From Bernardetia sp. (GTDB lineage Bacteria; Bacteroidota; Bacteroidia; Cytophagales; Bernardetiaceae): a stretch of 64,000 nt of DNA. Under the pieces are notes generated by a model that ran no database searches, was not told the DNA's origin, and saw only the letters and a list, made by a program, of their open reading frames with translations. Shown here piece after piece: positions 1 to 64,000 of this stretch (positions within the stretch are counted from its first letter, which is position 1; the number at the start of each line of letters is the position of its first letter). The translations under genes and the position numbers were made by a program. The stretch lies in NCBI RefSeq assembly GCF_020630935.1, contig NZ_JAHDIG010000013.1, positions 1-64,000 on the forward strand, written 5' to 3'.

Positions 1-8
1 TTATTTTA

Positions 9-626
9 CTAGACAGCATGTTCTTCTATAATTTGGATAACATCTTCTAAAATAGCACGAGTTCTTTTTCTCATAGAATTAATGCCATAAATTATAAATC
101 CAATAGATACGCACGTACAAAGAGGAAAGTATATGTAGGAGAAAATATTTTTATCATCTGAAAAAAATCGTTGAAAATTTGTACTTTCAGCCATTCCAAT
201 TAGCTCTACAATATTTCCTATCGCAAAAGCAGTAAAAATACTAAAGACACAAAGTAATAATATTGTTGATATAAATGGTATACTAATACTGACTCTTATT
301 TGTCCATCTTTAGCTTTTATGATGCCTTTTAGTTTGGCTGAATCTTTTGAAAACATGGATACACTCCTAAAATAAGCCTTACCTTCTGATTTAAAATAAT
401 AGACTATTGAGTTTTTACGTATTTTCCTACCCTTCAAAGAATTACTTGGCACTTGGTAATTTATCTTTGAAGTAAAACGAAACAATTTGAGATAAAAAAC
501 AGGCAGAACAAATGATGATATGAGTATAACTTCTACAATACTAAGTAAAATCAAAGTAGCAGCAGAAAAAAATATTCCTACAAATAAATTAATCTCTTTT
601 AGTGGCTCAAAAATATCTAGTATCAT
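9..626 (-). CDS. hypothetical membrane protein
   Basis: A 205-residue protein of no family I recognise. Hydrophobic stretches at about residues 12-48, 115-142 and 160-182 suggest three or four membrane segments, and the basic stretch RKRTR near residue 187 follows the last one. The middle (about 50-110) is polar and basic and probably cytoplasmic. The gene ends 9 bases from the window edge and starts 27 bases after the stop of the PolX gene on the same strand, so the two may be cotranscribed. Function unknown. Confidence 0.6.
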   Translation of the reverse strand: MILDIFEPLKEINLFVGIFFSAATLILLSIVEVILISSFVLPVFYLKLFRFTSKINYQVPSNSLKGRKIRKNSIVYYFKSEGKAYFRSVSMFSKDSAKLKGIIKAKDGQIRVSISIPFISTILLLCVFSIFTAFAIGNIVELIGMAESTNFQRFFSDDKNIFSYIYFPLCTCVSIGFIIYGINSMRKRTRAILEDVIQIIEEHAV

Positions 627-652
627 ATATCAAATACGTTAAATTTTAATTA

Positions 653-2368
653 TCACTTACTCTCAATCCAACTCTCAAACTCCTCCACAGAAAGTGTATT
701 GAGGGTTTTAGATTTTAGAAGTCCTCCTTTTTGAGCTACTTTTACGCCCCAGTTGCTGTCTTTTAGACCTTCGGTAGAATGTGCATCTGGACTGATACAG
801 AGCCACACCTTTTTTTGCATTGCATAATCAATCCATTTCCAATCCAAATCTAAGCGATACGGATTTGCATTTATTTCAATCGCTACATTGCATTCTGCAC
901 AAGCATCAATGATTTTTTTGTGGTCTATTGGGTAGCCTTCACGTCTTAAAAGTAGTCTTCCTGTGGGGTGTCCTAAGATTTTTGTATATGGATTTTGAAT
1001 GGCTTTTAAAAGACGTTCAGTTGCTTTTTCTTCACTCATTCCTAGTGTAGAATGCACAGAAGCAATCACTACTTCAAAGCCTTTGAGCGTATTTTCATCA
1101 TAATCCAAACTTCCATCATTCAAAATATCGGATTCTATTCCTTTGAAGATACGGAAAGGAGCTAGTTTTTGATTCAAGATTTCTATTTCTTCCCACTGTT
1201 TTTCTACTCGTTCTTTGTTCAAGCCGTTAGCATAAAAAGCAGATTGTGAGTGGTCAGAAATTACTAGATACGAATGCCCTAACTCTTGGGCTGCTAAAGC
1301 CATTTGTTCGATGCTGTTTTGTCCGTCGCTGTACGTAGAATGGTTGTGGATTGTTCCCTTTAAGTCTTGCAGCTCTAAAAGTTCAGATTGCGAATTTTCT
1401 TTTATCCATTTCCATTCGCTATTATTATTTTCTCTTCCATTTCGGAGAGGTGCAGGAATAAATTTTGCTCCTATCTTTTTATAAATCTCTTCTTCTGACT
1501 CTGATTTTTGATATGAATATTCAAGTAAAGAAACTTCTTCGTTTACTGCATTTTTTTCAGCATAATTGAGGTGCGAAGTAGAAGCCGATTCTCTCAACAG
1601 TTTCCCATAAAAACTTTCTTTATCTGTAAAATGAATTTCTATATTCAAATCAACTTCATCAAAATTTCCTTTCCAAAGAAACGGCGAGCTTTGTTTTTTA
1701 TCTTGACTAATTCCGTCCAAATCATTTAAAAACTCAAAGGCTTCTTTAGTAGTTTTTTCTTTTTTCAGAATAGCCACAAAAGAAATAGTATCAATAACAG
1801 GTTCGTGCCTTCTGCCTTGTCCTGCTACATTTATTTTTTCTATAAAATCTTGTTTTTCTAAGTTTTGAATAATATAATCTGAATACTGAAAAGCTACATT
1901 GATTCGATGTTTCCCCTCTTGTTTTTCTAAAAACTTTATCTGACTAGCAATATTTTCAGCTGTTTTCTTACCAAAGCCTTTTGTTTTTTCTAGTGAGCCA
2001 TCTTGTGTAGCTTCGTAGAGGTCTTTTGTAGTTTCAATGTCTAATTCTTGCCAAATTACACGAATTTTCTTTGCTCCTAAGCCTTTAATATTGAGCATTT
2101 CAAAAACTCCTGTGGGTGTTTGTGCTGTAAGGTCATCTAATTCCTTAAAACTTCCATTTTCTAAAAGAGAAAATATTTTCTCACTCATATTTTGACTAAA
2201 ACCTAACTCTACAAGCTGTTTTTGAGAGAGTTCGGCAGCCACTTCATTCAGATTTTCTAAACGTGTTGCTGTTCCTGTATAAGAACGAACCTTAAAGGAA
2301 TTTTCATTGTGGAGTTCTAAAAGTGAACCTGTCAGTTTGAAGGCTTGAGCGAGCTGTTTGTTAGTCAT
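653..2368 (-). CDS. PolX-family protein with PHP domain, degraded polymerase site
   Basis: 571 residues, the usual length of bacterial PolX (family X polymerase plus PHP phosphoesterase). An N-terminal 8-kDa-like region is followed by helix-hairpin-helix segments (about 93-145, with GLGAKK and GFGKKT), a nucleotidyltransferase region (about 175-310) and a C-terminal PHP domain from about 338 that keeps the metal motifs HNHSTYSDG, SDHS, HST, GHPTG and PDAHS. In the polymerase region the usual GSYRRG...GDID motif reads GQGRRH...VIDTIS, so the nucleotide-binding Gly-Ser and the second catalytic Asp are not conserved, and the FTGS-type motif is also altered. I infer that the PHP nuclease is active and polymerization is weak or lost. 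Family knowledge links PolX to base excision and gap repair. Confidence 0.85.
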   Translation of the reverse strand: MTNKQLAQAFKLTGSLLELHNENSFKVRSYTGTATRLENLNEVAAELSQKQLVELGFSQNMSEKIFSLLENGSFKELDDLTAQTPTGVFEMLNIKGLGAKKIRVIWQELDIETTKDLYEATQDGSLEKTKGFGKKTAENIASQIKFLEKQEGKHRINVAFQYSDYIIQNLEKQDFIEKINVAGQGRRHEPVIDTISFVAILKKEKTTKEAFEFLNDLDGISQDKKQSSPFLWKGNFDEVDLNIEIHFTDKESFYGKLLRESASTSHLNYAEKNAVNEEVSLLEYSYQKSESEEEIYKKIGAKFIPAPLRNGRENNNSEWKWIKENSQSELLELQDLKGTIHNHSTYSDGQNSIEQMALAAQELGHSYLVISDHSQSAFYANGLNKERVEKQWEEIEILNQKLAPFRIFKGIESDILNDGSLDYDENTLKGFEVVIASVHSTLGMSEEKATERLLKAIQNPYTKILGHPTGRLLLRREGYPIDHKKIIDACAECNVAIEINANPYRLDLDWKWIDYAMQKKVWLCISPDAHSTEGLKDSNWGVKVAQKGGLLKSKTLNTLSVEEFESWIESK

Positions 2369-2410
2369 TTTGCTGGTAGAAATTAGAATCGTCGATTTTT
2401 ATGCAATATA

Positions 2411-4567
2411 TCAACTTTCTAATTTGAAACCTATTAGGAGCATATCATCTATTTGCTTATGAAATCCTTTCCATGTATTGATCACCTCTTCTACTTTTTG
2501 TTCCTGCTCTGTAAATGGAGCTTCCTGTATTTCTGTAAGCAGTTGGTAGAGACGACGAGGCATAAACTTTTTATTTCGCTCTCCCCCAAACTGATCTTGT
2601 ATTCCATCAGAATAAAGATAGAAAGTAGTTGGTTTATCTATAAATACTTTATGCAACTTAAACTTTTGTCCTTTAAAATAATCTGTTGCTCCTCCAATGA
2701 TTATTTTATCTCCTTTTATTTTATGCATTTCTCCTTGCTGAAAATAAACAAGAGGTTGTTTAGCTCCTGCATATTCTAAAAAGGGTTTTTCTACAGAAAG
2801 ATTGATTCGGCAAATGGCAATATCCATTCCGTCTCTGTTTGTACCACTCTTTTGCTTTAAGGCTCTAGTAATTTCTAATCGGAGTGTATTAAGTATTTCA
2901 TCTGGATGAAGAATGTTTTTAGCATGAATAATTTGATGTAGTAAATCATTTCCTATTAAAGACATAAATGCACCAGGAACACCATGTCCAGTACAATCTA
3001 CTGAAGCGATAAAGATATCTTGTTCTTTTTTAGAATAAAAGTAAAAATCTCCAGAAACGACATCTTTAGGTCGGAAGAAAATCATACTCTTTGGCAAATT
3101 TTCTTTTATCTCTGAAAGACTTGGTAATATAGCTCCTTGAATTTGCTGAGCGTAAGTAATACTAGATAAAATATCTTGATTCTTTTTTTCTATGAGTATG
3201 TTTTGTTCATTTAGCCTTTCTAAGTTTACTGAAAGCTCTTCATTTACTACATTGAGTTCTTCTGTACGTTCTTCTACCTTTTCTTCTAACCTCTTGTTTT
3301 GAGTTTCTACAAACTTTCTGTGTTCTTCAGAGGTTTTGAGCAGCTCTGCTTGTATGAACTCTTTCTCTCTTCGTATAATATTCATTCTATCTCCTAAAGC
3401 TAAAGAGAACATCCAAACCTCTAAGGCTACCCCAAAATATAAAGCATTGCGAGTATATGGATTAAAAGGAATAACACCAAATAAAACAAAGAAAAAAGTA
3501 AAAACTCCTGTAATCATAAAAGTCCAGCCTAAAGCATAAAAACGGGCTTGTTTATCTCCTTTGAAGGCATAATAATAAGCAGTAACTAAGCAAGTAGCAT
3601 AGAGCAATAATATACATCCTTGGAAAGGAGCAACAGTATCCACCAATTCTACTCCAAATAAGGTAAGGAGAGGAAATACACCAGATATAATTACAAGTTC
3701 TGCTATAATAATTTGCCTAACTATTTTTCCTTTTGAACTACTAAGATTTAAGTATTTAATACAGAAAATCCCTATAAATAAATACACAAAAGGATGCCAA
3801 AACAAAAAGTAATTATTCCACCATTTCTTATCAATAAAGCCAATATTTATATCTTGAATGAAAGGATAACCATTGGCGTAGGTCATTGATATAGACATTA
3901 GTAGTAAATATCCAATATAATATACATATATAATGTCTTTAGTAGAGAGATATATGAAAGCATTATAGAGAATCATGATTATCATAATTCCTAAGAACCC
4001 TGCCGTAAGAAAATCATTTTTTGTCTTGTTTTTGTAAAGAGCAGGTAATGTTCCAATTTGAAGAGGTAACTCAAAGGTTAGAGCTTCTTCAACTCTCAAG
4101 TAATAAGTGTTTTGGGTCTGATAAGTTGGCTTAGTTGTAGTAAGTGGAAACCAAAATAAATTTACGTCTACCAATTTAGATTGCTCTGGGCGAAATGTAC
4201 CTGTTTGTGCAACTAATGAATAATTTGAAGAGCTATCAAGAGCAAAAAAATCTATATATCTTGCATAGGTACTACCAGCTTCTAGCCAAAGTTTGTCATT
4301 AGTGAGGTTATTGACAGTAATCTTAAACCAAAATGCACTACGAGTTGCTGCATAAGTAAATACTTTTTTATTATTTAATTTGAACTGCTGCTGATATGCA
4401 TCTGATAATACATCATTTATGGTAAGTGTTCCTGTTTTGTCTTCTAAAAACTCTATTGTTTCTCCTATTACCATAATTTCCTTTGCATCTTCAAACTGAA
4501 TAACTCTATCTTGAGCAAACAAAACTATTGGTATAAAAACAAAAAAAAGTATATAAAAGTATTTCAT
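2411..4567 (-). CDS. 7TM-DISM sensor fused to SpoIIE PP2C-type phosphatase
   Basis: 718 residues. A signal peptide (1-18, ending LFAQ) precedes an extracellular 7TMR-DISMED2-like beta domain (about 40-165), a seven-helix 7TMR-DISM membrane domain (about 185-390), a coiled coil (about 395-475) and a SpoIIE/RsbU phosphatase domain (about 490-718). The phosphatase keeps SGDFYF, DCTGHGVPGAFMS, DGMD, YSDGIQDQ and a final DDMLLIG, so the metal-binding acids are present. It probably senses a periplasmic ligand and dephosphorylates a STAS-type protein in the cytoplasm; the target is not adjacent. Two more SpoIIE phosphatases lie at 40180 and 44955. A CAAAGGTA (minus-strand TACCTTTG) at 4578-4585 could be its -7 box, but would give a nearly leaderless mRNA. 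Confidence 0.9.
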   Translation of the reverse strand: MKYFYILFFVFIPIVLFAQDRVIQFEDAKEIMVIGETIEFLEDKTGTLTINDVLSDAYQQQFKLNNKKVFTYAATRSAFWFKITVNNLTNDKLWLEAGSTYARYIDFFALDSSSNYSLVAQTGTFRPEQSKLVDVNLFWFPLTTTKPTYQTQNTYYLRVEEALTFELPLQIGTLPALYKNKTKNDFLTAGFLGIMIIMILYNAFIYLSTKDIIYVYYIGYLLLMSISMTYANGYPFIQDINIGFIDKKWWNNYFLFWHPFVYLFIGIFCIKYLNLSSSKGKIVRQIIIAELVIISGVFPLLTLFGVELVDTVAPFQGCILLLYATCLVTAYYYAFKGDKQARFYALGWTFMITGVFTFFFVLFGVIPFNPYTRNALYFGVALEVWMFSLALGDRMNIIRREKEFIQAELLKTSEEHRKFVETQNKRLEEKVEERTEELNVVNEELSVNLERLNEQNILIEKKNQDILSSITYAQQIQGAILPSLSEIKENLPKSMIFFRPKDVVSGDFYFYSKKEQDIFIASVDCTGHGVPGAFMSLIGNDLLHQIIHAKNILHPDEILNTLRLEITRALKQKSGTNRDGMDIAICRINLSVEKPFLEYAGAKQPLVYFQQGEMHKIKGDKIIIGGATDYFKGQKFKLHKVFIDKPTTFYLYSDGIQDQFGGERNKKFMPRRLYQLLTEIQEAPFTEQEQKVEEVINTWKGFHKQIDDMLLIGFKLES

Positions 4568-4925
4568 TTTTTTAGTGCAAAGGTATTAATTTTGATAAGT
4601 GAATTTTAACTTTCAAATAACTTAGACGAGCTCAAACTAAATTTAATATTTTTACTATTAAAAGCCAAGTTTAAAACTATAACATAGTATGTTTTTTAGG
4701 AAAAAATGTTAGCTTTAGATTTAGAGCTTGTTTAAAATTAGTTCTTTGAGCTACAAATGATAAATTTTAGCCTATATCTGTGTTATTTTTTCGTCAAATA
4801 GTTTGCTATTCTCCTTAAAAATACCTTGATGAGTCAAAAAATTTCTTATTTTCACTAGATGTAAAATGAAAAATTTAAACAAGCCTTAAATTAATTCAAA
4901 TTTCAAACTTATACTACTTAGACTA
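4568..4925. other. 358-bp intergenic region between divergent genes
   Basis: AT-rich spacer between the divergently transcribed 7TM-DISM phosphatase gene and the membrane operon at 4926. No ORF is convincing. It holds the inverted-repeat element listed at 4726-4884, and promoters for both flanking genes should lie here. Confidence 0.6.
4726..4884. repeat. MITE-like element with terminal inverted repeats
   Basis: The 14-base sequence GCTTGTTTAAAATT at 4726-4739 recurs in inverted orientation as AAATTTAAACAAGC at 4871-4884 (12-13 of 14 positions match). The ends bound 159 bp of AT-rich non-coding DNA. The ends resemble, from memory, terminal repeats of some IS5-group insertion sequences, so a miniature non-autonomous element is plausible. 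I see no clear target-site duplication and no second copy in the window. Confidence 0.4.
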
Positions 4926-6080
4926 ATGAAAAATAGAAAGCTACTGCTCATATCATTTCTTTTAGTATTTATTATTCCTACTGTATCTTCTTATATAAAA
5001 TGGGGTGGCATGCCCCCTGGGTATGGTTTTTTTCCTGCACAAAAAGTTGTTACAGACCCTCCTTTCAACCTTACTTATTTTATATTAGCTAGTATCGTTG
5101 CTGTTATAATTTTACTCTTTCTTCTTTTTCCAAGGATTTTTGGTTTTAAAAAATATACACCTATAACTCCCCCTCCTCCTAAAGTAAGTTATCCAAAATG
5201 GTTTTATCCAGCAGTAGTGATTACACTTATAAGCTGGTTCTTGATGTGGGCAAGAATAAAAATTTTATATCCTATAGAACATTTTACCTTCGTTCCTCTT
5301 TGGTGGGGGTTTATTTTTGTTTTAGATGGAATAGTTTATAAGAGAAATGGTGGTGTATCTTTGATTTCATCTAAACCCAATACAATGAAACTACTGGCTG
5401 TAAGCTCTGCATTCAGTTGGTTTGTATTTGAATATTTGAATTTTTTTGTCCTAGAAAATTGGTATTACCCTAACAATAAAGTCCTAACCAACTTTGGAAA
5501 TATCTCTTGGCAACTCTTGTCTTACACTACTGTTCTTCCAGCCATTTTTGAGTGGTATTCACTTCTAAAAACTTTTAAAGGCATCAATAACTACTACAAA
5601 AAAGGACCTTCTATCAAACCATCAAATCTAGTACAATGGGTGCTTCTCATATTAGGTTTTATACTTTTGTTATTGATGGGCTACTTCCCTTTCATTCTCT
5701 TTTGGGTTCTTTGGGTGTCTTTAGTTCCTGTTTTAGTTCCAGCTATGAGTATATCTAAGCTTTGGAATCCTTTTACTGCTATATCGGAAAAGGGAGATTG
5801 GTCGTTTGTAATTTTGATTGCAATCGCTACTGTTGTTAATGGTTTTTTCTGGGAGTTTTGGAATTTTGGAAGTGAGTGGTTTCACGATTATGCTCCTACT
5901 AATCCTAACTACTGGAAATATGCAATTCCTTACTTAGATAAATTTCATATTTTCTCTGAAATGCCTGTACTTGGCTACTTTGGCTATTTATTTTTTGGTA
6001 ACGTGTGTTGGGTACTGTGGTTAGTTGTAGCTTATCTTGTCGGATTTGACCCTTCTATAAAATTAAAAAATCAAGATTAA
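4926..6080 (+). CDS. polytopic membrane protein, unknown family
   Basis: 384 residues, very hydrophobic, with about nine predicted membrane helices. The first helix (5-22) is followed by an extracytoplasmic loop (MPPGYGFFPAQ), a second helix (48-68) and a proline-rich cytoplasmic link (TPPPPK). The rest alternates helices and aromatic-rich loops such as WEFWNFGSEWFHDY. No enzyme motif is recognised. The stop is 6 bases before the next start, so it forms an operon with the DUF1361 gene and may act with it in the membrane. Confidence 0.7.
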   Translation: MKNRKLLLISFLLVFIIPTVSSYIKWGGMPPGYGFFPAQKVVTDPPFNLTYFILASIVAVIILLFLLFPRIFGFKKYTPITPPPPKVSYPKWFYPAVVITLISWFLMWARIKILYPIEHFTFVPLWWGFIFVLDGIVYKRNGGVSLISSKPNTMKLLAVSSAFSWFVFEYLNFFVLENWYYPNNKVLTNFGNISWQLLSYTTVLPAIFEWYSLLKTFKGINNYYKKGPSIKPSNLVQWVLLILGFILLLLMGYFPFILFWVLWVSLVPVLVPAMSISKLWNPFTAISEKGDWSFVILIAIATVVNGFFWEFWNFGSEWFHDYAPTNPNYWKYAIPYLDKFHIFSEMPVLGYFGYLFFGNVCWVLWLVVAYLVGFDPSIKLKNQD

Positions 6081-6086
6081 TAATTT

Positions 6087-6734
6087 ATGGTTATGGCTTC
6101 TAACAAAAAGAAATATCTCACTACACTTCTTATCTCAACAATTTTGTCAGTTGGAATACTTTTCGTTCGCAATTTGGTAGAAAATAATTCTAACTACAAC
6201 TTTTTGCTTTGGAATTTATTTTTAGGATTTATTCCTTTTGGAGTAGTTTTGCTAATTGATATTTTCTACCAAAAATTAAATACAATCCTTATTGTCTTAG
6301 GTGTTTGTCTTTGGCTTCTTTTCTATCCAAATGCTCCCTATATGATTAGTGATTTGATTCATGTAGATAAAAATAGTTCTGTTGTGTTATATGATACACT
6401 TATTATTTTTTCACTTTCTATTCTGTCTCTCTTTTATGGGTTCTATTCTTTAAAGTTAGTATATGAAATCTTAGTCAAATGGAAAAGCAAAAAGATTGCA
6501 AACTTTCTTATCAGTTTCTGTATTGTCTTGAGTAGCTTTGGAATTTACTTAGGTAGAATACTACGACTTAATTCTTGGGACGTATTTACTAAGCCTATCC
6601 AAACAGCAATTACTATTTTTGAACATCTTTTTCCAGTTACGAAAAATCCTGTTACTTATTTAGTAATTTTTCTCTTCAGTTTTGTACAGTTTATGGTATG
6701 GTTTCTTATTAAAGACTTCAAGTATGTAGAATAG
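6087..6734 (+). CDS. DUF1361 domain membrane protein
   Basis: 215 residues with six to seven membrane helices. It carries the DUF1361 hallmarks FLLWNLFLGFIPF (about 39-51), LWLLFYPNAPYMISDLIH (about 76-93) and FGIYLGRILRLNSWD (about 149-163). The family function is unknown. A second Met at residue 3 is an alternative start. It is the second gene of the operon begun at 4926. Confidence 0.85.
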   Translation: MVMASNKKKYLTTLLISTILSVGILFVRNLVENNSNYNFLLWNLFLGFIPFGVVLLIDIFYQKLNTILIVLGVCLWLLFYPNAPYMISDLIHVDKNSSVVLYDTLIIFSLSILSLFYGFYSLKLVYEILVKWKSKKIANFLISFCIVLSSFGIYLGRILRLNSWDVFTKPIQTAITIFEHLFPVTKNPVTYLVIFLFSFVQFMVWFLIKDFKYVE

Positions 6735-6917
6735 ATTTTACACTTTCATAATATTTTATTTTTATAAATTTTGAGATGTAAAAAATAAGTGAAAGTTATA
6801 GGTACTAACATTGGCAAGATTTTTTCCTTACTGTTTTGTGTATTTTTATACTTTAGACATTTAGTGTTAAACCTATCTTCATACCAATTACCTTTTTAAC
6901 TTGCCAGATAACGTTTT

Positions 6918-7727
6918 ATGAAAACTCGTTTTACTTCTACTCACATTTTTTCTTTTTTTCTTTCTGCCTTTGGAATAGCTATCATTATCTTAGGAAGTGG
7001 TTTTTTTCCTGCTTCGTTAGATAAAGAATACACTCATTCTACCCATTATTTTGCCAAGACACAACAAGACACCACAGGAATGGTCTTGGTAAAAGGAAGT
7101 ATTTTCAATATGGGCAGCACTACTTTTGAAAATGAAATGCCTATCCATGAAGTGGAACTAGATGATTTCTATATGGGTAGGTATGAAGTTACTGTCAAAG
7201 AATACAGAGCTTTTTGTGAGGCAACAGGCAGAGATATGCCTAAAGAACCAATGTGGGGCTGGGACGATAATCACCCTATTGTTGGAGTAACATGGGATGA
7301 TGCTAATCAATATGCTGAATGGGCTGGAAAACGCCTTCCTACAGAAGCTGAGTGGGAATATGCAGCACGAGGAGGACTAAAAACAAATCATTATACATAT
7401 TCAGGAGCAAATTATGCTGAAGTTGTGGGCTGGTATGAAAGAAACTCTGTTGAGATGGTACAACCAGTAGGGTTGAAAAAACCAAATGAATTAGGTATTT
7501 ATGATATGTCTGGAAACGTATGGGAGTGGTGTTACGACCATTATGGACGTTATCAGCAGCATCGTCAGAAAAATCCTAAAGGAGTTCCACAAGGCTTGAA
7601 TCGTTCTATCAGAGGAGGCAGTTGGTTTGGAAACAAAGGAAATCTACGTATTGCCAACCGTTATTACAATCCACAAGGTTTTGGAAGCAATTTGATTGGT
7701 TTTAGAGTAGCAATGGATGCTAAATAA
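6918..7727 (+). CDS. formylglycine-generating-enzyme-fold (SUMF1) protein without catalytic cysteines
   Basis: 269 residues. A signal peptide or membrane anchor (about 8-30) precedes a complete FGE-sulfatase/SUMF1 domain (about 54-266) with GMVLVKGSIFNMGS, YEVTVKEY, GVTWDDANQYAEWAGKRLPTEAEWEYAARGG-type core (read in parts), GNVWEWC and RSIRGGSW. True formylglycine-generating enzymes have a Cys pair shortly after the RGGSW motif; here that stretch is FGNKGNLRIANRYY with no Cys. It is therefore probably not a sulfatase activator but a structural or binding member, as in the gliding-motility lipoproteins GldJ/GldK. It stands alone in transcription, with opposite-strand genes downstream. Confidence 0.85.
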   Translation: MKTRFTSTHIFSFFLSAFGIAIIILGSGFFPASLDKEYTHSTHYFAKTQQDTTGMVLVKGSIFNMGSTTFENEMPIHEVELDDFYMGRYEVTVKEYRAFCEATGRDMPKEPMWGWDDNHPIVGVTWDDANQYAEWAGKRLPTEAEWEYAARGGLKTNHYTYSGANYAEVVGWYERNSVEMVQPVGLKKPNELGIYDMSGNVWEWCYDHYGRYQQHRQKNPKGVPQGLNRSIRGGSWFGNKGNLRIANRYYNPQGFGSNLIGFRVAMDAK

Positions 7728-7803
7728 TGATTAATGGTAAATTGTGAATGATAAATGAAATTACGAAATCAACTCTATCACAAACACCAATTTATAATTT
7801 TAC

Positions 7804-9129
7804 TTATTCTCTAAGTTTGCTAAGTTCCCAATGAGCTGCATCTTCAAAAACACCTCGTTTGGCTTGTTCGAAGGCTTTTTCAGCTTCTCCATAGTTTTTG
7901 AGTCTTTTTTGTAATAATCCTAACAGAAAATAATATTTTGAGCGAGTTTCATTATCTAGTTTTGGAAATTTTTTGAGGGCTTGCTCTACAATTACTACTC
8001 CTTCTTTATCTTTAATAGTTTTATAATTTGCAATAGCCTCCAAAAAATATACTTCTTGCCTATTAGGCTCTAATTGTAAACATGAATCGGCTACTTTAAT
8101 GGCTTCATTATAACGTTTTTCATATACACAAAGGCGAGTAAGGTCATAATAGTAGGCTGCATCGTGTGATTTGTGTTCAGAAAATTTTATTTTTTGTCGA
8201 ATATGGTCTATAACTTCTGACCTATCCTCTTTTTGATGCTCTACCTTATTGAGAAAAACTTGTGCAGGAGAATAGTCAGTCTTGATAGTGAGGGCAGTTC
8301 GAAGATAGCGCATACTTTTATCAAAGTCGTACATAAAAAAATACACATAACCCAAATTGTAATAATACTTCGGAGCTGTGTTTTCTAGCTCTGTTTTCAA
8401 TCTTTTATCTTGTATTCTTGCATAGTAGGTTGCCATACCATCAAAGTCTTGCAAGCGAAAAGCACAACTGGTATAAATAAAAGCTGCTTTCTGAACAGGA
8501 TATGCATTTGAATTGGTCTTTTCTAAAATAGGTTTCGTCAGTTTTTGGGCATTTTCATACTCTGAATTTTGATAGAGAATATTTGCCAAAGCAAGTGCCA
8601 CAGGAGGAGGAATTTTTTCTATTTCTTGTGATTTGAAATACGTATCTGCATACGCCACAGTTTCTTTATCTATTTTCTGTGTAGCATCAGAAAGAACAAT
8701 AATTCTTGCCAAAATCGTATTTTTCTCCTCTTCTTGCGTACTTGGGACATGAAGAAGTGCTGTCTTATAATAAGCAAATGCCTGCTCTGCCGAATCTATT
8801 TTTTCATAAAGAAACCCTAATCTATAATTGGCTTCAAAATTAGTTTTATCTATTTTTATAGCCTCTTTATAAAGTTCAACTGCTTTTGGAACATTTTTGA
8901 GTTGCTCTAAATAAAAGCCTGTATAATAAAGTAACTCCGAATTTTTACTATCTGCATTGAGTGCTGACTTGAGCAACTCTAAGCCTTCCTTCGGATTTCC
9001 ATTTTGTGCCATCTCAACGGCTTTGTTGTAGGCTTCTGGCTGTGCTTGTAAAGAATTAGAGACAAAAAGTATGAAAAATAGCAAGCTATTTAGCATTAGA
9101 AATTGAACAGATAAACATTTACTTTTCAT
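7804..9129 (-). CDS. secreted tetratricopeptide-repeat protein
   Basis: 441 residues with a signal peptide (1-29, ending LQAQ) and TPR units along almost the full length, for example NSELLYYTGFYLEQL and NFEANYRLGFLYEK near the N terminus and RSKYYFLLGLLQKRL at the C terminus. TPR arrays mediate protein contacts; no enzymatic domain is visible, so a periplasmic scaffold is the best guess. It lies 57 bases downstream of the FAH-family gene on the same strand and may be cotranscribed with it. Confidence 0.8.
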   Translation of the reverse strand: MKSKCLSVQFLMLNSLLFFILFVSNSLQAQPEAYNKAVEMAQNGNPKEGLELLKSALNADSKNSELLYYTGFYLEQLKNVPKAVELYKEAIKIDKTNFEANYRLGFLYEKIDSAEQAFAYYKTALLHVPSTQEEEKNTILARIIVLSDATQKIDKETVAYADTYFKSQEIEKIPPPVALALANILYQNSEYENAQKLTKPILEKTNSNAYPVQKAAFIYTSCAFRLQDFDGMATYYARIQDKRLKTELENTAPKYYYNLGYVYFFMYDFDKSMRYLRTALTIKTDYSPAQVFLNKVEHQKEDRSEVIDHIRQKIKFSEHKSHDAAYYYDLTRLCVYEKRYNEAIKVADSCLQLEPNRQEVYFLEAIANYKTIKDKEGVVIVEQALKKFPKLDNETRSKYYFLLGLLQKRLKNYGEAEKAFEQAKRGVFEDAAHWELSKLRE

Positions 9130-9186
9130 ACTTTTTCAATCTTTTTTAACCGTCGTTGAGGTCAAGACTATCAACAAGGCTTTGTT

Positions 9187-9798
9187 TTATTTAATTTCGA
9201 AATCTAACATTTTTTTCTCTCTTATAAAACCCTCTAACCTATCGCCAATGTTTATTTTTCCTACTCCTGCTGGCGTACCTGTAAAGATAATATCTCCTAC
9301 TTTGAGTGTAAAAAAGGTAGAAATATAAGCTATAATTTCATTAAAATTCCAAATCATAAGCTCGTTATTTCCTTTTTGGCGTGTCTGTCCGTTTACATTC
9401 AAGTGAAAATCAATAGAATTGAGGTCTCTTAACGTCGAAATATCTATCCATTCTGAAATAGGTGCAGAACCATTGAAGCCTTTAGCAATATCCCACGGAA
9501 GACCTTTTTCCTTAGCTTTGGATTGCAAATCTCTTGCCGTAAAATCTATCCCTAAACCAATTTTATCATAATATGAAGCTGCAAACTGTTCTTCAATGTA
9601 TTTTCCTTCCTTACATATTCTCAAAATGAGTTCTGCTTCATGATGAATATCTTTACTAAAATCTGGGTGATAAAATGGGTCATTATTTTTGAGAATAGCC
9701 GTATCTGGCTTTAAAAAAATGACAGGTTCAGAAGGACGTTCGTTATTGAGTTCGGCAATATGGTCAGCGTAATTTCTACCAATACAAAGAATTTTCAT
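9187..9798 (-). CDS. fumarylacetoacetate hydrolase family protein (FAHD1-like)
   Basis: 203 residues, the length of the compact FAHD1/acylpyruvase branch. It starts with the conserved CIGRNYADH and keeps the metal ligands in HHEAEL (about 51-57) and the GLGIDFTARDLQ segment (about 82-93), then KGFNGSAPI and FTGTPAGVG. Members hydrolyse C-C bonds in acylpyruvates or fumarylpyruvate, or decarboxylate oxaloacetate; the exact substrate cannot be read from sequence. Cytoplasmic. Confidence 0.9.
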   Translation of the reverse strand: MKILCIGRNYADHIAELNNERPSEPVIFLKPDTAILKNNDPFYHPDFSKDIHHEAELILRICKEGKYIEEQFAASYYDKIGLGIDFTARDLQSKAKEKGLPWDIAKGFNGSAPISEWIDISTLRDLNSIDFHLNVNGQTRQKGNNELMIWNFNEIIAYISTFFTLKVGDIIFTGTPAGVGKINIGDRLEGFIREKKMLDFEIK

Positions 9799-10097
9799 AA
9801 TTTATAAATTGATGGATAAGTGTGTAGGGCAAAGATGTATCTTTGACAAAAATCATTTTAACAACAAAAATACAAAATCATAAGTGTTTATTTTAAATCT
9901 GTAAGGACAATGCCTGTTTTGTTCTTATGAATAAATAAAAGTGAAATAAGGTTTTGTCTAGAAAGCATTTTATAAAAATTTGGCAAACAAGCATTCTATT
10001 AAATTAAAATTTGTATTTTAGACCAAACTATAATATAATCATCTACAAAAACATACTACTTAAAAAATATTTTCACAAACACAGATATATAATTTTT

Positions 10098-12128
10098 ATG
10101 GGAGACTTGAACGTAAGAATAGCAGACAATCAGCTTGACCTCAATGAGTTTACACGCTACCTACTCAAAGATATTCAAGCCCTTGAATTGATGCTCAAAA
10201 AAGATTGCTTCGATACAGAACAAATGCACATTGGAGCAGAACAAGAAATCTGTTTGGTAGATGACCACGGAAAACCCTCTGCCACAGCCTTAGAAGTATT
10301 GGAAGCCTTAGGAAATGAAAATTTTACCACCGAACTTGCTCGCTTCAATGTAGAATGTAATTTAGAGCCACAGCCTTTCAAGGGAGATTGTTTTTCCAAA
10401 CTAGAAGCTGAGACAATAGAATTATTAAAAGCATTAGAGAAAATTACAAAAAAACATGATATAGATTATATCTTAACAGGAATCCTTCCCACTATTCGAA
10501 AGTTTGACCTAACGACGGCTAATATTACTCCCTTAGACCGTTATTATGCTTTAATGAACTCATTAAAAAAATTGAGAGGAAAAGAAACCTACGAGCTCAA
10601 AATTGAAGGAATAGACGAACTCAATACATTGCATGATACAGCACTTGTGGAGGCGTGCAATACCAGTTTTCAAGTGCATTTACAAGTAAAACCAGAAAAT
10701 TTTGTTTCAAAATATAATGTTGCAATGGCTATTTCAGCACCCATTTTGGCAGCAGCTTGCAACTCTCCGATGCTTTTCAATAAGCGTCTTTGGAGTGAAA
10801 CAAGAATTGCACTTTTCCGTCAGTCAGTCGACACTCGTATTTCATCAGAGCATTTGCGTGAGCGCAGTCCTCGTGTGATGTTTGGCAATAAATGGCTCAA
10901 AGGTTCTATCTTAGATTTGTATCGTGAGGATATTATGCGTTTTAGAGTTCTCTTGACAACAGATATTGATGAAGATGTTTTGAAGATGGTTCAAGAAGGC
11001 AAAACACCAAAATTACGTGCTTTGAATGTTCATAATTCGACAGTATATCGTTGGAATCGTCCGTGTTATGGTGTAAGTCCAAATGGAAAACCTCATTTGA
11101 GAATCGAAAACCGTATTTTGCCAGCAGGTCCAACAGTGGTAGATGAAGTAGCCAATGCAGCTCTTTGGATTGGTGCAATGAATGCCTTTGAAGATACTTA
11201 TCCAGACGTAAGCGAAATAATGGAGTTTGATGATGCTCGTGCTAATTTTATGAATGTAGCTCGCCATGGCTTGCGTGTGGATGTAAAGTGGGTCAATGGT
11301 AAAAAAATGAGTATAAAGGATTTACTTTTGAAAGAAATAATTCCAATGGCAAGAAAAGGCTTGCAAAAAGCTAGAGTAAATCAGACTGACATCGATAAAT
11401 ATATTGGTGTAATTGAAGCTCGTGTAAAATCCGAACAAACAGGAGCAAATTGGATGCTTCAATCCTATTCCAAACTCATCAAACAAACTACAAAAGAGGA
11501 AGTGATGACAGCCATCACAGTAGCGATTGCAGCCAAACAAAAGAGTAACAAACCTATTCATACGTGGAAACTCGCCACGATTGAAGATATTTCGGATTGG
11601 CAGCCTTCAGATTTGTTAGTGGAAGAGTTTATGGACACTGACCTTTTTACGGTTACAGAAGATGATGTACCCGAGTTTGCAGCCGATATTATGGACTGGC
11701 AGCGCATTCGTTACTTGCCTGTGGAATGTCGTGATGGTGTTTTGGGTGGGCTTGTCTCTTCTCGTCTTTTGCTTCGTTATTTTACTTCTCAACAAAGAGA
11801 TATAAAAAATAATGTCAAGACAGTAAAAGATTTGATGATAACCAATGTCCATACTGTTTCTCCAGAGGCAAATATCTATGAAGCTATGGACTTGATGCGA
11901 AAACACAAAGTGGGATGCTTGCCTGTGGTGGCAAATAAAAACCTTGTTGGAATTATTACAGAGGCTAATTTCTTAAATATTACAGCTAGTCTGTTGAAAC
12001 GCATTGCAGAGCGCAGAAGAAAACGCAGAGAACAGAACGGGAAGAGTGAAAAATCAAACAATATTTCACAACCTCAAAACCTAAAAGAACTAGAAATTAG
12101 TATAGAAGATATAAAAGTAGAAAAGTAA
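10098..12128 (+). CDS. GCS2-like glutamate-cysteine ligase domain fused to CBS domains
   Basis: 676 residues from this start. I chose the ATG at 10098 (MGDLNVRI) over an in-frame ATG at 10011 because the 29 extra residues are AT-codon-rich, low-complexity and upstream of the conserved region. The first about 430 residues resemble carboxylate-amine ligases of the GCS2/YbdK group (GAEQEICLVD near 46, CNTSFQVHLQV, HLRIENRILPAG). The C-terminal part has two CBS modules (about 525-650; FMDTDLFTV, and VKDLMITNVHTVSPEANIYEAM read in parts), which usually bind adenine nucleotides, then a basic tail RRRKRRE. I infer a nucleotide-regulated ATP-dependent peptide ligase. It ends in a strong terminator. 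Confidence 0.8.
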   Translation: MGDLNVRIADNQLDLNEFTRYLLKDIQALELMLKKDCFDTEQMHIGAEQEICLVDDHGKPSATALEVLEALGNENFTTELARFNVECNLEPQPFKGDCFSKLEAETIELLKALEKITKKHDIDYILTGILPTIRKFDLTTANITPLDRYYALMNSLKKLRGKETYELKIEGIDELNTLHDTALVEACNTSFQVHLQVKPENFVSKYNVAMAISAPILAAACNSPMLFNKRLWSETRIALFRQSVDTRISSEHLRERSPRVMFGNKWLKGSILDLYREDIMRFRVLLTTDIDEDVLKMVQEGKTPKLRALNVHNSTVYRWNRPCYGVSPNGKPHLRIENRILPAGPTVVDEVANAALWIGAMNAFEDTYPDVSEIMEFDDARANFMNVARHGLRVDVKWVNGKKMSIKDLLLKEIIPMARKGLQKARVNQTDIDKYIGVIEARVKSEQTGANWMLQSYSKLIKQTTKEEVMTAITVAIAAKQKSNKPIHTWKLATIEDISDWQPSDLLVEEFMDTDLFTVTEDDVPEFAADIMDWQRIRYLPVECRDGVLGGLVSSRLLLRYFTSQQRDIKNNVKTVKDLMITNVHTVSPEANIYEAMDLMRKHKVGCLPVVANKNLVGIITEANFLNITASLLKRIAERRRKRREQNGKSEKSNNISQPQNLKELEISIEDIKVEK

Positions 12129-12135
12129 ACTTTGT

Positions 12136-12165
12136 AAAACCCTAAGATGAAAGTCTTGGGGTTTT
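12136..12165 (+). terminator. Rho-independent terminator after GCS2-CBS gene
   Basis: AAAACCCTAAGA and TCTTGGGGTTTT form a 12-bp stem with one wobble pair around the loop TGAAAG, ending in a T run. It begins 8 bases after the stop codon. Confidence 0.85.
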
Positions 12166-12211
12166 TGAATTAAATCTTTTAATAAAAATACCATCAAGAA
12201 ATTTAGAATCT

Positions 12212-12994
12212 ATGAGTAAAAAAAACCATCTTTTACCTCAAATATTCCCAAAAAAGTTTACCCAAAAAATTCCAAAAAATGAAGGCAGACGTTTTGCTAT
12301 TAGTGATATTCACGGCTGTGGCAAAACGTTTATGTATTTGGTAGAAGATATTTTAAATCTTAAAAAAAATGACCAACTTTTTATTTTGGGAGATTTAATA
12401 GACAGAGGCGAAAATTCTATTCTCTTATTGAATTATATCCTAGAAAAGCAACAAGAAGGCTATCAAATTTTTGTCTTGATAGGCAATCACGAACAAATGC
12501 TTTTAGATTTTTATCATCAGAATGATAATTATTTACATAGGAAAACCATAGCAAGAAACCATTTGGAAGAGTTGGTTAATGAGAAAGGAAAGATAAAGAA
12601 AAAATATGCTGATTTTTTTGATGATATGCTTTTCTATATTGAGCTAGAAAACTGCTTTTTAGTCCACGCTGGTTTTGATGTAGGTTATGAACCTCTCAAC
12701 GATGAAGATTTGTTTACCAACACTCATGCTATGCTTTGGATTCGGAAATTTAAAGGAAATCTATACAAGACTAATCAGAAGCCTGTTGTACACGGACATG
12801 TAGTGCATAACTTAGAAGCAATAAAACAAAACCTTGAACTAGCCAAAGAAAACCGAACGGCTATTGTTCCGATTGATAATGGGTGTGTATATGTAACTTT
12901 AGGAAAGTACAGAAAATATAAAGGCGAAGTAGGAAATCTTTGTGCCATTGAGTTAAATTCTTGGGAACTCTTTTATACACCTTACAGAATGTAG
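12212..12994 (+). CDS. PPP-family serine/threonine phosphatase (metallophosphoesterase)
   Basis: 260 residues. It contains the complete PPP metal-site signature: SDIHGC (about 30-35), GDLIDRG (about 59-65), GNHE (about 90-93), VHAGFD (about 152-157) and VVHGHVV (about 192-198). Bacterial members dephosphorylate phosphoproteins or hydrolyse Ap4A; this sequence does not decide between them. It lies between the terminator at 12136-12165 and the convergent EI24 gene, so it is a single-gene unit. Confidence 0.88.
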   Translation: MSKKNHLLPQIFPKKFTQKIPKNEGRRFAISDIHGCGKTFMYLVEDILNLKKNDQLFILGDLIDRGENSILLLNYILEKQQEGYQIFVLIGNHEQMLLDFYHQNDNYLHRKTIARNHLEELVNEKGKIKKKYADFFDDMLFYIELENCFLVHAGFDVGYEPLNDEDLFTNTHAMLWIRKFKGNLYKTNQKPVVHGHVVHNLEAIKQNLELAKENRTAIVPIDNGCVYVTLGKYRKYKGEVGNLCAIELNSWELFYTPYRM

Positions 12995-13015
12995 TATCGT
13001 ACCTCAACAACGGTG

Positions 13016-13792
13016 TTACACCTCAGTTACAGAACCTTCCTCCAATTCATAAATTCCCAAACCAGCCGAAATACATGCCCAAATAGGCGCAAATAAAATT
13101 CCTAAAACAGGAATCAGAATCATAAGGTACATGGTCAGCCCTACGCCCACAGCAAAAGGACGGTGTTTTTTTACAGTTTCTCTACTTTCTTTTACTCCCA
13201 ATTTCATAAACTCATTCCTTAAGTCTATCATTCCAAAGCCTAGAAAATAAGACTCTACCAAAATAACGATGATGGTTGTAAAGGGAGACAAAAATGAGAC
13301 AAAAATTCCTAGCAAAATAAGAGGAATGGTAATGCCCAGTTCTATGGCTAGATTAGTAAGACTAATTGTAAGACCACGTTTCAAATCACTAACAAATTGA
13401 GGAAATTGAAATTCTTCGTTAGGACGGTCTGGATGCAGAATTTCCTGTACTTTTGCAGCCACAATAGAAAGTGCTGGAGCAAGCAAAATAAGCATCAGAT
13501 ATTTATATAACTTCAAATAAATTAAGACAGAAGCTACTGAAACTAAGAATATAACCAAATAAGAAAGTCCTTTTTGCCACCAGTTTTCAGGATTTTCTAA
13601 GCCTACCAAACTTTCTAACCAGTCTATCGTATCTCCAACAAAATAATACCCTAACACTCCCACAGAAAGAAAAATAACTAGATTCAAAAAGGCAGGAAGT
13701 AAATGATATTTCCAAAGATTGTGTTCTTTTGTAAACGAAAAAGCCTTTCCATACAAACGAACGCCTAATAAAAATTTCTTAAATGGATTCAT
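13016..13792 (-). CDS. EI24 / CysZ-like membrane protein
   Basis: 258 residues with four to six membrane helices. The EI24 family pattern is visible: FKKFLLGVRLYGKAF start, helix pairs at about 30-50 and 78-105, LTNLAIELGITIPL (about 147-160), the sequence ESYFLGFGMIDLRN (about 180-193) and a C-terminal helix with AFVGVG-like GVGLTMYLMILIPVLG. CysZ members move sulfate; others are uncharacterised, so transport of a small anion is inference. The stop of the convergent phosphatase gene is 21 bases away. Confidence 0.75.
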   Translation of the reverse strand: MNPFKKFLLGVRLYGKAFSFTKEHNLWKYHLLPAFLNLVIFLSVGVLGYYFVGDTIDWLESLVGLENPENWWQKGLSYLVIFLVSVASVLIYLKLYKYLMLILLAPALSIVAAKVQEILHPDRPNEEFQFPQFVSDLKRGLTISLTNLAIELGITIPLILLGIFVSFLSPFTTIIVILVESYFLGFGMIDLRNEFMKLGVKESRETVKKHRPFAVGVGLTMYLMILIPVLGILFAPIWACISAGLGIYELEEGSVTEV

Positions 13793-13843
13793 TTTATATT
13801 ATTTTTCTATTCTAAAATCTGCAATCTAAGTTCTGAATTGATT

Positions 13844-14845
13844 TTATAAATCACTCAAATCAAAAATTACACCTCTTGAGCGTGAAGACGATGAAGTATC
13901 TTTTTGAGCTTGTTGAGTTTTTTCTACTTTCTGTTCTTGTTCTCTTATTTTTTTAGCAAACTCTTGTCTGTCTTTTTCTTCTTGAGCTTCCAACTCTTTT
14001 CTGATACGTTCTTGATTTAGTCGGTCTTGTTCTAATTCTTGTCTTATTTTTTCTTGTTCTTCTCTTGTTTTCTGCTCGGCTTCATATTTCATTTCTTGAC
14101 GCATTTCTGGAACAACTTTTCTTGGCGTTTCTTTGTCATACTCATTACTTTGAGAATAATCAGAATATGAAACGTCTGTTTGAGAATATAAATCTTGATA
14201 ATTTCCTCCTTCTAGCAGCCTTAATTGTTCCCTAATCATTTGGCTCTGTTGTTGGTGCATTCTTTCGGCACGCTCCAATGCTTTTTCAGAGGTATGTTCC
14301 ACATCAAGTTTTGCCAAACGGTCAATTTTTGAAAGAGCTGTTTCCATAAAACTTTTAAGCTCCTGCATCATTTGTGCTTTCTGCTGCGCACTATACTCAT
14401 AGGCATAATTCAAAAGTTTTATCTCTCGCTTCATTTCTGTAAGCGTTTGGTCAGCAAGCTGTTGTGTACTCAAAAGAACTTGCTTGGCATTCGATTTTGC
14501 AGTCTGAAGAAGTGCATCAGCTTGCATTTTTCCTTCCAAAATCATCAAATCTGCTCGCTTCTGTGCCTGTTCTAAGTTCAGACGGTTGGCTTCTTGTGCG
14601 TGTGAGAGCGATTCTAAAAGAGTACGTTCAATTTCCTTGAGCTTGGCAAGTTCGGAATGCAAGTAGCCTACTTGTCTTTCAAGTTCTTCGTTGCGATGAG
14701 CTACCGAACTCATATTTTCGGCAATATCAGAAAGATATTCGCTTACATCTTCCTTACGATAACCACCAAAGGTAACTTGTTTGAAAGATTGTTTGCGAAT
14801 TTGTGTTGGGGCGATAGGAGACTTGCCTGTGCTGCGTTCTGCCAT
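13844..14845 (-). CDS. DivIVA-domain coiled-coil protein
   Basis: 333 residues. The N terminus (about 12-60) has the DivIVA-type core with FGGYRKEDVSEYLSDIAENM, followed by long coiled coil (about 50-220). A second charged coiled coil (about 245-315), rich in E, Q, K and R, is followed by an SSSSRSRG stretch. DivIVA proteins bind curved membrane and organise division or polar growth in Gram-positive bacteria; the role in Bacteroidota is not established. It lies 51 bases upstream of the EI24 gene on the same strand, so a membrane-related operon is plausible. Confidence 0.8.
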   Translation of the reverse strand: MAERSTGKSPIAPTQIRKQSFKQVTFGGYRKEDVSEYLSDIAENMSSVAHRNEELERQVGYLHSELAKLKEIERTLLESLSHAQEANRLNLEQAQKRADLMILEGKMQADALLQTAKSNAKQVLLSTQQLADQTLTEMKREIKLLNYAYEYSAQQKAQMMQELKSFMETALSKIDRLAKLDVEHTSEKALERAERMHQQQSQMIREQLRLLEGGNYQDLYSQTDVSYSDYSQSNEYDKETPRKVVPEMRQEMKYEAEQKTREEQEKIRQELEQDRLNQERIRKELEAQEEKDRQEFAKKIREQEQKVEKTQQAQKDTSSSSRSRGVIFDLSDL

Positions 14846-15407
14846 AGCTCTTTGTATGCAATTATTTTATGGAATAGGATATAGTTCTGCTAAAATAACA
14901 TTTTTTTGGAAGAAATGGAGATAAAATGATAAATTAGAAACAAAATGAGTAGCCTTACATAAATATCAGTATTACAAACAGACTTAGATGTTTATTTATG
15001 TCATGAGCTATTTTTGGTCTGCTCTGAAGAGGCTGACCTAACTTTCATCAAGGTCAGCTTCAAAAGGTAGTACTGAAGACATAGATTTTTTATTACAAAT
15101 ATTGGATAAGATGAATAATGATAAAGAAAATAGAAGAATCATAAAACAGAACTATCAAACCTTAATTGATTTAGGGATTCCTTCTTATATCTTAGATAAT
15201 CAAAGAAAATGGTTATTTTTCCTCCAAGAAGGATGGGATGGTGAAAATAACTGGTACTATTTTAAGTAAATGTCTGATACACAACAAATTTCACTTTATG
15301 AATTCATAAAGCTAAATAATATTGAATCTTGTTTATCAAAAGAAATTAAATCAAAATTCAACTTATAAGTTTGAAAATAAGTAGGTTACTGTTTCAAAAT
15401 TATACAG
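14846..15407. other. 562-bp intergenic region with gene remnant and hairpin
   Basis: Contains an imperfect 11-bp hairpin at 15029-15061 (GAGGCTGACCT / AGGTCAGCTTC, no T run) followed by two short plus-strand reading frames in the same frame, listed separately. The left part should carry the promoter of the DivIVA-like gene. No RNA gene was recognised. Confidence 0.5.
15111..15368 (+). pseudogene. short ORF pair split by in-frame TAA, possible gene remnant
   Basis: Two reading frames lie in the same frame: 52 residues (15111-15269; contains LIDLGIPSYILDNQRKWLFF and EGWDGENNWYYFK) and 32 residues (15270-15368; MSDTQQISLYEFIKLNN). They are separated only by the TAA at 15267-15269, which is directly followed by ATG. 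The frame is also open leftward without a start to 15042. Composition looks protein-like, so this may be a decayed small gene or two tiny coupled genes. No family recognised. Confidence 0.35.
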
Positions 15408-16316
15408 CTACTTCATCAATGTAATAATTGTAAAATAGGCTATCATAGAAAGCGAAGACAAAACATTGAGAAGCATGGTTCGCTGAAAGTTGGCTTGTGA
15501 AGCATCTCTCCAAGAAATGATAGTCCAATAGACGAAATAAAGCAAAACAGGAGCAAGAAAGGCTTGAAAGAGCCAAAAATAAAACTCATCTTGGAAAGTA
15601 GAGAAATAAAAATAAAATCCTGCTGTTGCGATTCCAAAAAATAGGATAGTAAAAATAAACGTTCCACGGATTCCTAAAAGCAAACTAATAGTTTTATCAC
15701 CTCGCTTTGCATCTTCTTCATGCTGATAGATTTGTGTCATAGGATACGAACCTAAAAGTAAAATCGAAATCAAGGCAGCAGCAAAAAGATGTCTTTCTTT
15801 GTAAAGTACCTCAAAACCATAAAAATCTGTCAGAAAATCTTTTTCAAATGCTAATACACACATCAAGTATGTGCAAGCTCCTTGAAAAATTCCGACCGTC
15901 AGCCAGCCTCCAATCGCATATTTTTTCAGCCTAATACTAGGATGGCTGTATGCTTTAGACATCATTCCATAGATAAAAACCAGTAGTGCAAACTGCCAAT
16001 TTACCAACAGAAAACTAAAAAAAAGTCCTATCACATCAAAGATGAGCGAAGTAAAAAGTAAATCCTGTTTTACTTTAGGTGGATTTTTTAGCCCTCCAAT
16101 GCTGCCCTCATCTTTGTCGTAAAAACTATTGAATCCGTTGCTGGCAGGATAGACGAAAATATGCAAAATCACAAAGACAGCAAAATACATTTGCCACGTC
16201 AGATGCTCTACTTGGCTGGCAGCAAAACAAAATACTGGCATTAGGAAAATGGAAAACGGAATACGAAGGTGAAGAAGTGTAGAACGAGTAATCATAAGAA
16301 AATAGTATAGATTCAA
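15408..16316 (-). CDS. UbiA-family prenyltransferase
   Basis: 302 residues with eight to nine membrane helices. The two Asp-rich motifs of UbiA enzymes are present: NGFNSFYDKDEGS (about 60-72) and YQHEEDAKRGDKTIS (about 195-209). The family attaches prenyl chains to aromatic acceptors (quinones, heme, and others) in the inner membrane; the acceptor is not identifiable and no quinone-pathway gene is adjacent. A second in-frame Met (MITRSTLLHL) at 16295 is an equally good start. Confidence 0.85.
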   Translation of the reverse strand: MNLYYFLMITRSTLLHLRIPFSIFLMPVFCFAASQVEHLTWQMYFAVFVILHIFVYPASNGFNSFYDKDEGSIGGLKNPPKVKQDLLFTSLIFDVIGLFFSFLLVNWQFALLVFIYGMMSKAYSHPSIRLKKYAIGGWLTVGIFQGACTYLMCVLAFEKDFLTDFYGFEVLYKERHLFAAALISILLLGSYPMTQIYQHEEDAKRGDKTISLLLGIRGTFIFTILFFGIATAGFYFYFSTFQDEFYFWLFQAFLAPVLLYFVYWTIISWRDASQANFQRTMLLNVLSSLSMIAYFTIITLMK

Positions 16317-16405
16317 TTTTTACGAATTACGTATATTTTTCTCTAAAAACTATCAAACATGTCTAGCTTTCTGTTTTTTCTAAGGGTTTTAAGATTCTAA
16401 TGGCT

Positions 16406-16413
16406 TATTTTTG
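16406..16413 (+). promoter_or_regulatory. candidate -7 box (TATTTTTG)
   Basis: Matches the Bacteroidota TAnnTTTG -7 element, 100 bases before the vWA-like gene. No convincing -33 TTTG at 19-21 bases. Confidence 0.25.
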
Positions 16414-16512
16414 TAAATTATCATTAAAAAATAATTTTATTTGAATAAGGATTCTCTAGTAACAACGTTTTAGATACAATAGCCTAGAGTACGTACGAAA
16501 TTAGCTTCATCA

Positions 16513-17766
16513 ATGAAAAAAATACTATTCCATTTCCTTTTTATATTTTTGTCTGTATTTTGTTTTTCTTCTGTTTTGGCACAGTCTGCTAGTCTTGTCA
16601 TGGGGAAAGCAGAAACTAGAGAAACTAGAGACTATGACCCTGCCACTTCTGTTGAGGGAACATTCTTGTTTCCAACAGCTTTTGGAAAAATTGCCGTAAC
16701 AAATACTTCCCACGCCAGACTTTTAGATGAAGTAGAAATTCAGCGTGTAGAACTTGTCTATTCAAAATATCCAAAAACCAATAACTTTCAAGAAATTCAG
16801 CAGCGCAAACTCAACTTAGCTCGTCTAAACGAACTTGAAAAAACAGCGCCCCAACTTTTTAAAGAAAATGTAAAATGGGAATTTGTAGCTCACCTTGTCG
16901 ATAATGCTGCCCAAGCTAAAAATCTATATCATGGTTTTGTGGTGTATTATGATATGAAGGAAAAAGCAAAAACTCAAAAGCAGAAAATACCTGAAACTCC
17001 GAAAGAAGAACCCAAAACTCCAGTAGTTCCAACCTTTGCTTACAATGAAGAATCAGCAGAAGCTACCTTCATAAAAGAAGGAAATCCCAAACCTAATTCT
17101 ACTTATCAAGTCTTTGACCGTCAAGACTGGAAAGATGTGGTGGTGGTTTGTGATTGGACGGCAAGTATGTACCATTTTGCAACACCTGTTTTGCTTTGGC
17201 ACAACCAACAAAATGCAAAAAGTGATACGTCTTCTATCTTGAATTTCGTTTTTTTTAATGACGGAGATGATACCCCCAACAAGGAAAAAAAAATAGGAAA
17301 AACAGGTGGAATTTATGCCACCAAAACGGGAAGTATTGATGAAGCTCTTCAAATGATGGAAACCTCAAAGGCAGCAGGCACAGGAGGCGATTTTCCAGAA
17401 AACGATGTAGAAGCCTTACTATATGCTCAAAAAAATTATCCAAAAGCAAAAGCATTAGTTTTGATTGCTGATAATATGGCAAGCGTGCGTGATATAAAAC
17501 TATTAGAAGAACTCAAAACATCTAAAAAACCTGTTCACATCTTGATTACAAGAACGGAAGAAATTGACCTCATTCGCCCAGAATATTGGGATATTGCCAT
17601 CCAAACAAAGGGAACAATTCATACGCTAAAACAAGATATTTCTTTAGAAGAAGCCATAAATCATAAGAAACGCTTAGACGAAATTGCAGCCATGAGCAAA
17701 CGAGAACTCAAAAAGCTAGAACGTAAAGAAAAGAAAAAGTTACGCAAACAAAAAGGAAAATTTTAG
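16513..17766 (+). CDS. secreted vWA-like protein
   Basis: 417 residues. A signal peptide (1-23, ending SVLAQ) is followed by a variable region, a proline/lysine linker (about 155-180, KEEPKTP) and a von Willebrand A-like domain (about 205-375): DVVVVCDWTASMYHF stands at the MIDAS position (normally DxSxS, here DWTAS), followed by TGGDFPENDVEAL and KALVLIADN. The C-terminal tail (about 390-417) is strongly basic (KRELKKLERKEKKKLRKQK). Metal-dependent adhesion is the family role; the partner is unknown. The next gene starts 27 bases after its stop. Confidence 0.7.
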   Translation: MKKILFHFLFIFLSVFCFSSVLAQSASLVMGKAETRETRDYDPATSVEGTFLFPTAFGKIAVTNTSHARLLDEVEIQRVELVYSKYPKTNNFQEIQQRKLNLARLNELEKTAPQLFKENVKWEFVAHLVDNAAQAKNLYHGFVVYYDMKEKAKTQKQKIPETPKEEPKTPVVPTFAYNEESAEATFIKEGNPKPNSTYQVFDRQDWKDVVVVCDWTASMYHFATPVLLWHNQQNAKSDTSSILNFVFFNDGDDTPNKEKKIGKTGGIYATKTGSIDEALQMMETSKAAGTGGDFPENDVEALLYAQKNYPKAKALVLIADNMASVRDIKLLEELKTSKKPVHILITRTEEIDLIRPEYWDIAIQTKGTIHTLKQDISLEEAINHKKRLDEIAAMSKRELKKLERKEKKKLRKQKGKF

Positions 17767-17793
17767 ATATATATCATTCAAAATGAGTAGCAA

Positions 17794-18888
17794 ATGGAAG
17801 CCATATTTATATTTTTTGTAATTTTTCCACTTTTATCAGCAATACTTGTTTTCGTTGATTTTTTGATGTTTCTCTTCAAAAACAAAAGAGCATTTGGAAA
17901 AAAATGGATAAAGACAGTAGATACTTGTGTAATTGTTGGTTTGCCTTTATTGTATCTTGCCTACGACCCTATGAAAAATGACTGTTGTAATGAAAGTACA
18001 GCATTTTCTCCAGAACATTCTCTGACTATTTTAGTGCTGATTGGTCTGTCGGTCTTGGCGTGTTTGTTTTCTATTTTTAAAGAAAAAATACTAAGTCCAG
18101 TCGTGGAAGTATTGATAAACTCTGTTTTGCTCATTGGATTTATTTTGAATGCTATTGTAGCCATACAACTGAAAGAAATTTCAATTATTGGATGTTTGCC
18201 TATCAGCATTGTTTTTGTATTTCAACTTGTTAAAAGTCAGAATTTATTTTTAGATTCTAATTTTATTCAAACTTCTGAAATAGAAAAACTTACTAATCCT
18301 ATAGAAAAGGTAGCTTGGAAAATTCTTTCCTTAGAACCCATTTTAAAATATCCTGTTTTTCTAATTTTAGCTTTACCAATTTTTATCAGCATTATTTCAT
18401 TTTTACTTCTTTTTGGGCAAAAACCAGATTCAATACTTCGTGTTTTTACAGATACGTACAAACATACCTTTTCAGAACTAGATTATATGTGTGATAATGT
18501 AAATTGTGGAGGGCATTTTTTGTGTTCAGTTGCTGCTAGAGGACATTCTGAAGTGGTAAAACCTATTCGATATGGAGAGCGTGGAGGAAACAAAATTATT
18601 TGTAATCGTCAGCTTTTGGTAGCCAATGCTTTTGAAGAACTGATAGAAGAAAAACTACCAAATTTCCATTTTTTAGTACGAAAAAACTACAACAAAGTGG
18701 GAAATGTTGTTCACAAATACTATGGCATTTTCAATAATAAATTTGTCGCTGATACAGTTTATTTTCTGATGAAACCTCTTGAATTTATTTTTATAATTAC
18801 ACTTTATACTTTTGACAGAAAACCAGAAAATCGTATTGCTAGGCAGTATTTGAGTAGTAAAGACAAGCAGAAATTAAAAAATGGATAA
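17794..18888 (+). CDS. hypothetical membrane protein (possibly DUF6688-like)
   Basis: 364 residues. Helices at about 4-27, 44-60, 76-93, 103-124, 130-148 and 185-210 form the N-terminal half; the C-terminal half (about 220-335) is soluble with a Cys cluster CDNVNCGGHFLC (about 230-241), suggesting a metal or disulfide site, then a last helix (about 330-345). From memory it resembles the uncharacterised DUF6688 group, but this is weak. It probably shares a transcript with the vWA-like gene and ends in a terminator. Confidence 0.6.
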   Translation: MEAIFIFFVIFPLLSAILVFVDFLMFLFKNKRAFGKKWIKTVDTCVIVGLPLLYLAYDPMKNDCCNESTAFSPEHSLTILVLIGLSVLACLFSIFKEKILSPVVEVLINSVLLIGFILNAIVAIQLKEISIIGCLPISIVFVFQLVKSQNLFLDSNFIQTSEIEKLTNPIEKVAWKILSLEPILKYPVFLILALPIFISIISFLLLFGQKPDSILRVFTDTYKHTFSELDYMCDNVNCGGHFLCSVAARGHSEVVKPIRYGERGGNKIICNRQLLVANAFEELIEEKLPNFHFLVRKNYNKVGNVVHKYYGIFNNKFVADTVYFLMKPLEFIFIITLYTFDRKPENRIARQYLSSKDKQKLKNG

Positions 18889-18913
18889 GTCTTTAAAAGA
18901 CTTATCCATTTTT
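18877..18913. terminator. bidirectional terminator
   Basis: An 18-bp perfect inverted repeat (arms 18877-18894 and 18896-18913, with core GGATAAGTCTTT / AAAGACTTATCC) between convergent genes, with A and T runs on both sides. It overlaps the stop codon of the 17794 gene. Confidence 0.85.
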
Positions 18914-18939
18914 ATTTTAGTAATTTAACCTATGCATTT

Positions 18940-20619
18940 TTAAGCATTTTCTTTTGCCATTTCTTGTTCTTTCAAAACACGTCTAAGGATTTTGCCTACA
19001 TTAGACTTTGGCAATTCTTCTTTAAAGACAACGTGTTTAGGTACTTTATAGCCCGTCAGATGTTCCTTACAGAAAGCTCTTAGCTCTTCTTTAGTAAGGC
19101 TATCATCTTTTTTCACTACACATGCCATAATAGCTTCATGTGATTTAGGGTCTGGAACGCCAATCACACCTACTTCCAATACCTTGTCATTCATAGCAAT
19201 TACTCCTTCAATTTCATTTGGATAGACATTAAATCCAGAAACCAAAATCATTTCTTTCTTTCTATCTACAATTTTGAAGAAACCTTCTTCATCCATCACA
19301 CCCACATCTCCTGTTTTGAAGTAATCGCCTATCATTACATTAGCAGTTTCTTCTGGACGCTCCCAGTAGCCTTTCATAATTTGAGGCCCTTTAGCACAAA
19401 TCTCCCCAGGTTGCCCTTGTTCTACATCGTTTCCTGCATCGTCTAAAATACGCACTTCTGTACTTGGAATTGGAATTCCAATCCAACCAATGCGAACATT
19501 TCCAGCCAAAGGATTTACAATAAGACCGGGAGAGGTTTCTGTTAGCCCATACGCCTCTGCAATCGGCTGCCCTGTAATTTTCTTCCAACGGTTGTTTACA
19601 GCTTCTTGAACTGCCATTCCACCACCTAAAGCTACTTTTAGTTCTGAAAAATCTACATTTTTAAACTCCGGTTGGTTCAATAGACCATTGAAAAGTGTGT
19701 TTACGCCACTAATCATTCCGATTTTATGCTTTTTGAGTTCGTTTACAAAACCTTCCATATCTCTAGGGTTGGTAATTAAAACATTTCTAACACCATAACG
19801 CAAGAAACCAAAACAGTTGAAGGTTAGAGCAAAAATATGATATAGAGGTAAAGCAGTAACACCAATTTCTTTTCCTTCTTCAATAGGACTAGCATTTATC
19901 CAAGCTACAAGCTGTTGCATATTTGCCAAAATATTACGGTGGGTTAGCATAGCTCCTTTCGAAACGCCAGTTGTTCCTCCAGTGTATTGTAAAAAGGCAA
20001 TATCTCCAGAGTCAAATTTAGGTTTGCTATAATTATATTTTTTTCCTTCATACAGTGCATCAGTAAAAGACACAACATTTGGAATAGAGTATGAAGGCAC
20101 CATTTTCTTTAAATATTTTACAGCCATATTCATAGCCCAACCTTTCAACCCACCTACCATATCAGCAACTTCAGTAACAAATACGTGTTCGATGTTTGTA
20201 TTTTTGATTATCTTTTCAAGATTAGCAGCAAAATTTGCCAAAATCAAGATTCCTTTTGCACCAGAGTCAGTAAACTGATGCTCCATTTCCTTAGGTGTAT
20301 AGAGTGGATTTGTATTGACTACAATCAGACCTGCACGCAAAACTCCAAAAATAGCTATCGGATATTGAATAAGGTTAGGAGATTGAATAACAAAGCGGTC
20401 ACCTTTCTGAAATCCTTTGCGTTGTAAGTAGGCTGCAAAAGCTGCACTTTTTTCATCTAACTCATTGAAAGTTAGAGTCGCACCCATATTTTCGTAAGCG
20501 ATTTGGTTGCCATATTTTGCAATGCTTTCTTCAAAAAGTTCTAGTAGGGAAGAGTATTCGTCTGGATTAATTTCAGAAGGTACGCCTTTTGGATATGATT
20601 TGAGCCAAGGTTTGTCCAT
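18940..20619 (-). CDS. fadD: long-chain acyl-CoA synthetase (FadD-type AMP-binding enzyme)
   Basis: 559 residues, normal for FadD. AMP-binding motifs are intact: YTGGTTGVSKGAMLTHRN (about 212-229), AYGLTETSPG (about 356-365), YFKTGDVGVMDEEGFFKIVDRKKEMI read in parts (about 435-460), and PKSNVGKILRR (about 538-548) with the catalytic Lys. It activates long-chain fatty acids with ATP and CoA for beta-oxidation or phospholipid synthesis, at the inner membrane. Single-gene unit; shares the terminator at 18877-18913 with its convergent neighbour. Confidence 0.92.
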   Translation of the reverse strand: MDKPWLKSYPKGVPSEINPDEYSSLLELFEESIAKYGNQIAYENMGATLTFNELDEKSAAFAAYLQRKGFQKGDRFVIQSPNLIQYPIAIFGVLRAGLIVVNTNPLYTPKEMEHQFTDSGAKGILILANFAANLEKIIKNTNIEHVFVTEVADMVGGLKGWAMNMAVKYLKKMVPSYSIPNVVSFTDALYEGKKYNYSKPKFDSGDIAFLQYTGGTTGVSKGAMLTHRNILANMQQLVAWINASPIEEGKEIGVTALPLYHIFALTFNCFGFLRYGVRNVLITNPRDMEGFVNELKKHKIGMISGVNTLFNGLLNQPEFKNVDFSELKVALGGGMAVQEAVNNRWKKITGQPIAEAYGLTETSPGLIVNPLAGNVRIGWIGIPIPSTEVRILDDAGNDVEQGQPGEICAKGPQIMKGYWERPEETANVMIGDYFKTGDVGVMDEEGFFKIVDRKKEMILVSGFNVYPNEIEGVIAMNDKVLEVGVIGVPDPKSHEAIMACVVKKDDSLTKEELRAFCKEHLTGYKVPKHVVFKEELPKSNVGKILRRVLKEQEMAKENA

Positions 20620-20772
20620 AATTGATGTGAATAAGAGTGAGTTAGGTGTATTTTTTTGTTAGTATTACTATTATTGATACAAGTTATTACTTTTACAAAA
20701 GATTTCAAATGAAATAAATAAGTAATATTAAATTTATTTTGAATATTCCATTAAAATCCGAATTTTTTTAAC

Positions 20773-21291
20773 TTAATGCAAATAAACACCATATTTTTTG
20801 TCATTATCTAAAATCACTTCAATATGCTCTTGGAGTGTTGTGGAAAGGCGAAAGCCTGCAAAATCAGCTGCAATAGGGAAAGAATGGTGTCCACGGTCTA
20901 TCAAAACAGCTGTATGAAGAGCTTTAATCCTTACTTTCAAAAAAGGTCGCAAGCTATACACCATTGTTCTGCCTGTGTTCAAAACATCATCTATCAAGAC
21001 AATAGATTTGTTCTCAAAAACTGCTGAATCACAATCTAGGGTTACATCACTTTGTGTGGGTTGTAACTTATCTAAAGAAACACAAATCTGTACGATTTCT
21101 AAATTAGATATTTCATGAAGTGCTTTGGCTAATTCCTTTGCCAATAACACTCCCATTCCTTCAATACCTGCCAAGACGATTGTTTTTTCATCGAAGTTTT
21201 CTTCATAAATTTCGAAGGCTAGTCTTCGTATTTTTTGGCGAGTTTGTTCTGCATCAAGGATTTGTCCAGTTGTTATGTTTTCTGCTTGCAA
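20773..21291 (-). CDS. PyrR-like phosphoribosyltransferase
   Basis: 172 residues, the length of PyrR (about 180). The PRPP-binding loop IVLIDDVLNTGRTM lies at about 96-109, and the C-terminal AVLIDRGHHSFPIAADFAG (about 128-146) is characteristic of PyrR rather than of HPRT. PyrR proteins regulate pyrimidine genes by RNA binding in Firmicutes and have uracil phosphoribosyltransferase activity; no pyr operon or leader is nearby, so only the transferase role is inferred. Cytoplasmic. Confidence 0.85.
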   Translation of the reverse strand: MQAENITTGQILDAEQTRQKIRRLAFEIYEENFDEKTIVLAGIEGMGVLLAKELAKALHEISNLEIVQICVSLDKLQPTQSDVTLDCDSAVFENKSIVLIDDVLNTGRTMVYSLRPFLKVRIKALHTAVLIDRGHHSFPIAADFAGFRLSTTLQEHIEVILDNDKKYGVYLH

Positions 21292-21663
21292 AATCAGTTT
21301 TTCTTTAAGGTAGAACCATTATTTTTATAGATAGACTAAGATACACATTTTTTTATTTTGGATAATTAAACACATAAATATAGTGTAAGATAAATCGTTG
21401 GCTTTGACTATAATAGTTATCAGTATGATTTTTTGAAAACAATAAAATTTTAAAAAGTCATTTTAAAAGAAGCAAAATGCTTTTATTTTTAATTTAAACA
21501 GCATTATTTAAAAATCTAAAAATCAGTTTTACAAAAAACAAAGTATTCGTCTTGCATACTTTTAAGGCATTTCTTCGTAAAACCTCAATAAAGCAACGTA
21601 TTCTTTATTTGAAGTATCTAAACAGTAAAAAAACATTTTTATCATTCTCAAAACTCTACAACT
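21292..21663. other. 372-bp AT-rich intergenic region
   Basis: Spacer between the divergent PyrR-like and prohibitin-like genes. It should hold both promoters, but I found no clear -7/-33 pair, ORF or RNA structure. Confidence 0.5.
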
Positions 21664-22473
21664 ATGAAATATCTAAAATTTAATTCGACATCAGTTCTAT
21701 TTTTGTTATCTTTTTTTACTCTAACATTTTCTCTGTCTTCTTGTGGCATTGTTCGTCCAGGGGAAGTAGGAGTAAAACAGCGTTTAGGAAAAATAAAAGG
21801 AGGTGTACGCCAACCAGGAATGTATTTGCACAATCCTTTTTTTGCTAAAATTGTCAAAGTTCCGACACGAACACTAAATATGTATGCCTCACTCAATTCA
21901 CTCCCTACAAAAGAAGGATTAAATATTAGTTGCGATTTGTCTGTTTTGTTTCATATTGAAGAAAGTTATGCAATTAAGGTGGTCGAAACGGTTGGTGTAA
22001 GAAACGGAGAAGACGTAATTAGAAGTGTTCTGCGTTCTTCAGTAGCTGATGTAACAGCACAATTCTTTGCTAAAGATTTGTACACATCGGAACGTCATGA
22101 AATAGAACTTGCCATTGCTAAAAAAATGACTGAACGATTAGGAGATAGAGGTTTTGTAGTTGAATCTGTACTTTTAAAAAGCATAAATCTTCCTCCAAAC
22201 CTTGCCAGAACGATAGAAGAAAAGTTACAAGCCGAACAACGAGCGCAAACGATGCAATTTGTTTTGGAACGTGAAAGACAAGAAGCCGAGCGAAGAAAAA
22301 TTGAAGCAGAAGCTATTCGTGATGCACAAAAAATTATTAATGAATCGCTCAACGAGATTACACTAAAATATTTGAGTATTGAAGCCTTCAAGGAGCTTTC
22401 AAAATCTCATAATGCTAAAGTCATCGTAACAGACGGAAAAACGCCATTTTTGATAAATCAAGATGGAAAGTAA
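21664..22473 (+). CDS. SPFH/prohibitin-family lipoprotein
   Basis: 269 residues. A lipoprotein signal ends in LSSC (about 22-25); then RPGEVGVKQRLGK and the SPFH core follow (about 30-190; GLNISCDLSVLFHIE, VLLKSINLPPNLA), and a charged coiled coil (about 195-240; RERQEAERRKIEAEA) as in prohibitins. SPFH proteins oligomerise on membranes and scaffold other proteins or proteases. Here a lipid anchor replaces the usual transmembrane helix, so the domain should be periplasmic. A terminator follows. Confidence 0.85.
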   Translation: MKYLKFNSTSVLFLLSFFTLTFSLSSCGIVRPGEVGVKQRLGKIKGGVRQPGMYLHNPFFAKIVKVPTRTLNMYASLNSLPTKEGLNISCDLSVLFHIEESYAIKVVETVGVRNGEDVIRSVLRSSVADVTAQFFAKDLYTSERHEIELAIAKKMTERLGDRGFVVESVLLKSINLPPNLARTIEEKLQAEQRAQTMQFVLERERQEAERRKIEAEAIRDAQKIINESLNEITLKYLSIEAFKELSKSHNAKVIVTDGKTPFLINQDGK

Positions 22474-22489
22474 TTTCAGATGTCTTTCT

Positions 22490-22517
22490 CTAGCTCACAA
22501 CTTAAATTGTGGGCTAG
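22490..22517 (+). terminator. Rho-independent terminator after prohibitin-like gene
   Basis: CTAGCTCACAA and TTGTGGGCTAG form an 11-bp stem (one wobble) around CTTAAA, followed by TTTATTTG. Confidence 0.75.
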
Positions 22518-22660
22518 TTTATTTGTAATCATTCTAAAAAAATTGTATGAGTAAAAATAAGTTGTATATTTCATCTTTTTGACTAATTTTTGATGTGCCT
22601 TAAAACATATTCTCTTTCTACAACCCTTATTATACTTAATTTACTACATCAATTACAACT

Positions 22661-23437
22661 ATGGGACAAAAATTATATTCATACTATGTTGAGGCAGGCA
22701 AAACAGGAGGAGTAAAAGCTCGTACGGAACTCTCAATCTTGACTAAAATTTCATCTGCTCAAGCTAAATCATTACCTGATGAATCTCAATATTTAAAAAT
22801 TGTAGAAGATGCTTGGAAGAGTATTCAATCAGATTCAAAAGTTGTATCAAAAAGTTCTCTAGCATTAGGCATAGATGAAACAAAAGAAGAAAGTGTTTCT
22901 GATGAAACAACCACAAATTTATTACGCAATCATATTACTATTTTTTCAGACTTTGTTGCACAGCGTTCACTCTATAAAAATGATATTAAAAAATCAATAC
23001 AACGAATAACAGAAGTTTTAGTGGATGCTATCCAAGTTGAAAGAGCTAGTATTTGGTTTTACATTCAAGAAGATGGACAGGAAGGCATTGAGTGTATTGA
23101 CTTATATGAAAGAAGTAAGAAAAAACATAGTGAAGGTGTAAAGCTATATCAAAAAGATTTTCCTAATTACTTTGAGGCTATCAAAACAGAAAATACCATC
23201 GCTGCTCATGATGCACACACGCACAGAGCGACCAAAGAGTTTTCAGAAGTATATTTGAAACCTTTAGGGATTGAGTCTATGTTGGATGTTCCAATTTGGA
23301 AAAATGGAAAAATGATAGGTGTAGTTTGCCACGAGCATACCAATTATAAGCGTACTTGGACAAAAGACGAAGAAAACTTTGCTTATCTCATCGGACACTT
23401 AACAGGAATGATACTTGAATACAATGACAAACACTAA
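22661..23437 (+). CDS. GAF-domain protein
   Basis: 258 residues. The N-terminal 90 residues are of no known family; a GAF domain fills about 95-255 (VLVDAIQVERASIWFY, SMLDVPIWKNGKMIGVVCHE, NFAYLIGHLTGMIL). GAF domains bind small molecules or chromophores; no output domain is fused, so it probably signals through a partner protein. Single gene with its own terminator. Confidence 0.8.
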   Translation: MGQKLYSYYVEAGKTGGVKARTELSILTKISSAQAKSLPDESQYLKIVEDAWKSIQSDSKVVSKSSLALGIDETKEESVSDETTTNLLRNHITIFSDFVAQRSLYKNDIKKSIQRITEVLVDAIQVERASIWFYIQEDGQEGIECIDLYERSKKKHSEGVKLYQKDFPNYFEAIKTENTIAAHDAHTHRATKEFSEVYLKPLGIESMLDVPIWKNGKMIGVVCHEHTNYKRTWTKDEENFAYLIGHLTGMILEYNDKH

Positions 23438-23448
23438 ACGAAAAGTTT

Positions 23449-23480
23449 AAAATACTCTCACAAGTTGTGTAGAGTATTTT
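23449..23480 (+). terminator. Rho-independent terminator after GAF gene
   Basis: AAAATACTCT and AGAGTATTTT pair across CACAAGTTGTGT, and a run of eight T follows. It starts 12 bases after the stop. Confidence 0.85.
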
Positions 23481-23493
23481 TTTTAAGTAACCT

Positions 23494-23967
23494 ATGATTA
23501 CAGAAAAACAAGAAATGGCAGATACATTTTCCGTACTTCATGACGGAACAATAGAAAGTTATGAGCAAAAAAATAATAGTATTATATTGAAAATAAGTTG
23601 TATATATCTGGCTGAACACATAAACCTAGCCTTTGAATATTTTTATGTAGAGCTACAAGAAGTAAGTTCACTTTCCTTGAACCCTTAGTTAAAAGATTCT
23701 ACAGAGGATATTTACTGGACAGATTTAAAACTTATCTTTCAAAAAGATTTGGAAATACTCACAGCCAAACCAAATCCAGAAGGAAGTATAAAAGTTGCCT
23801 GTAATTGTCTTGATATTTTTGAAGGAGAACAAATAAGTTATGTAGGGGGAATATTGGAATTTAAGTGTAAATCCATTTCTATTTTTGATGAATCTAAAAA
23901 GGAAATCAGTTTAGATTTTGTCAAAGAGAGGGCTACAAAATATTGGGAAGATTTTTCTAAATCTTAA
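23494..23967 (+). pseudogene. small gene interrupted by in-frame TAG
   Basis: A 64-residue frame from ATG 23494 (MITEKQEMADTFSVLHDG) stops at TAG 23686-23688, and the same frame continues without another stop for 92 codons to TAA at 23965-23967 (LKDSTEDIYWTDLKLIF, later YVGGILEFKCKSISIFDE). Joined, the product would be about 157 residues with one replaced codon, and both halves have similar composition, so a nonsense mutation is the simplest reading. A restart at TTG 23749 is possible for the second half. Family unknown. Confidence 0.55.
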
Positions 23968-23979
23968 CAAATTGAGTAT

Positions 23980-24017
23980 ATTTACAATCCACGATTTGTA
24001 AATCGTGGATTGTAAAT
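23980..24017. promoter_or_regulatory. 17-bp perfect palindrome upstream of HTH/NTase pair
   Basis: Arms of 17 bases (23980-23996 and 24001-24017; core CAATCCACGATT / AATCGTGGATTG) around the loop TGTA. It lies 16 bases before the ATG of the winged-HTH gene and 12 bases after the preceding stop. No T run follows on either strand, so an operator for the HTH protein is more likely than a terminator; a dispersed palindromic repeat is the alternative. Confidence 0.55.
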
Positions 24018-24033
24018 TAAAAACTATCGTACT

Positions 24034-24543
24034 ATGCGACCACAAGACATAGCTATTTTATTAAAAATTATTTCTTTTGAAGAGAAACAGATGAAAGACT
24101 GGCGAAATATAGACTTAGCTACTTCATTACAAATCAGTACATCAGAAATATCAAACTCTCTACATCGTTCGAGGATAGCCAAACTCATAAGTTTAGACAA
24201 AAGAAAAGTTGCTAAAAATTCATTGAAAGAGTTTCTTGTATATGGTCTGAAATATGTGTTTCCTGTGGAACTTGGAGCTATTGCAAGAGGTATTCCTACA
24301 GCATATTCTGCTTCACCTATTGACCAATCTATTGTATCAAATGATGAAAAAATTGTTTGGGCGCATTTTAAGGGTTCTAGTAAAGGTCAAACAATAGAAC
24401 CACTCTATAAGGCACTTCCAAAAGCAGTAGAAAATGATAGTTTTTTTTATGAACTAATGGTCATTGCAGATACTTTGCGAATAGGAAAAAATAGAGAAAT
24501 AGATATTGCTATCAAGGAATTAGACAAACGATTTTTTAACTAA
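24034..24543 (+). CDS. winged helix-turn-helix protein, putative antitoxin or regulator
   Basis: 169 residues. An N-terminal winged-HTH region (about 1-60; DLATSLQISTSEISNSLHRSR) is followed by an uncharacterised domain (about 65-165; FVYGLKYVFPVELG-like stretch, KGQTIEPLYKALPKA). The layout (HTH protein, 8-base gap, nucleotidyltransferase) matches type IV AbiEi/AbiEii toxin-antitoxin systems, in which the first protein represses the operon and blocks the toxin. The palindrome at 23980-24017 would be its operator. Family membership not proven. Confidence 0.65.
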   Translation: MRPQDIAILLKIISFEEKQMKDWRNIDLATSLQISTSEISNSLHRSRIAKLISLDKRKVAKNSLKEFLVYGLKYVFPVELGAIARGIPTAYSASPIDQSIVSNDEKIVWAHFKGSSKGQTIEPLYKALPKAVENDSFFYELMVIADTLRIGKNREIDIAIKELDKRFFN

Positions 24544-24551
24544 AAACTAAA

Positions 24552-25244
24552 ATGAATATAGAAAATATTGAATTGATTGAGCTTGTAGCCAAAGGACTTG
24601 GAGAGCTAAAAGATGAGGTTGTATTTTTAGGTGGAATGGTAACATTTTTATACGCTGATGATGCTTATTTATCAGATATTCGTCCTACTAAAGATATTGA
24701 TTGTATCGTAGAAGTTCATTCTAAAATGGATTACGCTGATTTGGAAAAAAAATTGAGAGAGAAAGGGTTCAAAAATGATATTTATTCTGAAAAACCTCTG
24801 ATTTGTAGATTTATTTATGAAGGAATAATAGTTGATGTGATGCCAACAGAAACAGATATATTGGGTTTTTCAAATAGGTGGTATAAAACTGGTTTTGAAA
24901 ATAGAATTATACACAAACTCACAAGTGAAACAATAATTTATATTTTACCTGTTGAATATTACTTAGCTACAAAGTTTGAAGCACTTTTATCAAGAGGAGG
25001 AGCAGACTTAAGAATAAGCCACGACTTTGAAGACATTATCTATGTAGTACAAAATAATGAAGGTGTAGTAAAGGCAGTAAACTCAAGTAAGAAAGCAGTT
25101 AAAAGCTACTTGAAATCACGATTTCAAGGTATCTTGGAAGATAAAAACCATAGGGAAGCTATTGAGGCAGTAATGCCTTACAACAGTACAAGCGAAGAAG
25201 TTGAATTTGTATTGAAAAAACTCAACGAATTAAGTAAGCAATAA
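24552..25244 (+). CDS. nucleotidyltransferase, AbiEii-like putative toxin
   Basis: 230 residues. The N-terminal region has a nucleotidyltransferase fold signature: GGMVTFLYADDAY (about 27-39) followed by RPTKDIDCIVEV (about 44-55) with the DxD metal site, and a third acidic region near IIVDVMP (about 96-102). The remainder is helical with YYLATKFEALLSRG (about 139-152) as in the AbiEii/AbiGii group. Known AbiEii enzymes transfer nucleotides to tRNA and arrest growth; this gene's role as a toxin is inference from sequence and from its HTH partner. Confidence 0.65.
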   Translation: MNIENIELIELVAKGLGELKDEVVFLGGMVTFLYADDAYLSDIRPTKDIDCIVEVHSKMDYADLEKKLREKGFKNDIYSEKPLICRFIYEGIIVDVMPTETDILGFSNRWYKTGFENRIIHKLTSETIIYILPVEYYLATKFEALLSRGGADLRISHDFEDIIYVVQNNEGVVKAVNSSKKAVKSYLKSRFQGILEDKNHREAIEAVMPYNSTSEEVEFVLKKLNELSKQ

Positions 25245-25423
25245 ACTCACTTCATAGCTCATGTCTCACAAGCAATTTATAAAGAAAACACAAATCCATT
25301 TTTTACGTTCCTAATAGATAGATTTTTTTTAACTTTCAGACAAAATATTTTTTGAGTTGTTTTTCAGACAACTACTGCCATTGTCGGTATTTTAACCGAT
25401 GATAAAATTCAATAAACCTTTTT

Positions 25424-28400
25424 ATGGTCGGACTCACTTATGCAGCCAAAGCACTCACAGGTGCATTTGTAGGATATATTACCAATGATTTAGCTATTCA
25501 GATGCTTTTTAGAAAGCGTTTTGGCTTGGGAGGAATTTTTCTCAAAACACACCACGAATTTGTCCTCAATATTAGCAAACTGGTAGAACGTGATATTCTG
25601 AATCACAAAACGCTATTGCCACAAGTAGAAAATGAAGAGTTTAGAAAAGCTCTTCAAAAAACTGTTCAGACCTACATAGAAACCAAATTAGCCTATTCAG
25701 TTGAGGAAAATTTCACGCTACAAGATATTCCAAAATTTAAGGAAACGACAAACATTGTTAGAGAACAGCTGAAAAGTAATTTACCTCAAACACTAGAGCC
25801 ATTTTTATTGCATCTTTCAAAAGAAACAACTTTAGGAGATGCCGTTTCAGATGAGCAGTGGCAAAGCGTGAGTAAAAATATTGTAGAAGAACTAACGGCT
25901 GGCGTTTCGGAGTGGAACAGTTTGGAAAAATTAGTACGAGATTTTGCTGATGAGATTGGGAATGAATCTATTTCCTCTTTTATCCATCCAGATTTACAAA
26001 AAACTATTAAAGACGAGCTTCATTTCTTAACGGCTGACTTACATTTGCTTTTAGAAGCTCAACATAAAAAACCGATTGAAAATTTAATCAATCAAACTTT
26101 TGAAGAGCTAGAAATTGAGGAATTGGTAGCTAGTCTTGCCGAAAGAGTTTCGAAAAAACGCTTGATAGATATTTTGGGGGAAGACAAAGCAGCACATTTA
26201 GCATCCGAAATCTTGAAACGCCTGCAAGCCATTCTACAAACTGAAGAAGGAGTAAAAATTTTAGATGTTTTTTCTGACTTTTTAATCAATACATTAGAGA
26301 AAGAAGAAAAGACTATTTTTGAGCTTTTAGATAAAAACACGAAAGTTACCTTAGAAAAATTCTTTGCTCATCAGTTTCCTGCCATTTTGGTAAAAGTAAT
26401 TGGTTGGCTCTATTCTCGCCAAAGGGAATTAGAAATTTTGATAGACCAAACTTTCACTAATAATGTCGAATCTGGTTTTAAAAACTGGCTTGTAAAAGTT
26501 TTTGTGGGCAGCATTAGCCAAACAGCAGATATTATTGGAAAGGTAACAAGCATTATCGATTCCTATCGTAGAAATCCAGAGGAAGTAGCCAAAGAACTTA
26601 CCACACAAGTTGTAGAATATTTAGAAAGTAAAAGTATTGGAGAAATTGTTTCTGGACTCAAAACACAAAATACAGTCGTTTCTCTGACCAAAATTTTACG
26701 TAAAAATGTAGGTGATGCACTTGGACGAATGGATGTAATGCCAATAGCAAAACTATTTTTAGAAAAAGAAATTGGAGAGTTTATCCCAACCGAAAAACTA
26801 ATTCCATTTTTACTTACCAATCTAAATAAATTTAGAAAAGATTCTGTTCAGACACTTATTTTTAATCCTAAATTTTCAGAGCGTCTGACAAAAGAACTCA
26901 ATAAAAGACTAGACAAAATTCTTCAAACACCCTTAAACGAACTCATTGTAGCCGAACAGCGTAAAAAAATAGCTATTAATTTTGAAAACTGGGCAGTAGA
27001 AAAATCTCAAAACCACCAAGAGGAAATAGCTAAATTTTTAGCAAAACATATTTCTACAAGAGTAAACGAACAGCCATTAAGTCGTCTGATTTCGGCAGAC
27101 CAAATTGAAGAACTTGCGATTGCTCTCACAAATAGAGCTGACTCATATACGATTGATTTTTTAAAGGACGTAGAAACAAGTGAAGTAAGAAATTATTTAA
27201 CTTCGCTTAAGCAGTTTCCCAATCTTTCAGAAGACCTGTCCAAAACGCTCCACAAATTTCTCATTCAAAACTTAAATACGCTTGTAGAGGGCAGAATTGA
27301 GGAAATCGTACAGCTAAATTTGAGCCGACAGACTCCAGAAACTATCCGAACGATGGTAGAGAAGTTTATGGGAAAAGAACTCAAACCAATTACGGCACTT
27401 GGTGCGCTTTGGGGTGGAATTGCTGGTGGCGCACTCGCTGGAATGCCTGAAATCAATAACTTGGCGTTGAAATATACCGTTCCTGCACTAGCGTATGGAG
27501 TAACAGGATTAGGCACAAACTGGATTGCTCTGCAAATGATTTTTAAGCCTTATGAAAAGAAATATTTTCCACTCACAGGCAAAACGGTAGCTGTTCCCCT
27601 TACTCCTGGAATTGTGATTAAAAACCGTGAACGTTTTGCTAACAATATGGGGAATTTTGTAGGCGACAAACTAATGAGTGAGGAAGGACTTAGAACATCT
27701 TTCGAATCTAGTAAAGATAAAATCTTGATAGGAGCAAAAAACTGGATTCAGTCAGATAATTATGCAAAAATTTATGAATATACAGAAGATTATAAAGCAT
27801 TTATTGCACAAAAAGGTGCAGAATTAGGGTGGAAACTGGTTGAAAACTTTGCAACAGACGACAAACTAGATGAGCTACTCAAAAAAGGAATTTCTCCTTA
27901 TAAAAAGTTTACTTTAGAAGACATTGATACAGCTTCTTTCGAAAGCACCGTTTTGAGGTATATTCAAGATGATTCGCTTTCCAATTTGGTTACCAATACG
28001 GCTTTTGAGCAAATCGAAAACTATTTAAAAAGCCACGACACACTCGGTGATGCACTTCCACAGTCTGTAAGAACGGTTCTCTACGACAAAATTCGTAACT
28101 GGATTAGCTTAGAGATGGATTCATTTTTTGAAAAAATTGATAGCGATGAGCAAATAAACTTCCTTTTAAATCAGCTTAATTCAGAATTTGCAGAGAAAGC
28201 AACAGAAAGAACCATTCAAAGCTATTTGAGCAAAAAACAGACACGCAATTTAGAAGTAAAATTGGCTGATTATCTAGTAGAACAATTACAAAACTCACAG
28301 ACACAGAGCAAGATTTTTGATTTTATCAACAAGAATATTGCTACTGAAATTGCAGATGAGAAAAAAATAGGCGAACTCTTCGATGGAACACTTCTTAATC

Positions 28401-29590
28401 TCTTGACAAATAATATCGATTTTATCATTCAAAAAATGATAGAAACGGGAGCAGACTGGCTTACTGAAAATAGCGAAAAAGTAGCAGAACAAGTTTATGA
28501 AGCAGCCTATAACGAGCAAAAAGCAGCTTTTATTTATAAAAAAGCTATCAAAAAAACAGCAAAGGAACTCGCTACCGAAGGCATACCCAAATTTTTACTC
28601 AAAGAAATTGAGAGTGTAAACCGTTTGGTGCATAATGAAGTAGAGCGCATTGGAGAGGTTTCTTTGGGAGAAGTGGGCGTAAAACTCAATGATGCGTATT
28701 TGGAAAAAACAGTTTCTAATCTGTTGGGAAATGAAACCACACAAAAGGCTGTTAGAGATTTGACAAATCAACTTTTGCATACACTTTTTCAAACCAAAGT
28801 TTCGACGTTTGTTTCAGTTACAGATATTCATTCCTTAGAAGACTTGCAAAACCTACTACAAACCGAACTCAAACTAGCAGGAAAGCACCTCAAAACGCAT
28901 TATTTTTCCAACAAAAAAGAGCTTCAAGAAAAGCCAAACGAACTCATTATTGGTGTGATTGAATCTATCTTACAAAAAAATAGCTTCGAAAATCAAGAAA
29001 ATAATTTAAGTTCGAATACGGCACTTTGGCAGCGCATTGATAAGCCTGCCTTGAAGCAAACTATTGAAAAGGCGAGTAAACAGATTTTGAAATCGGCTGC
29101 CTTAGATGCACAAGGGCGAAGGGTAGTAGCACTTCTCTTTGAGAGAATTAAGAAAATTCCTGCAGATGAGTTTGTAGATTGGAGTATTTTGGAAAAAGAC
29201 ATTTCAAATGCGATTCAAAAACAGCTCAATGAACCTAAAAATAAACTTCTTTTTGAAGAAGCCTTATCGCATTTTATTCAAAGAAATCTACTGCCAACAC
29301 TCAAAAATATTCCAAATGAAAGTAAGAATTTTGTAGTAGAACTTTTATTAAATGCAGGTTTGGAAGCCTTACAGGAAGAATTACCTCATATTTTGGCTTC
29401 TATTCCGATAAAAGATATTGTGGTAAAAGAAATTTCGCAGATGCCACCAGAAGAGATTGAAGCCTTATTTAATTCTTTTGCCAAAAAGTATTTTGATAGG
29501 CTAGTGCAATACGGTTTTGGTTTTGGAATTGCCTTTGGTCTTACGTTAGACACGCTTTTGGAGTTTGGTTTGAGTTATGTTCCACAGTAG
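25424..29590 (+). CDS. giant tandem DUF445 membrane-associated protein
   Basis: 1388 residues, about three times the usual DUF445 length. Two copies of the DUF445 start motif are visible: residues 8-30 (ALTGAFVGYITNDLAIQMLF) and about 690-715 (AYGVTGLGTNWIALQMIF), the second followed by VPLTPGIVIKNRERFANNMG (about 725-744), the usual family continuation. Glycine-rich helices occur there and at the C terminus (YGFGFGIAFGLTLDTLLEFG, about 1365-1384). Between are long amphipathic alpha-helical repeats. An internal duplication joining two halves into one membrane-anchored protein is inferred. Function of DUF445 is unknown; single gene. Confidence 0.8.
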   Translation: MVGLTYAAKALTGAFVGYITNDLAIQMLFRKRFGLGGIFLKTHHEFVLNISKLVERDILNHKTLLPQVENEEFRKALQKTVQTYIETKLAYSVEENFTLQDIPKFKETTNIVREQLKSNLPQTLEPFLLHLSKETTLGDAVSDEQWQSVSKNIVEELTAGVSEWNSLEKLVRDFADEIGNESISSFIHPDLQKTIKDELHFLTADLHLLLEAQHKKPIENLINQTFEELEIEELVASLAERVSKKRLIDILGEDKAAHLASEILKRLQAILQTEEGVKILDVFSDFLINTLEKEEKTIFELLDKNTKVTLEKFFAHQFPAILVKVIGWLYSRQRELEILIDQTFTNNVESGFKNWLVKVFVGSISQTADIIGKVTSIIDSYRRNPEEVAKELTTQVVEYLESKSIGEIVSGLKTQNTVVSLTKILRKNVGDALGRMDVMPIAKLFLEKEIGEFIPTEKLIPFLLTNLNKFRKDSVQTLIFNPKFSERLTKELNKRLDKILQTPLNELIVAEQRKKIAINFENWAVEKSQNHQEEIAKFLAKHISTRVNEQPLSRLISADQIEELAIALTNRADSYTIDFLKDVETSEVRNYLTSLKQFPNLSEDLSKTLHKFLIQNLNTLVEGRIEEIVQLNLSRQTPETIRTMVEKFMGKELKPITALGALWGGIAGGALAGMPEINNLALKYTVPALAYGVTGLGTNWIALQMIFKPYEKKYFPLTGKTVAVPLTPGIVIKNRERFANNMGNFVGDKLMSEEGLRTSFESSKDKILIGAKNWIQSDNYAKIYEYTEDYKAFIAQKGAELGWKLVENFATDDKLDELLKKGISPYKKFTLEDIDTASFESTVLRYIQDDSLSNLVTNTAFEQIENYLKSHDTLGDALPQSVRTVLYDKIRNWISLEMDSFFEKIDSDEQINFLLNQLNSEFAEKATERTIQSYLSKKQTRNLEVKLADYLVEQLQNSQTQSKIFDFINKNIATEIADEKKIGELFDGTLLNLLTNNIDFIIQKMIETGADWLTENSEKVAEQVYEAAYNEQKAAFIYKKAIKKTAKELATEGIPKFLLKEIESVNRLVHNEVERIGEVSLGEVGVKLNDAYLEKTVSNLLGNETTQKAVRDLTNQLLHTLFQTKVSTFVSVTDIHSLEDLQNLLQTELKLAGKHLKTHYFSNKKELQEKPNELIIGVIESILQKNSFENQENNLSSNTALWQRIDKPALKQTIEKASKQILKSAALDAQGRRVVALLFERIKKIPADEFVDWSILEKDISNAIQKQLNEPKNKLLFEEALSHFIQRNLLPTLKNIPNESKNFVVELLLNAGLEALQEELPHILASIPIKDIVVKEISQMPPEEIEALFNSFAKKYFDRLVQYGFGFGIAFGLTLDTLLEFGLSYVPQ

Positions 29591-29612
29591 AAAAAATACA
29601 ATCACACCTGTA

Positions 29613-29633
29613 GGTCAAACGGCTTGCCTTTGA
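29613..29633. other. short hairpin after DUF445 gene
   Basis: GTCAAACGG...CCTTTGAC forms a small stem without a T run; possible weak terminator. Confidence 0.3.
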
Positions 29634-29661
29634 CAAAACAATAACAAAAAAAATAGAACCT

Positions 29662-29988
29662 ATGGGTTTATTTGATACTATAAAGATAGATGTTGATAAA
29701 TTGCCTATTTTAGAAGATAAAAAAGAACAGTTAAAAGCAGTTCAAGTTGATTGGCAAACAAAGGATTTAGAACCTAATCTATCAACTTATGAAATTACAG
29801 ATGATGGCAAACTACTTCTGATAAAATCTGGATGGGGGGAAGATAATATTGACATTCCAAAAGAAATAGACTTTCATGGAATACTCAACTTCTATGGAGA
29901 TGTAGGTAAAGATTGGTATGAGTTTTACGCAAAATTTACAGACGGAAAGCTGATTGAAATTACAGGAGGATTAAATAATTGGGGCTAA
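29662..29988 (+). CDS. small hypothetical protein
   Basis: 108 residues, acidic, predicted beta-rich (MGLFDTIKIDVDKLPIL start; DWYEFYAKFTDGKLIEITGG end). No family recognised with confidence. It is the first of three closely spaced plus-strand genes (29662, 30063, 31412), which may form an operon. A cytoplasmic protein by lack of a signal. Confidence 0.65.
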   Translation: MGLFDTIKIDVDKLPILEDKKEQLKAVQVDWQTKDLEPNLSTYEITDDGKLLLIKSGWGEDNIDIPKEIDFHGILNFYGDVGKDWYEFYAKFTDGKLIEITGGLNNWG

Positions 29989-30062
29989 ATACAATGAGTT
30001 ATCAAATCAGACAGCCAAGTCAAAAGATTTATGCTAAAGATAAACTTTTAAACTTTGTAAAA

Positions 30063-31391
30063 ATGAAAAACCTCCTTTCACTACTTTGCATTTTGTTGCT
30101 TGCTATTAGTTGCAAAACAAATTCTACCACTTCGAAGGTAAAAAACAGTCAAGAACTTATCATTACATCTGATATTGACTTATTTTGGAAGGCTTATGAT
30201 AAAATCATACAAACTACAGATACTACTTTACAACAAAAATACCTTCAAGAACTTTATTTTGATAAAGGTTCAAGTGGTTTAGATGGAATCATCAAAGCTA
30301 GAAATTATACAGCAGCAGAATACCTACGAGCCATCAATAACTACCCTCTGTTTTGGCAATCGGTACGAAAAAATACGCTAAAGGCAGAAAATATTAGCAA
30401 AGAATTGGAATATGGTATTGAGCGTTTGAAGAGAGTTTATCCCAATCTCAAACCTACAAAAATGTATTTTACAGTCGGTGCTTTGCGTACCAACGGAACG
30501 GCTATCGATGGAATGCTTTTGATTGGTTCGGAACTCGCTATGGCAGATACAAGTACAGTTGCTTCAGAGTTTCCTAAAAACTTTAGTTACCTCAAAGATT
30601 ATTTCAAAACCAATCCGATTGAGAACATAGTTGCTCTCAATATCCATGAATACGTACACACTCAGCAAAATACTACTGGTGGATACGATTTGCTCTCACA
30701 AGCTTTGTTTGAGGGAGTGGCAGAGTTTATTCCTGTGATAGCTCTTAAAAAAAAATCGAATACGCCAGCGATTGCTTTCGGAAAAGCAAACGAGAAAAAG
30801 GTAAGAGAGATTTTTGAAAAAGAGATGTTTTCACCTTGGTATTATAACTGGATTTGGAACGATAATAAGAATGAATTTCAAGTGCGAGATTTGGGTTATT
30901 ACGTGGGGTATGCAATGGCAGAAAAATATTATAACCAGTCAGAAAATAAGCAGGAAGCCATTAAAAACTTGATAGAATTAGATTACACGAGTAGAGAAAA
31001 TGCAGAGAATTTTATAGATAAAACAGGTTACTTTGAAAAACCTCTTTCACAATTACGAAAAGAATATGAAAAGAACCGACCAAAAGTAATAGCTATCGAA
31101 GAGTTTGAAAATAATAGCCAAAGCGTAGATAGAGAGGTTACTACTATCACAGTTGTTTTTTCTAAGAAAATGGATACTCGTTTTCGTTCTTTTGAGTTGG
31201 GAGAGTTAGGAAGAGAACACTACCCAGAGTTTGAAAAAATAGAGTTTTCAGAAGATGGTAAAAAGCTCATTTTCTATCCGAAACAACTGGACAAAAACAA
31301 AACTTATCAGATAGTTTTGGAAGAGGGGTTTCGCTCCAAAAAATATAATTTGCCTTTGAAAAGACAGTTAATAGAATTTAAGACCAAGTAA
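30063..31391 (+). CDS. lipoprotein with gluzincin-like HExxH site and Big_5 domain
   Basis: 442 residues from the chosen ATG at 30063, which begins a textbook lipoprotein signal (MKNLLSLLCILLLAISC); an in-frame ATG 84 bases upstream overlaps the preceding gene and lacks a signal. The catalytic-looking site NIHEYVHTQQ (about 193-202) has HExxH and is followed at about 215-220 by FEGVAEFI with the third acidic ligand, as in gluzincin metallopeptidases. A C-terminal Ig-like Big_5 region (about 345-442; ITVVFSKKMD, KKLIFYPKQLDKNKTYQIVL in parts) follows. Likely a surface or periplasmic zinc peptidase; substrate unknown. No close family named. Confidence 0.75.
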   Translation: MKNLLSLLCILLLAISCKTNSTTSKVKNSQELIITSDIDLFWKAYDKIIQTTDTTLQQKYLQELYFDKGSSGLDGIIKARNYTAAEYLRAINNYPLFWQSVRKNTLKAENISKELEYGIERLKRVYPNLKPTKMYFTVGALRTNGTAIDGMLLIGSELAMADTSTVASEFPKNFSYLKDYFKTNPIENIVALNIHEYVHTQQNTTGGYDLLSQALFEGVAEFIPVIALKKKSNTPAIAFGKANEKKVREIFEKEMFSPWYYNWIWNDNKNEFQVRDLGYYVGYAMAEKYYNQSENKQEAIKNLIELDYTSRENAENFIDKTGYFEKPLSQLRKEYEKNRPKVIAIEEFENNSQSVDREVTTITVVFSKKMDTRFRSFELGELGREHYPEFEKIEFSEDGKKLIFYPKQLDKNKTYQIVLEEGFRSKKYNLPLKRQLIEFKTK

Positions 31392-31411
31392 ATTTGATTA
31401 ATCTTTGAAAA

Positions 31412-32497
31412 ATGACAGAAAAATACAAATATTCAGAAAAAGACATCAAGATTTTAACTCTTGATGAGTCTATGCGACAGCGTCCTCAAATGTATTTTGG
31501 AAAACTAACGAACAGAGGGTTTATATACAATTTAAAAGTGATTTTACAAGATGTCTATGAATTATCACAAGCAAATTTGATTTCTATAGAATTAATTGAG
31601 ACACATTCTGTCAAAATCAGATTTGAAAATTTTAAAAGGTCAATAGAAAAGAAATGGATTGATTATCAAGGATTAGAGTTATATAAAATACCGTCTAACT
31701 ACCTTTTTCTTTTTGAACTACAAGCCTTCAAAGCACTAAGTACTGACTTTATTATTCGCTCAAAAGATTTTAAGCAAGTTTATAAAGATGGAAAACTCAT
31801 AAAAAATACAGAAACGACAGATTTGATTGATGGTTGGCTAGAAGTAGAATTTACATTAGATAGACAGTTTTGGAAAGATTTTGAGTTCAATACAGATTAT
31901 ATTCATCAAGAAATAAGAGATTTTGCTTTTTTAAATAAAAACATCAAGTTTAAGCTAAACTATTTTACTGATAATGAGGAAAACAAAATTACGTATCACT
32001 TCAAAAATGGGTTAAAAGACAAAGTAAATAACGAACTCTTGAACGGACATGGAGGAAGTGATTTACAAATGGAGGTTGAGCTAAAGCAAGAACAATTTGA
32101 GCTAGAAGCTGCCTTTGCTTTTAGAGAATACGATATAGACGAGCCTATTTTGAAATCGTATGTCAATAAAGCCTATACACCAGAAGATGGAACACACGTA
32201 GAAGCTGTTTTGAAAGGAATTACGTATGGAATAATGGCGTATCTTCAAAAACATGAACTTACTGGAAATCATAGAATTTCAGAACAATCCGTTCGAAAAA
32301 ATATCATATTATTTCTCAACGTCCAATTTTTCAATATTGATATGCAAATGTTTAAATATCGCACGAAATACAAACTAGACAACGTAGGAATTATTGAACC
32401 TATTTCAACTCATATTTCTAAACTCGTTTTTGAAAAGTTAGAGAGTGATAAAGAAATAGCAGAAAAAATTATCAAGAAATTCAGAATCTATGAGTAA
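31412..32497 (+). CDS. GyrB-derived protein lacking ATPase motifs
   Basis: 361 residues. Residues 16-30 (LTLDESMRQRPQMYFG) align with the GyrB start LEAVRKRPGMYIG, residues about 150-200 with the GyrB segment ending AFLNK, and about 255-295 (YVNKAYTPEDGTHVEAVLKG) with the transducer motif NNINTxEGGTHL. Residues 317-319 (RTK, then YKLDN) match the QTK-loop lysine. But the GHKL signatures (ExxxN-box, DNGRG, ATP lid) are absent: where they should be, the sequence reads ILQDVYELSQ and VKIRFENFK. I infer a protein that keeps the transducer fold and lost ATP hydrolysis. It follows the lipoprotein gene by 20 bases. Role unknown. Confidence 0.8.
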   Translation: MTEKYKYSEKDIKILTLDESMRQRPQMYFGKLTNRGFIYNLKVILQDVYELSQANLISIELIETHSVKIRFENFKRSIEKKWIDYQGLELYKIPSNYLFLFELQAFKALSTDFIIRSKDFKQVYKDGKLIKNTETTDLIDGWLEVEFTLDRQFWKDFEFNTDYIHQEIRDFAFLNKNIKFKLNYFTDNEENKITYHFKNGLKDKVNNELLNGHGGSDLQMEVELKQEQFELEAAFAFREYDIDEPILKSYVNKAYTPEDGTHVEAVLKGITYGIMAYLQKHELTGNHRISEQSVRKNIILFLNVQFFNIDMQMFKYRTKYKLDNVGIIEPISTHISKLVFEKLESDKEIAEKIIKKFRIYE

Positions 32498-32528
32498 ACA
32501 AGGAAAATATCCCCAAAAGTACATATCT

Positions 32529-32948
32529 CTAAAGTTTTGACCAGTTTTCATATTGAAGCTCATCTATTCTACCAAAATGCTTTTCATTGTTCGTAATCAG
32601 TATATAACCTTCTACAATGGCTGTGGCAGCAATCAGAATATCATTATGAGCAATGCTATTGCCTTCTTTTTTTAAGGTGGCGTAAATTTGTGCTGCTTTT
32701 TTAGCAATTTCTTTGCTTATGGGCAAGATGGTTTGAGCCATCAGAAACTCATCAATTTCATTTGTTCTCTCTTCTGTATCTGCAAAATAAAGTCCATTCA
32801 AAAGCTCATAATAGGTAATAATGCTAATAGAAAATGTTCGATTTGCTTTCAGATAGTCATTTATTTGTTGTGTTGCTTGCTGCTCGTGGGCTTTTCTATT
32901 GCGAAAGAAAAAAGAAAGTATATCTGTGTCTATGAGTATAGGTTTCAT
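32529..32948 (-). CDS. PIN-domain (VapC-like) ribonuclease
   Basis: 139 residues, typical VapC length. The four acidic or polar metal positions are visible: D7/D9 (LIDTDIL), E48 (TYYELLNGL), D103 (AHNDILIAATA) and a late position where VapC usually has a second acidic pair but here N120/N121 (TNNEKHF). PIN toxins cut tRNA or rRNA. No VapB antitoxin is adjacent: its ATG directly abuts the TAG of a lipoprotein gene on the same strand. It may be an orphan or use a distant antitoxin. Confidence 0.8.
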   Translation of the reverse strand: MKPILIDTDILSFFFRNRKAHEQQATQQINDYLKANRTFSISIITYYELLNGLYFADTEERTNEIDEFLMAQTILPISKEIAKKAAQIYATLKKEGNSIAHNDILIAATAIVEGYILITNNEKHFGRIDELQYENWSKL

Positions 32949-33692
32949 CTACTGCTTGTCCATTTCTTTGTTTAAATATTCCTTTGTCGTATAGATGGCA
33001 TTTACTACAATATTTTTATTTACATCTATTACAAATTCGCTAAGTCCTATGTGCGATTTATTTCTAGGATTCCAGTCGTAGGTATAGCCAAGCTGACTCC
33101 ATGGATATTTTTTATCTATTTCACATCCGTAATAACGACTTATCCTATTTTTATTTATCCAATCTTGATAGGATTCTTCTGTATCTTTAGGAAAGCATAA
33201 ATCACATGCATTGTCTGTAATTTCTTTGTCTGGACAAGGACGAAACAAATCCTCTGGTTTTACCCAAAACTCTACAAAATAGCTGTATGTAGCATTGGGA
33301 GGCAGCCCCAATAGTTGCTTCAATCTCATATCTACATCTTTAGCATGTTCTTTTTTCATTCTCTGATATAGCTCAGGAGCTGTTGTTACCCATATCTGAT
33401 AACTTCCAGTATTATAATGAGTAGAATCTATGTATTTTTGGTAAAATGAGATGTTTTGCTTCCAAGTAACCACCAAAATATGCTCTTCTCCGTTGATTGT
33501 TTTACGAACTAAATTCTCATTTTGAGAATTTATAGTTACCAATCTGTCATATACTTTATTTTCTGTCGGAGACATAGAATTTTCTATGGCTTTCTGATAT
33601 ACAGCAAATGCTTTTTCTTGAGATAGCTTGACAGATGTGCAGCTTACTAAAAGCAAGAGCGCAAAAAAAACAACTAGATTACTTTTTTTCAT
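32949..33692 (-). CDS. hypothetical lipoprotein
   Basis: 247 residues with a lipoprotein signal (MKKSNLVVFFALLLLVSC, Cys18). The mature part has a late cluster of four cysteines (CPDKE...CDLCF...GCEI, about 155-200), perhaps disulfides or a metal site. No family recognised. Its stop codon abuts the start of the PIN gene, implying translational coupling, although the two act in different compartments. Confidence 0.65.
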   Translation of the reverse strand: MKKSNLVVFFALLLLVSCTSVKLSQEKAFAVYQKAIENSMSPTENKVYDRLVTINSQNENLVRKTINGEEHILVVTWKQNISFYQKYIDSTHYNTGSYQIWVTTAPELYQRMKKEHAKDVDMRLKQLLGLPPNATYSYFVEFWVKPEDLFRPCPDKEITDNACDLCFPKDTEESYQDWINKNRISRYYGCEIDKKYPWSQLGYTYDWNPRNKSHIGLSEFVIDVNKNIVVNAIYTTKEYLNKEMDKQ

Positions 33693-33761
33693 GTGATTAA
33701 ATAACTTTGAGAGTGGCTATAATTAAAAACCAAAATAACTATAAAACTAGCTACTTCAAAG

Positions 33762-33798
33762 AAAAAGTCTGCTCAATGTGATACTGAACAGACTTTTT
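33762..33798 (-). terminator. terminator after DPP III gene
   Basis: AAAAAGTCTG and CAGACTTTTT form a 10-bp stem with further TCA/TGA pairing across ATGTGATAC; it sits 25 bases after the stop of the gene at 33823. The T run works for minus-strand transcripts. Confidence 0.75.
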
Positions 33799-33822
33799 AA
33801 AGTTAAAAATAAAGTTGTTGAA

Positions 33823-35988
33823 TTACTCTGCCTTCAAAAAACTATAGTTTTCACTAAAGTTCATCATTTGTTCTGCAAAAGAAGTCGCATAACGAATTTT
33901 TACGTCTTTAATTTCGTCACCTTCCATTACTGGCTCAAGAACAGGCTGCAAAAACCCAGAGTATGGAGCAATATCAAACTGTGCATAACGTTCTTTTACT
34001 TCTTTGAGCATAGCACCATCTACTTTTACGCCGTAGCCTTCCACCAATTTTTCAGCAGCTTCATAGTCGCCTTCTGACTTAATGCGCTGAATTTCTCTTA
34101 AAAGTTCTCCAAAAATAACACGTAATTTGTCATAATCATTGACAAGGAAATACGTTTTTCCATCGATTACTTTTTTCTCAATTACATTTTCTGCGTGTCC
34201 TTTTTCATACGCCCATTTTGCTACAAGCTGACGGTTACGCATGTGGTCTTCTTCAATGTCTGCTCCTTCATCTAAACGACGAAGTTGTAACATCATTCCA
34301 TTCATTATATAGCCATCATATTCTGCTTTTCCAGCTTCCAAAGAAGGCAAAAGATTCAGCTCTACCAATTTTGGGTCTAAGAGGTAGTACAAAGCCACCA
34401 AATCGGCACGAGCTTCTTCTAACGTCGAAGAGTAGTTTTTGAGTGTTTCTTTTGGAGTTCCTACTCCATCATTTATTTGCCCAGAAGCGTGTCCGATAAC
34501 CTCGTGAAGTGCTGTGTGCATTTTTCCACCAATTTCTCCGTATTCTTTCTGACGGTTTTGGAGTTCTTCAGTCGGATAAAATTCAGCTAATGTTTTTCCT
34601 CCTGCTGCGTGATTATAGGCATCTTCAATATTTCCCAAAGAAACTGACTTCGAACCGTGCTGTTTTCTAATCCAGTTCGCATTTGGCAAATTGATTCCGA
34701 TAGGCGTGGAAGGAGCAGCATCACCCGCTTCATTGACAACTGTGATGATTCTATACGTAACACCTTTTACTTCTTTCTTTTTGTGTTCGTCCATAATGGA
34801 AGAATTATCTTCAAAATATTGAGCATTTTCAGAAAGAACAGCCATACGCTTAGAGGCTTCTTTATCATCCATAAAGATTACAGATTCGTAGTGCGCTCGG
34901 TAACCCAATGGGTCGCCATAAACTTCAATAAAACCATTGATAAAATCTACATTGGTATCTGTTGTTTCTACCCAAGCGATAGACATTTCATCAAAAGTTT
35001 TTAAGTCGCCTGTTTTGTAATACTTCACAAGTAAGTCAATTACTTTTTTCTGCTGTGCAGATTCGGCAACTGTGGAGGCTTTTTCCAACCAATAGACCAT
35101 TTTTTCTAAAGCAGCAGCATATTTTCCACGTTTGCCTTCTGTTCCGATACCATATTTATACTCATAAATTCCATCTTTTGAAAGTCCAACTAAAGCACCT
35201 TCTGGAGCTTCTCCTCTGATAAGTTGAGAGTTTAAGCCATACGAAATAGGCGTAGCATCGTTTTTATCAGCAAAAATTTTATAAAAATTTTCTACTTCTT
35301 TCTGTGAAAGATTCTCATAGAAATTGGCTGCCGAAGTCTTAACTAAATCTTGTCCTTTAGTTTTATTTACTTTCTTTCCATCTACATTTGCATCAAACAT
35401 AATAGGTTTGAGCTCAGCTAAAAATGCTGTCATTTCTTCGCCTTCTTTTGTTGGAAAGTCAGCTACATCTGAGTTATTTACCAATCCTTCAAAATACTCA
35501 TAAGAAAACTCTGGCATCATCTTTTTTTCTGAATAGTGATGATGGATTCCATTAGAAAACCAAATTCTTTTCAAATAGGTTTCGAAATTTTGCCAATCTT
35601 CTCCAGACTTATCGCCATTATAAGTTTTGTAAATATTTTCTAAGGTCTTTCTTACCAAAAGGTTATTTTTATAATTTTGGTCATACGTAATATCACGACC
35701 ACTGCGTCCAGCTTCTGAAAGATAATAAAGAAGTTTCTTTTGAGAAAGTGGTAATTCGTCGAAGCCTTTTACTTCATAACGCAAGATTCTCAAATCTGCA
35801 AAACGCTCTGAATCGTAAGGAGGAATTTCTTCTTTTTCTGTGTTGGTAGCGACAGAATCAGTAGTTACTTCTGTGGTCGTATCAGTTGGCTTTTTGTCAT
35901 TACAAGCAGGCAAAAATACTGTTCCTGCACAAAAAGCTGCCAAAAGTCCGTAATAAGAAACTTTGGATTTTAATTGAACTAAATTCAT
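33823..35988 (-). CDS. dipeptidyl peptidase III-family lipoprotein (M49)
   Basis: 721 residues. A lipoprotein signal ends in LPAC (Cys29), followed by a Thr-rich linker. The M49 signature HExxGH is HEVIGH at 495-500 and the second zinc motif EEARAD lies about 25 residues later (about 523-528), matching the HELLGH/EECRAE pair of DPP III. The enzyme removes dipeptides from the N terminus of short peptides and is usually cytoplasmic; here it should sit in the periplasm or outer membrane, which fits peptide scavenging. The terminator at 33762-33798 ends the transcript. Confidence 0.92.
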   Translation of the reverse strand: MNLVQLKSKVSYYGLLAAFCAGTVFLPACNDKKPTDTTTEVTTDSVATNTEKEEIPPYDSERFADLRILRYEVKGFDELPLSQKKLLYYLSEAGRSGRDITYDQNYKNNLLVRKTLENIYKTYNGDKSGEDWQNFETYLKRIWFSNGIHHHYSEKKMMPEFSYEYFEGLVNNSDVADFPTKEGEEMTAFLAELKPIMFDANVDGKKVNKTKGQDLVKTSAANFYENLSQKEVENFYKIFADKNDATPISYGLNSQLIRGEAPEGALVGLSKDGIYEYKYGIGTEGKRGKYAAALEKMVYWLEKASTVAESAQQKKVIDLLVKYYKTGDLKTFDEMSIAWVETTDTNVDFINGFIEVYGDPLGYRAHYESVIFMDDKEASKRMAVLSENAQYFEDNSSIMDEHKKKEVKGVTYRIITVVNEAGDAAPSTPIGINLPNANWIRKQHGSKSVSLGNIEDAYNHAAGGKTLAEFYPTEELQNRQKEYGEIGGKMHTALHEVIGHASGQINDGVGTPKETLKNYSSTLEEARADLVALYYLLDPKLVELNLLPSLEAGKAEYDGYIMNGMMLQLRRLDEGADIEEDHMRNRQLVAKWAYEKGHAENVIEKKVIDGKTYFLVNDYDKLRVIFGELLREIQRIKSEGDYEAAEKLVEGYGVKVDGAMLKEVKERYAQFDIAPYSGFLQPVLEPVMEGDEIKDVKIRYATSFAEQMMNFSENYSFLKAE

Positions 35989-36078
35989 TGTGTTAAAGGG
36001 ATTAATTTGTAAGTCTAATTTTGAGGTAAGTTAGCTCTTTTTAGTTTTTTTTGGAAAATAACTTTTTTCAAGACACAA

Positions 36079-36113
36079 AAAAACGCTTTACTTTTCCAAA
36101 ATAAAGCGTTTTT
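36079..36113 (-). terminator. terminator after DUF3276 gene
   Basis: AAAAACGCTTTA and TAAAGCGTTTTT form a perfect 12-bp stem around an 11-base loop, 20 bases after the stop. Confidence 0.85.
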
Positions 36114-36132
36114 CATATTATATATAGTTACC

Positions 36133-36546
36133 TTAGTCCCATTGTAAGTGGTCTCTTACCTCATCGTCTTCTAGGTGAGACTTTCTGTCTGAAGTTTCAT
36201 ACTCTTCATCGTACTCTCTATCAAACTGGGTAAAGTCATAATTTGGCATAAGTTCGGTCTTTACATGGTCTATAACCTCTGTCAAGCCAGCCAAAATTTT
36301 GTTTAAATCTTCTTTGTATAAAAATACCTTGTGCTTTTCGAAGTAATATCCTCCACTACGACGAAATACCTTCTTGCTTTCTGTTAGTGTAATGTAATAT
36401 TCTTCTTCCGAACGAGTAGGCTTTACATCAATAAAATAGGTACGTTTTCCTGCACGTACTTTCTTTGAGAAAATGGTCTCGTTATGATAGTTTGGTTTAG
36501 AATAATCATTGTTCTTTTCTTGCTCATCGTCGAAATACTCACTCAT
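36133..36546 (-). CDS. DUF3276 (PUR-alpha-like) nucleic-acid-binding protein
   Basis: 137 residues from ATG 36546 (MSEYFDDEQ); an in-frame ATG 39 bases upstream adds MQYILLTFLKKKQ, which is not part of the family. The core IFSKKVRAGKRTYFIDVK (about 23-40) with YYITLTESKK and KHKVFLYKEDL is diagnostic of DUF3276, a Bacteroidota family with the PUR-alpha single-strand-DNA/RNA-binding fold. The C-terminal end is acidic (EYDEEYETSD). The promoter must lie in the 240 bases shared with the divergent DUF4290 gene. Confidence 0.88.
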   Translation of the reverse strand: MSEYFDDEQEKNNDYSKPNYHNETIFSKKVRAGKRTYFIDVKPTRSEEEYYITLTESKKVFRRSGGYYFEKHKVFLYKEDLNKILAGLTEVIDHVKTELMPNYDFTQFDREYDEEYETSDRKSHLEDDEVRDHLQWD

Positions 36547-36789
36547 TTGTTTCTTTTTTAGAAAGGTTAATAAAATGTACTGCATCAGAATAGTGAAATC
36601 ACACTATTTTTGAAATTCAAATATATCAAAAACTATTTCTTTTTGAAAAATCAATTCTCAAAAACAGCGATTTAATGGTAATACATCCAGTATTCAGATA
36701 AAGATTTGCTATATTTACGGTTAGATTTTACTAGAAAATCATTTTCTTTTCCCTCATAAATAGTAGAAAGACACAAAATAACTCATACA

Positions 36790-37554
36790 TTGGAAAATAT
36801 AAAAGATACAGAACAAGGAGCTGAAAAACTCAAAGATTTAGATTACAATACCCAAAGAGATAAACTTCTTTTAAGAGAATACGGAAGAAATATACAAAAT
36901 ATGGTGCGCCATCTCAAAACAATAGAAGATGTAGAGGAACGCACTCGTGCAGCAGAAACGCTCATTAACCTTATGAAACAACTCAACCCAAGTGTGAGAG
37001 AAAATAGTGATAATGTTCATCGTATTTGGGATCATTTGTACATTATGGCAGATGGTGAAATAGAATTTAATAATGAGTTTGCTCCACAAACAGAAGAAGA
37101 GCGTACACGCAAACCCGAACATATTGGTTATTCTGAAACACCTGTAAAATATCGCCATTATGGACGACATGTAGAATTAGTTATTGCAAAAGCTGCCGAA
37201 ATAGAAGACGAACAAGAAATGATTGATGCTGTGGCAGATATTGGTAAGCTCATGAAGTCTTTTTACATTACTTGGAACAGAGACAATGTTGATGATGAAG
37301 TAATTTTAAAAGATATTAAGCGTCTTTCAGGAGGAAAAATAGACATTGATATAGAAACAATCAAAGAAGATGACCTCTTTGAGTTGGGAAGTAAGCCCAG
37401 ACAACGCCCTCAAAAACAAGGAAGTAAAACCAACAGTCGCAGTCGTTCTGGACGTTCGCCATCTTCACGCTCAACAAATTCAAATACTTCTAGTAATAGA
37501 AGAAGAACACAAGGAACAAAGAAAAATAGACGCAATAAAAAGAGAAGAAAATAA
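36790..37554 (+). CDS. DUF4290 protein with basic RS-rich tail
   Basis: 254 residues. The DUF4290 core (about 17-185) starts DYNTQRDKLLLREYGRNIQ. The start appears to be TTG at 36790: no ATG lies upstream before the in-frame TAA at 36757, and the next in-frame ATG would cut the conserved start of the domain. The last 55 residues are disordered and very basic, rich in Ser, Arg, Lys and Asn (SRSRSGRS, SNRRRTQ, KKNRRNKKRRK), suggesting RNA or nucleic-acid binding. In related genomes DUF4290 genes often precede murA, which is absent here. A terminator follows. Confidence 0.85.
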   Translation: MENIKDTEQGAEKLKDLDYNTQRDKLLLREYGRNIQNMVRHLKTIEDVEERTRAAETLINLMKQLNPSVRENSDNVHRIWDHLYIMADGEIEFNNEFAPQTEEERTRKPEHIGYSETPVKYRHYGRHVELVIAKAAEIEDEQEMIDAVADIGKLMKSFYITWNRDNVDDEVILKDIKRLSGGKIDIDIETIKEDDLFELGSKPRQRPQKQGSKTNSRSRSGRSPSSRSTNSNTSSNRRRTQGTKKNRRNKKRRK

Positions 37555-37578
37555 TTTTTTTCTACAACACTTGTTCAT

Positions 37579-37616
37579 AAAGTCATTACTCTGATTTAAA
37601 CTAGAGTAGTGATTTT
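37579..37616 (+). terminator. terminator after DUF4290 gene
   Basis: AAAGTCATTACTCT and AGAGTAGTGATTTT pair over 14 bp with two wobbles, followed by ATTTT. Confidence 0.75.
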
Positions 37617-37685
37617 ATTTTAACAAATTTTAAAAGTAAAGCTATTATTAAAGTTAGCAAACCTTTTTTGTTTTTTTGGGTTATG

Positions 37686-37693
37686 TAGTTTTG
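37686..37693 (+). promoter_or_regulatory. candidate -7 box (TAGTTTTG) of ABC exporter gene
   Basis: Exact TAnnTTTG match 58 bases before the ATG at 37751. A TTTG lies 15 bases upstream, closer than the usual 19-21. Confidence 0.35.
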
Positions 37694-37750
37694 TTAAAAT
37701 ACCGTATAAGCAGTATCTTGTTAAAGATTTAGAAAAAGAAACCATCACTT

Positions 37751-39967
37751 ATGCAATACGAACTTGCCCGAAACATAGTCTTTCAAATTATAAAACGTTG
37801 GAAACCCGATGAAGCTCACTACAAATTTTCTCCAGTAGCTACATCAGAAAGCATTTTTACACGTAGAGAAATGCGTCAATGGGTAGGACATCTGCAAGAT
37901 ATTGGGCGTGAGGCGCATCTGCATTTTATAGAAAAAGAAGTATCGAAAAAAGAGTTAGATGAAGTTCTTTCCATTACAACACTTCCCTTAGTACTTTTTG
38001 AATCTGTTGATGGAAATGCAAATCCAATATTGGCATGGCACGGCAAAAGAGATGCTATCCATACCATGAGAGAAGACGGAGAGAATTGGAAAGAAAACGA
38101 TATTGAAAACCACGATGATTTTATCAATTCTCTTGCTTGTAAGGCAGATTTATATGGTGATAGTGAGCTTTGCCAACCCAATACAATTTATTGTCTTGTT
38201 CCAATGCTCATAGACCCAATAGCTACTCCAGAAGAAATAAGTGGAGATAATCGTACACCTGCACAGCGTTTGTGGCATCTGCTTCTTACAGAAAAAAGAG
38301 ATATTTCTTATACCTATATCTATGCCATGATTGTTGGTTTGCTTAGTCTTACTTTACCTTTGGGTGTACAGGCAATTATTGGTCTGATTTCAGGTGGACT
38401 TATAATAAATTCTGTGGTGGTTCTGATTGCCTTCGTTGTGGCAGGAACACTAATTAGTGGTGTGATGCAGATTATGCAGATGAGTATTGTAGAAACTCTA
38501 CAACAACGCCTCTTTACTCGTGCTGCTTTTGAGTTTGCTTACAGGATTCCACGTATTCGTTTGGAGTCTATATTACAACAATATGCCCCAGAACTTGCCA
38601 ATCGTTTTTTTGATATTCTAACTCTCCAAAAAGGACTAGCCAAACTCCTTACAAGCGTCATTACAGCACTTTTACAAGTTTTATTTGGGCTGGCATTGCT
38701 TGCATTTTACCACGAGTTTTTTGTGTTCTTTGGCTTATTTTTAGTAGCTGTTTTAGGTCTAATGTTTTACTTTACAGGAAAAACAGGATTAGACACAAGT
38801 CTTTACGAATCGAAATACAAATATAAAGTTGCCTATTGGTTGGAAGAACTAGGACGTAATCAGAGTGTCTTTAAAATTGCAGGAAATACGCTCCTTCCAC
38901 TAAATAAAATGCAAAAACTACTGACAGGGTATTTATATAAAAGAAAATCTCATTTCCGTATCTTGATTATTCAATATTCTGCCTTTGTAGCTTTTAAAAC
39001 TATCATTACTGGTGGTGTTCTGATTATAGGAAGTCTTTTGGTTATAGAAAGGGACATTACACTAGGACAGTTTGTCGCTTCTGAAATCGTAATTATTTCA
39101 GTCATTACAGCAGTAGAGAAAATGATTCTAAATTTAGACACTATTTATGATACGCTCACAGCAGTTGAGAAAATAGGTAATGTAACTGATTTAAAACTAG
39201 AAAAAACAAATACATTTGACCAATTTAATAGACAAGGCTTCCATATTAAGGCACACGGCGTTTCTTATACCTATCAAGGAAATGAAAATCCTACACTAAA
39301 GAACATAGATTTAGAGATAAAACCTCAAGAATATGTGGGTATAATTGGAAATGAAGGAGCAGGAAAGTCCACACTTATGAAAATTGTAACAGGTCTGTAT
39401 GATGAATATAAAGGGCATATTACTTTTAATGGATTTACACTTCGTGATTTGAATATCAAGAACTTACAAGACTACATTGGAGACAACCTCTCTCATGAGG
39501 ATGTCTTTGAAGGAACACTCTTAGAAAATATCACAGTAGGTAGAGAAGGTTTTAATATGGAATATCTCAACCATATTTTGGACATTGTAGAACTTATAGA
39601 TGATATTCAATCTCTTAAAGATGGTCTTCAAACACAAATGTTACCTTCAGGACAAGGATTTTCTTCTACTTTTCAGAAAAAAGTAATTTTTGCTAGAAGT
39701 ATGCTCACACATCCAAACTTAATCGTCTTTGATGACTTTTTCTACAACTTAGAAGGTAATTATAAGAGAAGAGTATTAGATAAAATACTGAAAAAAGACA
39801 AGTATCCTTGGTCTATCTTTGCTGCCAGTCATGACCCCATTTTATTAGAAAAAATGGATAAAATTTATCTTATGAAAAACGGTACGATTGTTAAAGAGGG
39901 TACTTTCAAAGAGCTTTTGAAAGATGAATACTTTGATGAATTGATAGCAGGAGTATTTGAAAATTAG
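37751..39967 (+). CDS. ABC exporter with degenerate nucleotide-binding domain
   Basis: 738 residues. An N-terminal soluble domain (about 1-175), which could be a degenerate C39-like domain, precedes six membrane helices (about 190-475) and an NBD (about 500-738). Walker A is intact (GNEGAGKST, about 533-541) and the switch His is present (ASHDP). But the signature LSGGQ is replaced by FSSTF (GFSSTFQKKVIFAR), Walker B ends in FDDFF with Asp for the catalytic Glu, and the D-loop SALD reads YNLE. The layout matches type I secretion-type exporters. I infer slow or impaired ATPase activity. No HlyD partner is adjacent. Confidence 0.85.
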   Translation: MQYELARNIVFQIIKRWKPDEAHYKFSPVATSESIFTRREMRQWVGHLQDIGREAHLHFIEKEVSKKELDEVLSITTLPLVLFESVDGNANPILAWHGKRDAIHTMREDGENWKENDIENHDDFINSLACKADLYGDSELCQPNTIYCLVPMLIDPIATPEEISGDNRTPAQRLWHLLLTEKRDISYTYIYAMIVGLLSLTLPLGVQAIIGLISGGLIINSVVVLIAFVVAGTLISGVMQIMQMSIVETLQQRLFTRAAFEFAYRIPRIRLESILQQYAPELANRFFDILTLQKGLAKLLTSVITALLQVLFGLALLAFYHEFFVFFGLFLVAVLGLMFYFTGKTGLDTSLYESKYKYKVAYWLEELGRNQSVFKIAGNTLLPLNKMQKLLTGYLYKRKSHFRILIIQYSAFVAFKTIITGGVLIIGSLLVIERDITLGQFVASEIVIISVITAVEKMILNLDTIYDTLTAVEKIGNVTDLKLEKTNTFDQFNRQGFHIKAHGVSYTYQGNENPTLKNIDLEIKPQEYVGIIGNEGAGKSTLMKIVTGLYDEYKGHITFNGFTLRDLNIKNLQDYIGDNLSHEDVFEGTLLENITVGREGFNMEYLNHILDIVELIDDIQSLKDGLQTQMLPSGQGFSSTFQKKVIFARSMLTHPNLIVFDDFFYNLEGNYKRRVLDKILKKDKYPWSIFAASHDPILLEKMDKIYLMKNGTIVKEGTFKELLKDEYFDELIAGVFEN

Positions 39968-40076
39968 ATAATGAACAGAAGTTATATACTACACTCTTAG
40001 TCAGTTACGTTTTTCTTTGAAAGTGTTAATTTTTAAATTAATGTATTTGGGAGTAGAATAATTTGGTTTTTTATTG

Positions 40077-40084
40077 TATTTTTG
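40077..40084 (+). promoter_or_regulatory. candidate -7 box (TATTTTTG) of propeller-SpoIIE gene
   Basis: Exact TAnnTTTG match 96 bases before the ATG at 40180; no TTTG at the usual -33 spacing. Confidence 0.3.
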
Positions 40085-40179
40085 AAGTTGTCAGTAATAA
40101 AAAGTTTAGTTAAGCAAAATAATCTTATCAAACACAAACACCCAAGAAACAATACTTTCATTATAATAAAGTAATCTTA

Positions 40180-43100
40180 ATGCAATATAGATTCCATCAT
40201 ATTTTTTCAAGACCTTTATTTGCATTTGTGATGCTCTTGTTATTTATCCTAACAAGCAGCAATGCTTTTGTAGTAGCTCAAAATAATGGAACACAAGACT
40301 TGCCAAAACTAAGAGTAGAACAACTTTCTATTGACCAAGGCTTATCCCAAAATACGGTCAATGCAATGATACAAGACAGTGAGGGATACTTATGGATAGG
40401 CACAGATGATGGATTGAATCGCTATAATGCTTATGATGTTACTATTTTTCGCCACAAAAGAGAGGATTCATTATCTATTATAGATAATCAGATAATGTCT
40501 ATCTATGAAGATACTAACCATAATATCTGGATAGGTACGATAGCAGGAGTATCTATTTTTGATCGTAAAACACAATCTTTTAAATCCTTTTACAAAAAAG
40601 AAGGAGACCCAAACACGTTAGTAGATAATGAGGTAAAGGCTATAACAGAAGATAAAGAAGGTTTTATATGGCTCGGTACAGCAAATGGTCTTAGCAAATA
40701 CGACTATAACAATAACTCTTTTACCAACTTTGTAGCTTCAGAAGAGGACTCTACTATGCTTGGAAGTAATGATATTGCCAAATTGTATGTAGATAAAGCA
40801 AATAACCTATGGATAGGAACAAATAGTTTCGGTGTAAATAGATGGTCTAGTGATCGTTCAGAAAAGAAATTATACCGATATAACCGTTCAGATACAACTT
40901 CTCTTTGGGGGTTTGGCGGCTATGATATAAAGGAAGATGCAGACGGGAACATTTGGATTGCATCAGAAGGAGGATTCAATCAATATAATCCAAACATTGA
41001 TGGATTTGATCGCTACCGTTATCAAGGTAAATCATATAGTCTTCAATCATTTACTTTAGGAAGCAATAATACTTTTTGGGGAGCTGGGCATGATTATATT
41101 TACAAATTGGACTTAAAAACCAAAGAGGTTATTAGATATAGAACTTCATTTGATGCTTTAGGACAAATGCCAGCAATAGTCAGAACAAAGGAAAATGTCA
41201 TTTGGGTAGCCTCTAGAAATCTAGGAGCTATTAAGTATGACCCTCTAACAAATCAGTTTGACTACTACTACTATGAAATAGGAAACAAAAACTCTCTACC
41301 TCAGAGAAATGTGTGGGCAATGTTGAAAGATTCAGAAGGAATTGTTTGGGTAAGTACTAATAATGGATTTGCTCGCATAGATAGAAGTGGTGTAATTCCT
41401 AAGTATTACAATATTTATGGAGGAGAAGGAAAAAATGACTTGAAAGATTCTAAGACAGGAGCTTTACTTGAAACTAATGAAGGACAATTATGGGTAGCTA
41501 CAGGAGCTGACATTTCTCGTTTGGTTAGTTTTTCTGAAAAAGGAGGAGCTAAATTTGTTACTTTAGAGGCTGACCTTAAAGATTCTACTACTGTTCAAAG
41601 ACAAATATTGAACCTTCTACAAGACAAGCAAGGGACAGTTTGGGTAGGAACTTTTGATGGCTTCTACAAAATGACCCCATCTCAAAGAAATGAATTTGGA
41701 TATGAAGCCCAACATTTTCTAGATGATGAAGATATTTGGACAACTTATGAAGATAGAAGTGGCATTTTATGGCTTGGTACTGCACAAGGATTAATAAAGG
41801 TAATTAGAGATGAAAATAATACACCTATTGATTATAAATACTATAAACACGACCCAGAAAATTTAAAATCTGTTAGTCATAATACTGTTAGAGCTATTGC
41901 AGAAGATTCTAAAGGCAACTTTTGGGTAGGAACTACCAATGGATTAAATATAATGAACCGTGAGACTGGAGAGTTTGAACACTGGGGACAGAGGAACGAC
42001 CTTGCTAACTATGCTATTTATGGTATTTTGGTAGATGAAAAAGATAATCTTTGGATAAGTACCAACTTTGGCTTAATGCGTCTTTTGGGAGATGATAGTA
42101 TAGATGATGCAAAACGCATGACCAATTATAATCCAAAAGATGGTTTGCAAAGTAGTGAATTTAACTCAGGAGCATTTTTTAAAGCTGAAGATGGAGAGAT
42201 GTTTTTTGGGGGCATACAAGGATTAAATGCCTTTTATCCACAAAATATAAAAGCAAGCATGTATGTTCCTCCAGTAGTGATGACTGACTTTAAGGTACTC
42301 AACCGTTCAGTAGGCATTCAGAGTTTGGGAAATCCTGACTCGCCTCTAAAAGTAGATATTTCACAAACAGAAGAAATGACCCTCACTTATGAGGACAGAG
42401 TAGTTACCTTTGAATTTGCAGCTATTAATTTTAGAAGACCTGAAAAAACAAACTATTCCTATATTTTAGAAGGCTTTGATAAGGATTGGAATGAAGTAGG
42501 TAGCCGTCGTTTTGCAACATATAGTAACCTTCCTGCAGGAAATTATACATTTAGAGTAAAAGCATCAAATAGTGACGGGATAGAAAATAAAGAAGAAATC
42601 GCAATAAAAATAAAGGTTCTTCCTCCTTGGTGGAAGTCGTGGTGGTTCTTAACTATTGCAACCCTTTCTGTGCTTGGTATTTCATTTGGCTTCTACAAAA
42701 GTAGAATGAATGCTGTCAAACGTCAGAATGATACTTTGGAAAGACTTGTTGGAGAACGAACAGCAGAAATAGGGCAACAAAATCTTAAATTAGAAAGTCA
42801 AAAGACTGAAATTGAACGCTCATATAGCAATATTCGTGTACTTAGCGAAATAGGTCAGAAAATTACTTCTATCCTTGACCTTGACACAGTAATTAGCTCT
42901 GTTTATGAATATGTAAATGAGCTTACAGATGCTACTGCATTTGGTATTGGAATTTATAATCCAAATAAGGAGCGTATAGATTTTAGAGGTTTTATAGAAA
43001 ATGGAGAACGCATTCCTGATAGCTATGATAATATTACAGATGAAAACAAACTTTCTGTGGTTTGTCTCACTCGGAATGAAGATATTATTATCAACAATTT

Positions 43101-44121
43101 TGCAAAAGAACATACGAAGTATATTAGTGAGGTTTCTTTAGATAGAGTGGGAGATATGTATCAGTCTATTATTTATCTACCTCTTCTTTTAGAGGGAAAA
43201 ATTGTTGGGGTTTTGACAGTTCAAAGCCATAAAACAAATGCCTATTCTAAAAATGATTTGACTATTCTGCGTACGTTAGCCTCTTATATTTCTATTGCAT
43301 TAGATAATGCTCGTACTTATACGCAATTAGAAGGAGCAAATGAGCTTATCAGAACAAAAAATCAAGCTATAATGGATAGTATTCGCTATGGAGAGACTAT
43401 TCAGCATGCTATTCTTCCCGACCCTCAAGATTTTATCAGAAATTTTGATGACCATTTCATTATCTTCAAGCCACAAGCAGTCGTTTCAGGAGATTTTTAT
43501 TGGTCTATACGTACAGGAAATAAAACCTTTGTTGCTGTTGTAGATTGTACAGGTCACGGAGTTCCAGGAGCGTTTATGTCTATGATTGGAAATACTATCT
43601 TAAATGAGATTGTAACTCTTCAAGATGTAACAGAGCCTGCTCAGATATTAGAAAACTTAAATCAAGGAATCTTTGAAGCTCTTCACCAAGAAGATTATCA
43701 AAATTTAGATGGAATGGATGTTTGCTTGTGCGTCATAGATGATGCAGATGAACTAAACATGCGAGTTGTGAATTTTGCTGGAGCAAAAAGACCTTTATTT
43801 ATACTAAAAAATGACAAACTTATAGAGGTAAAAGGAAGCCGTAAATCTATTGGAGGAAGACAAAAGTCTGATTCAGATTATGAACAACGTCAGCTTTTAC
43901 TACACCCTGGTGATATTCTGTATTTAACCACTGATGGATATGTAGATCAAAACAATTCTGAACGTATCAAATATGGTACACTTCACTTCAAAAAGATATT
44001 GGCTTCATTTACAGGAATGTCTTTACATGAACAAAAAGAAGTTCTTTTAGAAGAGATGAGAAATCACATGGGCGAAGAAGAACAACGTGATGATATAACA
44101 CTTATAGGACTAAAAATATAA
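40180..44121 (+). CDS. two-component-propeller sensor with GAF and SpoIIE phosphatase
   Basis: 1313 residues. A signal peptide (1-34, ending VVAQ) is followed by about a dozen two-component-propeller (Reg_prop) repeats (about 45-690) of the type GYLWIGTDDGLNRYN, then a Y_Y_Y Ig-like domain (about 725-805), a membrane helix (about 818-838), a GAF domain (about 877-1047) and a SpoIIE phosphatase (about 1075-1313; SGDFYW, DCTGHGVPGAFMS, DGMD, TTDGYVDQ, RDDITLIG). Bacteroidota hybrid two-component sensors share this propeller/Y_Y_Y head; here a PP2C output replaces the kinase. It likely senses an extracellular ligand and dephosphorylates a STAS protein, a candidate being the product of 44354. Confidence 0.9.
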   Translation: MQYRFHHIFSRPLFAFVMLLLFILTSSNAFVVAQNNGTQDLPKLRVEQLSIDQGLSQNTVNAMIQDSEGYLWIGTDDGLNRYNAYDVTIFRHKREDSLSIIDNQIMSIYEDTNHNIWIGTIAGVSIFDRKTQSFKSFYKKEGDPNTLVDNEVKAITEDKEGFIWLGTANGLSKYDYNNNSFTNFVASEEDSTMLGSNDIAKLYVDKANNLWIGTNSFGVNRWSSDRSEKKLYRYNRSDTTSLWGFGGYDIKEDADGNIWIASEGGFNQYNPNIDGFDRYRYQGKSYSLQSFTLGSNNTFWGAGHDYIYKLDLKTKEVIRYRTSFDALGQMPAIVRTKENVIWVASRNLGAIKYDPLTNQFDYYYYEIGNKNSLPQRNVWAMLKDSEGIVWVSTNNGFARIDRSGVIPKYYNIYGGEGKNDLKDSKTGALLETNEGQLWVATGADISRLVSFSEKGGAKFVTLEADLKDSTTVQRQILNLLQDKQGTVWVGTFDGFYKMTPSQRNEFGYEAQHFLDDEDIWTTYEDRSGILWLGTAQGLIKVIRDENNTPIDYKYYKHDPENLKSVSHNTVRAIAEDSKGNFWVGTTNGLNIMNRETGEFEHWGQRNDLANYAIYGILVDEKDNLWISTNFGLMRLLGDDSIDDAKRMTNYNPKDGLQSSEFNSGAFFKAEDGEMFFGGIQGLNAFYPQNIKASMYVPPVVMTDFKVLNRSVGIQSLGNPDSPLKVDISQTEEMTLTYEDRVVTFEFAAINFRRPEKTNYSYILEGFDKDWNEVGSRRFATYSNLPAGNYTFRVKASNSDGIENKEEIAIKIKVLPPWWKSWWFLTIATLSVLGISFGFYKSRMNAVKRQNDTLERLVGERTAEIGQQNLKLESQKTEIERSYSNIRVLSEIGQKITSILDLDTVISSVYEYVNELTDATAFGIGIYNPNKERIDFRGFIENGERIPDSYDNITDENKLSVVCLTRNEDIIINNFAKEHTKYISEVSLDRVGDMYQSIIYLPLLLEGKIVGVLTVQSHKTNAYSKNDLTILRTLASYISIALDNARTYTQLEGANELIRTKNQAIMDSIRYGETIQHAILPDPQDFIRNFDDHFIIFKPQAVVSGDFYWSIRTGNKTFVAVVDCTGHGVPGAFMSMIGNTILNEIVTLQDVTEPAQILENLNQGIFEALHQEDYQNLDGMDVCLCVIDDADELNMRVVNFAGAKRPLFILKNDKLIEVKGSRKSIGGRQKSDSDYEQRQLLLHPGDILYLTTDGYVDQNNSERIKYGTLHFKKILASFTGMSLHEQKEVLLEEMRNHMGEEEQRDDITLIGLKI

Positions 44122-44151
44122 CTCTTACTTCATATAGAAAAATACCTATTT

Positions 44152-44179
44152 TAGCACTTTATTCTTAGATAAAGTGCTA
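44152..44179 (+). terminator. terminator after propeller-SpoIIE gene
   Basis: TAGCACTTTA and TAAAGTGCTA form a perfect 10-bp stem around TTCTTAGA, followed by TTTTTTG. Confidence 0.85.
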
Positions 44180-44353
44180 TTTTTTGTTTCAAACACTTTC
44201 TTTCACTATCAAACAATACAGGTTACTTTGATGTTTTTTTGTAACTTGCTATACAAACAAATTAGCAATTCAAATTTTCAAAAATTATTTCGTATATTTT
44301 ACCTAATAACAGTTTTTGATTCCTACTCCACATTCATTTTTTAAAAAAATAGT

Positions 44354-44740
44354 ATGCAATTTACACTCAACAAACAAGAAAAATATACTGTATTTAAGCT
44401 ACAAGAAGAAAAACTAGATTCTTCTGTTGCTCCAAAGTTAAAGACAGAGTTTTTTACACTTTATCAATCAGGAATGGTCAATCTTATTTTTGATATGAGC
44501 GATATCAAATATGTAGATTCGTCTGGACTTAGTTCTATCTTGGTTGCCAAACGTCTTTCAGAGCAAATCAATGGATTCTTGGCTTTAGCTGCTGTAAGTG
44601 AGCATGTAATGAAGCTCATGACAATTTCAAAATTAGACAGTGTTTTAAATATTATTCCAACGGTAGAAGAATCAGTAGATGCTGTTTTTATGGCAGAATT
44701 AGAACGTGATATCAAAGAAAATGAAAAGAATAGCAACTAA
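44354..44740 (+). CDS. STAS-domain anti-sigma-factor antagonist-like protein
   Basis: 128 residues. STAS fold with FDMSDIKYVDSSGLSSIL (about 46-63); the DSSGL motif at 55-59 keeps the phosphorylatable Ser (Ser57, matching Ser58 of SpoIIAA). Such proteins bind a HPK-type anti-sigma kinase and are reset by SpoIIE phosphatases. Two SpoIIE genes flank it (40180 and 44955), but no anti-sigma kinase or sigma factor lies in the window. Terminators on both sides make it an independent transcript. Confidence 0.88.
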   Translation: MQFTLNKQEKYTVFKLQEEKLDSSVAPKLKTEFFTLYQSGMVNLIFDMSDIKYVDSSGLSSILVAKRLSEQINGFLALAAVSEHVMKLMTISKLDSVLNIIPTVEESVDAVFMAELERDIKENEKNSN

Positions 44741-44773
44741 CTAACTTCTCAATAGAATAATGATTACCCACAC

Positions 44774-44810
44774 AACCTAATATTAATCTACATTAGATTA
44801 ATATTAGGTT
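44774..44810 (+). terminator. terminator after STAS gene
   Basis: A perfect 17-bp stem (arms 44774-44790 and 44794-44810, core CCTAATATTAATCTA) with loop CAT, ending in TTTTTATTTT. Confidence 0.85.
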
Positions 44811-44954
44811 TTTATTTTAATAAATTTATAAAATTTGCTTTACTAAAGCGTAATTATTTTGTAATCTGTTAGGTGAGCTTTTAAACCTTCTTCCTCGTAA
44901 TTTTGCAGTCAAGAAATGACGACCAGCTATTTTAAGATTATAATTTTAGTAGGA

Positions 44955-46847
44955 ATGAATCAAAGTTATACAACTTACAACCAGCCAAATCAAAAATTTA
45001 GAGGAATAAAGAATAAACTCCAACTTTATTTTAGCATCTATTTGTTATTGACAGCACTAATTATTGGAGCTATTTTTATGTTTTATGAGAAACAAAAAAA
45101 CATAGAAGAAATTACTGATTTACTTACCACACTTCATATTGATATTCAAATGCTTAGTGGAATAGAAAATGATTTCTTTACTTATGAGACTATAAATAAT
45201 AACTTCTACAAAACAGGGGAAAGCGAATATTTAAACCATCGTAAACAAAAACTATATGATGTTCAGCGCAATTTAATAGCATTAAAAAACAGAAAGGAGT
45301 TACGCAATAAAAATATTGATAAAAAGCTATTCCAATTAAAACAAGCTGTTGGAGAATATGAAGTCCTCTTCGAACGCCTAGTACAAATTATACAACGTAA
45401 AGGACATAAAGATTATGGTAAAGTAGGACAGATGCGTAAGTTCATTCATCAAATCGAAAACTCAGATTTGCCTTTTAATAAAGAAACACTGTTAATGATT
45501 AGAAGACATGAAAAAGATTTCATTATTCGAAAAGAAGAAGAGTATATCAAAAAATTATCACTCGCTGTACAAAGACTTCGTTCAGAGATTCGTTCAACTA
45601 TAAAAAATGAAAAACTCCAAAAAGAAATGGTAACGCTATTACGAAATTACCAATATGCTTTTTTGGATATGGTAGATTATGAAAAACAAATTGGACTAAG
45701 CATCCATGAGGGAATGCACTACCAAACTAGGCAAAAAGCCTACAAAATTGCTGATATTATAGCAGAAATAAATAAAGAAGGACATTTACAAGCAGAGCAG
45801 ATTACACAACAAATAAAATATACATTGGGAGCTGCTATCATACTATGTTTTATTTTGGGTATGGTTGTCAGTTATTTGATTAGTAAAAAACTCAGCTTAC
45901 CAGTTCGTCAACTTTCCAACTCTATTCATAAAGTCATAAAAAATGATTTTTCAGAAGATTATAAAATAAATCCTGTTATTACAAATGATGAAATAGGTTG
46001 GCTTTCTAAAGACTTTGGTCTAATGCTTAATAAAGTTCAGAATAGTTTAAGCGAAACACAAGAAAAAACTTGGGAAATTGAACGTTCACAAGCTCAAATA
46101 ATGGATTCAATTAGATATGCTAGTCAGATTCAGAATGCTATTTTACCTACTGAAGCTGAACTAAGAGAGCTTTTTACAGAAAGCTTTGTTATTTATAAGC
46201 CTCAAAAAGTAGTTTCAGGAGATTTTTACTGGGTCTATCGTAAGAGACATAAGACTTTCATTGCAGCAGTAGATTGTACAGGACATGGCGTTCCAGGAGC
46301 TTTTATGTCTATGATTGGACAGACTCTTTTAAATAAAATTGTAGGACAAAGTAAGATATATGACCCTGCTATGATTTTAGAAGTCTTACACTTAGAAATT
46401 CAACATGCATTAAAGCAAAATGAAGGAAAAAATGATGATGGAATGGAAGTCGCTATTTGTGTTATAGAAAATACAGATTTAGGTAAAGAGGTAACTTTTG
46501 CAGGAGCACATCGTCCTTTATACTATGTGCAAGATGGGCAATTTTTAAAAGCAAAAGGTAACCGACGTAGTATAGGAGGAAAGCAAAAACAGGAACACCA
46601 GCAGTTCATAACACATCTTATCCATCTACAAACAGGAGATACTATCTACCTTACAACAGACGGATTTGCAGACCAAAACAATGATAGAAGAGAAAAATAC
46701 GGCACACAAAGATTCATACAATTCCTAGATACTATTAAAGAATATCCTCTTACTACACAAAAATTAGAGCTGATAGAGGAGTTTGACAGTTTTAGGAATA
46801 ATGAGCCTCAACGAGACGACCTCACCATTTTGGGAATAAGAGTATAA
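44955..46847 (+). CDS. HAMP-domain SpoIIE phosphatase
   Basis: 630 residues from ATG 44955; an in-frame ATG at 44916 would add 13 mostly hydrophobic residues. A first helix (about 25-45), an extracytoplasmic helical sensor (about 46-290), a second helix (about 293-315), HAMP (about 316-370) and a SpoIIE domain (about 415-630) with SGDFYW, DCTGHGVPGAFMS, DGMEVAI, TTDGFADQ and RDDLTILG. Domain order suggests a transmembrane receptor whose output is dephosphorylation. It is the third SpoIIE phosphatase in the window and lies just after the STAS gene. Its stop is 5 bases from the stop of the convergent histidine kinase gene. Confidence 0.9.
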   Translation: MNQSYTTYNQPNQKFRGIKNKLQLYFSIYLLLTALIIGAIFMFYEKQKNIEEITDLLTTLHIDIQMLSGIENDFFTYETINNNFYKTGESEYLNHRKQKLYDVQRNLIALKNRKELRNKNIDKKLFQLKQAVGEYEVLFERLVQIIQRKGHKDYGKVGQMRKFIHQIENSDLPFNKETLLMIRRHEKDFIIRKEEEYIKKLSLAVQRLRSEIRSTIKNEKLQKEMVTLLRNYQYAFLDMVDYEKQIGLSIHEGMHYQTRQKAYKIADIIAEINKEGHLQAEQITQQIKYTLGAAIILCFILGMVVSYLISKKLSLPVRQLSNSIHKVIKNDFSEDYKINPVITNDEIGWLSKDFGLMLNKVQNSLSETQEKTWEIERSQAQIMDSIRYASQIQNAILPTEAELRELFTESFVIYKPQKVVSGDFYWVYRKRHKTFIAAVDCTGHGVPGAFMSMIGQTLLNKIVGQSKIYDPAMILEVLHLEIQHALKQNEGKNDDGMEVAICVIENTDLGKEVTFAGAHRPLYYVQDGQFLKAKGNRRSIGGKQKQEHQQFITHLIHLQTGDTIYLTTDGFADQNNDRREKYGTQRFIQFLDTIKEYPLTTQKLELIEEFDSFRNNEPQRDDLTILGIRV

Positions 46848-46852
46848 AAAAC

Positions 46853-48397
46853 CTAGTTAGAAGGCTGATTGAAAGGCAGTCTGATAATGAAAACAGACCC
46901 TTTACCTACCTCACTCTCTACCTCTATCGTTCCATGGTGAGCTTCTACGATGGTCTTTACATAGCTGAGTCCTAAGCCAAAACCTTTAACATTGTGTACA
47001 TTTCCTGTCGGCACTCTATAAAATTTATCAAAAATTTTGTTTACTACTTTCTTAGGGATGCCCTGTCCTTCATCAATAAATTTTATTTCAATTCCGTTAG
47101 AAGTATTTCTAGTCTGTACTTCTATGCGTGGTATATTAGGAGAATATTTGTTGGCATTGTCTAGCAAGTTAGAAATAATACTTGTGATATGAACTTGGTC
47201 TCCTTGTATGATAGTTTGGTCTGCCTGTAAGTCTGTAAATATTTTACCTCCTCGGTTTTCTACTTGTACAGCACTATTTCGAATTACTTTTTCTAAAATC
47301 TGATGTAAGTCCAATGACTTCAAATTGAGTTTGAAATCTTTTCTATCTAGCTTTGCTGCCTGTAAAACTTTTTCTACTTGCGAACTAAGTCTTTTACTCT
47401 CATCTGCAATTACACCTAAATAACGATTTGTCTTTTCTTGATTTTGTTGCACACTCACATCTTGCAAAAACTCACGAGCAAGCGAAATGGTTGCAATCGG
47501 AGTTTTGAACTCGTGTGTCATATTATTGATAAAATCATTGGTAACTTCTGATACTTTTTTCTGACGAAGAATAGTATAAATAGCTGCTGCAAAACAAAGA
47601 ATAATCACACCAATAAAAATAACAGAAGAAGAGAGTATCATTGCCATTTGTCCTATCAAATACTTAGATTCTTTTGGAAAATATACACACAAAATATTTT
47701 CTGGATGACGCATATCATTAGGAAAAAGCTTTGCCGAATAGTTTGTTTCTAATAAACATTCACTACTTGTAGAAGGAGAAGCAAAATACCACTGTTTTTT
47801 AGGATGATTAAACACAGCAAAATCGTAATCTAATGTAATTCCTTTATTGTGCATTTCTTCACGCAAAATAGAATCAATTACAGGACGGCTCGTACGTTGT
47901 TGAATAGGTTTTTCTTGATTTTGAAAAAATAATTTTTCAGCAATTACAGAAACAATTTGAGATTTATTCATTCTTCGACGCTTATTTTCTTCCCAAGCCG
48001 TTTTTGCATCACGAATATCATATTTCATCATAGGTTCTAGAACTAATTCTGTACTTTGACTACCCGTAAACATTCCATTCTTTACTTCAAACTGTAGCTC
48101 ATACGTCATAGAACGAGCAGCATTTTGGGCTCTTGTGATAGAGTCTAACGTCGACATGAGTTGTCCACTCATTTGGTCTGCACTACTTTTCATCACATAA
48201 ATAGCTTCATGTTTTTCTAAGCGAGTAGCTACTTTTTCAAGAGCTTGATGTACATTTTGCTTAAAACGAGACTTATTTAGTGTTATGGTAGTAGTTATCC
48301 AATAAAACTGAAGTCCGATAAGTCCGAGCATTGCCAAACTCATAAGAGCGATGATATAGCGTACTTGTTTTGCGCCTACTAATCCTTCTATTTTCAT
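46853..48397 (-). CDS. membrane sensor histidine kinase
   Basis: 514 residues. Helices at about 15-33 and 252-275 bracket a periplasmic sensor region of no recognised type. HisKA (NMTHEFKTPIATISLARE, His about 296) and HATPase_c motifs (NLLDNANKYS, DEGQGIP, GFGLGLSYVK) are intact. No HAMP domain or response regulator is seen nearby, so the partner is elsewhere. The 257 bases upstream hold no other feature I can support. Confidence 0.9.
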   Translation of the reverse strand: MKIEGLVGAKQVRYIIALMSLAMLGLIGLQFYWITTTITLNKSRFKQNVHQALEKVATRLEKHEAIYVMKSSADQMSGQLMSTLDSITRAQNAARSMTYELQFEVKNGMFTGSQSTELVLEPMMKYDIRDAKTAWEENKRRRMNKSQIVSVIAEKLFFQNQEKPIQQRTSRPVIDSILREEMHNKGITLDYDFAVFNHPKKQWYFASPSTSSECLLETNYSAKLFPNDMRHPENILCVYFPKESKYLIGQMAMILSSSVIFIGVIILCFAAAIYTILRQKKVSEVTNDFINNMTHEFKTPIATISLAREFLQDVSVQQNQEKTNRYLGVIADESKRLSSQVEKVLQAAKLDRKDFKLNLKSLDLHQILEKVIRNSAVQVENRGGKIFTDLQADQTIIQGDQVHITSIISNLLDNANKYSPNIPRIEVQTRNTSNGIEIKFIDEGQGIPKKVVNKIFDKFYRVPTGNVHNVKGFGLGLSYVKTIVEAHHGTIEVESEVGKGSVFIIRLPFNQPSN

Positions 48398-48654
48398 AAC
48401 CTTTTTAGCTGTAATTTTTCTTTATGATTCTCTACTTGGTAATACCTTCTTATTAATGAATATATCAACCTAAATACTATATTTTCTTCCGTTTCTGTAT
48501 TTAATTTACTACAAAATAAAGCAATACTTATTCTTTGTAAATGCACTTAACAAACTTTAACCCACTATAATTGAGGGCTTTAAGAGTATTTACGAAAAGT
48601 AGAAAATAAATTAGAAAATTTTAGATGCAAAGTAATGACAGATAAGAAAAAATT

Positions 48655-49677
48655 TTATCCTATAATGTTAATCTCTGGCTCTATCTTTATTCCAAACGTA
48701 TTATAAACAGACTTCTGAATTTCTTTGGCTAAGTTCCAAATTTCTTCTCCTTTAGCATTTCCATAATTGACCAAAACGAGAGCTTGATTTTTGTGCGCTC
48801 CTGTATTTCCGACTACTTTTCCTTTCCACCCACAAGCCTCAATAAGCCAGCCTGCAGCTACTTTTGTTGTTGTATCAGAGACAGGATAACCCACCATAGT
48901 AGGAAATTCTTTTTTTAATGTTTCAAATTGAGAGGTAGCAATTTCTGGATTTTTGAAAAAACTTCCTCCGTTACCTATCTCTTTTGGATTGGGTAATTTG
49001 GAGTCTCTGATGGAAATAACTGCCTTACTAATATTTTGAATAGTAGCAATTTGGGTTTCTAAAGCATCTTTTATCGCTCCATAAGATGTGTTTAGTGTAT
49101 GATTTTGTTTAGTGAGTTTGAATTCTACTTCTAAAATAATGTATTTATCTTTTGCTTCATTTTTGAAAATACTGCTACGATAACCAAACTTGCATTCTGC
49201 ATTTGAAATCCATTCTACTTTTTTTGTTTTTCTGTTTAGTACTTTTACGTTCGTTACTACATTTTTTATTTCTACTCCATATGCACCAATATTTTGCATC
49301 GGAGCTGCCCCTACCGTACCAGGAATAAGAGAAAGATTTTCTATGCCTCCATAATTTTTTTCCAAGCAAAAAAGTACAAACTGATGCCAATTTTCACCTG
49401 CTCCTACGCTAAGAATAACCTCGTTTTCATCTTCTTTTACTTTCTCAATTCCCTTGATAGAGTTTTTGATAACTAATCCGTCAAAATCTTTCAAAAAAAG
49501 AACATTACTTCCTCCTCCCAAAATAAAAATAGAATGAATATTTTCTTGTTCTGCAAAGGTTAGCACTTCTATTAGCTGTTCTGTCGACGTTATTTCTATA
49601 AAATTTTGTGCTGTGGCTGCGACACCAAATGTAGTATAGTTTTGAAGGGAAATATTATTTCGAACTTGAAATGTCAT
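48655..49677 (-). CDS. murB: UDP-N-acetylenolpyruvoylglucosamine reductase
   Basis: 340 residues from ATG 49677 (MTFQVRNNISLQNYTTFGV); an upstream in-frame ATG adds 14 residues not found in MurB. It has the type I MurB size. FAD-binding motifs FILGGGSNVLF (about 51-61) and SLIPGTVGAAPMQNIGAYG (about 109-127) and the catalytic YRSSIFK and GGSFFKNP are present, with the late Glu in EPEINI. It reduces UDP-GlcNAc-enolpyruvate to UDP-MurNAc with NADPH in peptidoglycan synthesis. It is monocistronic and not in a mur cluster. Confidence 0.95.
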   Translation of the reverse strand: MTFQVRNNISLQNYTTFGVAATAQNFIEITSTEQLIEVLTFAEQENIHSIFILGGGSNVLFLKDFDGLVIKNSIKGIEKVKEDENEVILSVGAGENWHQFVLFCLEKNYGGIENLSLIPGTVGAAPMQNIGAYGVEIKNVVTNVKVLNRKTKKVEWISNAECKFGYRSSIFKNEAKDKYIILEVEFKLTKQNHTLNTSYGAIKDALETQIATIQNISKAVISIRDSKLPNPKEIGNGGSFFKNPEIATSQFETLKKEFPTMVGYPVSDTTTKVAAGWLIEACGWKGKVVGNTGAHKNQALVLVNYGNAKGEEIWNLAKEIQKSVYNTFGIKIEPEINIIG

Positions 49678-49716
49678 TATAGAAAATTTTATTTGATGGG
49701 TAGAATAATAACACCA

Positions 49717-49724
49717 CAAAAATA
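49717..49724 (-). promoter_or_regulatory. candidate -7 box of murB (minus-strand TATTTTTG)
   Basis: Plus-strand CAAAAATA is the complement of TAnnTTTG, about 40 bases before the murB ATG. It lies beside the terminator of the next gene upstream. Confidence 0.3.
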
Positions 49725-49732
49725 CAAAACAA

Positions 49733-49765
49733 AAAAACCACTACCTCAAAAAAGTAGTGGTTTTT
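49733..49765 (-). terminator. terminator of threonylcarbamoyl-AMP synthase gene
   Basis: AAAAACCACTAC and GTAGTGGTTTTT form a perfect 12-bp stem around a 9-base loop, with a T run on the minus strand. Confidence 0.8.
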
Positions 49766-49821
49766 CTATTCACTAAAACAAAATCAAAAATGAAAAATCT
49801 AATCTTACAATTTTTTTATCT

Positions 49822-50490
49822 CTACTCTTCTTCTACCAAAAGTGATTCGGCTTCTTCTTTTGAAAGCACATCAGCAAACTTTTCTATATCTCCTGCTCCT
49901 TGGCGAAGTAAAATAATATTATCTTCTATACAACGAATCACTGTCGATGGTTGAACATCACCCATACCAGCATCAATTACAATATCTACTAGGTGTTCGT
50001 ACTCTTCCTTCATAAGCGAAGGGTCAGTCATTGGATTTCCATTTTTATCATACACAGAAGTCGTTACGATAGGGTTTCCTAGCTCTTGAACAATCATTCT
50101 AGGAATTTTGTGGTTGGGAACACGAATACCCACTTGATTTTTCTTTACTCCACCTACTTTTGGTACTTTATTACTGGAATCCAAAATGAAAGTAAATGCA
50201 CCAGGTAAGGCTTTTTTCATTACCTTAAAAACGTGATTTGTTACTCTGTGTGCGTATAAGCTGATATCGCTCAAATCGTAGCAGATAAAGGAAAGGTGCA
50301 TTTTCTTAGGGTCAATACCCTTGATTTTACAGACTTTTTCCACAGCTTTCGCATTTGTAAAATCACAACCTATTCCATACACTGTATCCGTAGGATAAAT
50401 AATTACACCACCATTTTTTAATGTCTCAACTACTTTCTGAAGTTTACTCTCTTGAGGATTGTCTGGGTGTATTTTTAGGAGTTCTGCCAT
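49822..50490 (-). CDS. L-threonylcarbamoyladenylate synthase (Sua5/YciO/YrdC family)
   Basis: 222 residues. The YrdC core is recognisable: GGVIIYPTDTVYGIGCDF (about 27-44), the KIKGIDPKKMHLSFI ATP/threonine region (about 56-70), PGAFTFILDSS (about 95-105) and VGIRVPNHK (about 119-127). Enzymes of this family make threonylcarbamoyl-AMP for the universal t6A tRNA modification; the C-terminal Sua5 extension is absent. YciO-type paralogues of unknown role are possible. It has its own terminator. Confidence 0.88.
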   Translation of the reverse strand: MAELLKIHPDNPQESKLQKVVETLKNGGVIIYPTDTVYGIGCDFTNAKAVEKVCKIKGIDPKKMHLSFICYDLSDISLYAHRVTNHVFKVMKKALPGAFTFILDSSNKVPKVGGVKKNQVGIRVPNHKIPRMIVQELGNPIVTTSVYDKNGNPMTDPSLMKEEYEHLVDIVIDAGMGDVQPSTVIRCIEDNIILLRQGAGDIEKFADVLSKEEAESLLVEEE

Positions 50491-51054
50491 ATTATGTTAA
50501 TAACTTTTAGTAAAAAATAAACTTCTTTTTTGCTTTGCCTATTAAGAAGTTTTAAAATATGAGTATCATTCTTTTTCTATGAAATAAACTACTAAGCTAT
50601 TTCTTTAAAACTTTATTATTGAATATGATATAAAAATGTATTGGGTTCAAATACTAAAAGAGCCGAAATAAAGAGTTGTATCAAAACTGACACTTTATTT
50701 CTTACTCTATCCAATAATACATAATTTCTTTGTGTGTTGCAAAGTTTTTTTTAAAATAATTTTGGATTTTTCAAAAAAAACCAAACAGCATTCTGCACAC
50801 ATACCATTTCAAAATACACTTAATAAATAACTCTTAGACTAATTGTTTTATTTTTTTTAAAAAAATAAGAGTTCGATGCAACCTTATTGCCTACTTAGTG
50901 GGTCATAGAAATAGAAGCCCAAAACTATCTTGTTTGGAGACCTTCTAACTTACAACCTAACAATTCCTAACAACTTCCTAAATGCTAGATTTAGGAAGTT
51001 TGTTTTCAAGAGTTTGTAAGACTTATCTTAAATACAGACATATTTTTAATATAT

Positions 51055-51153
51055 ATAAAAATCTTTTGTTGGCTATGCTATTTTGCAATAGTAATAGCCA
51101 TAGTTAGTGAGTAGTGGGAGATGATGCATCCTTTGGAAGTATCATCTTTTTTT
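51055..51153 (+). ncRNA. candidate small RNA with terminator
   Basis: A 13-bp hairpin (GGCTAT-GCTATT / AATAGT-ATAGCC, 51071-51099) is followed by AGATGAT/ATCATCT (51119-51147) closing a stem with inner pairs and a seven-T run, a clear plus-strand terminator. No plus-strand gene precedes it for over 4 kb, so it should end a small transcript. A near -7 box TATTTTTA (51041-51048) gives an approximate start near 51055. Not recognised as 6S, SRP or tmRNA. Start is inference. Confidence 0.4.
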
Positions 51154-51171
51154 ATGTCTTTAATAAAAAAA

Positions 51172-51205
51172 ATAAAGCCCTGTTTCCGAAAAAACAGAGC
51201 TTTAT
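51172..51205 (-). terminator. terminator of TPR gene 51228
   Basis: AATAAAGC-CTGTTT and AAACAG-GCTTTATT form a 14-bp stem with a C/A mismatch, 23 bases after the TPR stop codon on the minus strand. Confidence 0.8.
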
Positions 51206-51227
51206 TAAAAATAGATGTTATCAACAA

Positions 51228-52448
51228 TTACTTGCTCTCTTCCGCTAATTTTTCCATTTCATCAGCTTTTTTAGCATCTCCTTTGTAGATATAAACATTC
51301 ATTAGTGTACTATACACAATAGACTTATCTTCTGAAATATCTTTGTATGCCATAAGGTAAGGAATAGCTTTATCAGCAAGAACAACCATTTCTTTAAATC
51401 TCTTATCTTCTTTATTGATAGATTTTCCAGCGTCAGTAGCTTCTTTTCTCAATACACGATATATTTCGCCTGCATCTTCGTAATACCCTACTCCTAATGC
51501 ACGAAGTGCCTCTTCGTTATCAGCTTCAATTTCATATATTTTTTGGTAGTAAGAATACGCATCTTCTTTTTTCTCTAGCTGGTTAGAAAGACGAGCTAAT
51601 GTAATGAGATACTGTACATTTTTAGGCTCTAAAGTATGTACTTTCTTTAAGACATCAATAGCTTCTTGATACTCCTCTCTTTTGATATGAACATCATTTG
51701 CTACCAATAGAAAATATTTTTCTTCTGGAAATTTAGCTGTTCCTTTCTTAACAATGTTCATTAATTTAATAGTATCTTCTGCTTGATAATAGGCTGAAGC
51801 TGCAGACTGGTAAGCATCAGATTTATTATAGTCTTCTATATCACCCAATCGCTCAAAATATGCTCCTGCTTCATCATACTTTTCAGATTGAGCAGCAAAA
51901 TAACCTGTATATTTCAAAAGAGTAGTATCATTACCAAAATAATCTACCAAAGGTACCATGGCTTTATAAGCTCTTTCAACATCTGTCTCTTGGTATTTCT
52001 GAACATCATTTAAAATAGTATTCTTCAACTGAGTTTCTAAACTCTGTTGTACATTGAGTCCGTCAGTAGATATATTTATTAGCTTTTCAGTGTATTTATC
52101 CTCTCCAGCAGCTTTTTCCATTGCTTTAACCTTTTTCATAGCTTCAAAAGCACTATCAGCTGGATTAGTTACAAGTGCTGCTACTTTTTCATCTTCTGCT
52201 CCTGCTTGAAGGATAGCCGTAAAAACTTTAGCACGAACATAGTACGTCTTAGCTTTATCTTTTGTTTTTTCGTGATATGTTGCTTGACGAATTTTATCTA
52301 ATGCCTTTTCATAGTTTGGATTTTCTGAAGTTACTAAAAACTCGGCACTGCTTACAGCTCCATTTTGTGCAACTACTGTATTTGTAAGGAGTGAACCAGC
52401 TACAAAAGCTGCTCCTGCTATCATTGATTTTAAAATTGACTTTGTCAT
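51228..52448 (-). CDS. secreted tetratricopeptide-repeat protein
   Basis: 406 residues with a signal peptide (1-27, ending VVAQ) and TPR-like helical repeats (about 175-400), for example KYTGYFAAQSEKYDEAGAYF and NVQYLITLARLSNQLEKKED-like units. No enzyme domain. It follows gyrA on the same strand after 140 bases and a hairpin, so its link to gyrase is only positional. Likely periplasmic scaffold. Confidence 0.75.
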   Translation of the reverse strand: MTKSILKSMIAGAAFVAGSLLTNTVVAQNGAVSSAEFLVTSENPNYEKALDKIRQATYHEKTKDKAKTYYVRAKVFTAILQAGAEDEKVAALVTNPADSAFEAMKKVKAMEKAAGEDKYTEKLINISTDGLNVQQSLETQLKNTILNDVQKYQETDVERAYKAMVPLVDYFGNDTTLLKYTGYFAAQSEKYDEAGAYFERLGDIEDYNKSDAYQSAASAYYQAEDTIKLMNIVKKGTAKFPEEKYFLLVANDVHIKREEYQEAIDVLKKVHTLEPKNVQYLITLARLSNQLEKKEDAYSYYQKIYEIEADNEEALRALGVGYYEDAGEIYRVLRKEATDAGKSINKEDKRFKEMVVLADKAIPYLMAYKDISEDKSIVYSTLMNVYIYKGDAKKADEMEKLAEESK

Positions 52449-52522
52449 TTTTTAGGGAATGAGTTTAAATTATTGGTTTTGACACACACTTCAGTATGTG
52501 CTACAATTTTCATATAAAAATA

Positions 52523-52556
52523 GAAGTTCCATTTTATATTACAAAAATAGAACTTC
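52523..52556 (-). terminator. terminator after gyrA
   Basis: GAAGTTC-ATTTT and AAAAT-GAACTTC form a 12-bp stem with one mismatch; on the minus strand TATTTTTAT follows. Confidence 0.7.
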
Positions 52557-52588
52557 CAAAGTTAATGCAACTATAATGCAAAAAAAAG

Positions 52589-55273
52589 TTACTCTACATC
52601 TTCTGAACTTTCATCAGCTTCTGCATTGCCATTTTTATCATGATTTCCATTACTAGATGTGTCCGCCTTATTAGCAAGGTCAGCAGAAACTTCTCCATCT
52701 GCATTTTCCATTCCTGATTCCAATGTTGTCTCTTCCTCATCTTCTTCTATGTGTTCAATTTTAGCTACAGAGGCAATCTCGTCTCCTTCTGCTAAGTTTA
52801 TCAAACGAACGCCCTGTGTAGCACGTCCCATAGTACGAAGTTCTGAAACGGCAAAGCGAATCATTACGCCAGACTTACGAATAATCATCAAATGGTCTGT
52901 ATCAACAACTTCCTTAATGGCAATCAAAGCACCTGTTTTTTCTGTTGTTTTGAGTGTAGTAACTCCTTTTCCTCCACGCTTAATTATTCTATAATCATCT
53001 ATATCAGAGCGTTTTCCATATCCTTTTTCAGAAACCACCAAAAGATTGGCATCTGGACGGTTCAAGCAAACCATTCCTATAACTTCATCATCTCCTTGTA
53101 CAGATATTCCACGAACTCCTGCTGCCGTTCTGCCCATTGGACGTACCTGCGTTTCATCGAAACGAATTGCACGACCAGAACGAACTGCCATAATAATTTC
53201 GTTGCTGCCATCTGTCAGACGAACATCTAAAAGAGCATCGCCTTCATTGATAGTAATGGCATTGATACCACCTTGGCGAGGACGAGAATAGGCTTCTAAA
53301 GCTGTTTTTTTGATTTGTCCTTTCTTAGTACAGAAAACAAGATTATGATTCTGAACATAGTCTTCTTCTTTCAGATTCTTGACATTAATAACTGCCTGTA
53401 CTTTCTCTCCAGACTCTATTGAGATAAGATTTTGAAGAGGGCGACCTTTAGAAGTCTTTGAGCCTTCTGGAATAGCATAAACTTTTAGCCAATATACTTT
53501 TCCATAGTCTGTAAAGATAAGCAAATAGTTGTGTGTAGAAGCAACAAACAAATGTTCTGTAAAGTCATCTTCTTTTGTAGTTGTGCCTTTTGAGCCTTTT
53601 CCACCACGAGCTTGTGCTTTGTATTCTGAAAGCGAAGTACGTTTGATATACCCTTCATTTGAAATAGTAATTACCATCTCTTCTTCAGCTATCAAATCTT
53701 CAATATCAATATCTTCTGCACTATGAACGATTTGAGTTCTGCGCTCATCTCCATATTTTTCTTTTAGCTCTATGAGTTCGTCAGTAATGATTGCCATTCT
53801 ACGCTCTACTTTAGCTAAAATATCTTCATAATCCTCAACTGTAAGGACAAGTTGGTCGTGTTCGTTTTGGATTTTGTTGCGTTCCAATCCTGTAAGACGT
53901 TGCAGACGCATTCCCAAAATTTCTTTTGCTTGAATTTCTGAAAAATCAAACACAAAATTATTTGGAACAGCAATATCCTTAAAGAAACGGCTATCTGTAT
54001 TCATTTTACCTTCTCCCATCAAGACATTTCTTGCCTCTTCTGCATCTTGAGAACTTCTGATAGTAGCAATTACCAAATCAATTACATCAAGGGCTTTTAA
54101 AAGTCCTTCTAAAATGTGAAGACGTTTTTTGGCTTCTTTGAGGTCGTATTCTGTACGACGAGTTACTACTTCATGTCGGTGTTCGACATAATAATGGATT
54201 AGGTCTCTAAGATTACAGATTTTTGGACGACCTTTTACAAGAGCTACGTTGTTTACACTAAATGAAGTTTGAAGCCCTGTGTATTTGAAAAGCTGATTCA
54301 AGACTACATTTGCCATTGCATCACGCTTAATATCATAAACAATACGAAGTCCTTTTCTATCTGATTCATCACGAATTGCCGAAATTCCCTCAATGCGTTT
54401 TTCATTGACTAAAGCTGCTGTTTTTTCTATCAAACTAGCTTTATTGGTCTGATAAGGAACTTCTGTAACAATAATTTGCTCACGTCCGTTTTTATCTGTT
54501 TCTATATTTGCCACAGCACGCATCACAATTCTTCCACGTCCTGTTTCTAGTGCTTTCTTTACTCCTGTGTAGCCATAAATAATTCCTCCTGTTGGAAAAT
54601 CTGGAGCAGTAACATATTTTGTAAGCTCTTCGACAGTTATTTCAGGATTTTTGATATATTCTATTGTTCCATCAACTACTTCTGTAAGGTTGTGAGGAGC
54701 CATATTGGTTGCCATTCCGACAGCAATACCAGCCGACCCATTTACCAAAAGATTAGGAACTTTTGCAGGAAGTACAGAAGGTTCTGTAAGCGAGTCGTCA
54801 AAGTTGGGAACAAAATCCACGACGTCTTTATTCAAATCGGCAAGCATTTCTTCTGCCAAACGCTGCATACGAGCCTCTGTATAACGCATCGCTGCTGCAT
54901 TGTCTCCATCAATAGAACCAAAGTTTCCTTGTCCATCAACGAGCATATAACGAAGCGACCACTCTTGCGCCATTCTTACCATTGTTTCATAAACGGATGA
55001 ATCGCCGTGAGGGTGATATTTACCCAATACCTCACCTACAATACGAGCCGATTTTTTATAGGCTTTATTGTGGTAAACTCCTAAGTCTGCCATTCCATAA
55101 AGCACTCTACGGTGTACAGGTTTTAAACCATCACGAACATCTGGAAGCGCACGAGAAACAATAACTGACATAGAATAATCTATGTATGCTGTTCGCATTT
55201 CGTCTTCTATACTAACTGGAATAATATTATCATTTCCATCGTCTAATAGCTCGTCATTTTCTATATCTGCCAT
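52589..55273 (-). CDS. gyrA: DNA gyrase subunit A
   Basis: 894 residues. The breakage-reunion domain has the hallmark [15 protein letters not shown] (about 42-56), the active Tyr131 ([11 protein letters not shown]) and [13 protein letters not shown] (about 180-192). The C-terminal pinwheel carries the GyrA-box as QARGGKG (about 552-558), one substitution from QRRGGKG, which identifies GyrA rather than ParC. In the quinolone region, Ser92 (E. coli Ser83) is kept and Glu96 replaces E. coli Asp87 ([11 protein letters not shown]). A long acidic tail (EEDEEETT...) ends the protein. It forms A2B2 gyrase with GyrB encoded elsewhere. Confidence 0.97.
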
Positions 55274-55606
55274 ATATTTTTAGTATAAAACTATATATAA
55301 ATTAAAGTTCTTAATCAAACCTTTGTTGAGACCCAAAATGTAGCCTTCAATAAGGATTTAAAAGTTGTATCTTTAGATAGGTTCTTCCCTACAAAACAAC
55401 TCTGCAAGATACGAAAAAATAGGCGTTTTGACAATAAATTTGAGGATTTGAATGATATAAATGAGTATAATTTTAAAGCAAAAAATTTACCTTTAGAGAT
55501 GTTTTAAACAGCATATTTTCTATTATATAGAAAAAACAATGTTGGCTCTTTTTAGGTTTAAGAAAGAGAAAGGAATCACATGTATTTTTTATAACCTTTA
55601 TACTTT
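55274..55606. other. 333-bp intergenic region
   Basis: Spacer between divergent gyrA and the 139-residue gene. AT-rich; apart from a TTTTCTA/TAGAAAA hairpin near 55515-55540 I see no ORF or RNA. It should hold both promoters. Confidence 0.5.
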
Positions 55607-56026
55607 ATGAAAACATTAAAAAACTCGGACGGAAAAGTATTTTTGGAGACTTATCTGAAAAGTGATTCCAATTGCATTTATTCTTTGTGGAATGGCTTTG
55701 TAAATGTTGAAAATGTAAAGGCTGGGTGCTTATTTGGATTAGAGCTACTCAAAGAGCATCGTTCACCTTATCTAATAAATGATAACTCCAACTTAGAAGG
55801 ACCTTGGCAACAAGCTAACGAGTGGATAGAAACAGTTTGGATGCCACAAGCTCTTGAAGCAGGATTGAGGTATTTTGCTCATGTTGTTTCTAAAGATATT
55901 TTTGGAAAACTCTCAGCTCAAGATTTAGAGAAGAAAACCATAGGTGTTTTGAATATGCGTCTGTTTGAAACAGTAGAAGAAGCTGAAAGTTGGATAGAAG
56001 AAGTACAAACTGAACAAGAAGAATAA
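55607..56026 (+). CDS. small STAS/SEC14-like protein
   Basis: 139 residues, acidic, alpha/beta, with YLINDNSNLEG (about 55-65), WIETVWMPQALEAGLRYFAHV (in parts, about 72-92) and FETVEEAESWIEE (about 121-133). The pattern resembles short STAS/SEC14-type proteins of Bacteroidota, but no diagnostic motif such as DSSG is present, so the assignment is weak. If correct it could be a further partner for the SpoIIE phosphatases. A structured inverted-repeat element follows. Confidence 0.6.
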   Translation: MKTLKNSDGKVFLETYLKSDSNCIYSLWNGFVNVENVKAGCLFGLELLKEHRSPYLINDNSNLEGPWQQANEWIETVWMPQALEAGLRYFAHVVSKDIFGKLSAQDLEKKTIGVLNMRLFETVEEAESWIEEVQTEQEE

Positions 56027-56031
56027 TTTTT

Positions 56032-56155
56032 TTTAGAGTACTGGACATGAAATAAAAAATTGGTGTTGTTGCTACACAACAACAATGAAAGGTGTTTTTT
56101 TGCTGTTTTGTGAGTCACAGAACAGCAAATATCCATTGATGTCCAGTACTCTAAA
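56032..56155. repeat. 124-bp nested inverted-repeat element (MITE-like or structured RNA)
   Basis: Perfect 17-bp terminal inverted repeats (TTTAGAGTACTGGACAT at 56032-56048 and its complement at 56139-56155) enclose two further hairpins: TGTTGTTG/CAACAACA (56064-56084, 5-base loop) and TTTGCTGTT/AACAGCAAA (56098-56129). Together they predict a cloverleaf-like three-way junction. It lies between two convergent genes, where it could also act as a bidirectional terminator. No copy elsewhere in the window and no target duplication seen. Confidence 0.55.
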
Positions 56156-56165
56156 GTTTTCTATA

Positions 56166-56543
56166 CTAGATTTCTTCTGTTATCAATATTTTTATTAAAT
56201 CAATTTCACCTCTTAGCTTTTTGACTATTTCTTGTTTTCCTTTTTCCTCTGCTAAAGAAATATACCAGTTGTTTTTTTCAATGAGTTTTTTGGCATCTTC
56301 TGTTTGAGTAAGAAAAAAGGATTTTTTTGTCAGGGCAACTCTTTTGAAAATAGGGGATGTAGAAGTCAGAAACTCGTGTTTTTTCAAGGCTTTAAAAGCA
56401 TTCATTGTATTTTTTATTCCTTGAGTTTTAGCAAACTCAAATAAAATTGCAAAGGTATCAAACTCTTCTTCTAGGGTTTGGGCTTGGTTAGCAAAAGAAA
56501 TAAGTTGCCAAAAAACAAATTTAGTCAGTTTGTGTTGTCCCAT
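56166..56543 (-). CDS. small hypothetical protein
   Basis: 125 residues, predicted almost fully helical and lysine-rich, with KLTKFVFWQLISFANQAQTL at the start and LRGEIDLIKILITEEI at the end. No signal or known domain. Convergent with the 55607 gene, with the nested repeat between them. Confidence 0.6.
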   Translation of the reverse strand: MGQHKLTKFVFWQLISFANQAQTLEEEFDTFAILFEFAKTQGIKNTMNAFKALKKHEFLTSTSPIFKRVALTKKSFFLTQTEDAKKLIEKNNWYISLAEEKGKQEIVKKLRGEIDLIKILITEEI

Positions 56544-56613
56544 AACTTATTTGAATTTTATTAATTTTACAGTCTCATCTTATAAAAAAAGAAAATAATA
56601 AGCCAACATAAAA

Positions 56614-57024
56614 ATGACTCCAAACGATATACACGTAGAATCTGCTCGCATTCAGAAAGGCATAGAAGACCATTTAGGCATTGATGGAAGCCTTATTTTT
56701 GACTACTCACAAGAAGGAACAACCACAAAACTCAACTTAATTACTGTCAATCCTCGTCATAATCAATCTTTTTTGTTTCATACCGAACTTGGTACAGACA
56801 AGCTAGATGCACTCAAAAAAATGTTTGAGTATGTTCGTAATTATCGTGAGCGTGATAGTTCTTATACAATTCAATGGGTTTCGAAGGAGGAAAACGGACA
56901 GAGAGAACTACAAACTTCATATTTCCGTGCGAGAAATATGTATGAAGCTTTAGACAAACTTTATTTTGGAAGAGAACTCAATTCTATTACAGTATATAGC
57001 GTGGTAATGAATCCACAGGCTTAA
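56614..57024 (+). CDS. small hypothetical protein
   Basis: 136 residues. Alpha/beta, with HVESARIQKGIEDHLGIDGS (about 6-25), RHNQSFLFHTELGTDKLDAL (about 49-68) and QWVSKEENGQRELQTSYFRA (about 86-105). Resembles small conserved Bacteroidota proteins of unknown role, but I cannot name a family. Divergent from the preceding gene by 70 bases. Confidence 0.65.
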   Translation: MTPNDIHVESARIQKGIEDHLGIDGSLIFDYSQEGTTTKLNLITVNPRHNQSFLFHTELGTDKLDALKKMFEYVRNYRERDSSYTIQWVSKEENGQRELQTSYFRARNMYEALDKLYFGRELNSITVYSVVMNPQA

Positions 57025-57087
57025 TAATTACGAGTTAATCCATTAGGAAATAAATATTCAGCGAAGCTAATTACGAATTAGCATAAG

Positions 57088-57118
57088 AGGCAACTTTTGA
57101 ATTTTTCAAGAGCTGCCT
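57088..57118. other. stem-loop downstream of tRNA and 56614 gene
   Basis: AGGCAACTTTTGAA and TTCAAGAGCTGCCT pair over 14 bp with one mismatch and one wobble; no T run follows on either strand. Possible processing or weak termination site. Confidence 0.35.
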
Positions 57119-57232
57119 AACGCTGTTTTGGCTACCGAAAAGTGAATAAAAATAATAGCTGTTGCTAAAGATAGAAGTTAAATGCTATTTCATTATTACA
57201 TTAACAAGAATATCTAACTTGGTTTATGATAG

Positions 57233-57304
57233 TAGCTCTGCTAGGAATCGAACCTAGATTTTGAGCGTCGGAAGCTCACGCACTATCCATTGTACTACAG
57301 AGCC
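57233..57304 (-). tRNA. tRNA-Arg (anticodon CCG)
   Basis: Complete cloverleaf on the minus strand: acceptor GGCTCTG/CAGAGCT, anticodon stem TGAGC/GCTCA enclosing TTCCGAC (anticodon CCG, reads CGG), T arm CTAGG-TTCGATT-CCTAG and discriminator A. CCA is not encoded. No integrated element follows it. Confidence 0.93.
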
Positions 57305-57319
57305 ATTTTTTATCTATCT

Positions 57320-57844
57320 CTACCAATTTCCAGCTGTATCATTGAAGATATCGAACACAATTCGGTCTAAAATAATTTCTACGAGCTGTTCTTCTACCTG
57401 TGCAAGCGTTTGGTTTTGCTCAAAATCTTCAAACTGGGTATAGATTTTATCATCAAAAGAAGCCTCCTCATCTACTGCATTGTAATATGTTACTTCCATT
57501 TTTATTTGCAAACGCTGAATAGTCGCTACTTGAGAACCTCCTTGTGGAGCAACTGGAATAACTTCATAACCTACAATTCTCCCCTCAATTTGCATATCTC
57601 CACCTGACTGAACCAATCCTAAACGAGTATTTCGAAGATAGAATTCACGCAATTTTTCTGTGGCGTTTATGGTAATGGTAGGTGGTCCTTGTCCTGCATC
57701 GTTTAGGATAGGAGAAATAGAAAGTGTCTTGATTTGAGTGTAATCTATCGTTCCTCCATTGAGTTTAAAGAGCGAAGCTCCTGCACAGCTTGAAAGTAAC
57801 ACAACAAAGACAAAGAAGAATATATTTTTTATGTAAGTAGTCAT
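57320..57844 (-). CDS. lptE: LptE-like LPS-assembly lipoprotein
   Basis: 174 residues. A lipoprotein signal ends in LSSC (Cys20); then the Bacteroidota LptE core follows (TIDYTQIKTLSISPI, about 32-46; LREFYLRNTRLGLVQSGGDM in parts; IEGRIVGYEVIPVAPQGG). LptE plugs the LptD barrel that places LPS in the outer membrane. It lies immediately downstream of the sigma-54 activator gene on the same strand, as in other Bacteroidota. Ends just before the tRNA-Arg gene. Confidence 0.88.
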   Translation of the reverse strand: MTTYIKNIFFFVFVVLLSSCAGASLFKLNGGTIDYTQIKTLSISPILNDAGQGPPTITINATEKLREFYLRNTRLGLVQSGGDMQIEGRIVGYEVIPVAPQGGSQVATIQRLQIKMEVTYYNAVDEEASFDDKIYTQFEDFEQNQTLAQVEEQLVEIILDRIVFDIFNDTAGNW

Positions 57845-57938
57845 TTTATTCTTATATCAATCATTTTTTATCTACAAAAATACTTATTCTATAAAACTAG
57901 GACAGTACAATTAACCATTAATAACTAATCATTAACAA

Positions 57939-59237
57939 TTATTTATCTAGTTCGTATTGTTTGATTTTTCTATATAGCGTACGCTCTGAAATGCCTAAAT
58001 CTTGCGCTGCATATTTTCTACGGTTATTATTTTTATCTAATGCTTTTATGATAAGTTCCTTTTCTTTCTTTTCTAAAGATAAAGTCTCTTCTTCCTCTTC
58101 TGGCTCTGTATCTTCTTCTACTTCTTTGGCATATTCAATGGCATCTTCCACCGATACCTCTTGTTCTACATCTGCTATATTCGGATGAGTAGGATTTAAG
58201 TAAAGTGGCAAATTAGAAGGCTTTTCTTGATACGAACCTCCACTTTTAGGGACATCATCAAAAAGATGCTCATATTTTCGCAACATTCCTGCACTTCCTT
58301 GTCCTTCTAAAATATTCAAGACAAGTTGTTTGAGCTCAGTAACATCTCTACGCATTTCGAACAAAATTTTGTAGAGTAAATCTCTTTCAGAAAAGTTTTC
58401 TTTCGCACCTTCATTATTTGTAAGTGCTGGGAGCGTATTAGCCCTTGGAGCATTTTTAGGAAGGTATTTTTTCAATATTTCTGCATCAATATTCCTATTG
58501 TCAGCCTCTAGAACAGACATCTGTTCTACCAAGTTTTTGAGTTGGCGTACATTTCCAGGGAAAGGATAAGAAAGCAAAATCTGTTTGGCTTCCTCATTTA
58601 AAACAATGGGTTTACTACGATAACGCTCTGAAAAATCTCCTGCAAATTTTCTAAACAATAGCTCCACATCATTTTCTCTCTCTCTTAATGGAGGTACAAA
58701 AATAGGAACAGTATTCAAGCGATAATACAAATCTTCTCTAAACTTTCCTTCTTCCACAGCTTGTACTAATCGTACATTTGTTGCAGCCACCACACGTACA
58801 TCCGTTTTTTGTACTTTTGAAGAACCCACTTTAATAAATTCTCCATTTTCCAAAACACGCAACAACATTGCCTGCGTATCAAGAGGCATTTCTCCAATCT
58901 CATCTAAAAAAATTGTTCCACCATCAGCTTCTTCAAAATAGCCTTTTCTTGTTCCTGCTGCTCCTGTAAATGAGCCTTTTTCATGTCCGAAGAGTTCGGA
59001 ATTGATTGTTCCTTCTGGAATTGCACCACAGTTGATGGCAATAAATGTATTGTGTTTACGTGCGCTAAGTTGATGGATGATTTTTGAAAATGATTCTTTT
59101 CCTGTTCCACTTTCTCCTGTAATCAAGACACTCATATCTGTACTGGCTACCTGTGCAGCTACCTTGATGGCGTGGTTGAGCAAAGGAGAATGTCCGATAA
59201 TTCCGAAACGTAATTTGATGGGCTGAACGTCTATCAT
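57939..59237 (-). CDS. sigma-54-interacting transcriptional activator
   Basis: 432 residues. No receiver or sensor domain precedes the AAA+ domain (about 10-245): Walker A GESGTGKES (41-49), the sigma-54 loop as GSFTGA (88-93, normally GAFTGA), Walker B GGTIFLDE (106-113) and GNVRQLKNLVEQM. An acidic linker (EEDTEPEEEEE) leads to a Fis-type HTH (about 395-432; RRKYAAQDLGISERTLYRKI in parts). Such enhancer-binding proteins open promoters with RpoN. With lptE downstream it probably controls envelope genes, which is inference. Confidence 0.9.
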   Translation of the reverse strand: MIDVQPIKLRFGIIGHSPLLNHAIKVAAQVASTDMSVLITGESGTGKESFSKIIHQLSARKHNTFIAINCGAIPEGTINSELFGHEKGSFTGAAGTRKGYFEEADGGTIFLDEIGEMPLDTQAMLLRVLENGEFIKVGSSKVQKTDVRVVAATNVRLVQAVEEGKFREDLYYRLNTVPIFVPPLRERENDVELLFRKFAGDFSERYRSKPIVLNEEAKQILLSYPFPGNVRQLKNLVEQMSVLEADNRNIDAEILKKYLPKNAPRANTLPALTNNEGAKENFSERDLLYKILFEMRRDVTELKQLVLNILEGQGSAGMLRKYEHLFDDVPKSGGSYQEKPSNLPLYLNPTHPNIADVEQEVSVEDAIEYAKEVEEDTEPEEEEETLSLEKKEKELIIKALDKNNNRRKYAAQDLGISERTLYRKIKQYELDK

Positions 59238-59438
59238 AGTTGAGAAAGCTATTTTATTGAGCTAGAAAAGAACTATTTTACTTTAAAAGGATAATTAGAG
59301 AAAATATAAATTTGTTTCAAAGATACGGAAAGAATTGGACTGTTGTTTTAAAAAATATGTCAAAAAGTCAGTTGAAATACATTTAGAATGTAGAAATCAG
59401 ATTTTAGAATCTTTTACCAACAAGCTACTTAAAACTAT

Positions 59439-60356
59439 TCATTCTACATCTAATTTTTCATTTTTTTGCTTTGGTGTTGCAATTTTGCTTTTATGCACCT
59501 CCATTTCTATATCTAACTCTCTAACCTCTCCACAAAACTCTCCATCTATCTGAAACGTTATCGGAACATCGGTTTGGATAAGAGCTTTTCTAGTTTGAAT
59601 AACTTGAATAGATTCGTCGTCTAATGATAAATTGCCTGACAAGATTTTCAAAATAAGCAGTAGTTCAAGGCTTTTGAAAATCACGATTTCAAAAATATCA
59701 TCATCTACTTTTCCCTTTGGATTTACTACAATTCCAGTCCCATATTTATTAGAATTAGCAATTAGAATAACTCTTGCTTCTGTTATAATTTGCTGTGTTG
59801 AGGTAGTTATTCTAGCATTAAAAGGGTCTCTATATTCTCTTAGCGTAGGAATAGCCTGTATGGCATATCCTATTTTTCCTCTTGCATTGGATTCTTGATA
59901 ATTTTTGATAAGGGCAGCATTAAGTCCTAAGTCGCCCAAATGAAACATTTTCATGTTATTTATGCTAATACTATCTAAAAGAGTAAAGTTTTCTTGAAAA
60001 GCAATCTTCAAACAACTTTCTAAATTCATGGGAAGCCCTAAATCTTTTGCCAATCCATTGGAAGACCCTAGTGGTAATATTCCAAAGACAATATCTTTCC
60101 CAAAAAGAGCTTCTAACACCAACTTAATAGTTCCGTCTCCTCCTGCTATCCATACTTTTTGAGGAAGATATTTAGTATATATTTTTTCTATTTCTTTCTT
60201 ATCTTTTGATTGATTTTTAGTAGTATTATAACTAACCAAATACTGTTTTTTGGTAGCAACGAAAGATTTTATATGTTGCAATTCTTCAGTCTTATCTATT
60301 CCTCCAGAAAGAGGATTAATAATGAGAAAAATAATAGATGAGGTAGTGTTGTTCAT
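59439..60356 (-). CDS. diacylglycerol kinase-family lipid kinase
   Basis: 305 residues, the size of YegS/DgkB enzymes. The DGKc catalytic motif GGDGT lies at 72-76, after INPLSGG (13-19), and GILPLGSSNGLAKDLG (about 91-106) follows. It phosphorylates diacylglycerol or a related lipid with ATP at the inner membrane. It is divergent, with 88 bases between, from an App1-like phosphatidate phosphatase gene that should catalyse the opposite reaction. Confidence 0.9.
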   Translation of the reverse strand: MNNTTSSIIFLIINPLSGGIDKTEELQHIKSFVATKKQYLVSYNTTKNQSKDKKEIEKIYTKYLPQKVWIAGGDGTIKLVLEALFGKDIVFGILPLGSSNGLAKDLGLPMNLESCLKIAFQENFTLLDSISINNMKMFHLGDLGLNAALIKNYQESNARGKIGYAIQAIPTLREYRDPFNARITTSTQQIITEARVILIANSNKYGTGIVVNPKGKVDDDIFEIVIFKSLELLLILKILSGNLSLDDESIQVIQTRKALIQTDVPITFQIDGEFCGEVRELDIEMEVHKSKIATPKQKNEKLDVE

Positions 60357-60443
60357 AAAATTGTTGATAATTGTCTGAATATAAAACTACATTCTTATTT
60401 AGTTGTTAGCAAGAATATAAATTAATTCTCTCAAAAAGTAAAA

Positions 60444-61430
60444 ATGGGTTCTTTTTCTAATTTAAAATCAGATTTAAAAGTATATAGAGGCTATGCAAGT
60501 GATAAGTTATTGGTTGTCTTTGGACACGTTTTCAAAAAATCGCCTATTCCTCTAAGTGAAAAGTCTAAGTTTAGGCATGCTTATGCTGTCTTGAGAACTT
60601 TTCGAAGAAAAACTATTGCCAATGCAGACGTATATCTTCATTTTAACAATAAAAAAATACACACTAAGACACTTAGTGATGGCTATTTTCGTTTTTCTAT
60701 TCCCTTAGAGACTTCTTTTCAAGACAATGCTAAAGCAGGATGGAACAAGGTGAAAGTAGAACTCAATCATGAAGGTAAATCTGTCGTCAGAACTGCTGAG
60801 ATACTTCGCCCTTATGATGGAAAACTAGCCTGTATTTCTGATATTGATGATACTTTTTTGGTTTCTCATACCAATAATTTATTCAAAAAACTCTATGTGC
60901 TGCTCTGGAAAAATGTCTATAACAGAAAATCGTTTGAAGATGTAACAGCACACTACAGACTTCTTAGCCAGTCTGGACAAGAAGAAGGCGAAACCAACGC
61001 TTTTTTTTATGTTTCTAGTAGCGAATGGAATCTATACAATTTTATTGAACGTTTTACAGAGGTTCAAGACCTTCCCAAAGCTGTAATAAAGCTAAAAAGT
61101 ATCAAGACAAGTCTTTCAGATTTTCTTTTTACAGGAAGGGGCAGCCACAATCATAAGTTCCAAAAAATTAAAGAAATAATAGAATTTTATCCTCATTTGG
61201 AGTTTATCTTGTTAGGTGATGATTCGCAAGCCGACCCTACTATTTATGAAAATATCTGTAAAACATTTCCTCAAAATGTGAAGGCAATATATATCAGACA
61301 AACACAAAATAAAGCCAAAACAAAAACCAAAAAAATCCTTCAAAATCTCAAAAATATGAAGGTAGAGACGTGCTATTTTATTAAAAGTGAAGAAGCTATC
61401 TTACATTCTAAAAACATTGGTATTGTGTAA
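60444..61430 (+). CDS. App1-like (DUF2183) phosphatidate phosphatase
   Basis: 328 residues. Residues about 20-125 form an N-terminal Ig-like region; the DUF2183 domain (about 128-310) has the HAD-type motif ISDIDDTFL with Asp133, Asp135 and Thr137, plus YVSSSEWNLYNF (about 190-201), FTGRGSHNHKF and LGDDSQADPTIY (about 268-279). Yeast App1 hydrolyses phosphatidic acid. Divergent from the lipid kinase at 59439, which suggests paired control of DAG and phosphatidate. Confidence 0.85.
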   Translation: MGSFSNLKSDLKVYRGYASDKLLVVFGHVFKKSPIPLSEKSKFRHAYAVLRTFRRKTIANADVYLHFNNKKIHTKTLSDGYFRFSIPLETSFQDNAKAGWNKVKVELNHEGKSVVRTAEILRPYDGKLACISDIDDTFLVSHTNNLFKKLYVLLWKNVYNRKSFEDVTAHYRLLSQSGQEEGETNAFFYVSSSEWNLYNFIERFTEVQDLPKAVIKLKSIKTSLSDFLFTGRGSHNHKFQKIKEIIEFYPHLEFILLGDDSQADPTIYENICKTFPQNVKAIYIRQTQNKAKTKTKKILQNLKNMKVETCYFIKSEEAILHSKNIGIV

Positions 61431-61549
61431 TTGAAGTTTGTTTAGATTCTATTTTTTTGAGTTAGTTAAAATTAAAAAACGATGTACAAAATCACACCCC
61501 TCCTCTTAAAAAACTAAAAATCAATTATTTACACCTTCCAACAAAATGA

Positions 61550-61580
61550 TTGTATTTGAACAAGAGAAGCACTAACTTTG
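61550..61580 (+). promoter_or_regulatory. candidate promoter of secreted repeat gene
   Basis: TTG at 61550-61552 followed after 20 bases by TAACTTTG (61573-61580) matches the Bacteroidota -33/-7 layout, 43 bases before the ATG. Confidence 0.5.
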
Positions 61581-61622
61581 TAGTTATTATTTTCTTTTAA
61601 TCTATATTTTATTACCAATTCG

Positions 61623-64000
61623 ATGAGAAAAAACTACTCTACTAAGTCGTTAGTACTATCATTAACCATTTTATTATTACTATCTATAGTTTATCAAGTT
61701 AAGGCACAATGGCAAACCCTTACCACTACCATTAATGATGTAGGTATTACCTACGATGAGGCACTCGTGATAGACTCTCAAAACAATGTATATTTCGTTT
61801 TGACAGAATATGCTACTAACCTTTCCAAGGTAATGAAATATGATGGTACTACTACCACCGAATTAGGAACAGGAGGCTTTTCAGGTCGCTCTTATTATCA
61901 TAGTATAACAGTTGATAATAATGATGTTGTATATGTTGCATATAAAGATGGTGAGGATCCAAATGCTCCTGTTACAGTCAAAAAATTTGATGGCACAAAC
62001 TGGGTACTTGTGGGAAATGCTGGGTTTAGTCCTGCAAGCGCATCCAGTCCAAGCATAGAAATTGCCAAGAATGGAACTCCCTATGTTTTGTTCATAGATG
62101 ATAATACTCAAAGTAGCATAGTTATGAAGTTTAATGGTACAAACTGGGTAAATGTTGGTAATGCTGTGAATGAAACTAATGTAGGAGGAGTAACTAGCAA
62201 TAGGTTAAAAATAGATAACAATAATACTCCTTATGTTATGCACAATGAGATAGAATTTGCAAATGGCATTGTAGTTAAGAAATTTGACGGTACAAACTGG
62301 GTAGAAGTAGGCAATTTAGGATTTTCAGCCATCACAAGTATTGATGTGCAAAGTAGTAGTTTTGCTATTTCTCCAAATGACATTCCATATATTGCTTTCA
62401 GAGATGACACAAAGGATAATAAAATGACCGTTAAGAAATTTGATGGTACAAATTGGGTTGATGTAGGCAATGCAGGATTTTCAGAAAATGCAGGTTATTT
62501 TCCAAGCCTTGTGATAGGGCAAGATGAAACACCTTATGTTGCCTTCGAAGATGGTGTTACCTCTCAAGCACAGGTAATGAAATTTGATGGCGAAACTTGG
62601 GTAAACATTGGCTTACCTAATTTTACTTTACCTATGACAGATTATATAAGCATAGCATTAGACCAAACAGATATACCTTTCCTGCTATACCATAGTACAT
62701 ATAATGACTTTGCCACCACGCTCATGAGTTTTAACCCCTCTTCTAGCTCTAAACTCACTATTGAAGCAGTTAGGGAAAATATAAATCATACTACTTCATA
62801 TGCTTTCGGTGCAATCGCCCCTAACTGCTCTAATAGCATTACACAAACCTTTACTATTAGAAATATTGGAGACAAGCCTCTAGTACTAACAAATGGAGTG
62901 AAAATTACTGGCTCATCAGACTTTACTATCCAACAACCAAACAACAGCACAATACAACCTTTTTATACTGAAACCTTTGTAGTTACATTCAAACCCACAC
63001 AAGAAAATACTCAAACAGCTACTATTTCTATAAACAGTAATGACTCTGCTACACCTTCTTTTACTTTTACAGTAACAGGTAACGGTAAAACTGGAGCTGC
63101 TAATCCTATAAGTCGTATTACCTCTAACAATATAAATAGCTTCGGAGAGTTTGGGAAAGCTGTGGCAATGTGGAAGAATTATATGGTAGTGGGAAATCCT
63201 GATAGAAAAAATGCAACTGTTTACAAACATAATGGTACATCTTGGGAGGAAGAAGCTATTTTACGAGGTTCAAATCGCATAACTATTGATTTTGGTCGTT
63301 CTGTAGATATTTATGAAGACTATATCGTAGTAGGAGATTGGCGAGAAACGGCTTCTTGGATGGGTGCAGCTTATGTTTTTCACAAAGAAAATGGAGTTTG
63401 GAAAGAGCAAGCAAGATTAAGAGCAAGTGATGCACAGTCAGAAGATTATTTTGGGCTTAGTGTAGCGATTGATAAAGAATATATTATTGTAGGAGCTTGG
63501 GGAGAAGATACGGCAGGCGATGCAGCAGGAGCAGCTTACATATATAAAAGAGAGGGTACAACATGGACTGAACAAACCAAACTTGCCTCTAACGATTTGA
63601 ATGGATTCGATTTGTTTGGCTTTTCAGTAGATATTCAAAACGACTGGGCTATTGTTGGTGCATTAAGACAAAACACCAATGATTTTGATGAAGGTGCTGT
63701 TTATACGTTTCGTAGAAACGGGGATACTTGGACACAAAATGATAAATTACAACCTAGTGACATATCGCTAAATATGAACGTTGGGCAAGATATATCTATA
63801 TCAGGCGATTATTTAGCCATAACAACTGATAGAGATAACAATGCAACAGGTGCTGTCTATATTTACAAGTACAATGGTACAAATTGGATAGAGCAAAGCA
63901 AAATAACGGCTAGTAACGCTGCTTTTAGGTCATTTTTTGGTACATCAGTAGATTTATATGAAGATTATCTATTGGTAGGTGCTATAAATGAAAATAGTAT
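61623..64000 (+). CDS. large secreted beta-repeat protein, 3' end beyond window
   Basis: At least 792 residues, open to the window edge. A signal peptide (1-30, ending QVKAQ) precedes (i) about six repeats with the motif VKKFDGTNWV-VGN (about 60-330), (ii) an Ig-like choice-of-anchor/ASPM-type domain (about 395-490; FTIRNIGDKPLVLTNG, TFVVTFKPTQ, VTGNGK) and (iii) FG-GAP-type repeats of the form DYFGLSVAIDKEYIIVGAWG (from about 500). It is probably exported across the outer membrane, for instance with a C-terminal sorting domain that lies outside the window. Adhesin or surface-layer role is inference. Confidence 0.88.
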   Translation, partial: MRKNYSTKSLVLSLTILLLLSIVYQVKAQWQTLTTTINDVGITYDEALVIDSQNNVYFVLTEYATNLSKVMKYDGTTTTELGTGGFSGRSYYHSITVDNNDVVYVAYKDGEDPNAPVTVKKFDGTNWVLVGNAGFSPASASSPSIEIAKNGTPYVLFIDDNTQSSIVMKFNGTNWVNVGNAVNETNVGGVTSNRLKIDNNNTPYVMHNEIEFANGIVVKKFDGTNWVEVGNLGFSAITSIDVQSSSFAISPNDIPYIAFRDDTKDNKMTVKKFDGTNWVDVGNAGFSENAGYFPSLVIGQDETPYVAFEDGVTSQAQVMKFDGETWVNIGLPNFTLPMTDYISIALDQTDIPFLLYHSTYNDFATTLMSFNPSSSSKLTIEAVRENINHTTSYAFGAIAPNCSNSITQTFTIRNIGDKPLVLTNGVKITGSSDFTIQQPNNSTIQPFYTETFVVTFKPTQENTQTATISINSNDSATPSFTFTVTGNGKTGAANPISRITSNNINSFGEFGKAVAMWKNYMVVGNPDRKNATVYKHNGTSWEEEAILRGSNRITIDFGRSVDIYEDYIVVGDWRETASWMGAAYVFHKENGVWKEQARLRASDAQSEDYFGLSVAIDKEYIIVGAWGEDTAGDAAGAAYIYKREGTTWTEQTKLASNDLNGFDLFGFSVDIQNDWAIVGALRQNTNDFDEGAVYTFRRNGDTWTQNDKLQPSDISLNMNVGQDISISGDYLAITTDRDNNATGAVYIYKYNGTNWIEQSKITASNAAFRSFFGTSVDLYEDYLLVGAINENS

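What the first reader, a model, noticed from the sequence alone, without database searches (positions are those of the whole stretch)
40180..46847. Partner-switching locus: two sensor phosphatases flanking one STAS protein
A propeller-GAF-SpoIIE phosphatase and a HAMP-SpoIIE phosphatase bracket a STAS gene, with the opposite-strand histidine kinase ending 5 bases further. No anti-sigma kinase is present. Two extracellular inputs would converge on one switch; the third phosphatase at 2411-4567 may feed in as well.
Basis: partly seen in the sequence, partly recalled or inferred. Interest (0 to 1): 0.6.

Follow-up and report, generated by a model that had tools for sequence, protein, structure and literature searches.

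The report
Two unrelated signalling switches, side by side
Two sensor enzymes and the small switch protein between them look like one signalling unit, but genome comparisons indicate that they belong to two different switches: the small protein belongs to an old one whose other parts are encoded elsewhere, and the enzymes to a family of over 70 sensors aimed at a different protein.

Summary
The genes are real: a propeller-GAF phosphatase, a STAS gene with an intact DSSG phosphosite (homologous serine Ser56, not Ser57), and a HAMP-type phosphatase, with a convergent histidine kinase 5 bp on. They are not one functional locus. The STAS gene is a separate transcription unit between two strong terminators. 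Its orthologue is a core Cytophagales gene, normally directly upstream of rnz. The propeller phosphatase lies elsewhere in all six congeners; the HAMP phosphatase is next to STAS in 5 of 7.

Both flankers, and the third phosphatase at 2411-4567, have SiaA-type PP2C domains, as do 72 of 74 examined in this genome. Over 118 Cytophagales genomes, phosphatase number tracks SiaC (the SiaA substrate; rho 0.92). Three of this genome's phosphatases sit beside SiaB, two of them also beside SiaC.

The STAS phosphosite instead co-varies with an orphan RsbW-like kinase (HPK-Q; here on contig C5, elsewhere usually before ybeY). DSSG occurs in 17 of 18 genomes read with HPK-Q and 0 of 9 without. A matching RsbU-type phosphatase clade (here on C15) completes a dispersed RsbU-V-W-like switch.

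All of this is comparative inference, untested biochemically.

The parts
40180..44121 (+). Sensor phosphatase: periplasmic-type two-component propeller, Y_Y_Y, GAF, SiaA-type PP2C domain
   Evidence: Pfam; PDB 6k4e SiaA E 3e-38 vs SpoIIE 2e-5; NCBIfam SiaA 3e-62
44152..44179 (+). Intrinsic terminator after the propeller phosphatase
   Evidence: 12-bp stem plus T run, fold z -5.9
44354..44740 (+). STAS protein of the rnz-linked Cytophagales family ('STAS-Z'); predicted anti-anti-sigma-type antagonist
   Evidence: Pfam STAS 9e-15; orthologue in 101/118 genomes; AlphaFold2 pLDDT 93, best PDB match 4xs5
44519..44521 (+). Codon of Ser56, predicted phosphoacceptor in D55-S56-S57-G58
   Evidence: Alignment to SpoIIAA Ser58; DSSG conserved 73/73 loci
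44774..44810 (+). Intrinsic terminator after STAS
   Evidence: 17-bp stem plus T run, fold z -10.0
44916..46847 (+). Membrane sensor phosphatase, HAMP-like plus SiaA-type PP2C domain (start probably 44955)
   Evidence: Pfam; 6k4e E 9e-30; NCBIfam SiaA 4e-65; start from orthologues
46853..48397 (-). Convergent orphan sensor histidine kinase (HisKA-HATPase); neighbour, no evidence of functional link
   Evidence: Pfam; conserved beside murB/sua5 in relatives, including G006 which lacks the HAMP phosphatase
2411..4567 (-). Third phosphatase: 7TMR-DISM plus SiaA-type PP2C domain; not part of the STAS switch
   Evidence: Pfam; NCBIfam SiaA 2e-48

Best explanation
The stretch holds members of two different partner-switching families that became neighbours by rearrangement. 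(1) The STAS protein belongs to a dispersed RsbU-V-W-like switch. A stand-alone HPK kinase (HPK-Q, C5:30848 here) binds its target or phosphorylates Ser56 of STAS. An RsbU-type phosphatase (420-aa clade, C15:21254 here) removes the phosphate. Unphosphorylated STAS then binds HPK-Q and frees the kinase's target, which is unknown. (2) The two flanking phosphatases and the one at 2411-4567 are sensor-fused SiaA-type PP2C enzymes. They most likely dephosphorylate one or more of the genome's seven SiaC proteins, opposing SiaB kinases. Shown by computation: family assignments, loss of synteny, terminators, co-variation of phosphosite and kinase, and co-variation of phosphatase number with SiaC number. 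Inferred: phosphorylation, direct partners, outputs.
For: STAS: orthologue in all 11 family genomes and 101/118 order genomes; directly upstream of rnz in 66/73 loci; DSSG in 73/73; SpoIIE-domain neighbour in 1/73. Kinase: every typed two-HPK genome (18/18) has one HPK-Q and one HPK-A. HPK-A always sits beside its own STAS (19/19), so HPK-Q lacks an adjacent partner. STAS-Z is DSSG in 17 of 18 genomes read with HPK-Q (the other is DTTG) and in 0 of 9 without (E, Q, Q, D, A, A, G, T, and one DSAG); a further 14 genomes without HPK-Q lack STAS-Z. DSSG persists in six genomes with HPK-Q but no HPK-A. RsbU-type phosphatases split into a 420-aa clade (all three HPK-Q-only genomes tested) and a clade found in the HPK-A operon, mirroring the kinase tree. 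HPK-Q keeps the N-box TExxNNAIxHGN. Flankers: SiaA-type by PDB and NCBIfam; DCTGHG motif in 72/74. SpoIIE-domain count >2 if and only if SiaC is present, apart from 4 genomes with few phosphatases: 75/0/4/39, rho 0.92. SiaB beside three own phosphatases, SiaC beside two of them. Propeller phosphatase orthologue 61 kb or more from STAS in G001, G003, G004, G005 and on other contigs in G002, G006.
Against: The HAMP phosphatase is next to STAS in 5 of 7 Bernardetia genomes (one with a two-gene insert), so some link is possible. SiaC is structurally STAS-like (PMC8457831), so SiaA-type enzymes could cross-act. G038 and G104 have HPK-Q but no detected STAS-Z; G099 has Thr56. Genomes are related: the nine cases without HPK-Q reduce to about two independent events (family f10 and G017). 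The third own STAS (fur-STAS-purA) could be the HPK-Q partner instead, or as well.
Confidence: 0.75

Rival explanations
1. One reading: both flanking phosphatases dephosphorylate the STAS protein, so two outside signals converge on one switch.
For: Adjacency on one strand; HAMP phosphatase next to STAS in 5 of 7 congeners; catalytic residues intact (invariant in 40 paralogues); SiaC and STAS share a fold (PMC8457831).
Against: SiaA-type domains; phosphatase number follows SiaC, not HPK or STAS; STAS-Z with DSSG occurs in seven genomes without SiaC that have only two SpoIIE-domain phosphatases; terminators separate the genes; the propeller gene is never adjacent in relatives.
Confidence: 0.1
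2. Mixed model: the HAMP phosphatase was recruited to STAS in Bernardetia as an extra input, although most paralogues serve SiaC.
For: Adjacency conserved in 5 of 7 congeners, at about 80% protein identity.
Against: Separated by 1.5 Mb in G001 and absent from G006, which both keep STAS with DSSG; no sequence sign of a switch from SiaA-type to RsbU-type.
Confidence: 0.12
3. The STAS protein mainly acts with RNase Z, or on RNA processing, independently of phosphorylation; the phosphosite is an added control.
For: rnz linkage in 66/73 loci; STAS-Z, its C-terminal EEAxDAVFMxELE helix and often rnz linkage are kept in f10 genomes that lost the phosphosite.
Against: The STAS gene is uncoupled from rnz in Bernardetia without obvious loss; linkage to a housekeeping gene may only set expression; strict DSSG conservation elsewhere argues that phosphorylation matters.
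Confidence: 0.15

Closest known systems
RsbU-RsbV-RsbW / SpoIIE-SpoIIAA-SpoIIAB partner switches (Bacillus)
   Same: STAS fold with a Ser in a DS motif; HPK kinase with RsbW/SpoIIAB-like N-box; RsbU-type PP2C phosphatase in matching clades
   Different: The three genes are dispersed, in rnz, ybeY/queA and other contexts; no sigma factor target identified; STAS-Z has a long conserved C-terminal helix (residues 104-127)
SiaABCD of Pseudomonas aeruginosa (PMC7647112, PMC8457831)
   Same: Flankers' PP2C domains match SiaA (6k4e); the genome carries SiaB-SiaC pairs, some beside SiaA-type phosphatases
   Different: 72 SiaA-type phosphatases against 7 SiaC; varied sensors (propeller, 7TMR-DISM, TPR); no SiaD partner was looked for; full-length SiaA equivalog cut-off not reached
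Dyadobacter fermentans STAS, PDB 4xs5
   Same: Closest solved structure, Z 20.0, same C-terminal EEAIDAVFM motif
   Different: DATG in place of DSSG: a member without the phosphosite
rsbUVW cluster of marine flavobacterium MS024-2A (PMC2668756)
   Same: Resembles the HPK-A / STAS-A / 700-aa phosphatase operon found here in other Cytophagales
   Different: That operon is the second switch, not the one of the window STAS

Membership tests
RsbV/SpoIIAA-type anti-sigma antagonist | STAS fold | tested here: met
   Pfam, NCBIfam TIGR00377 above cut-off (58.3 vs 53.45); Z 17-20 to SpoIIAA and 4xs5
RsbV/SpoIIAA-type anti-sigma antagonist | Phosphoacceptor Ser in DS motif at the start of helix 2 | tested here: met
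   D55-S56; helix starts at 56 in the model; DSSG 73/73 loci
RsbV/SpoIIAA-type anti-sigma antagonist | Cognate HPK kinase in the genome, co-evolving with the phosphosite | tested here: met
   HPK-Q co-variation; about two independent losses behind the phosphosite part
RsbV/SpoIIAA-type anti-sigma antagonist | Phosphorylation by the kinase and release of a sigma factor | not testable with these tools
   needs biochemistry; target unknown
rsb-type partner-switching operon at 40180-46847 | Phosphatase, STAS and kinase co-transcribed or in conserved synteny | tested here: not met
   Terminators between genes, no kinase, synteny not conserved
RsbU/SpoIIE-type phosphatase (the flankers) | DVSGKG..AA-type metal motif and closest match to RsbU/SpoIIE | tested here: not met
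   DCTGHGVPGA; SpoIIE match 2e-5 vs SiaA 3e-38
SiaA-type PP2C phosphatase (the flankers) | PP2C domain closest to SiaA | tested here: met
   6k4e best PDB match; NF038263 best NCBIfam match
SiaA-type PP2C phosphatase (the flankers) | Full-length SiaA orthologue (NCBIfam equivalog cut-off 700 bits) | tested here: not met
   211, 220 and 165 bits: SiaA-like domain, not SiaA itself
SiaA-type PP2C phosphatase (the flankers) | SiaB and SiaC present in the genome | tested here: met
   7 SiaC in the genome; SiaB-SiaC pairs; none in the window
SiaA-type PP2C phosphatase (the flankers) | Dephosphorylates SiaC | not testable with these tools
   needs biochemistry

The most novel reading that the evidence does not exclude
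A core Cytophagales partner switch whose antagonist is embedded in the RNase Z operon and whose kinase is embedded in the YbeY-MnmG (here QueA) neighbourhood acts on RNA maturation or translation rather than on a sigma factor, with phosphorylation of STAS-Z as the switch.
Probability: 0.17. Interest if true: 0.75.

Novelty: new member of a known kind. Interest (0 to 1): 0.45.

Why it matters
It corrects a natural misreading: in Cytophagales a SpoIIE-domain phosphatase next to a STAS gene need not be its phosphatase, because two partner-switch families coexist and only the PP2C subtype tells them apart. It names testable partners for an uncharacterised core STAS protein (HPK-Q and the 420-aa RsbU-type phosphatase). 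It also shows a very large fan-in, with about 70 SiaA-type sensor phosphatases for seven SiaC proteins in one 4.7-Mb genome, for which I found no description in the literature searched.

Tried and rejected
Operon model: rejected on terminators and synteny. Histidine kinase 46853-48397 as part of the system: rejected as a convergent neighbour that stays beside murB when the phosphatase is absent. HPK-A (C32) as the STAS-Z kinase: disfavoured, since DSSG persists in six genomes without HPK-A and HPK-A always has its own STAS. Literature searches for SpoIIE phosphatases in Cytophagales, a STAS-RNase Z link or a YbeY-anti-sigma link gave nothing relevant. SiaC did not appear among the 50 structural rows listed for STAS-Z; that does not exclude a shared fold, which PMC8457831 reports. 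One own SpoIIE domain (C10:25357) was not fetched; one gene (C48) matched in two pieces.

Full report
Observation. The ORFs and domains are as described. The propeller phosphatase (40180-44121), the STAS gene (44354-44740) and the HAMP-type phosphatase (44916-46847) run in one direction, and the convergent histidine kinase ends 5 bp beyond. HAMP is a weak match. The serine homologous to SpoIIAA Ser58 is Ser56, not Ser57. Strong intrinsic terminators at 44152-44179 and 44774-44810 separate STAS from both neighbours, so the three genes are most likely three transcription units.

Not a conserved locus. Relatives place the genome in Bernardetia (Bernardetiaceae, Cytophagales). The STAS orthologue is in all 11 family genomes. 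Upstream of STAS, the congeners have rpsT and a DXP synthase gene, not the propeller phosphatase. The propeller phosphatase has 72-81% identical orthologues elsewhere in all six congeners, 61, 67 and 112 kb away in G003, G004 and G005 and 1.57 Mb away in G001. The HAMP phosphatase is next to STAS in five of seven genomes (G003 with a two-gene insert), 1.5 Mb away in G001 and missing from G006. In 73 loci, mostly from across Cytophagales, the STAS gene has rnz (tRNase Z) directly downstream in 66, a SpoIIE-domain gene in one, and DSSG in all 73.

Two kinds of phosphatase. The genome has about 75 SpoIIE-domain genes but only three stand-alone STAS proteins and two clear HPK kinases. Of 74 genes examined, 72 carry DCTGHG, and only C15 (417 aa) and C54 (716 aa) carry the RsbU-type motif. 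The PP2C domains of the two flankers match the SiaA structure 6k4e (identified in PMC7647112) at 3e-38 and 9e-30; the propeller one matches SpoIIE at only 2e-5. NCBIfam agrees, and puts the 2411-4567 enzyme with them. They fall short of the full-length SiaA equivalog cut-off, so they are SiaA-type, not SiaA. Among 40 full-length paralogues the catalytic aspartates are invariant and sensors are 7TMR-DISM (12), propeller (10), TPR (6) and others.

Their expected substrate. SiaA acts on SiaC phosphorylated at Thr68 by SiaB (PMC7647112). Seven SiaC genes occur here, with SiaB-SiaC pairs on at least three contigs. Three own phosphatase loci have SiaB alongside, two of them with SiaC; none has an HPK. 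G018 has a phosphatase-SiaB-SiaC gene cluster. Across 118 genomes, more than two SpoIIE-domain genes goes with SiaC in 75 of 75; with two or fewer, SiaC is present in 4 and absent in 39. Counts correlate at rho 0.92. Genomes are not independent, so the p-values overstate the strength.

The partners of the STAS protein. HPKs fall into two main clades. HPK-A always neighbours its own STAS, often with a 700-aa-type RsbU phosphatase. HPK-Q is an orphan, upstream of ybeY in 16 of 25 loci and next to queA in this genome. Eighteen of 18 typed two-HPK genomes have one of each; seven have only HPK-Q, one only HPK-A, three a third type. Where HPK-Q is present and the STAS was read, it is DSSG in 17 of 18. 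Where HPK-Q is absent, STAS is missing in 14 genomes and altered in all nine that keep it. The phosphosite part rests on about two independent losses (family f10 and G017). RsbU-type phosphatases form clades matching the HPK clades. By elimination, STAS, HPK-Q and the 420-aa phosphatase (C15 here) form one dispersed switch. (My notebook gives 22 DSSG genomes for this comparison; the recount is 17, since five were typed but their STAS not read.)

Structure. The STAS model is confident (pLDDT 93.4) and matches 4xs5, SpoIIAA and RsbV. A long C-terminal helix carries a conserved EEAxDAVFMxELE motif that is kept even where the phosphosite is lost, hinting at a role beyond phosphorylation.

Conclusion. 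The finding is a chance or lineage-specific neighbourhood of two switch families. Phosphorylation, partners and outputs remain inferred.

Noticed in passing
whole genome; e.g. window 2411-4567, 40180-44121, 44916-46847; L347 (three in tandem): About 72 SiaA-type sensor phosphatases against seven SiaC proteins; two related genomes (G051, G097) have about 170 candidates and 34 SiaC.
   Followed up: partly
L236, L241, L243, L254 and others; L078 in the own genome: The orphan HPK-Q kinase gene sits directly upstream of ybeY (and mnmG) in 16 of 25 loci; in this genome it is next to queA.
   Followed up: partly
L215-L223: In family f10 the STAS protein keeps its C-terminal motif, and often its place before rnz, but has lost the phosphosite; PDB 4xs5 (Dyadobacter) is such a member.
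   Followed up: yes
L079:8559-8897: Third stand-alone STAS protein of the genome (NSTG motif), between fur and purA; kinase and phosphatase unknown.
   Followed up: no
L078:5524-8007: A major-vault-protein-like gene (MVP shoulder domain) close to the HPK-Q gene.
   Followed up: no
window 44916-44955: The HAMP phosphatase start is probably 44955; orthologues begin there.
   Followed up: yes
window 32529-33692: PIN-domain protein with an adjacent 247-aa gene; a possible toxin-antitoxin-like pair.
   Followed up: no
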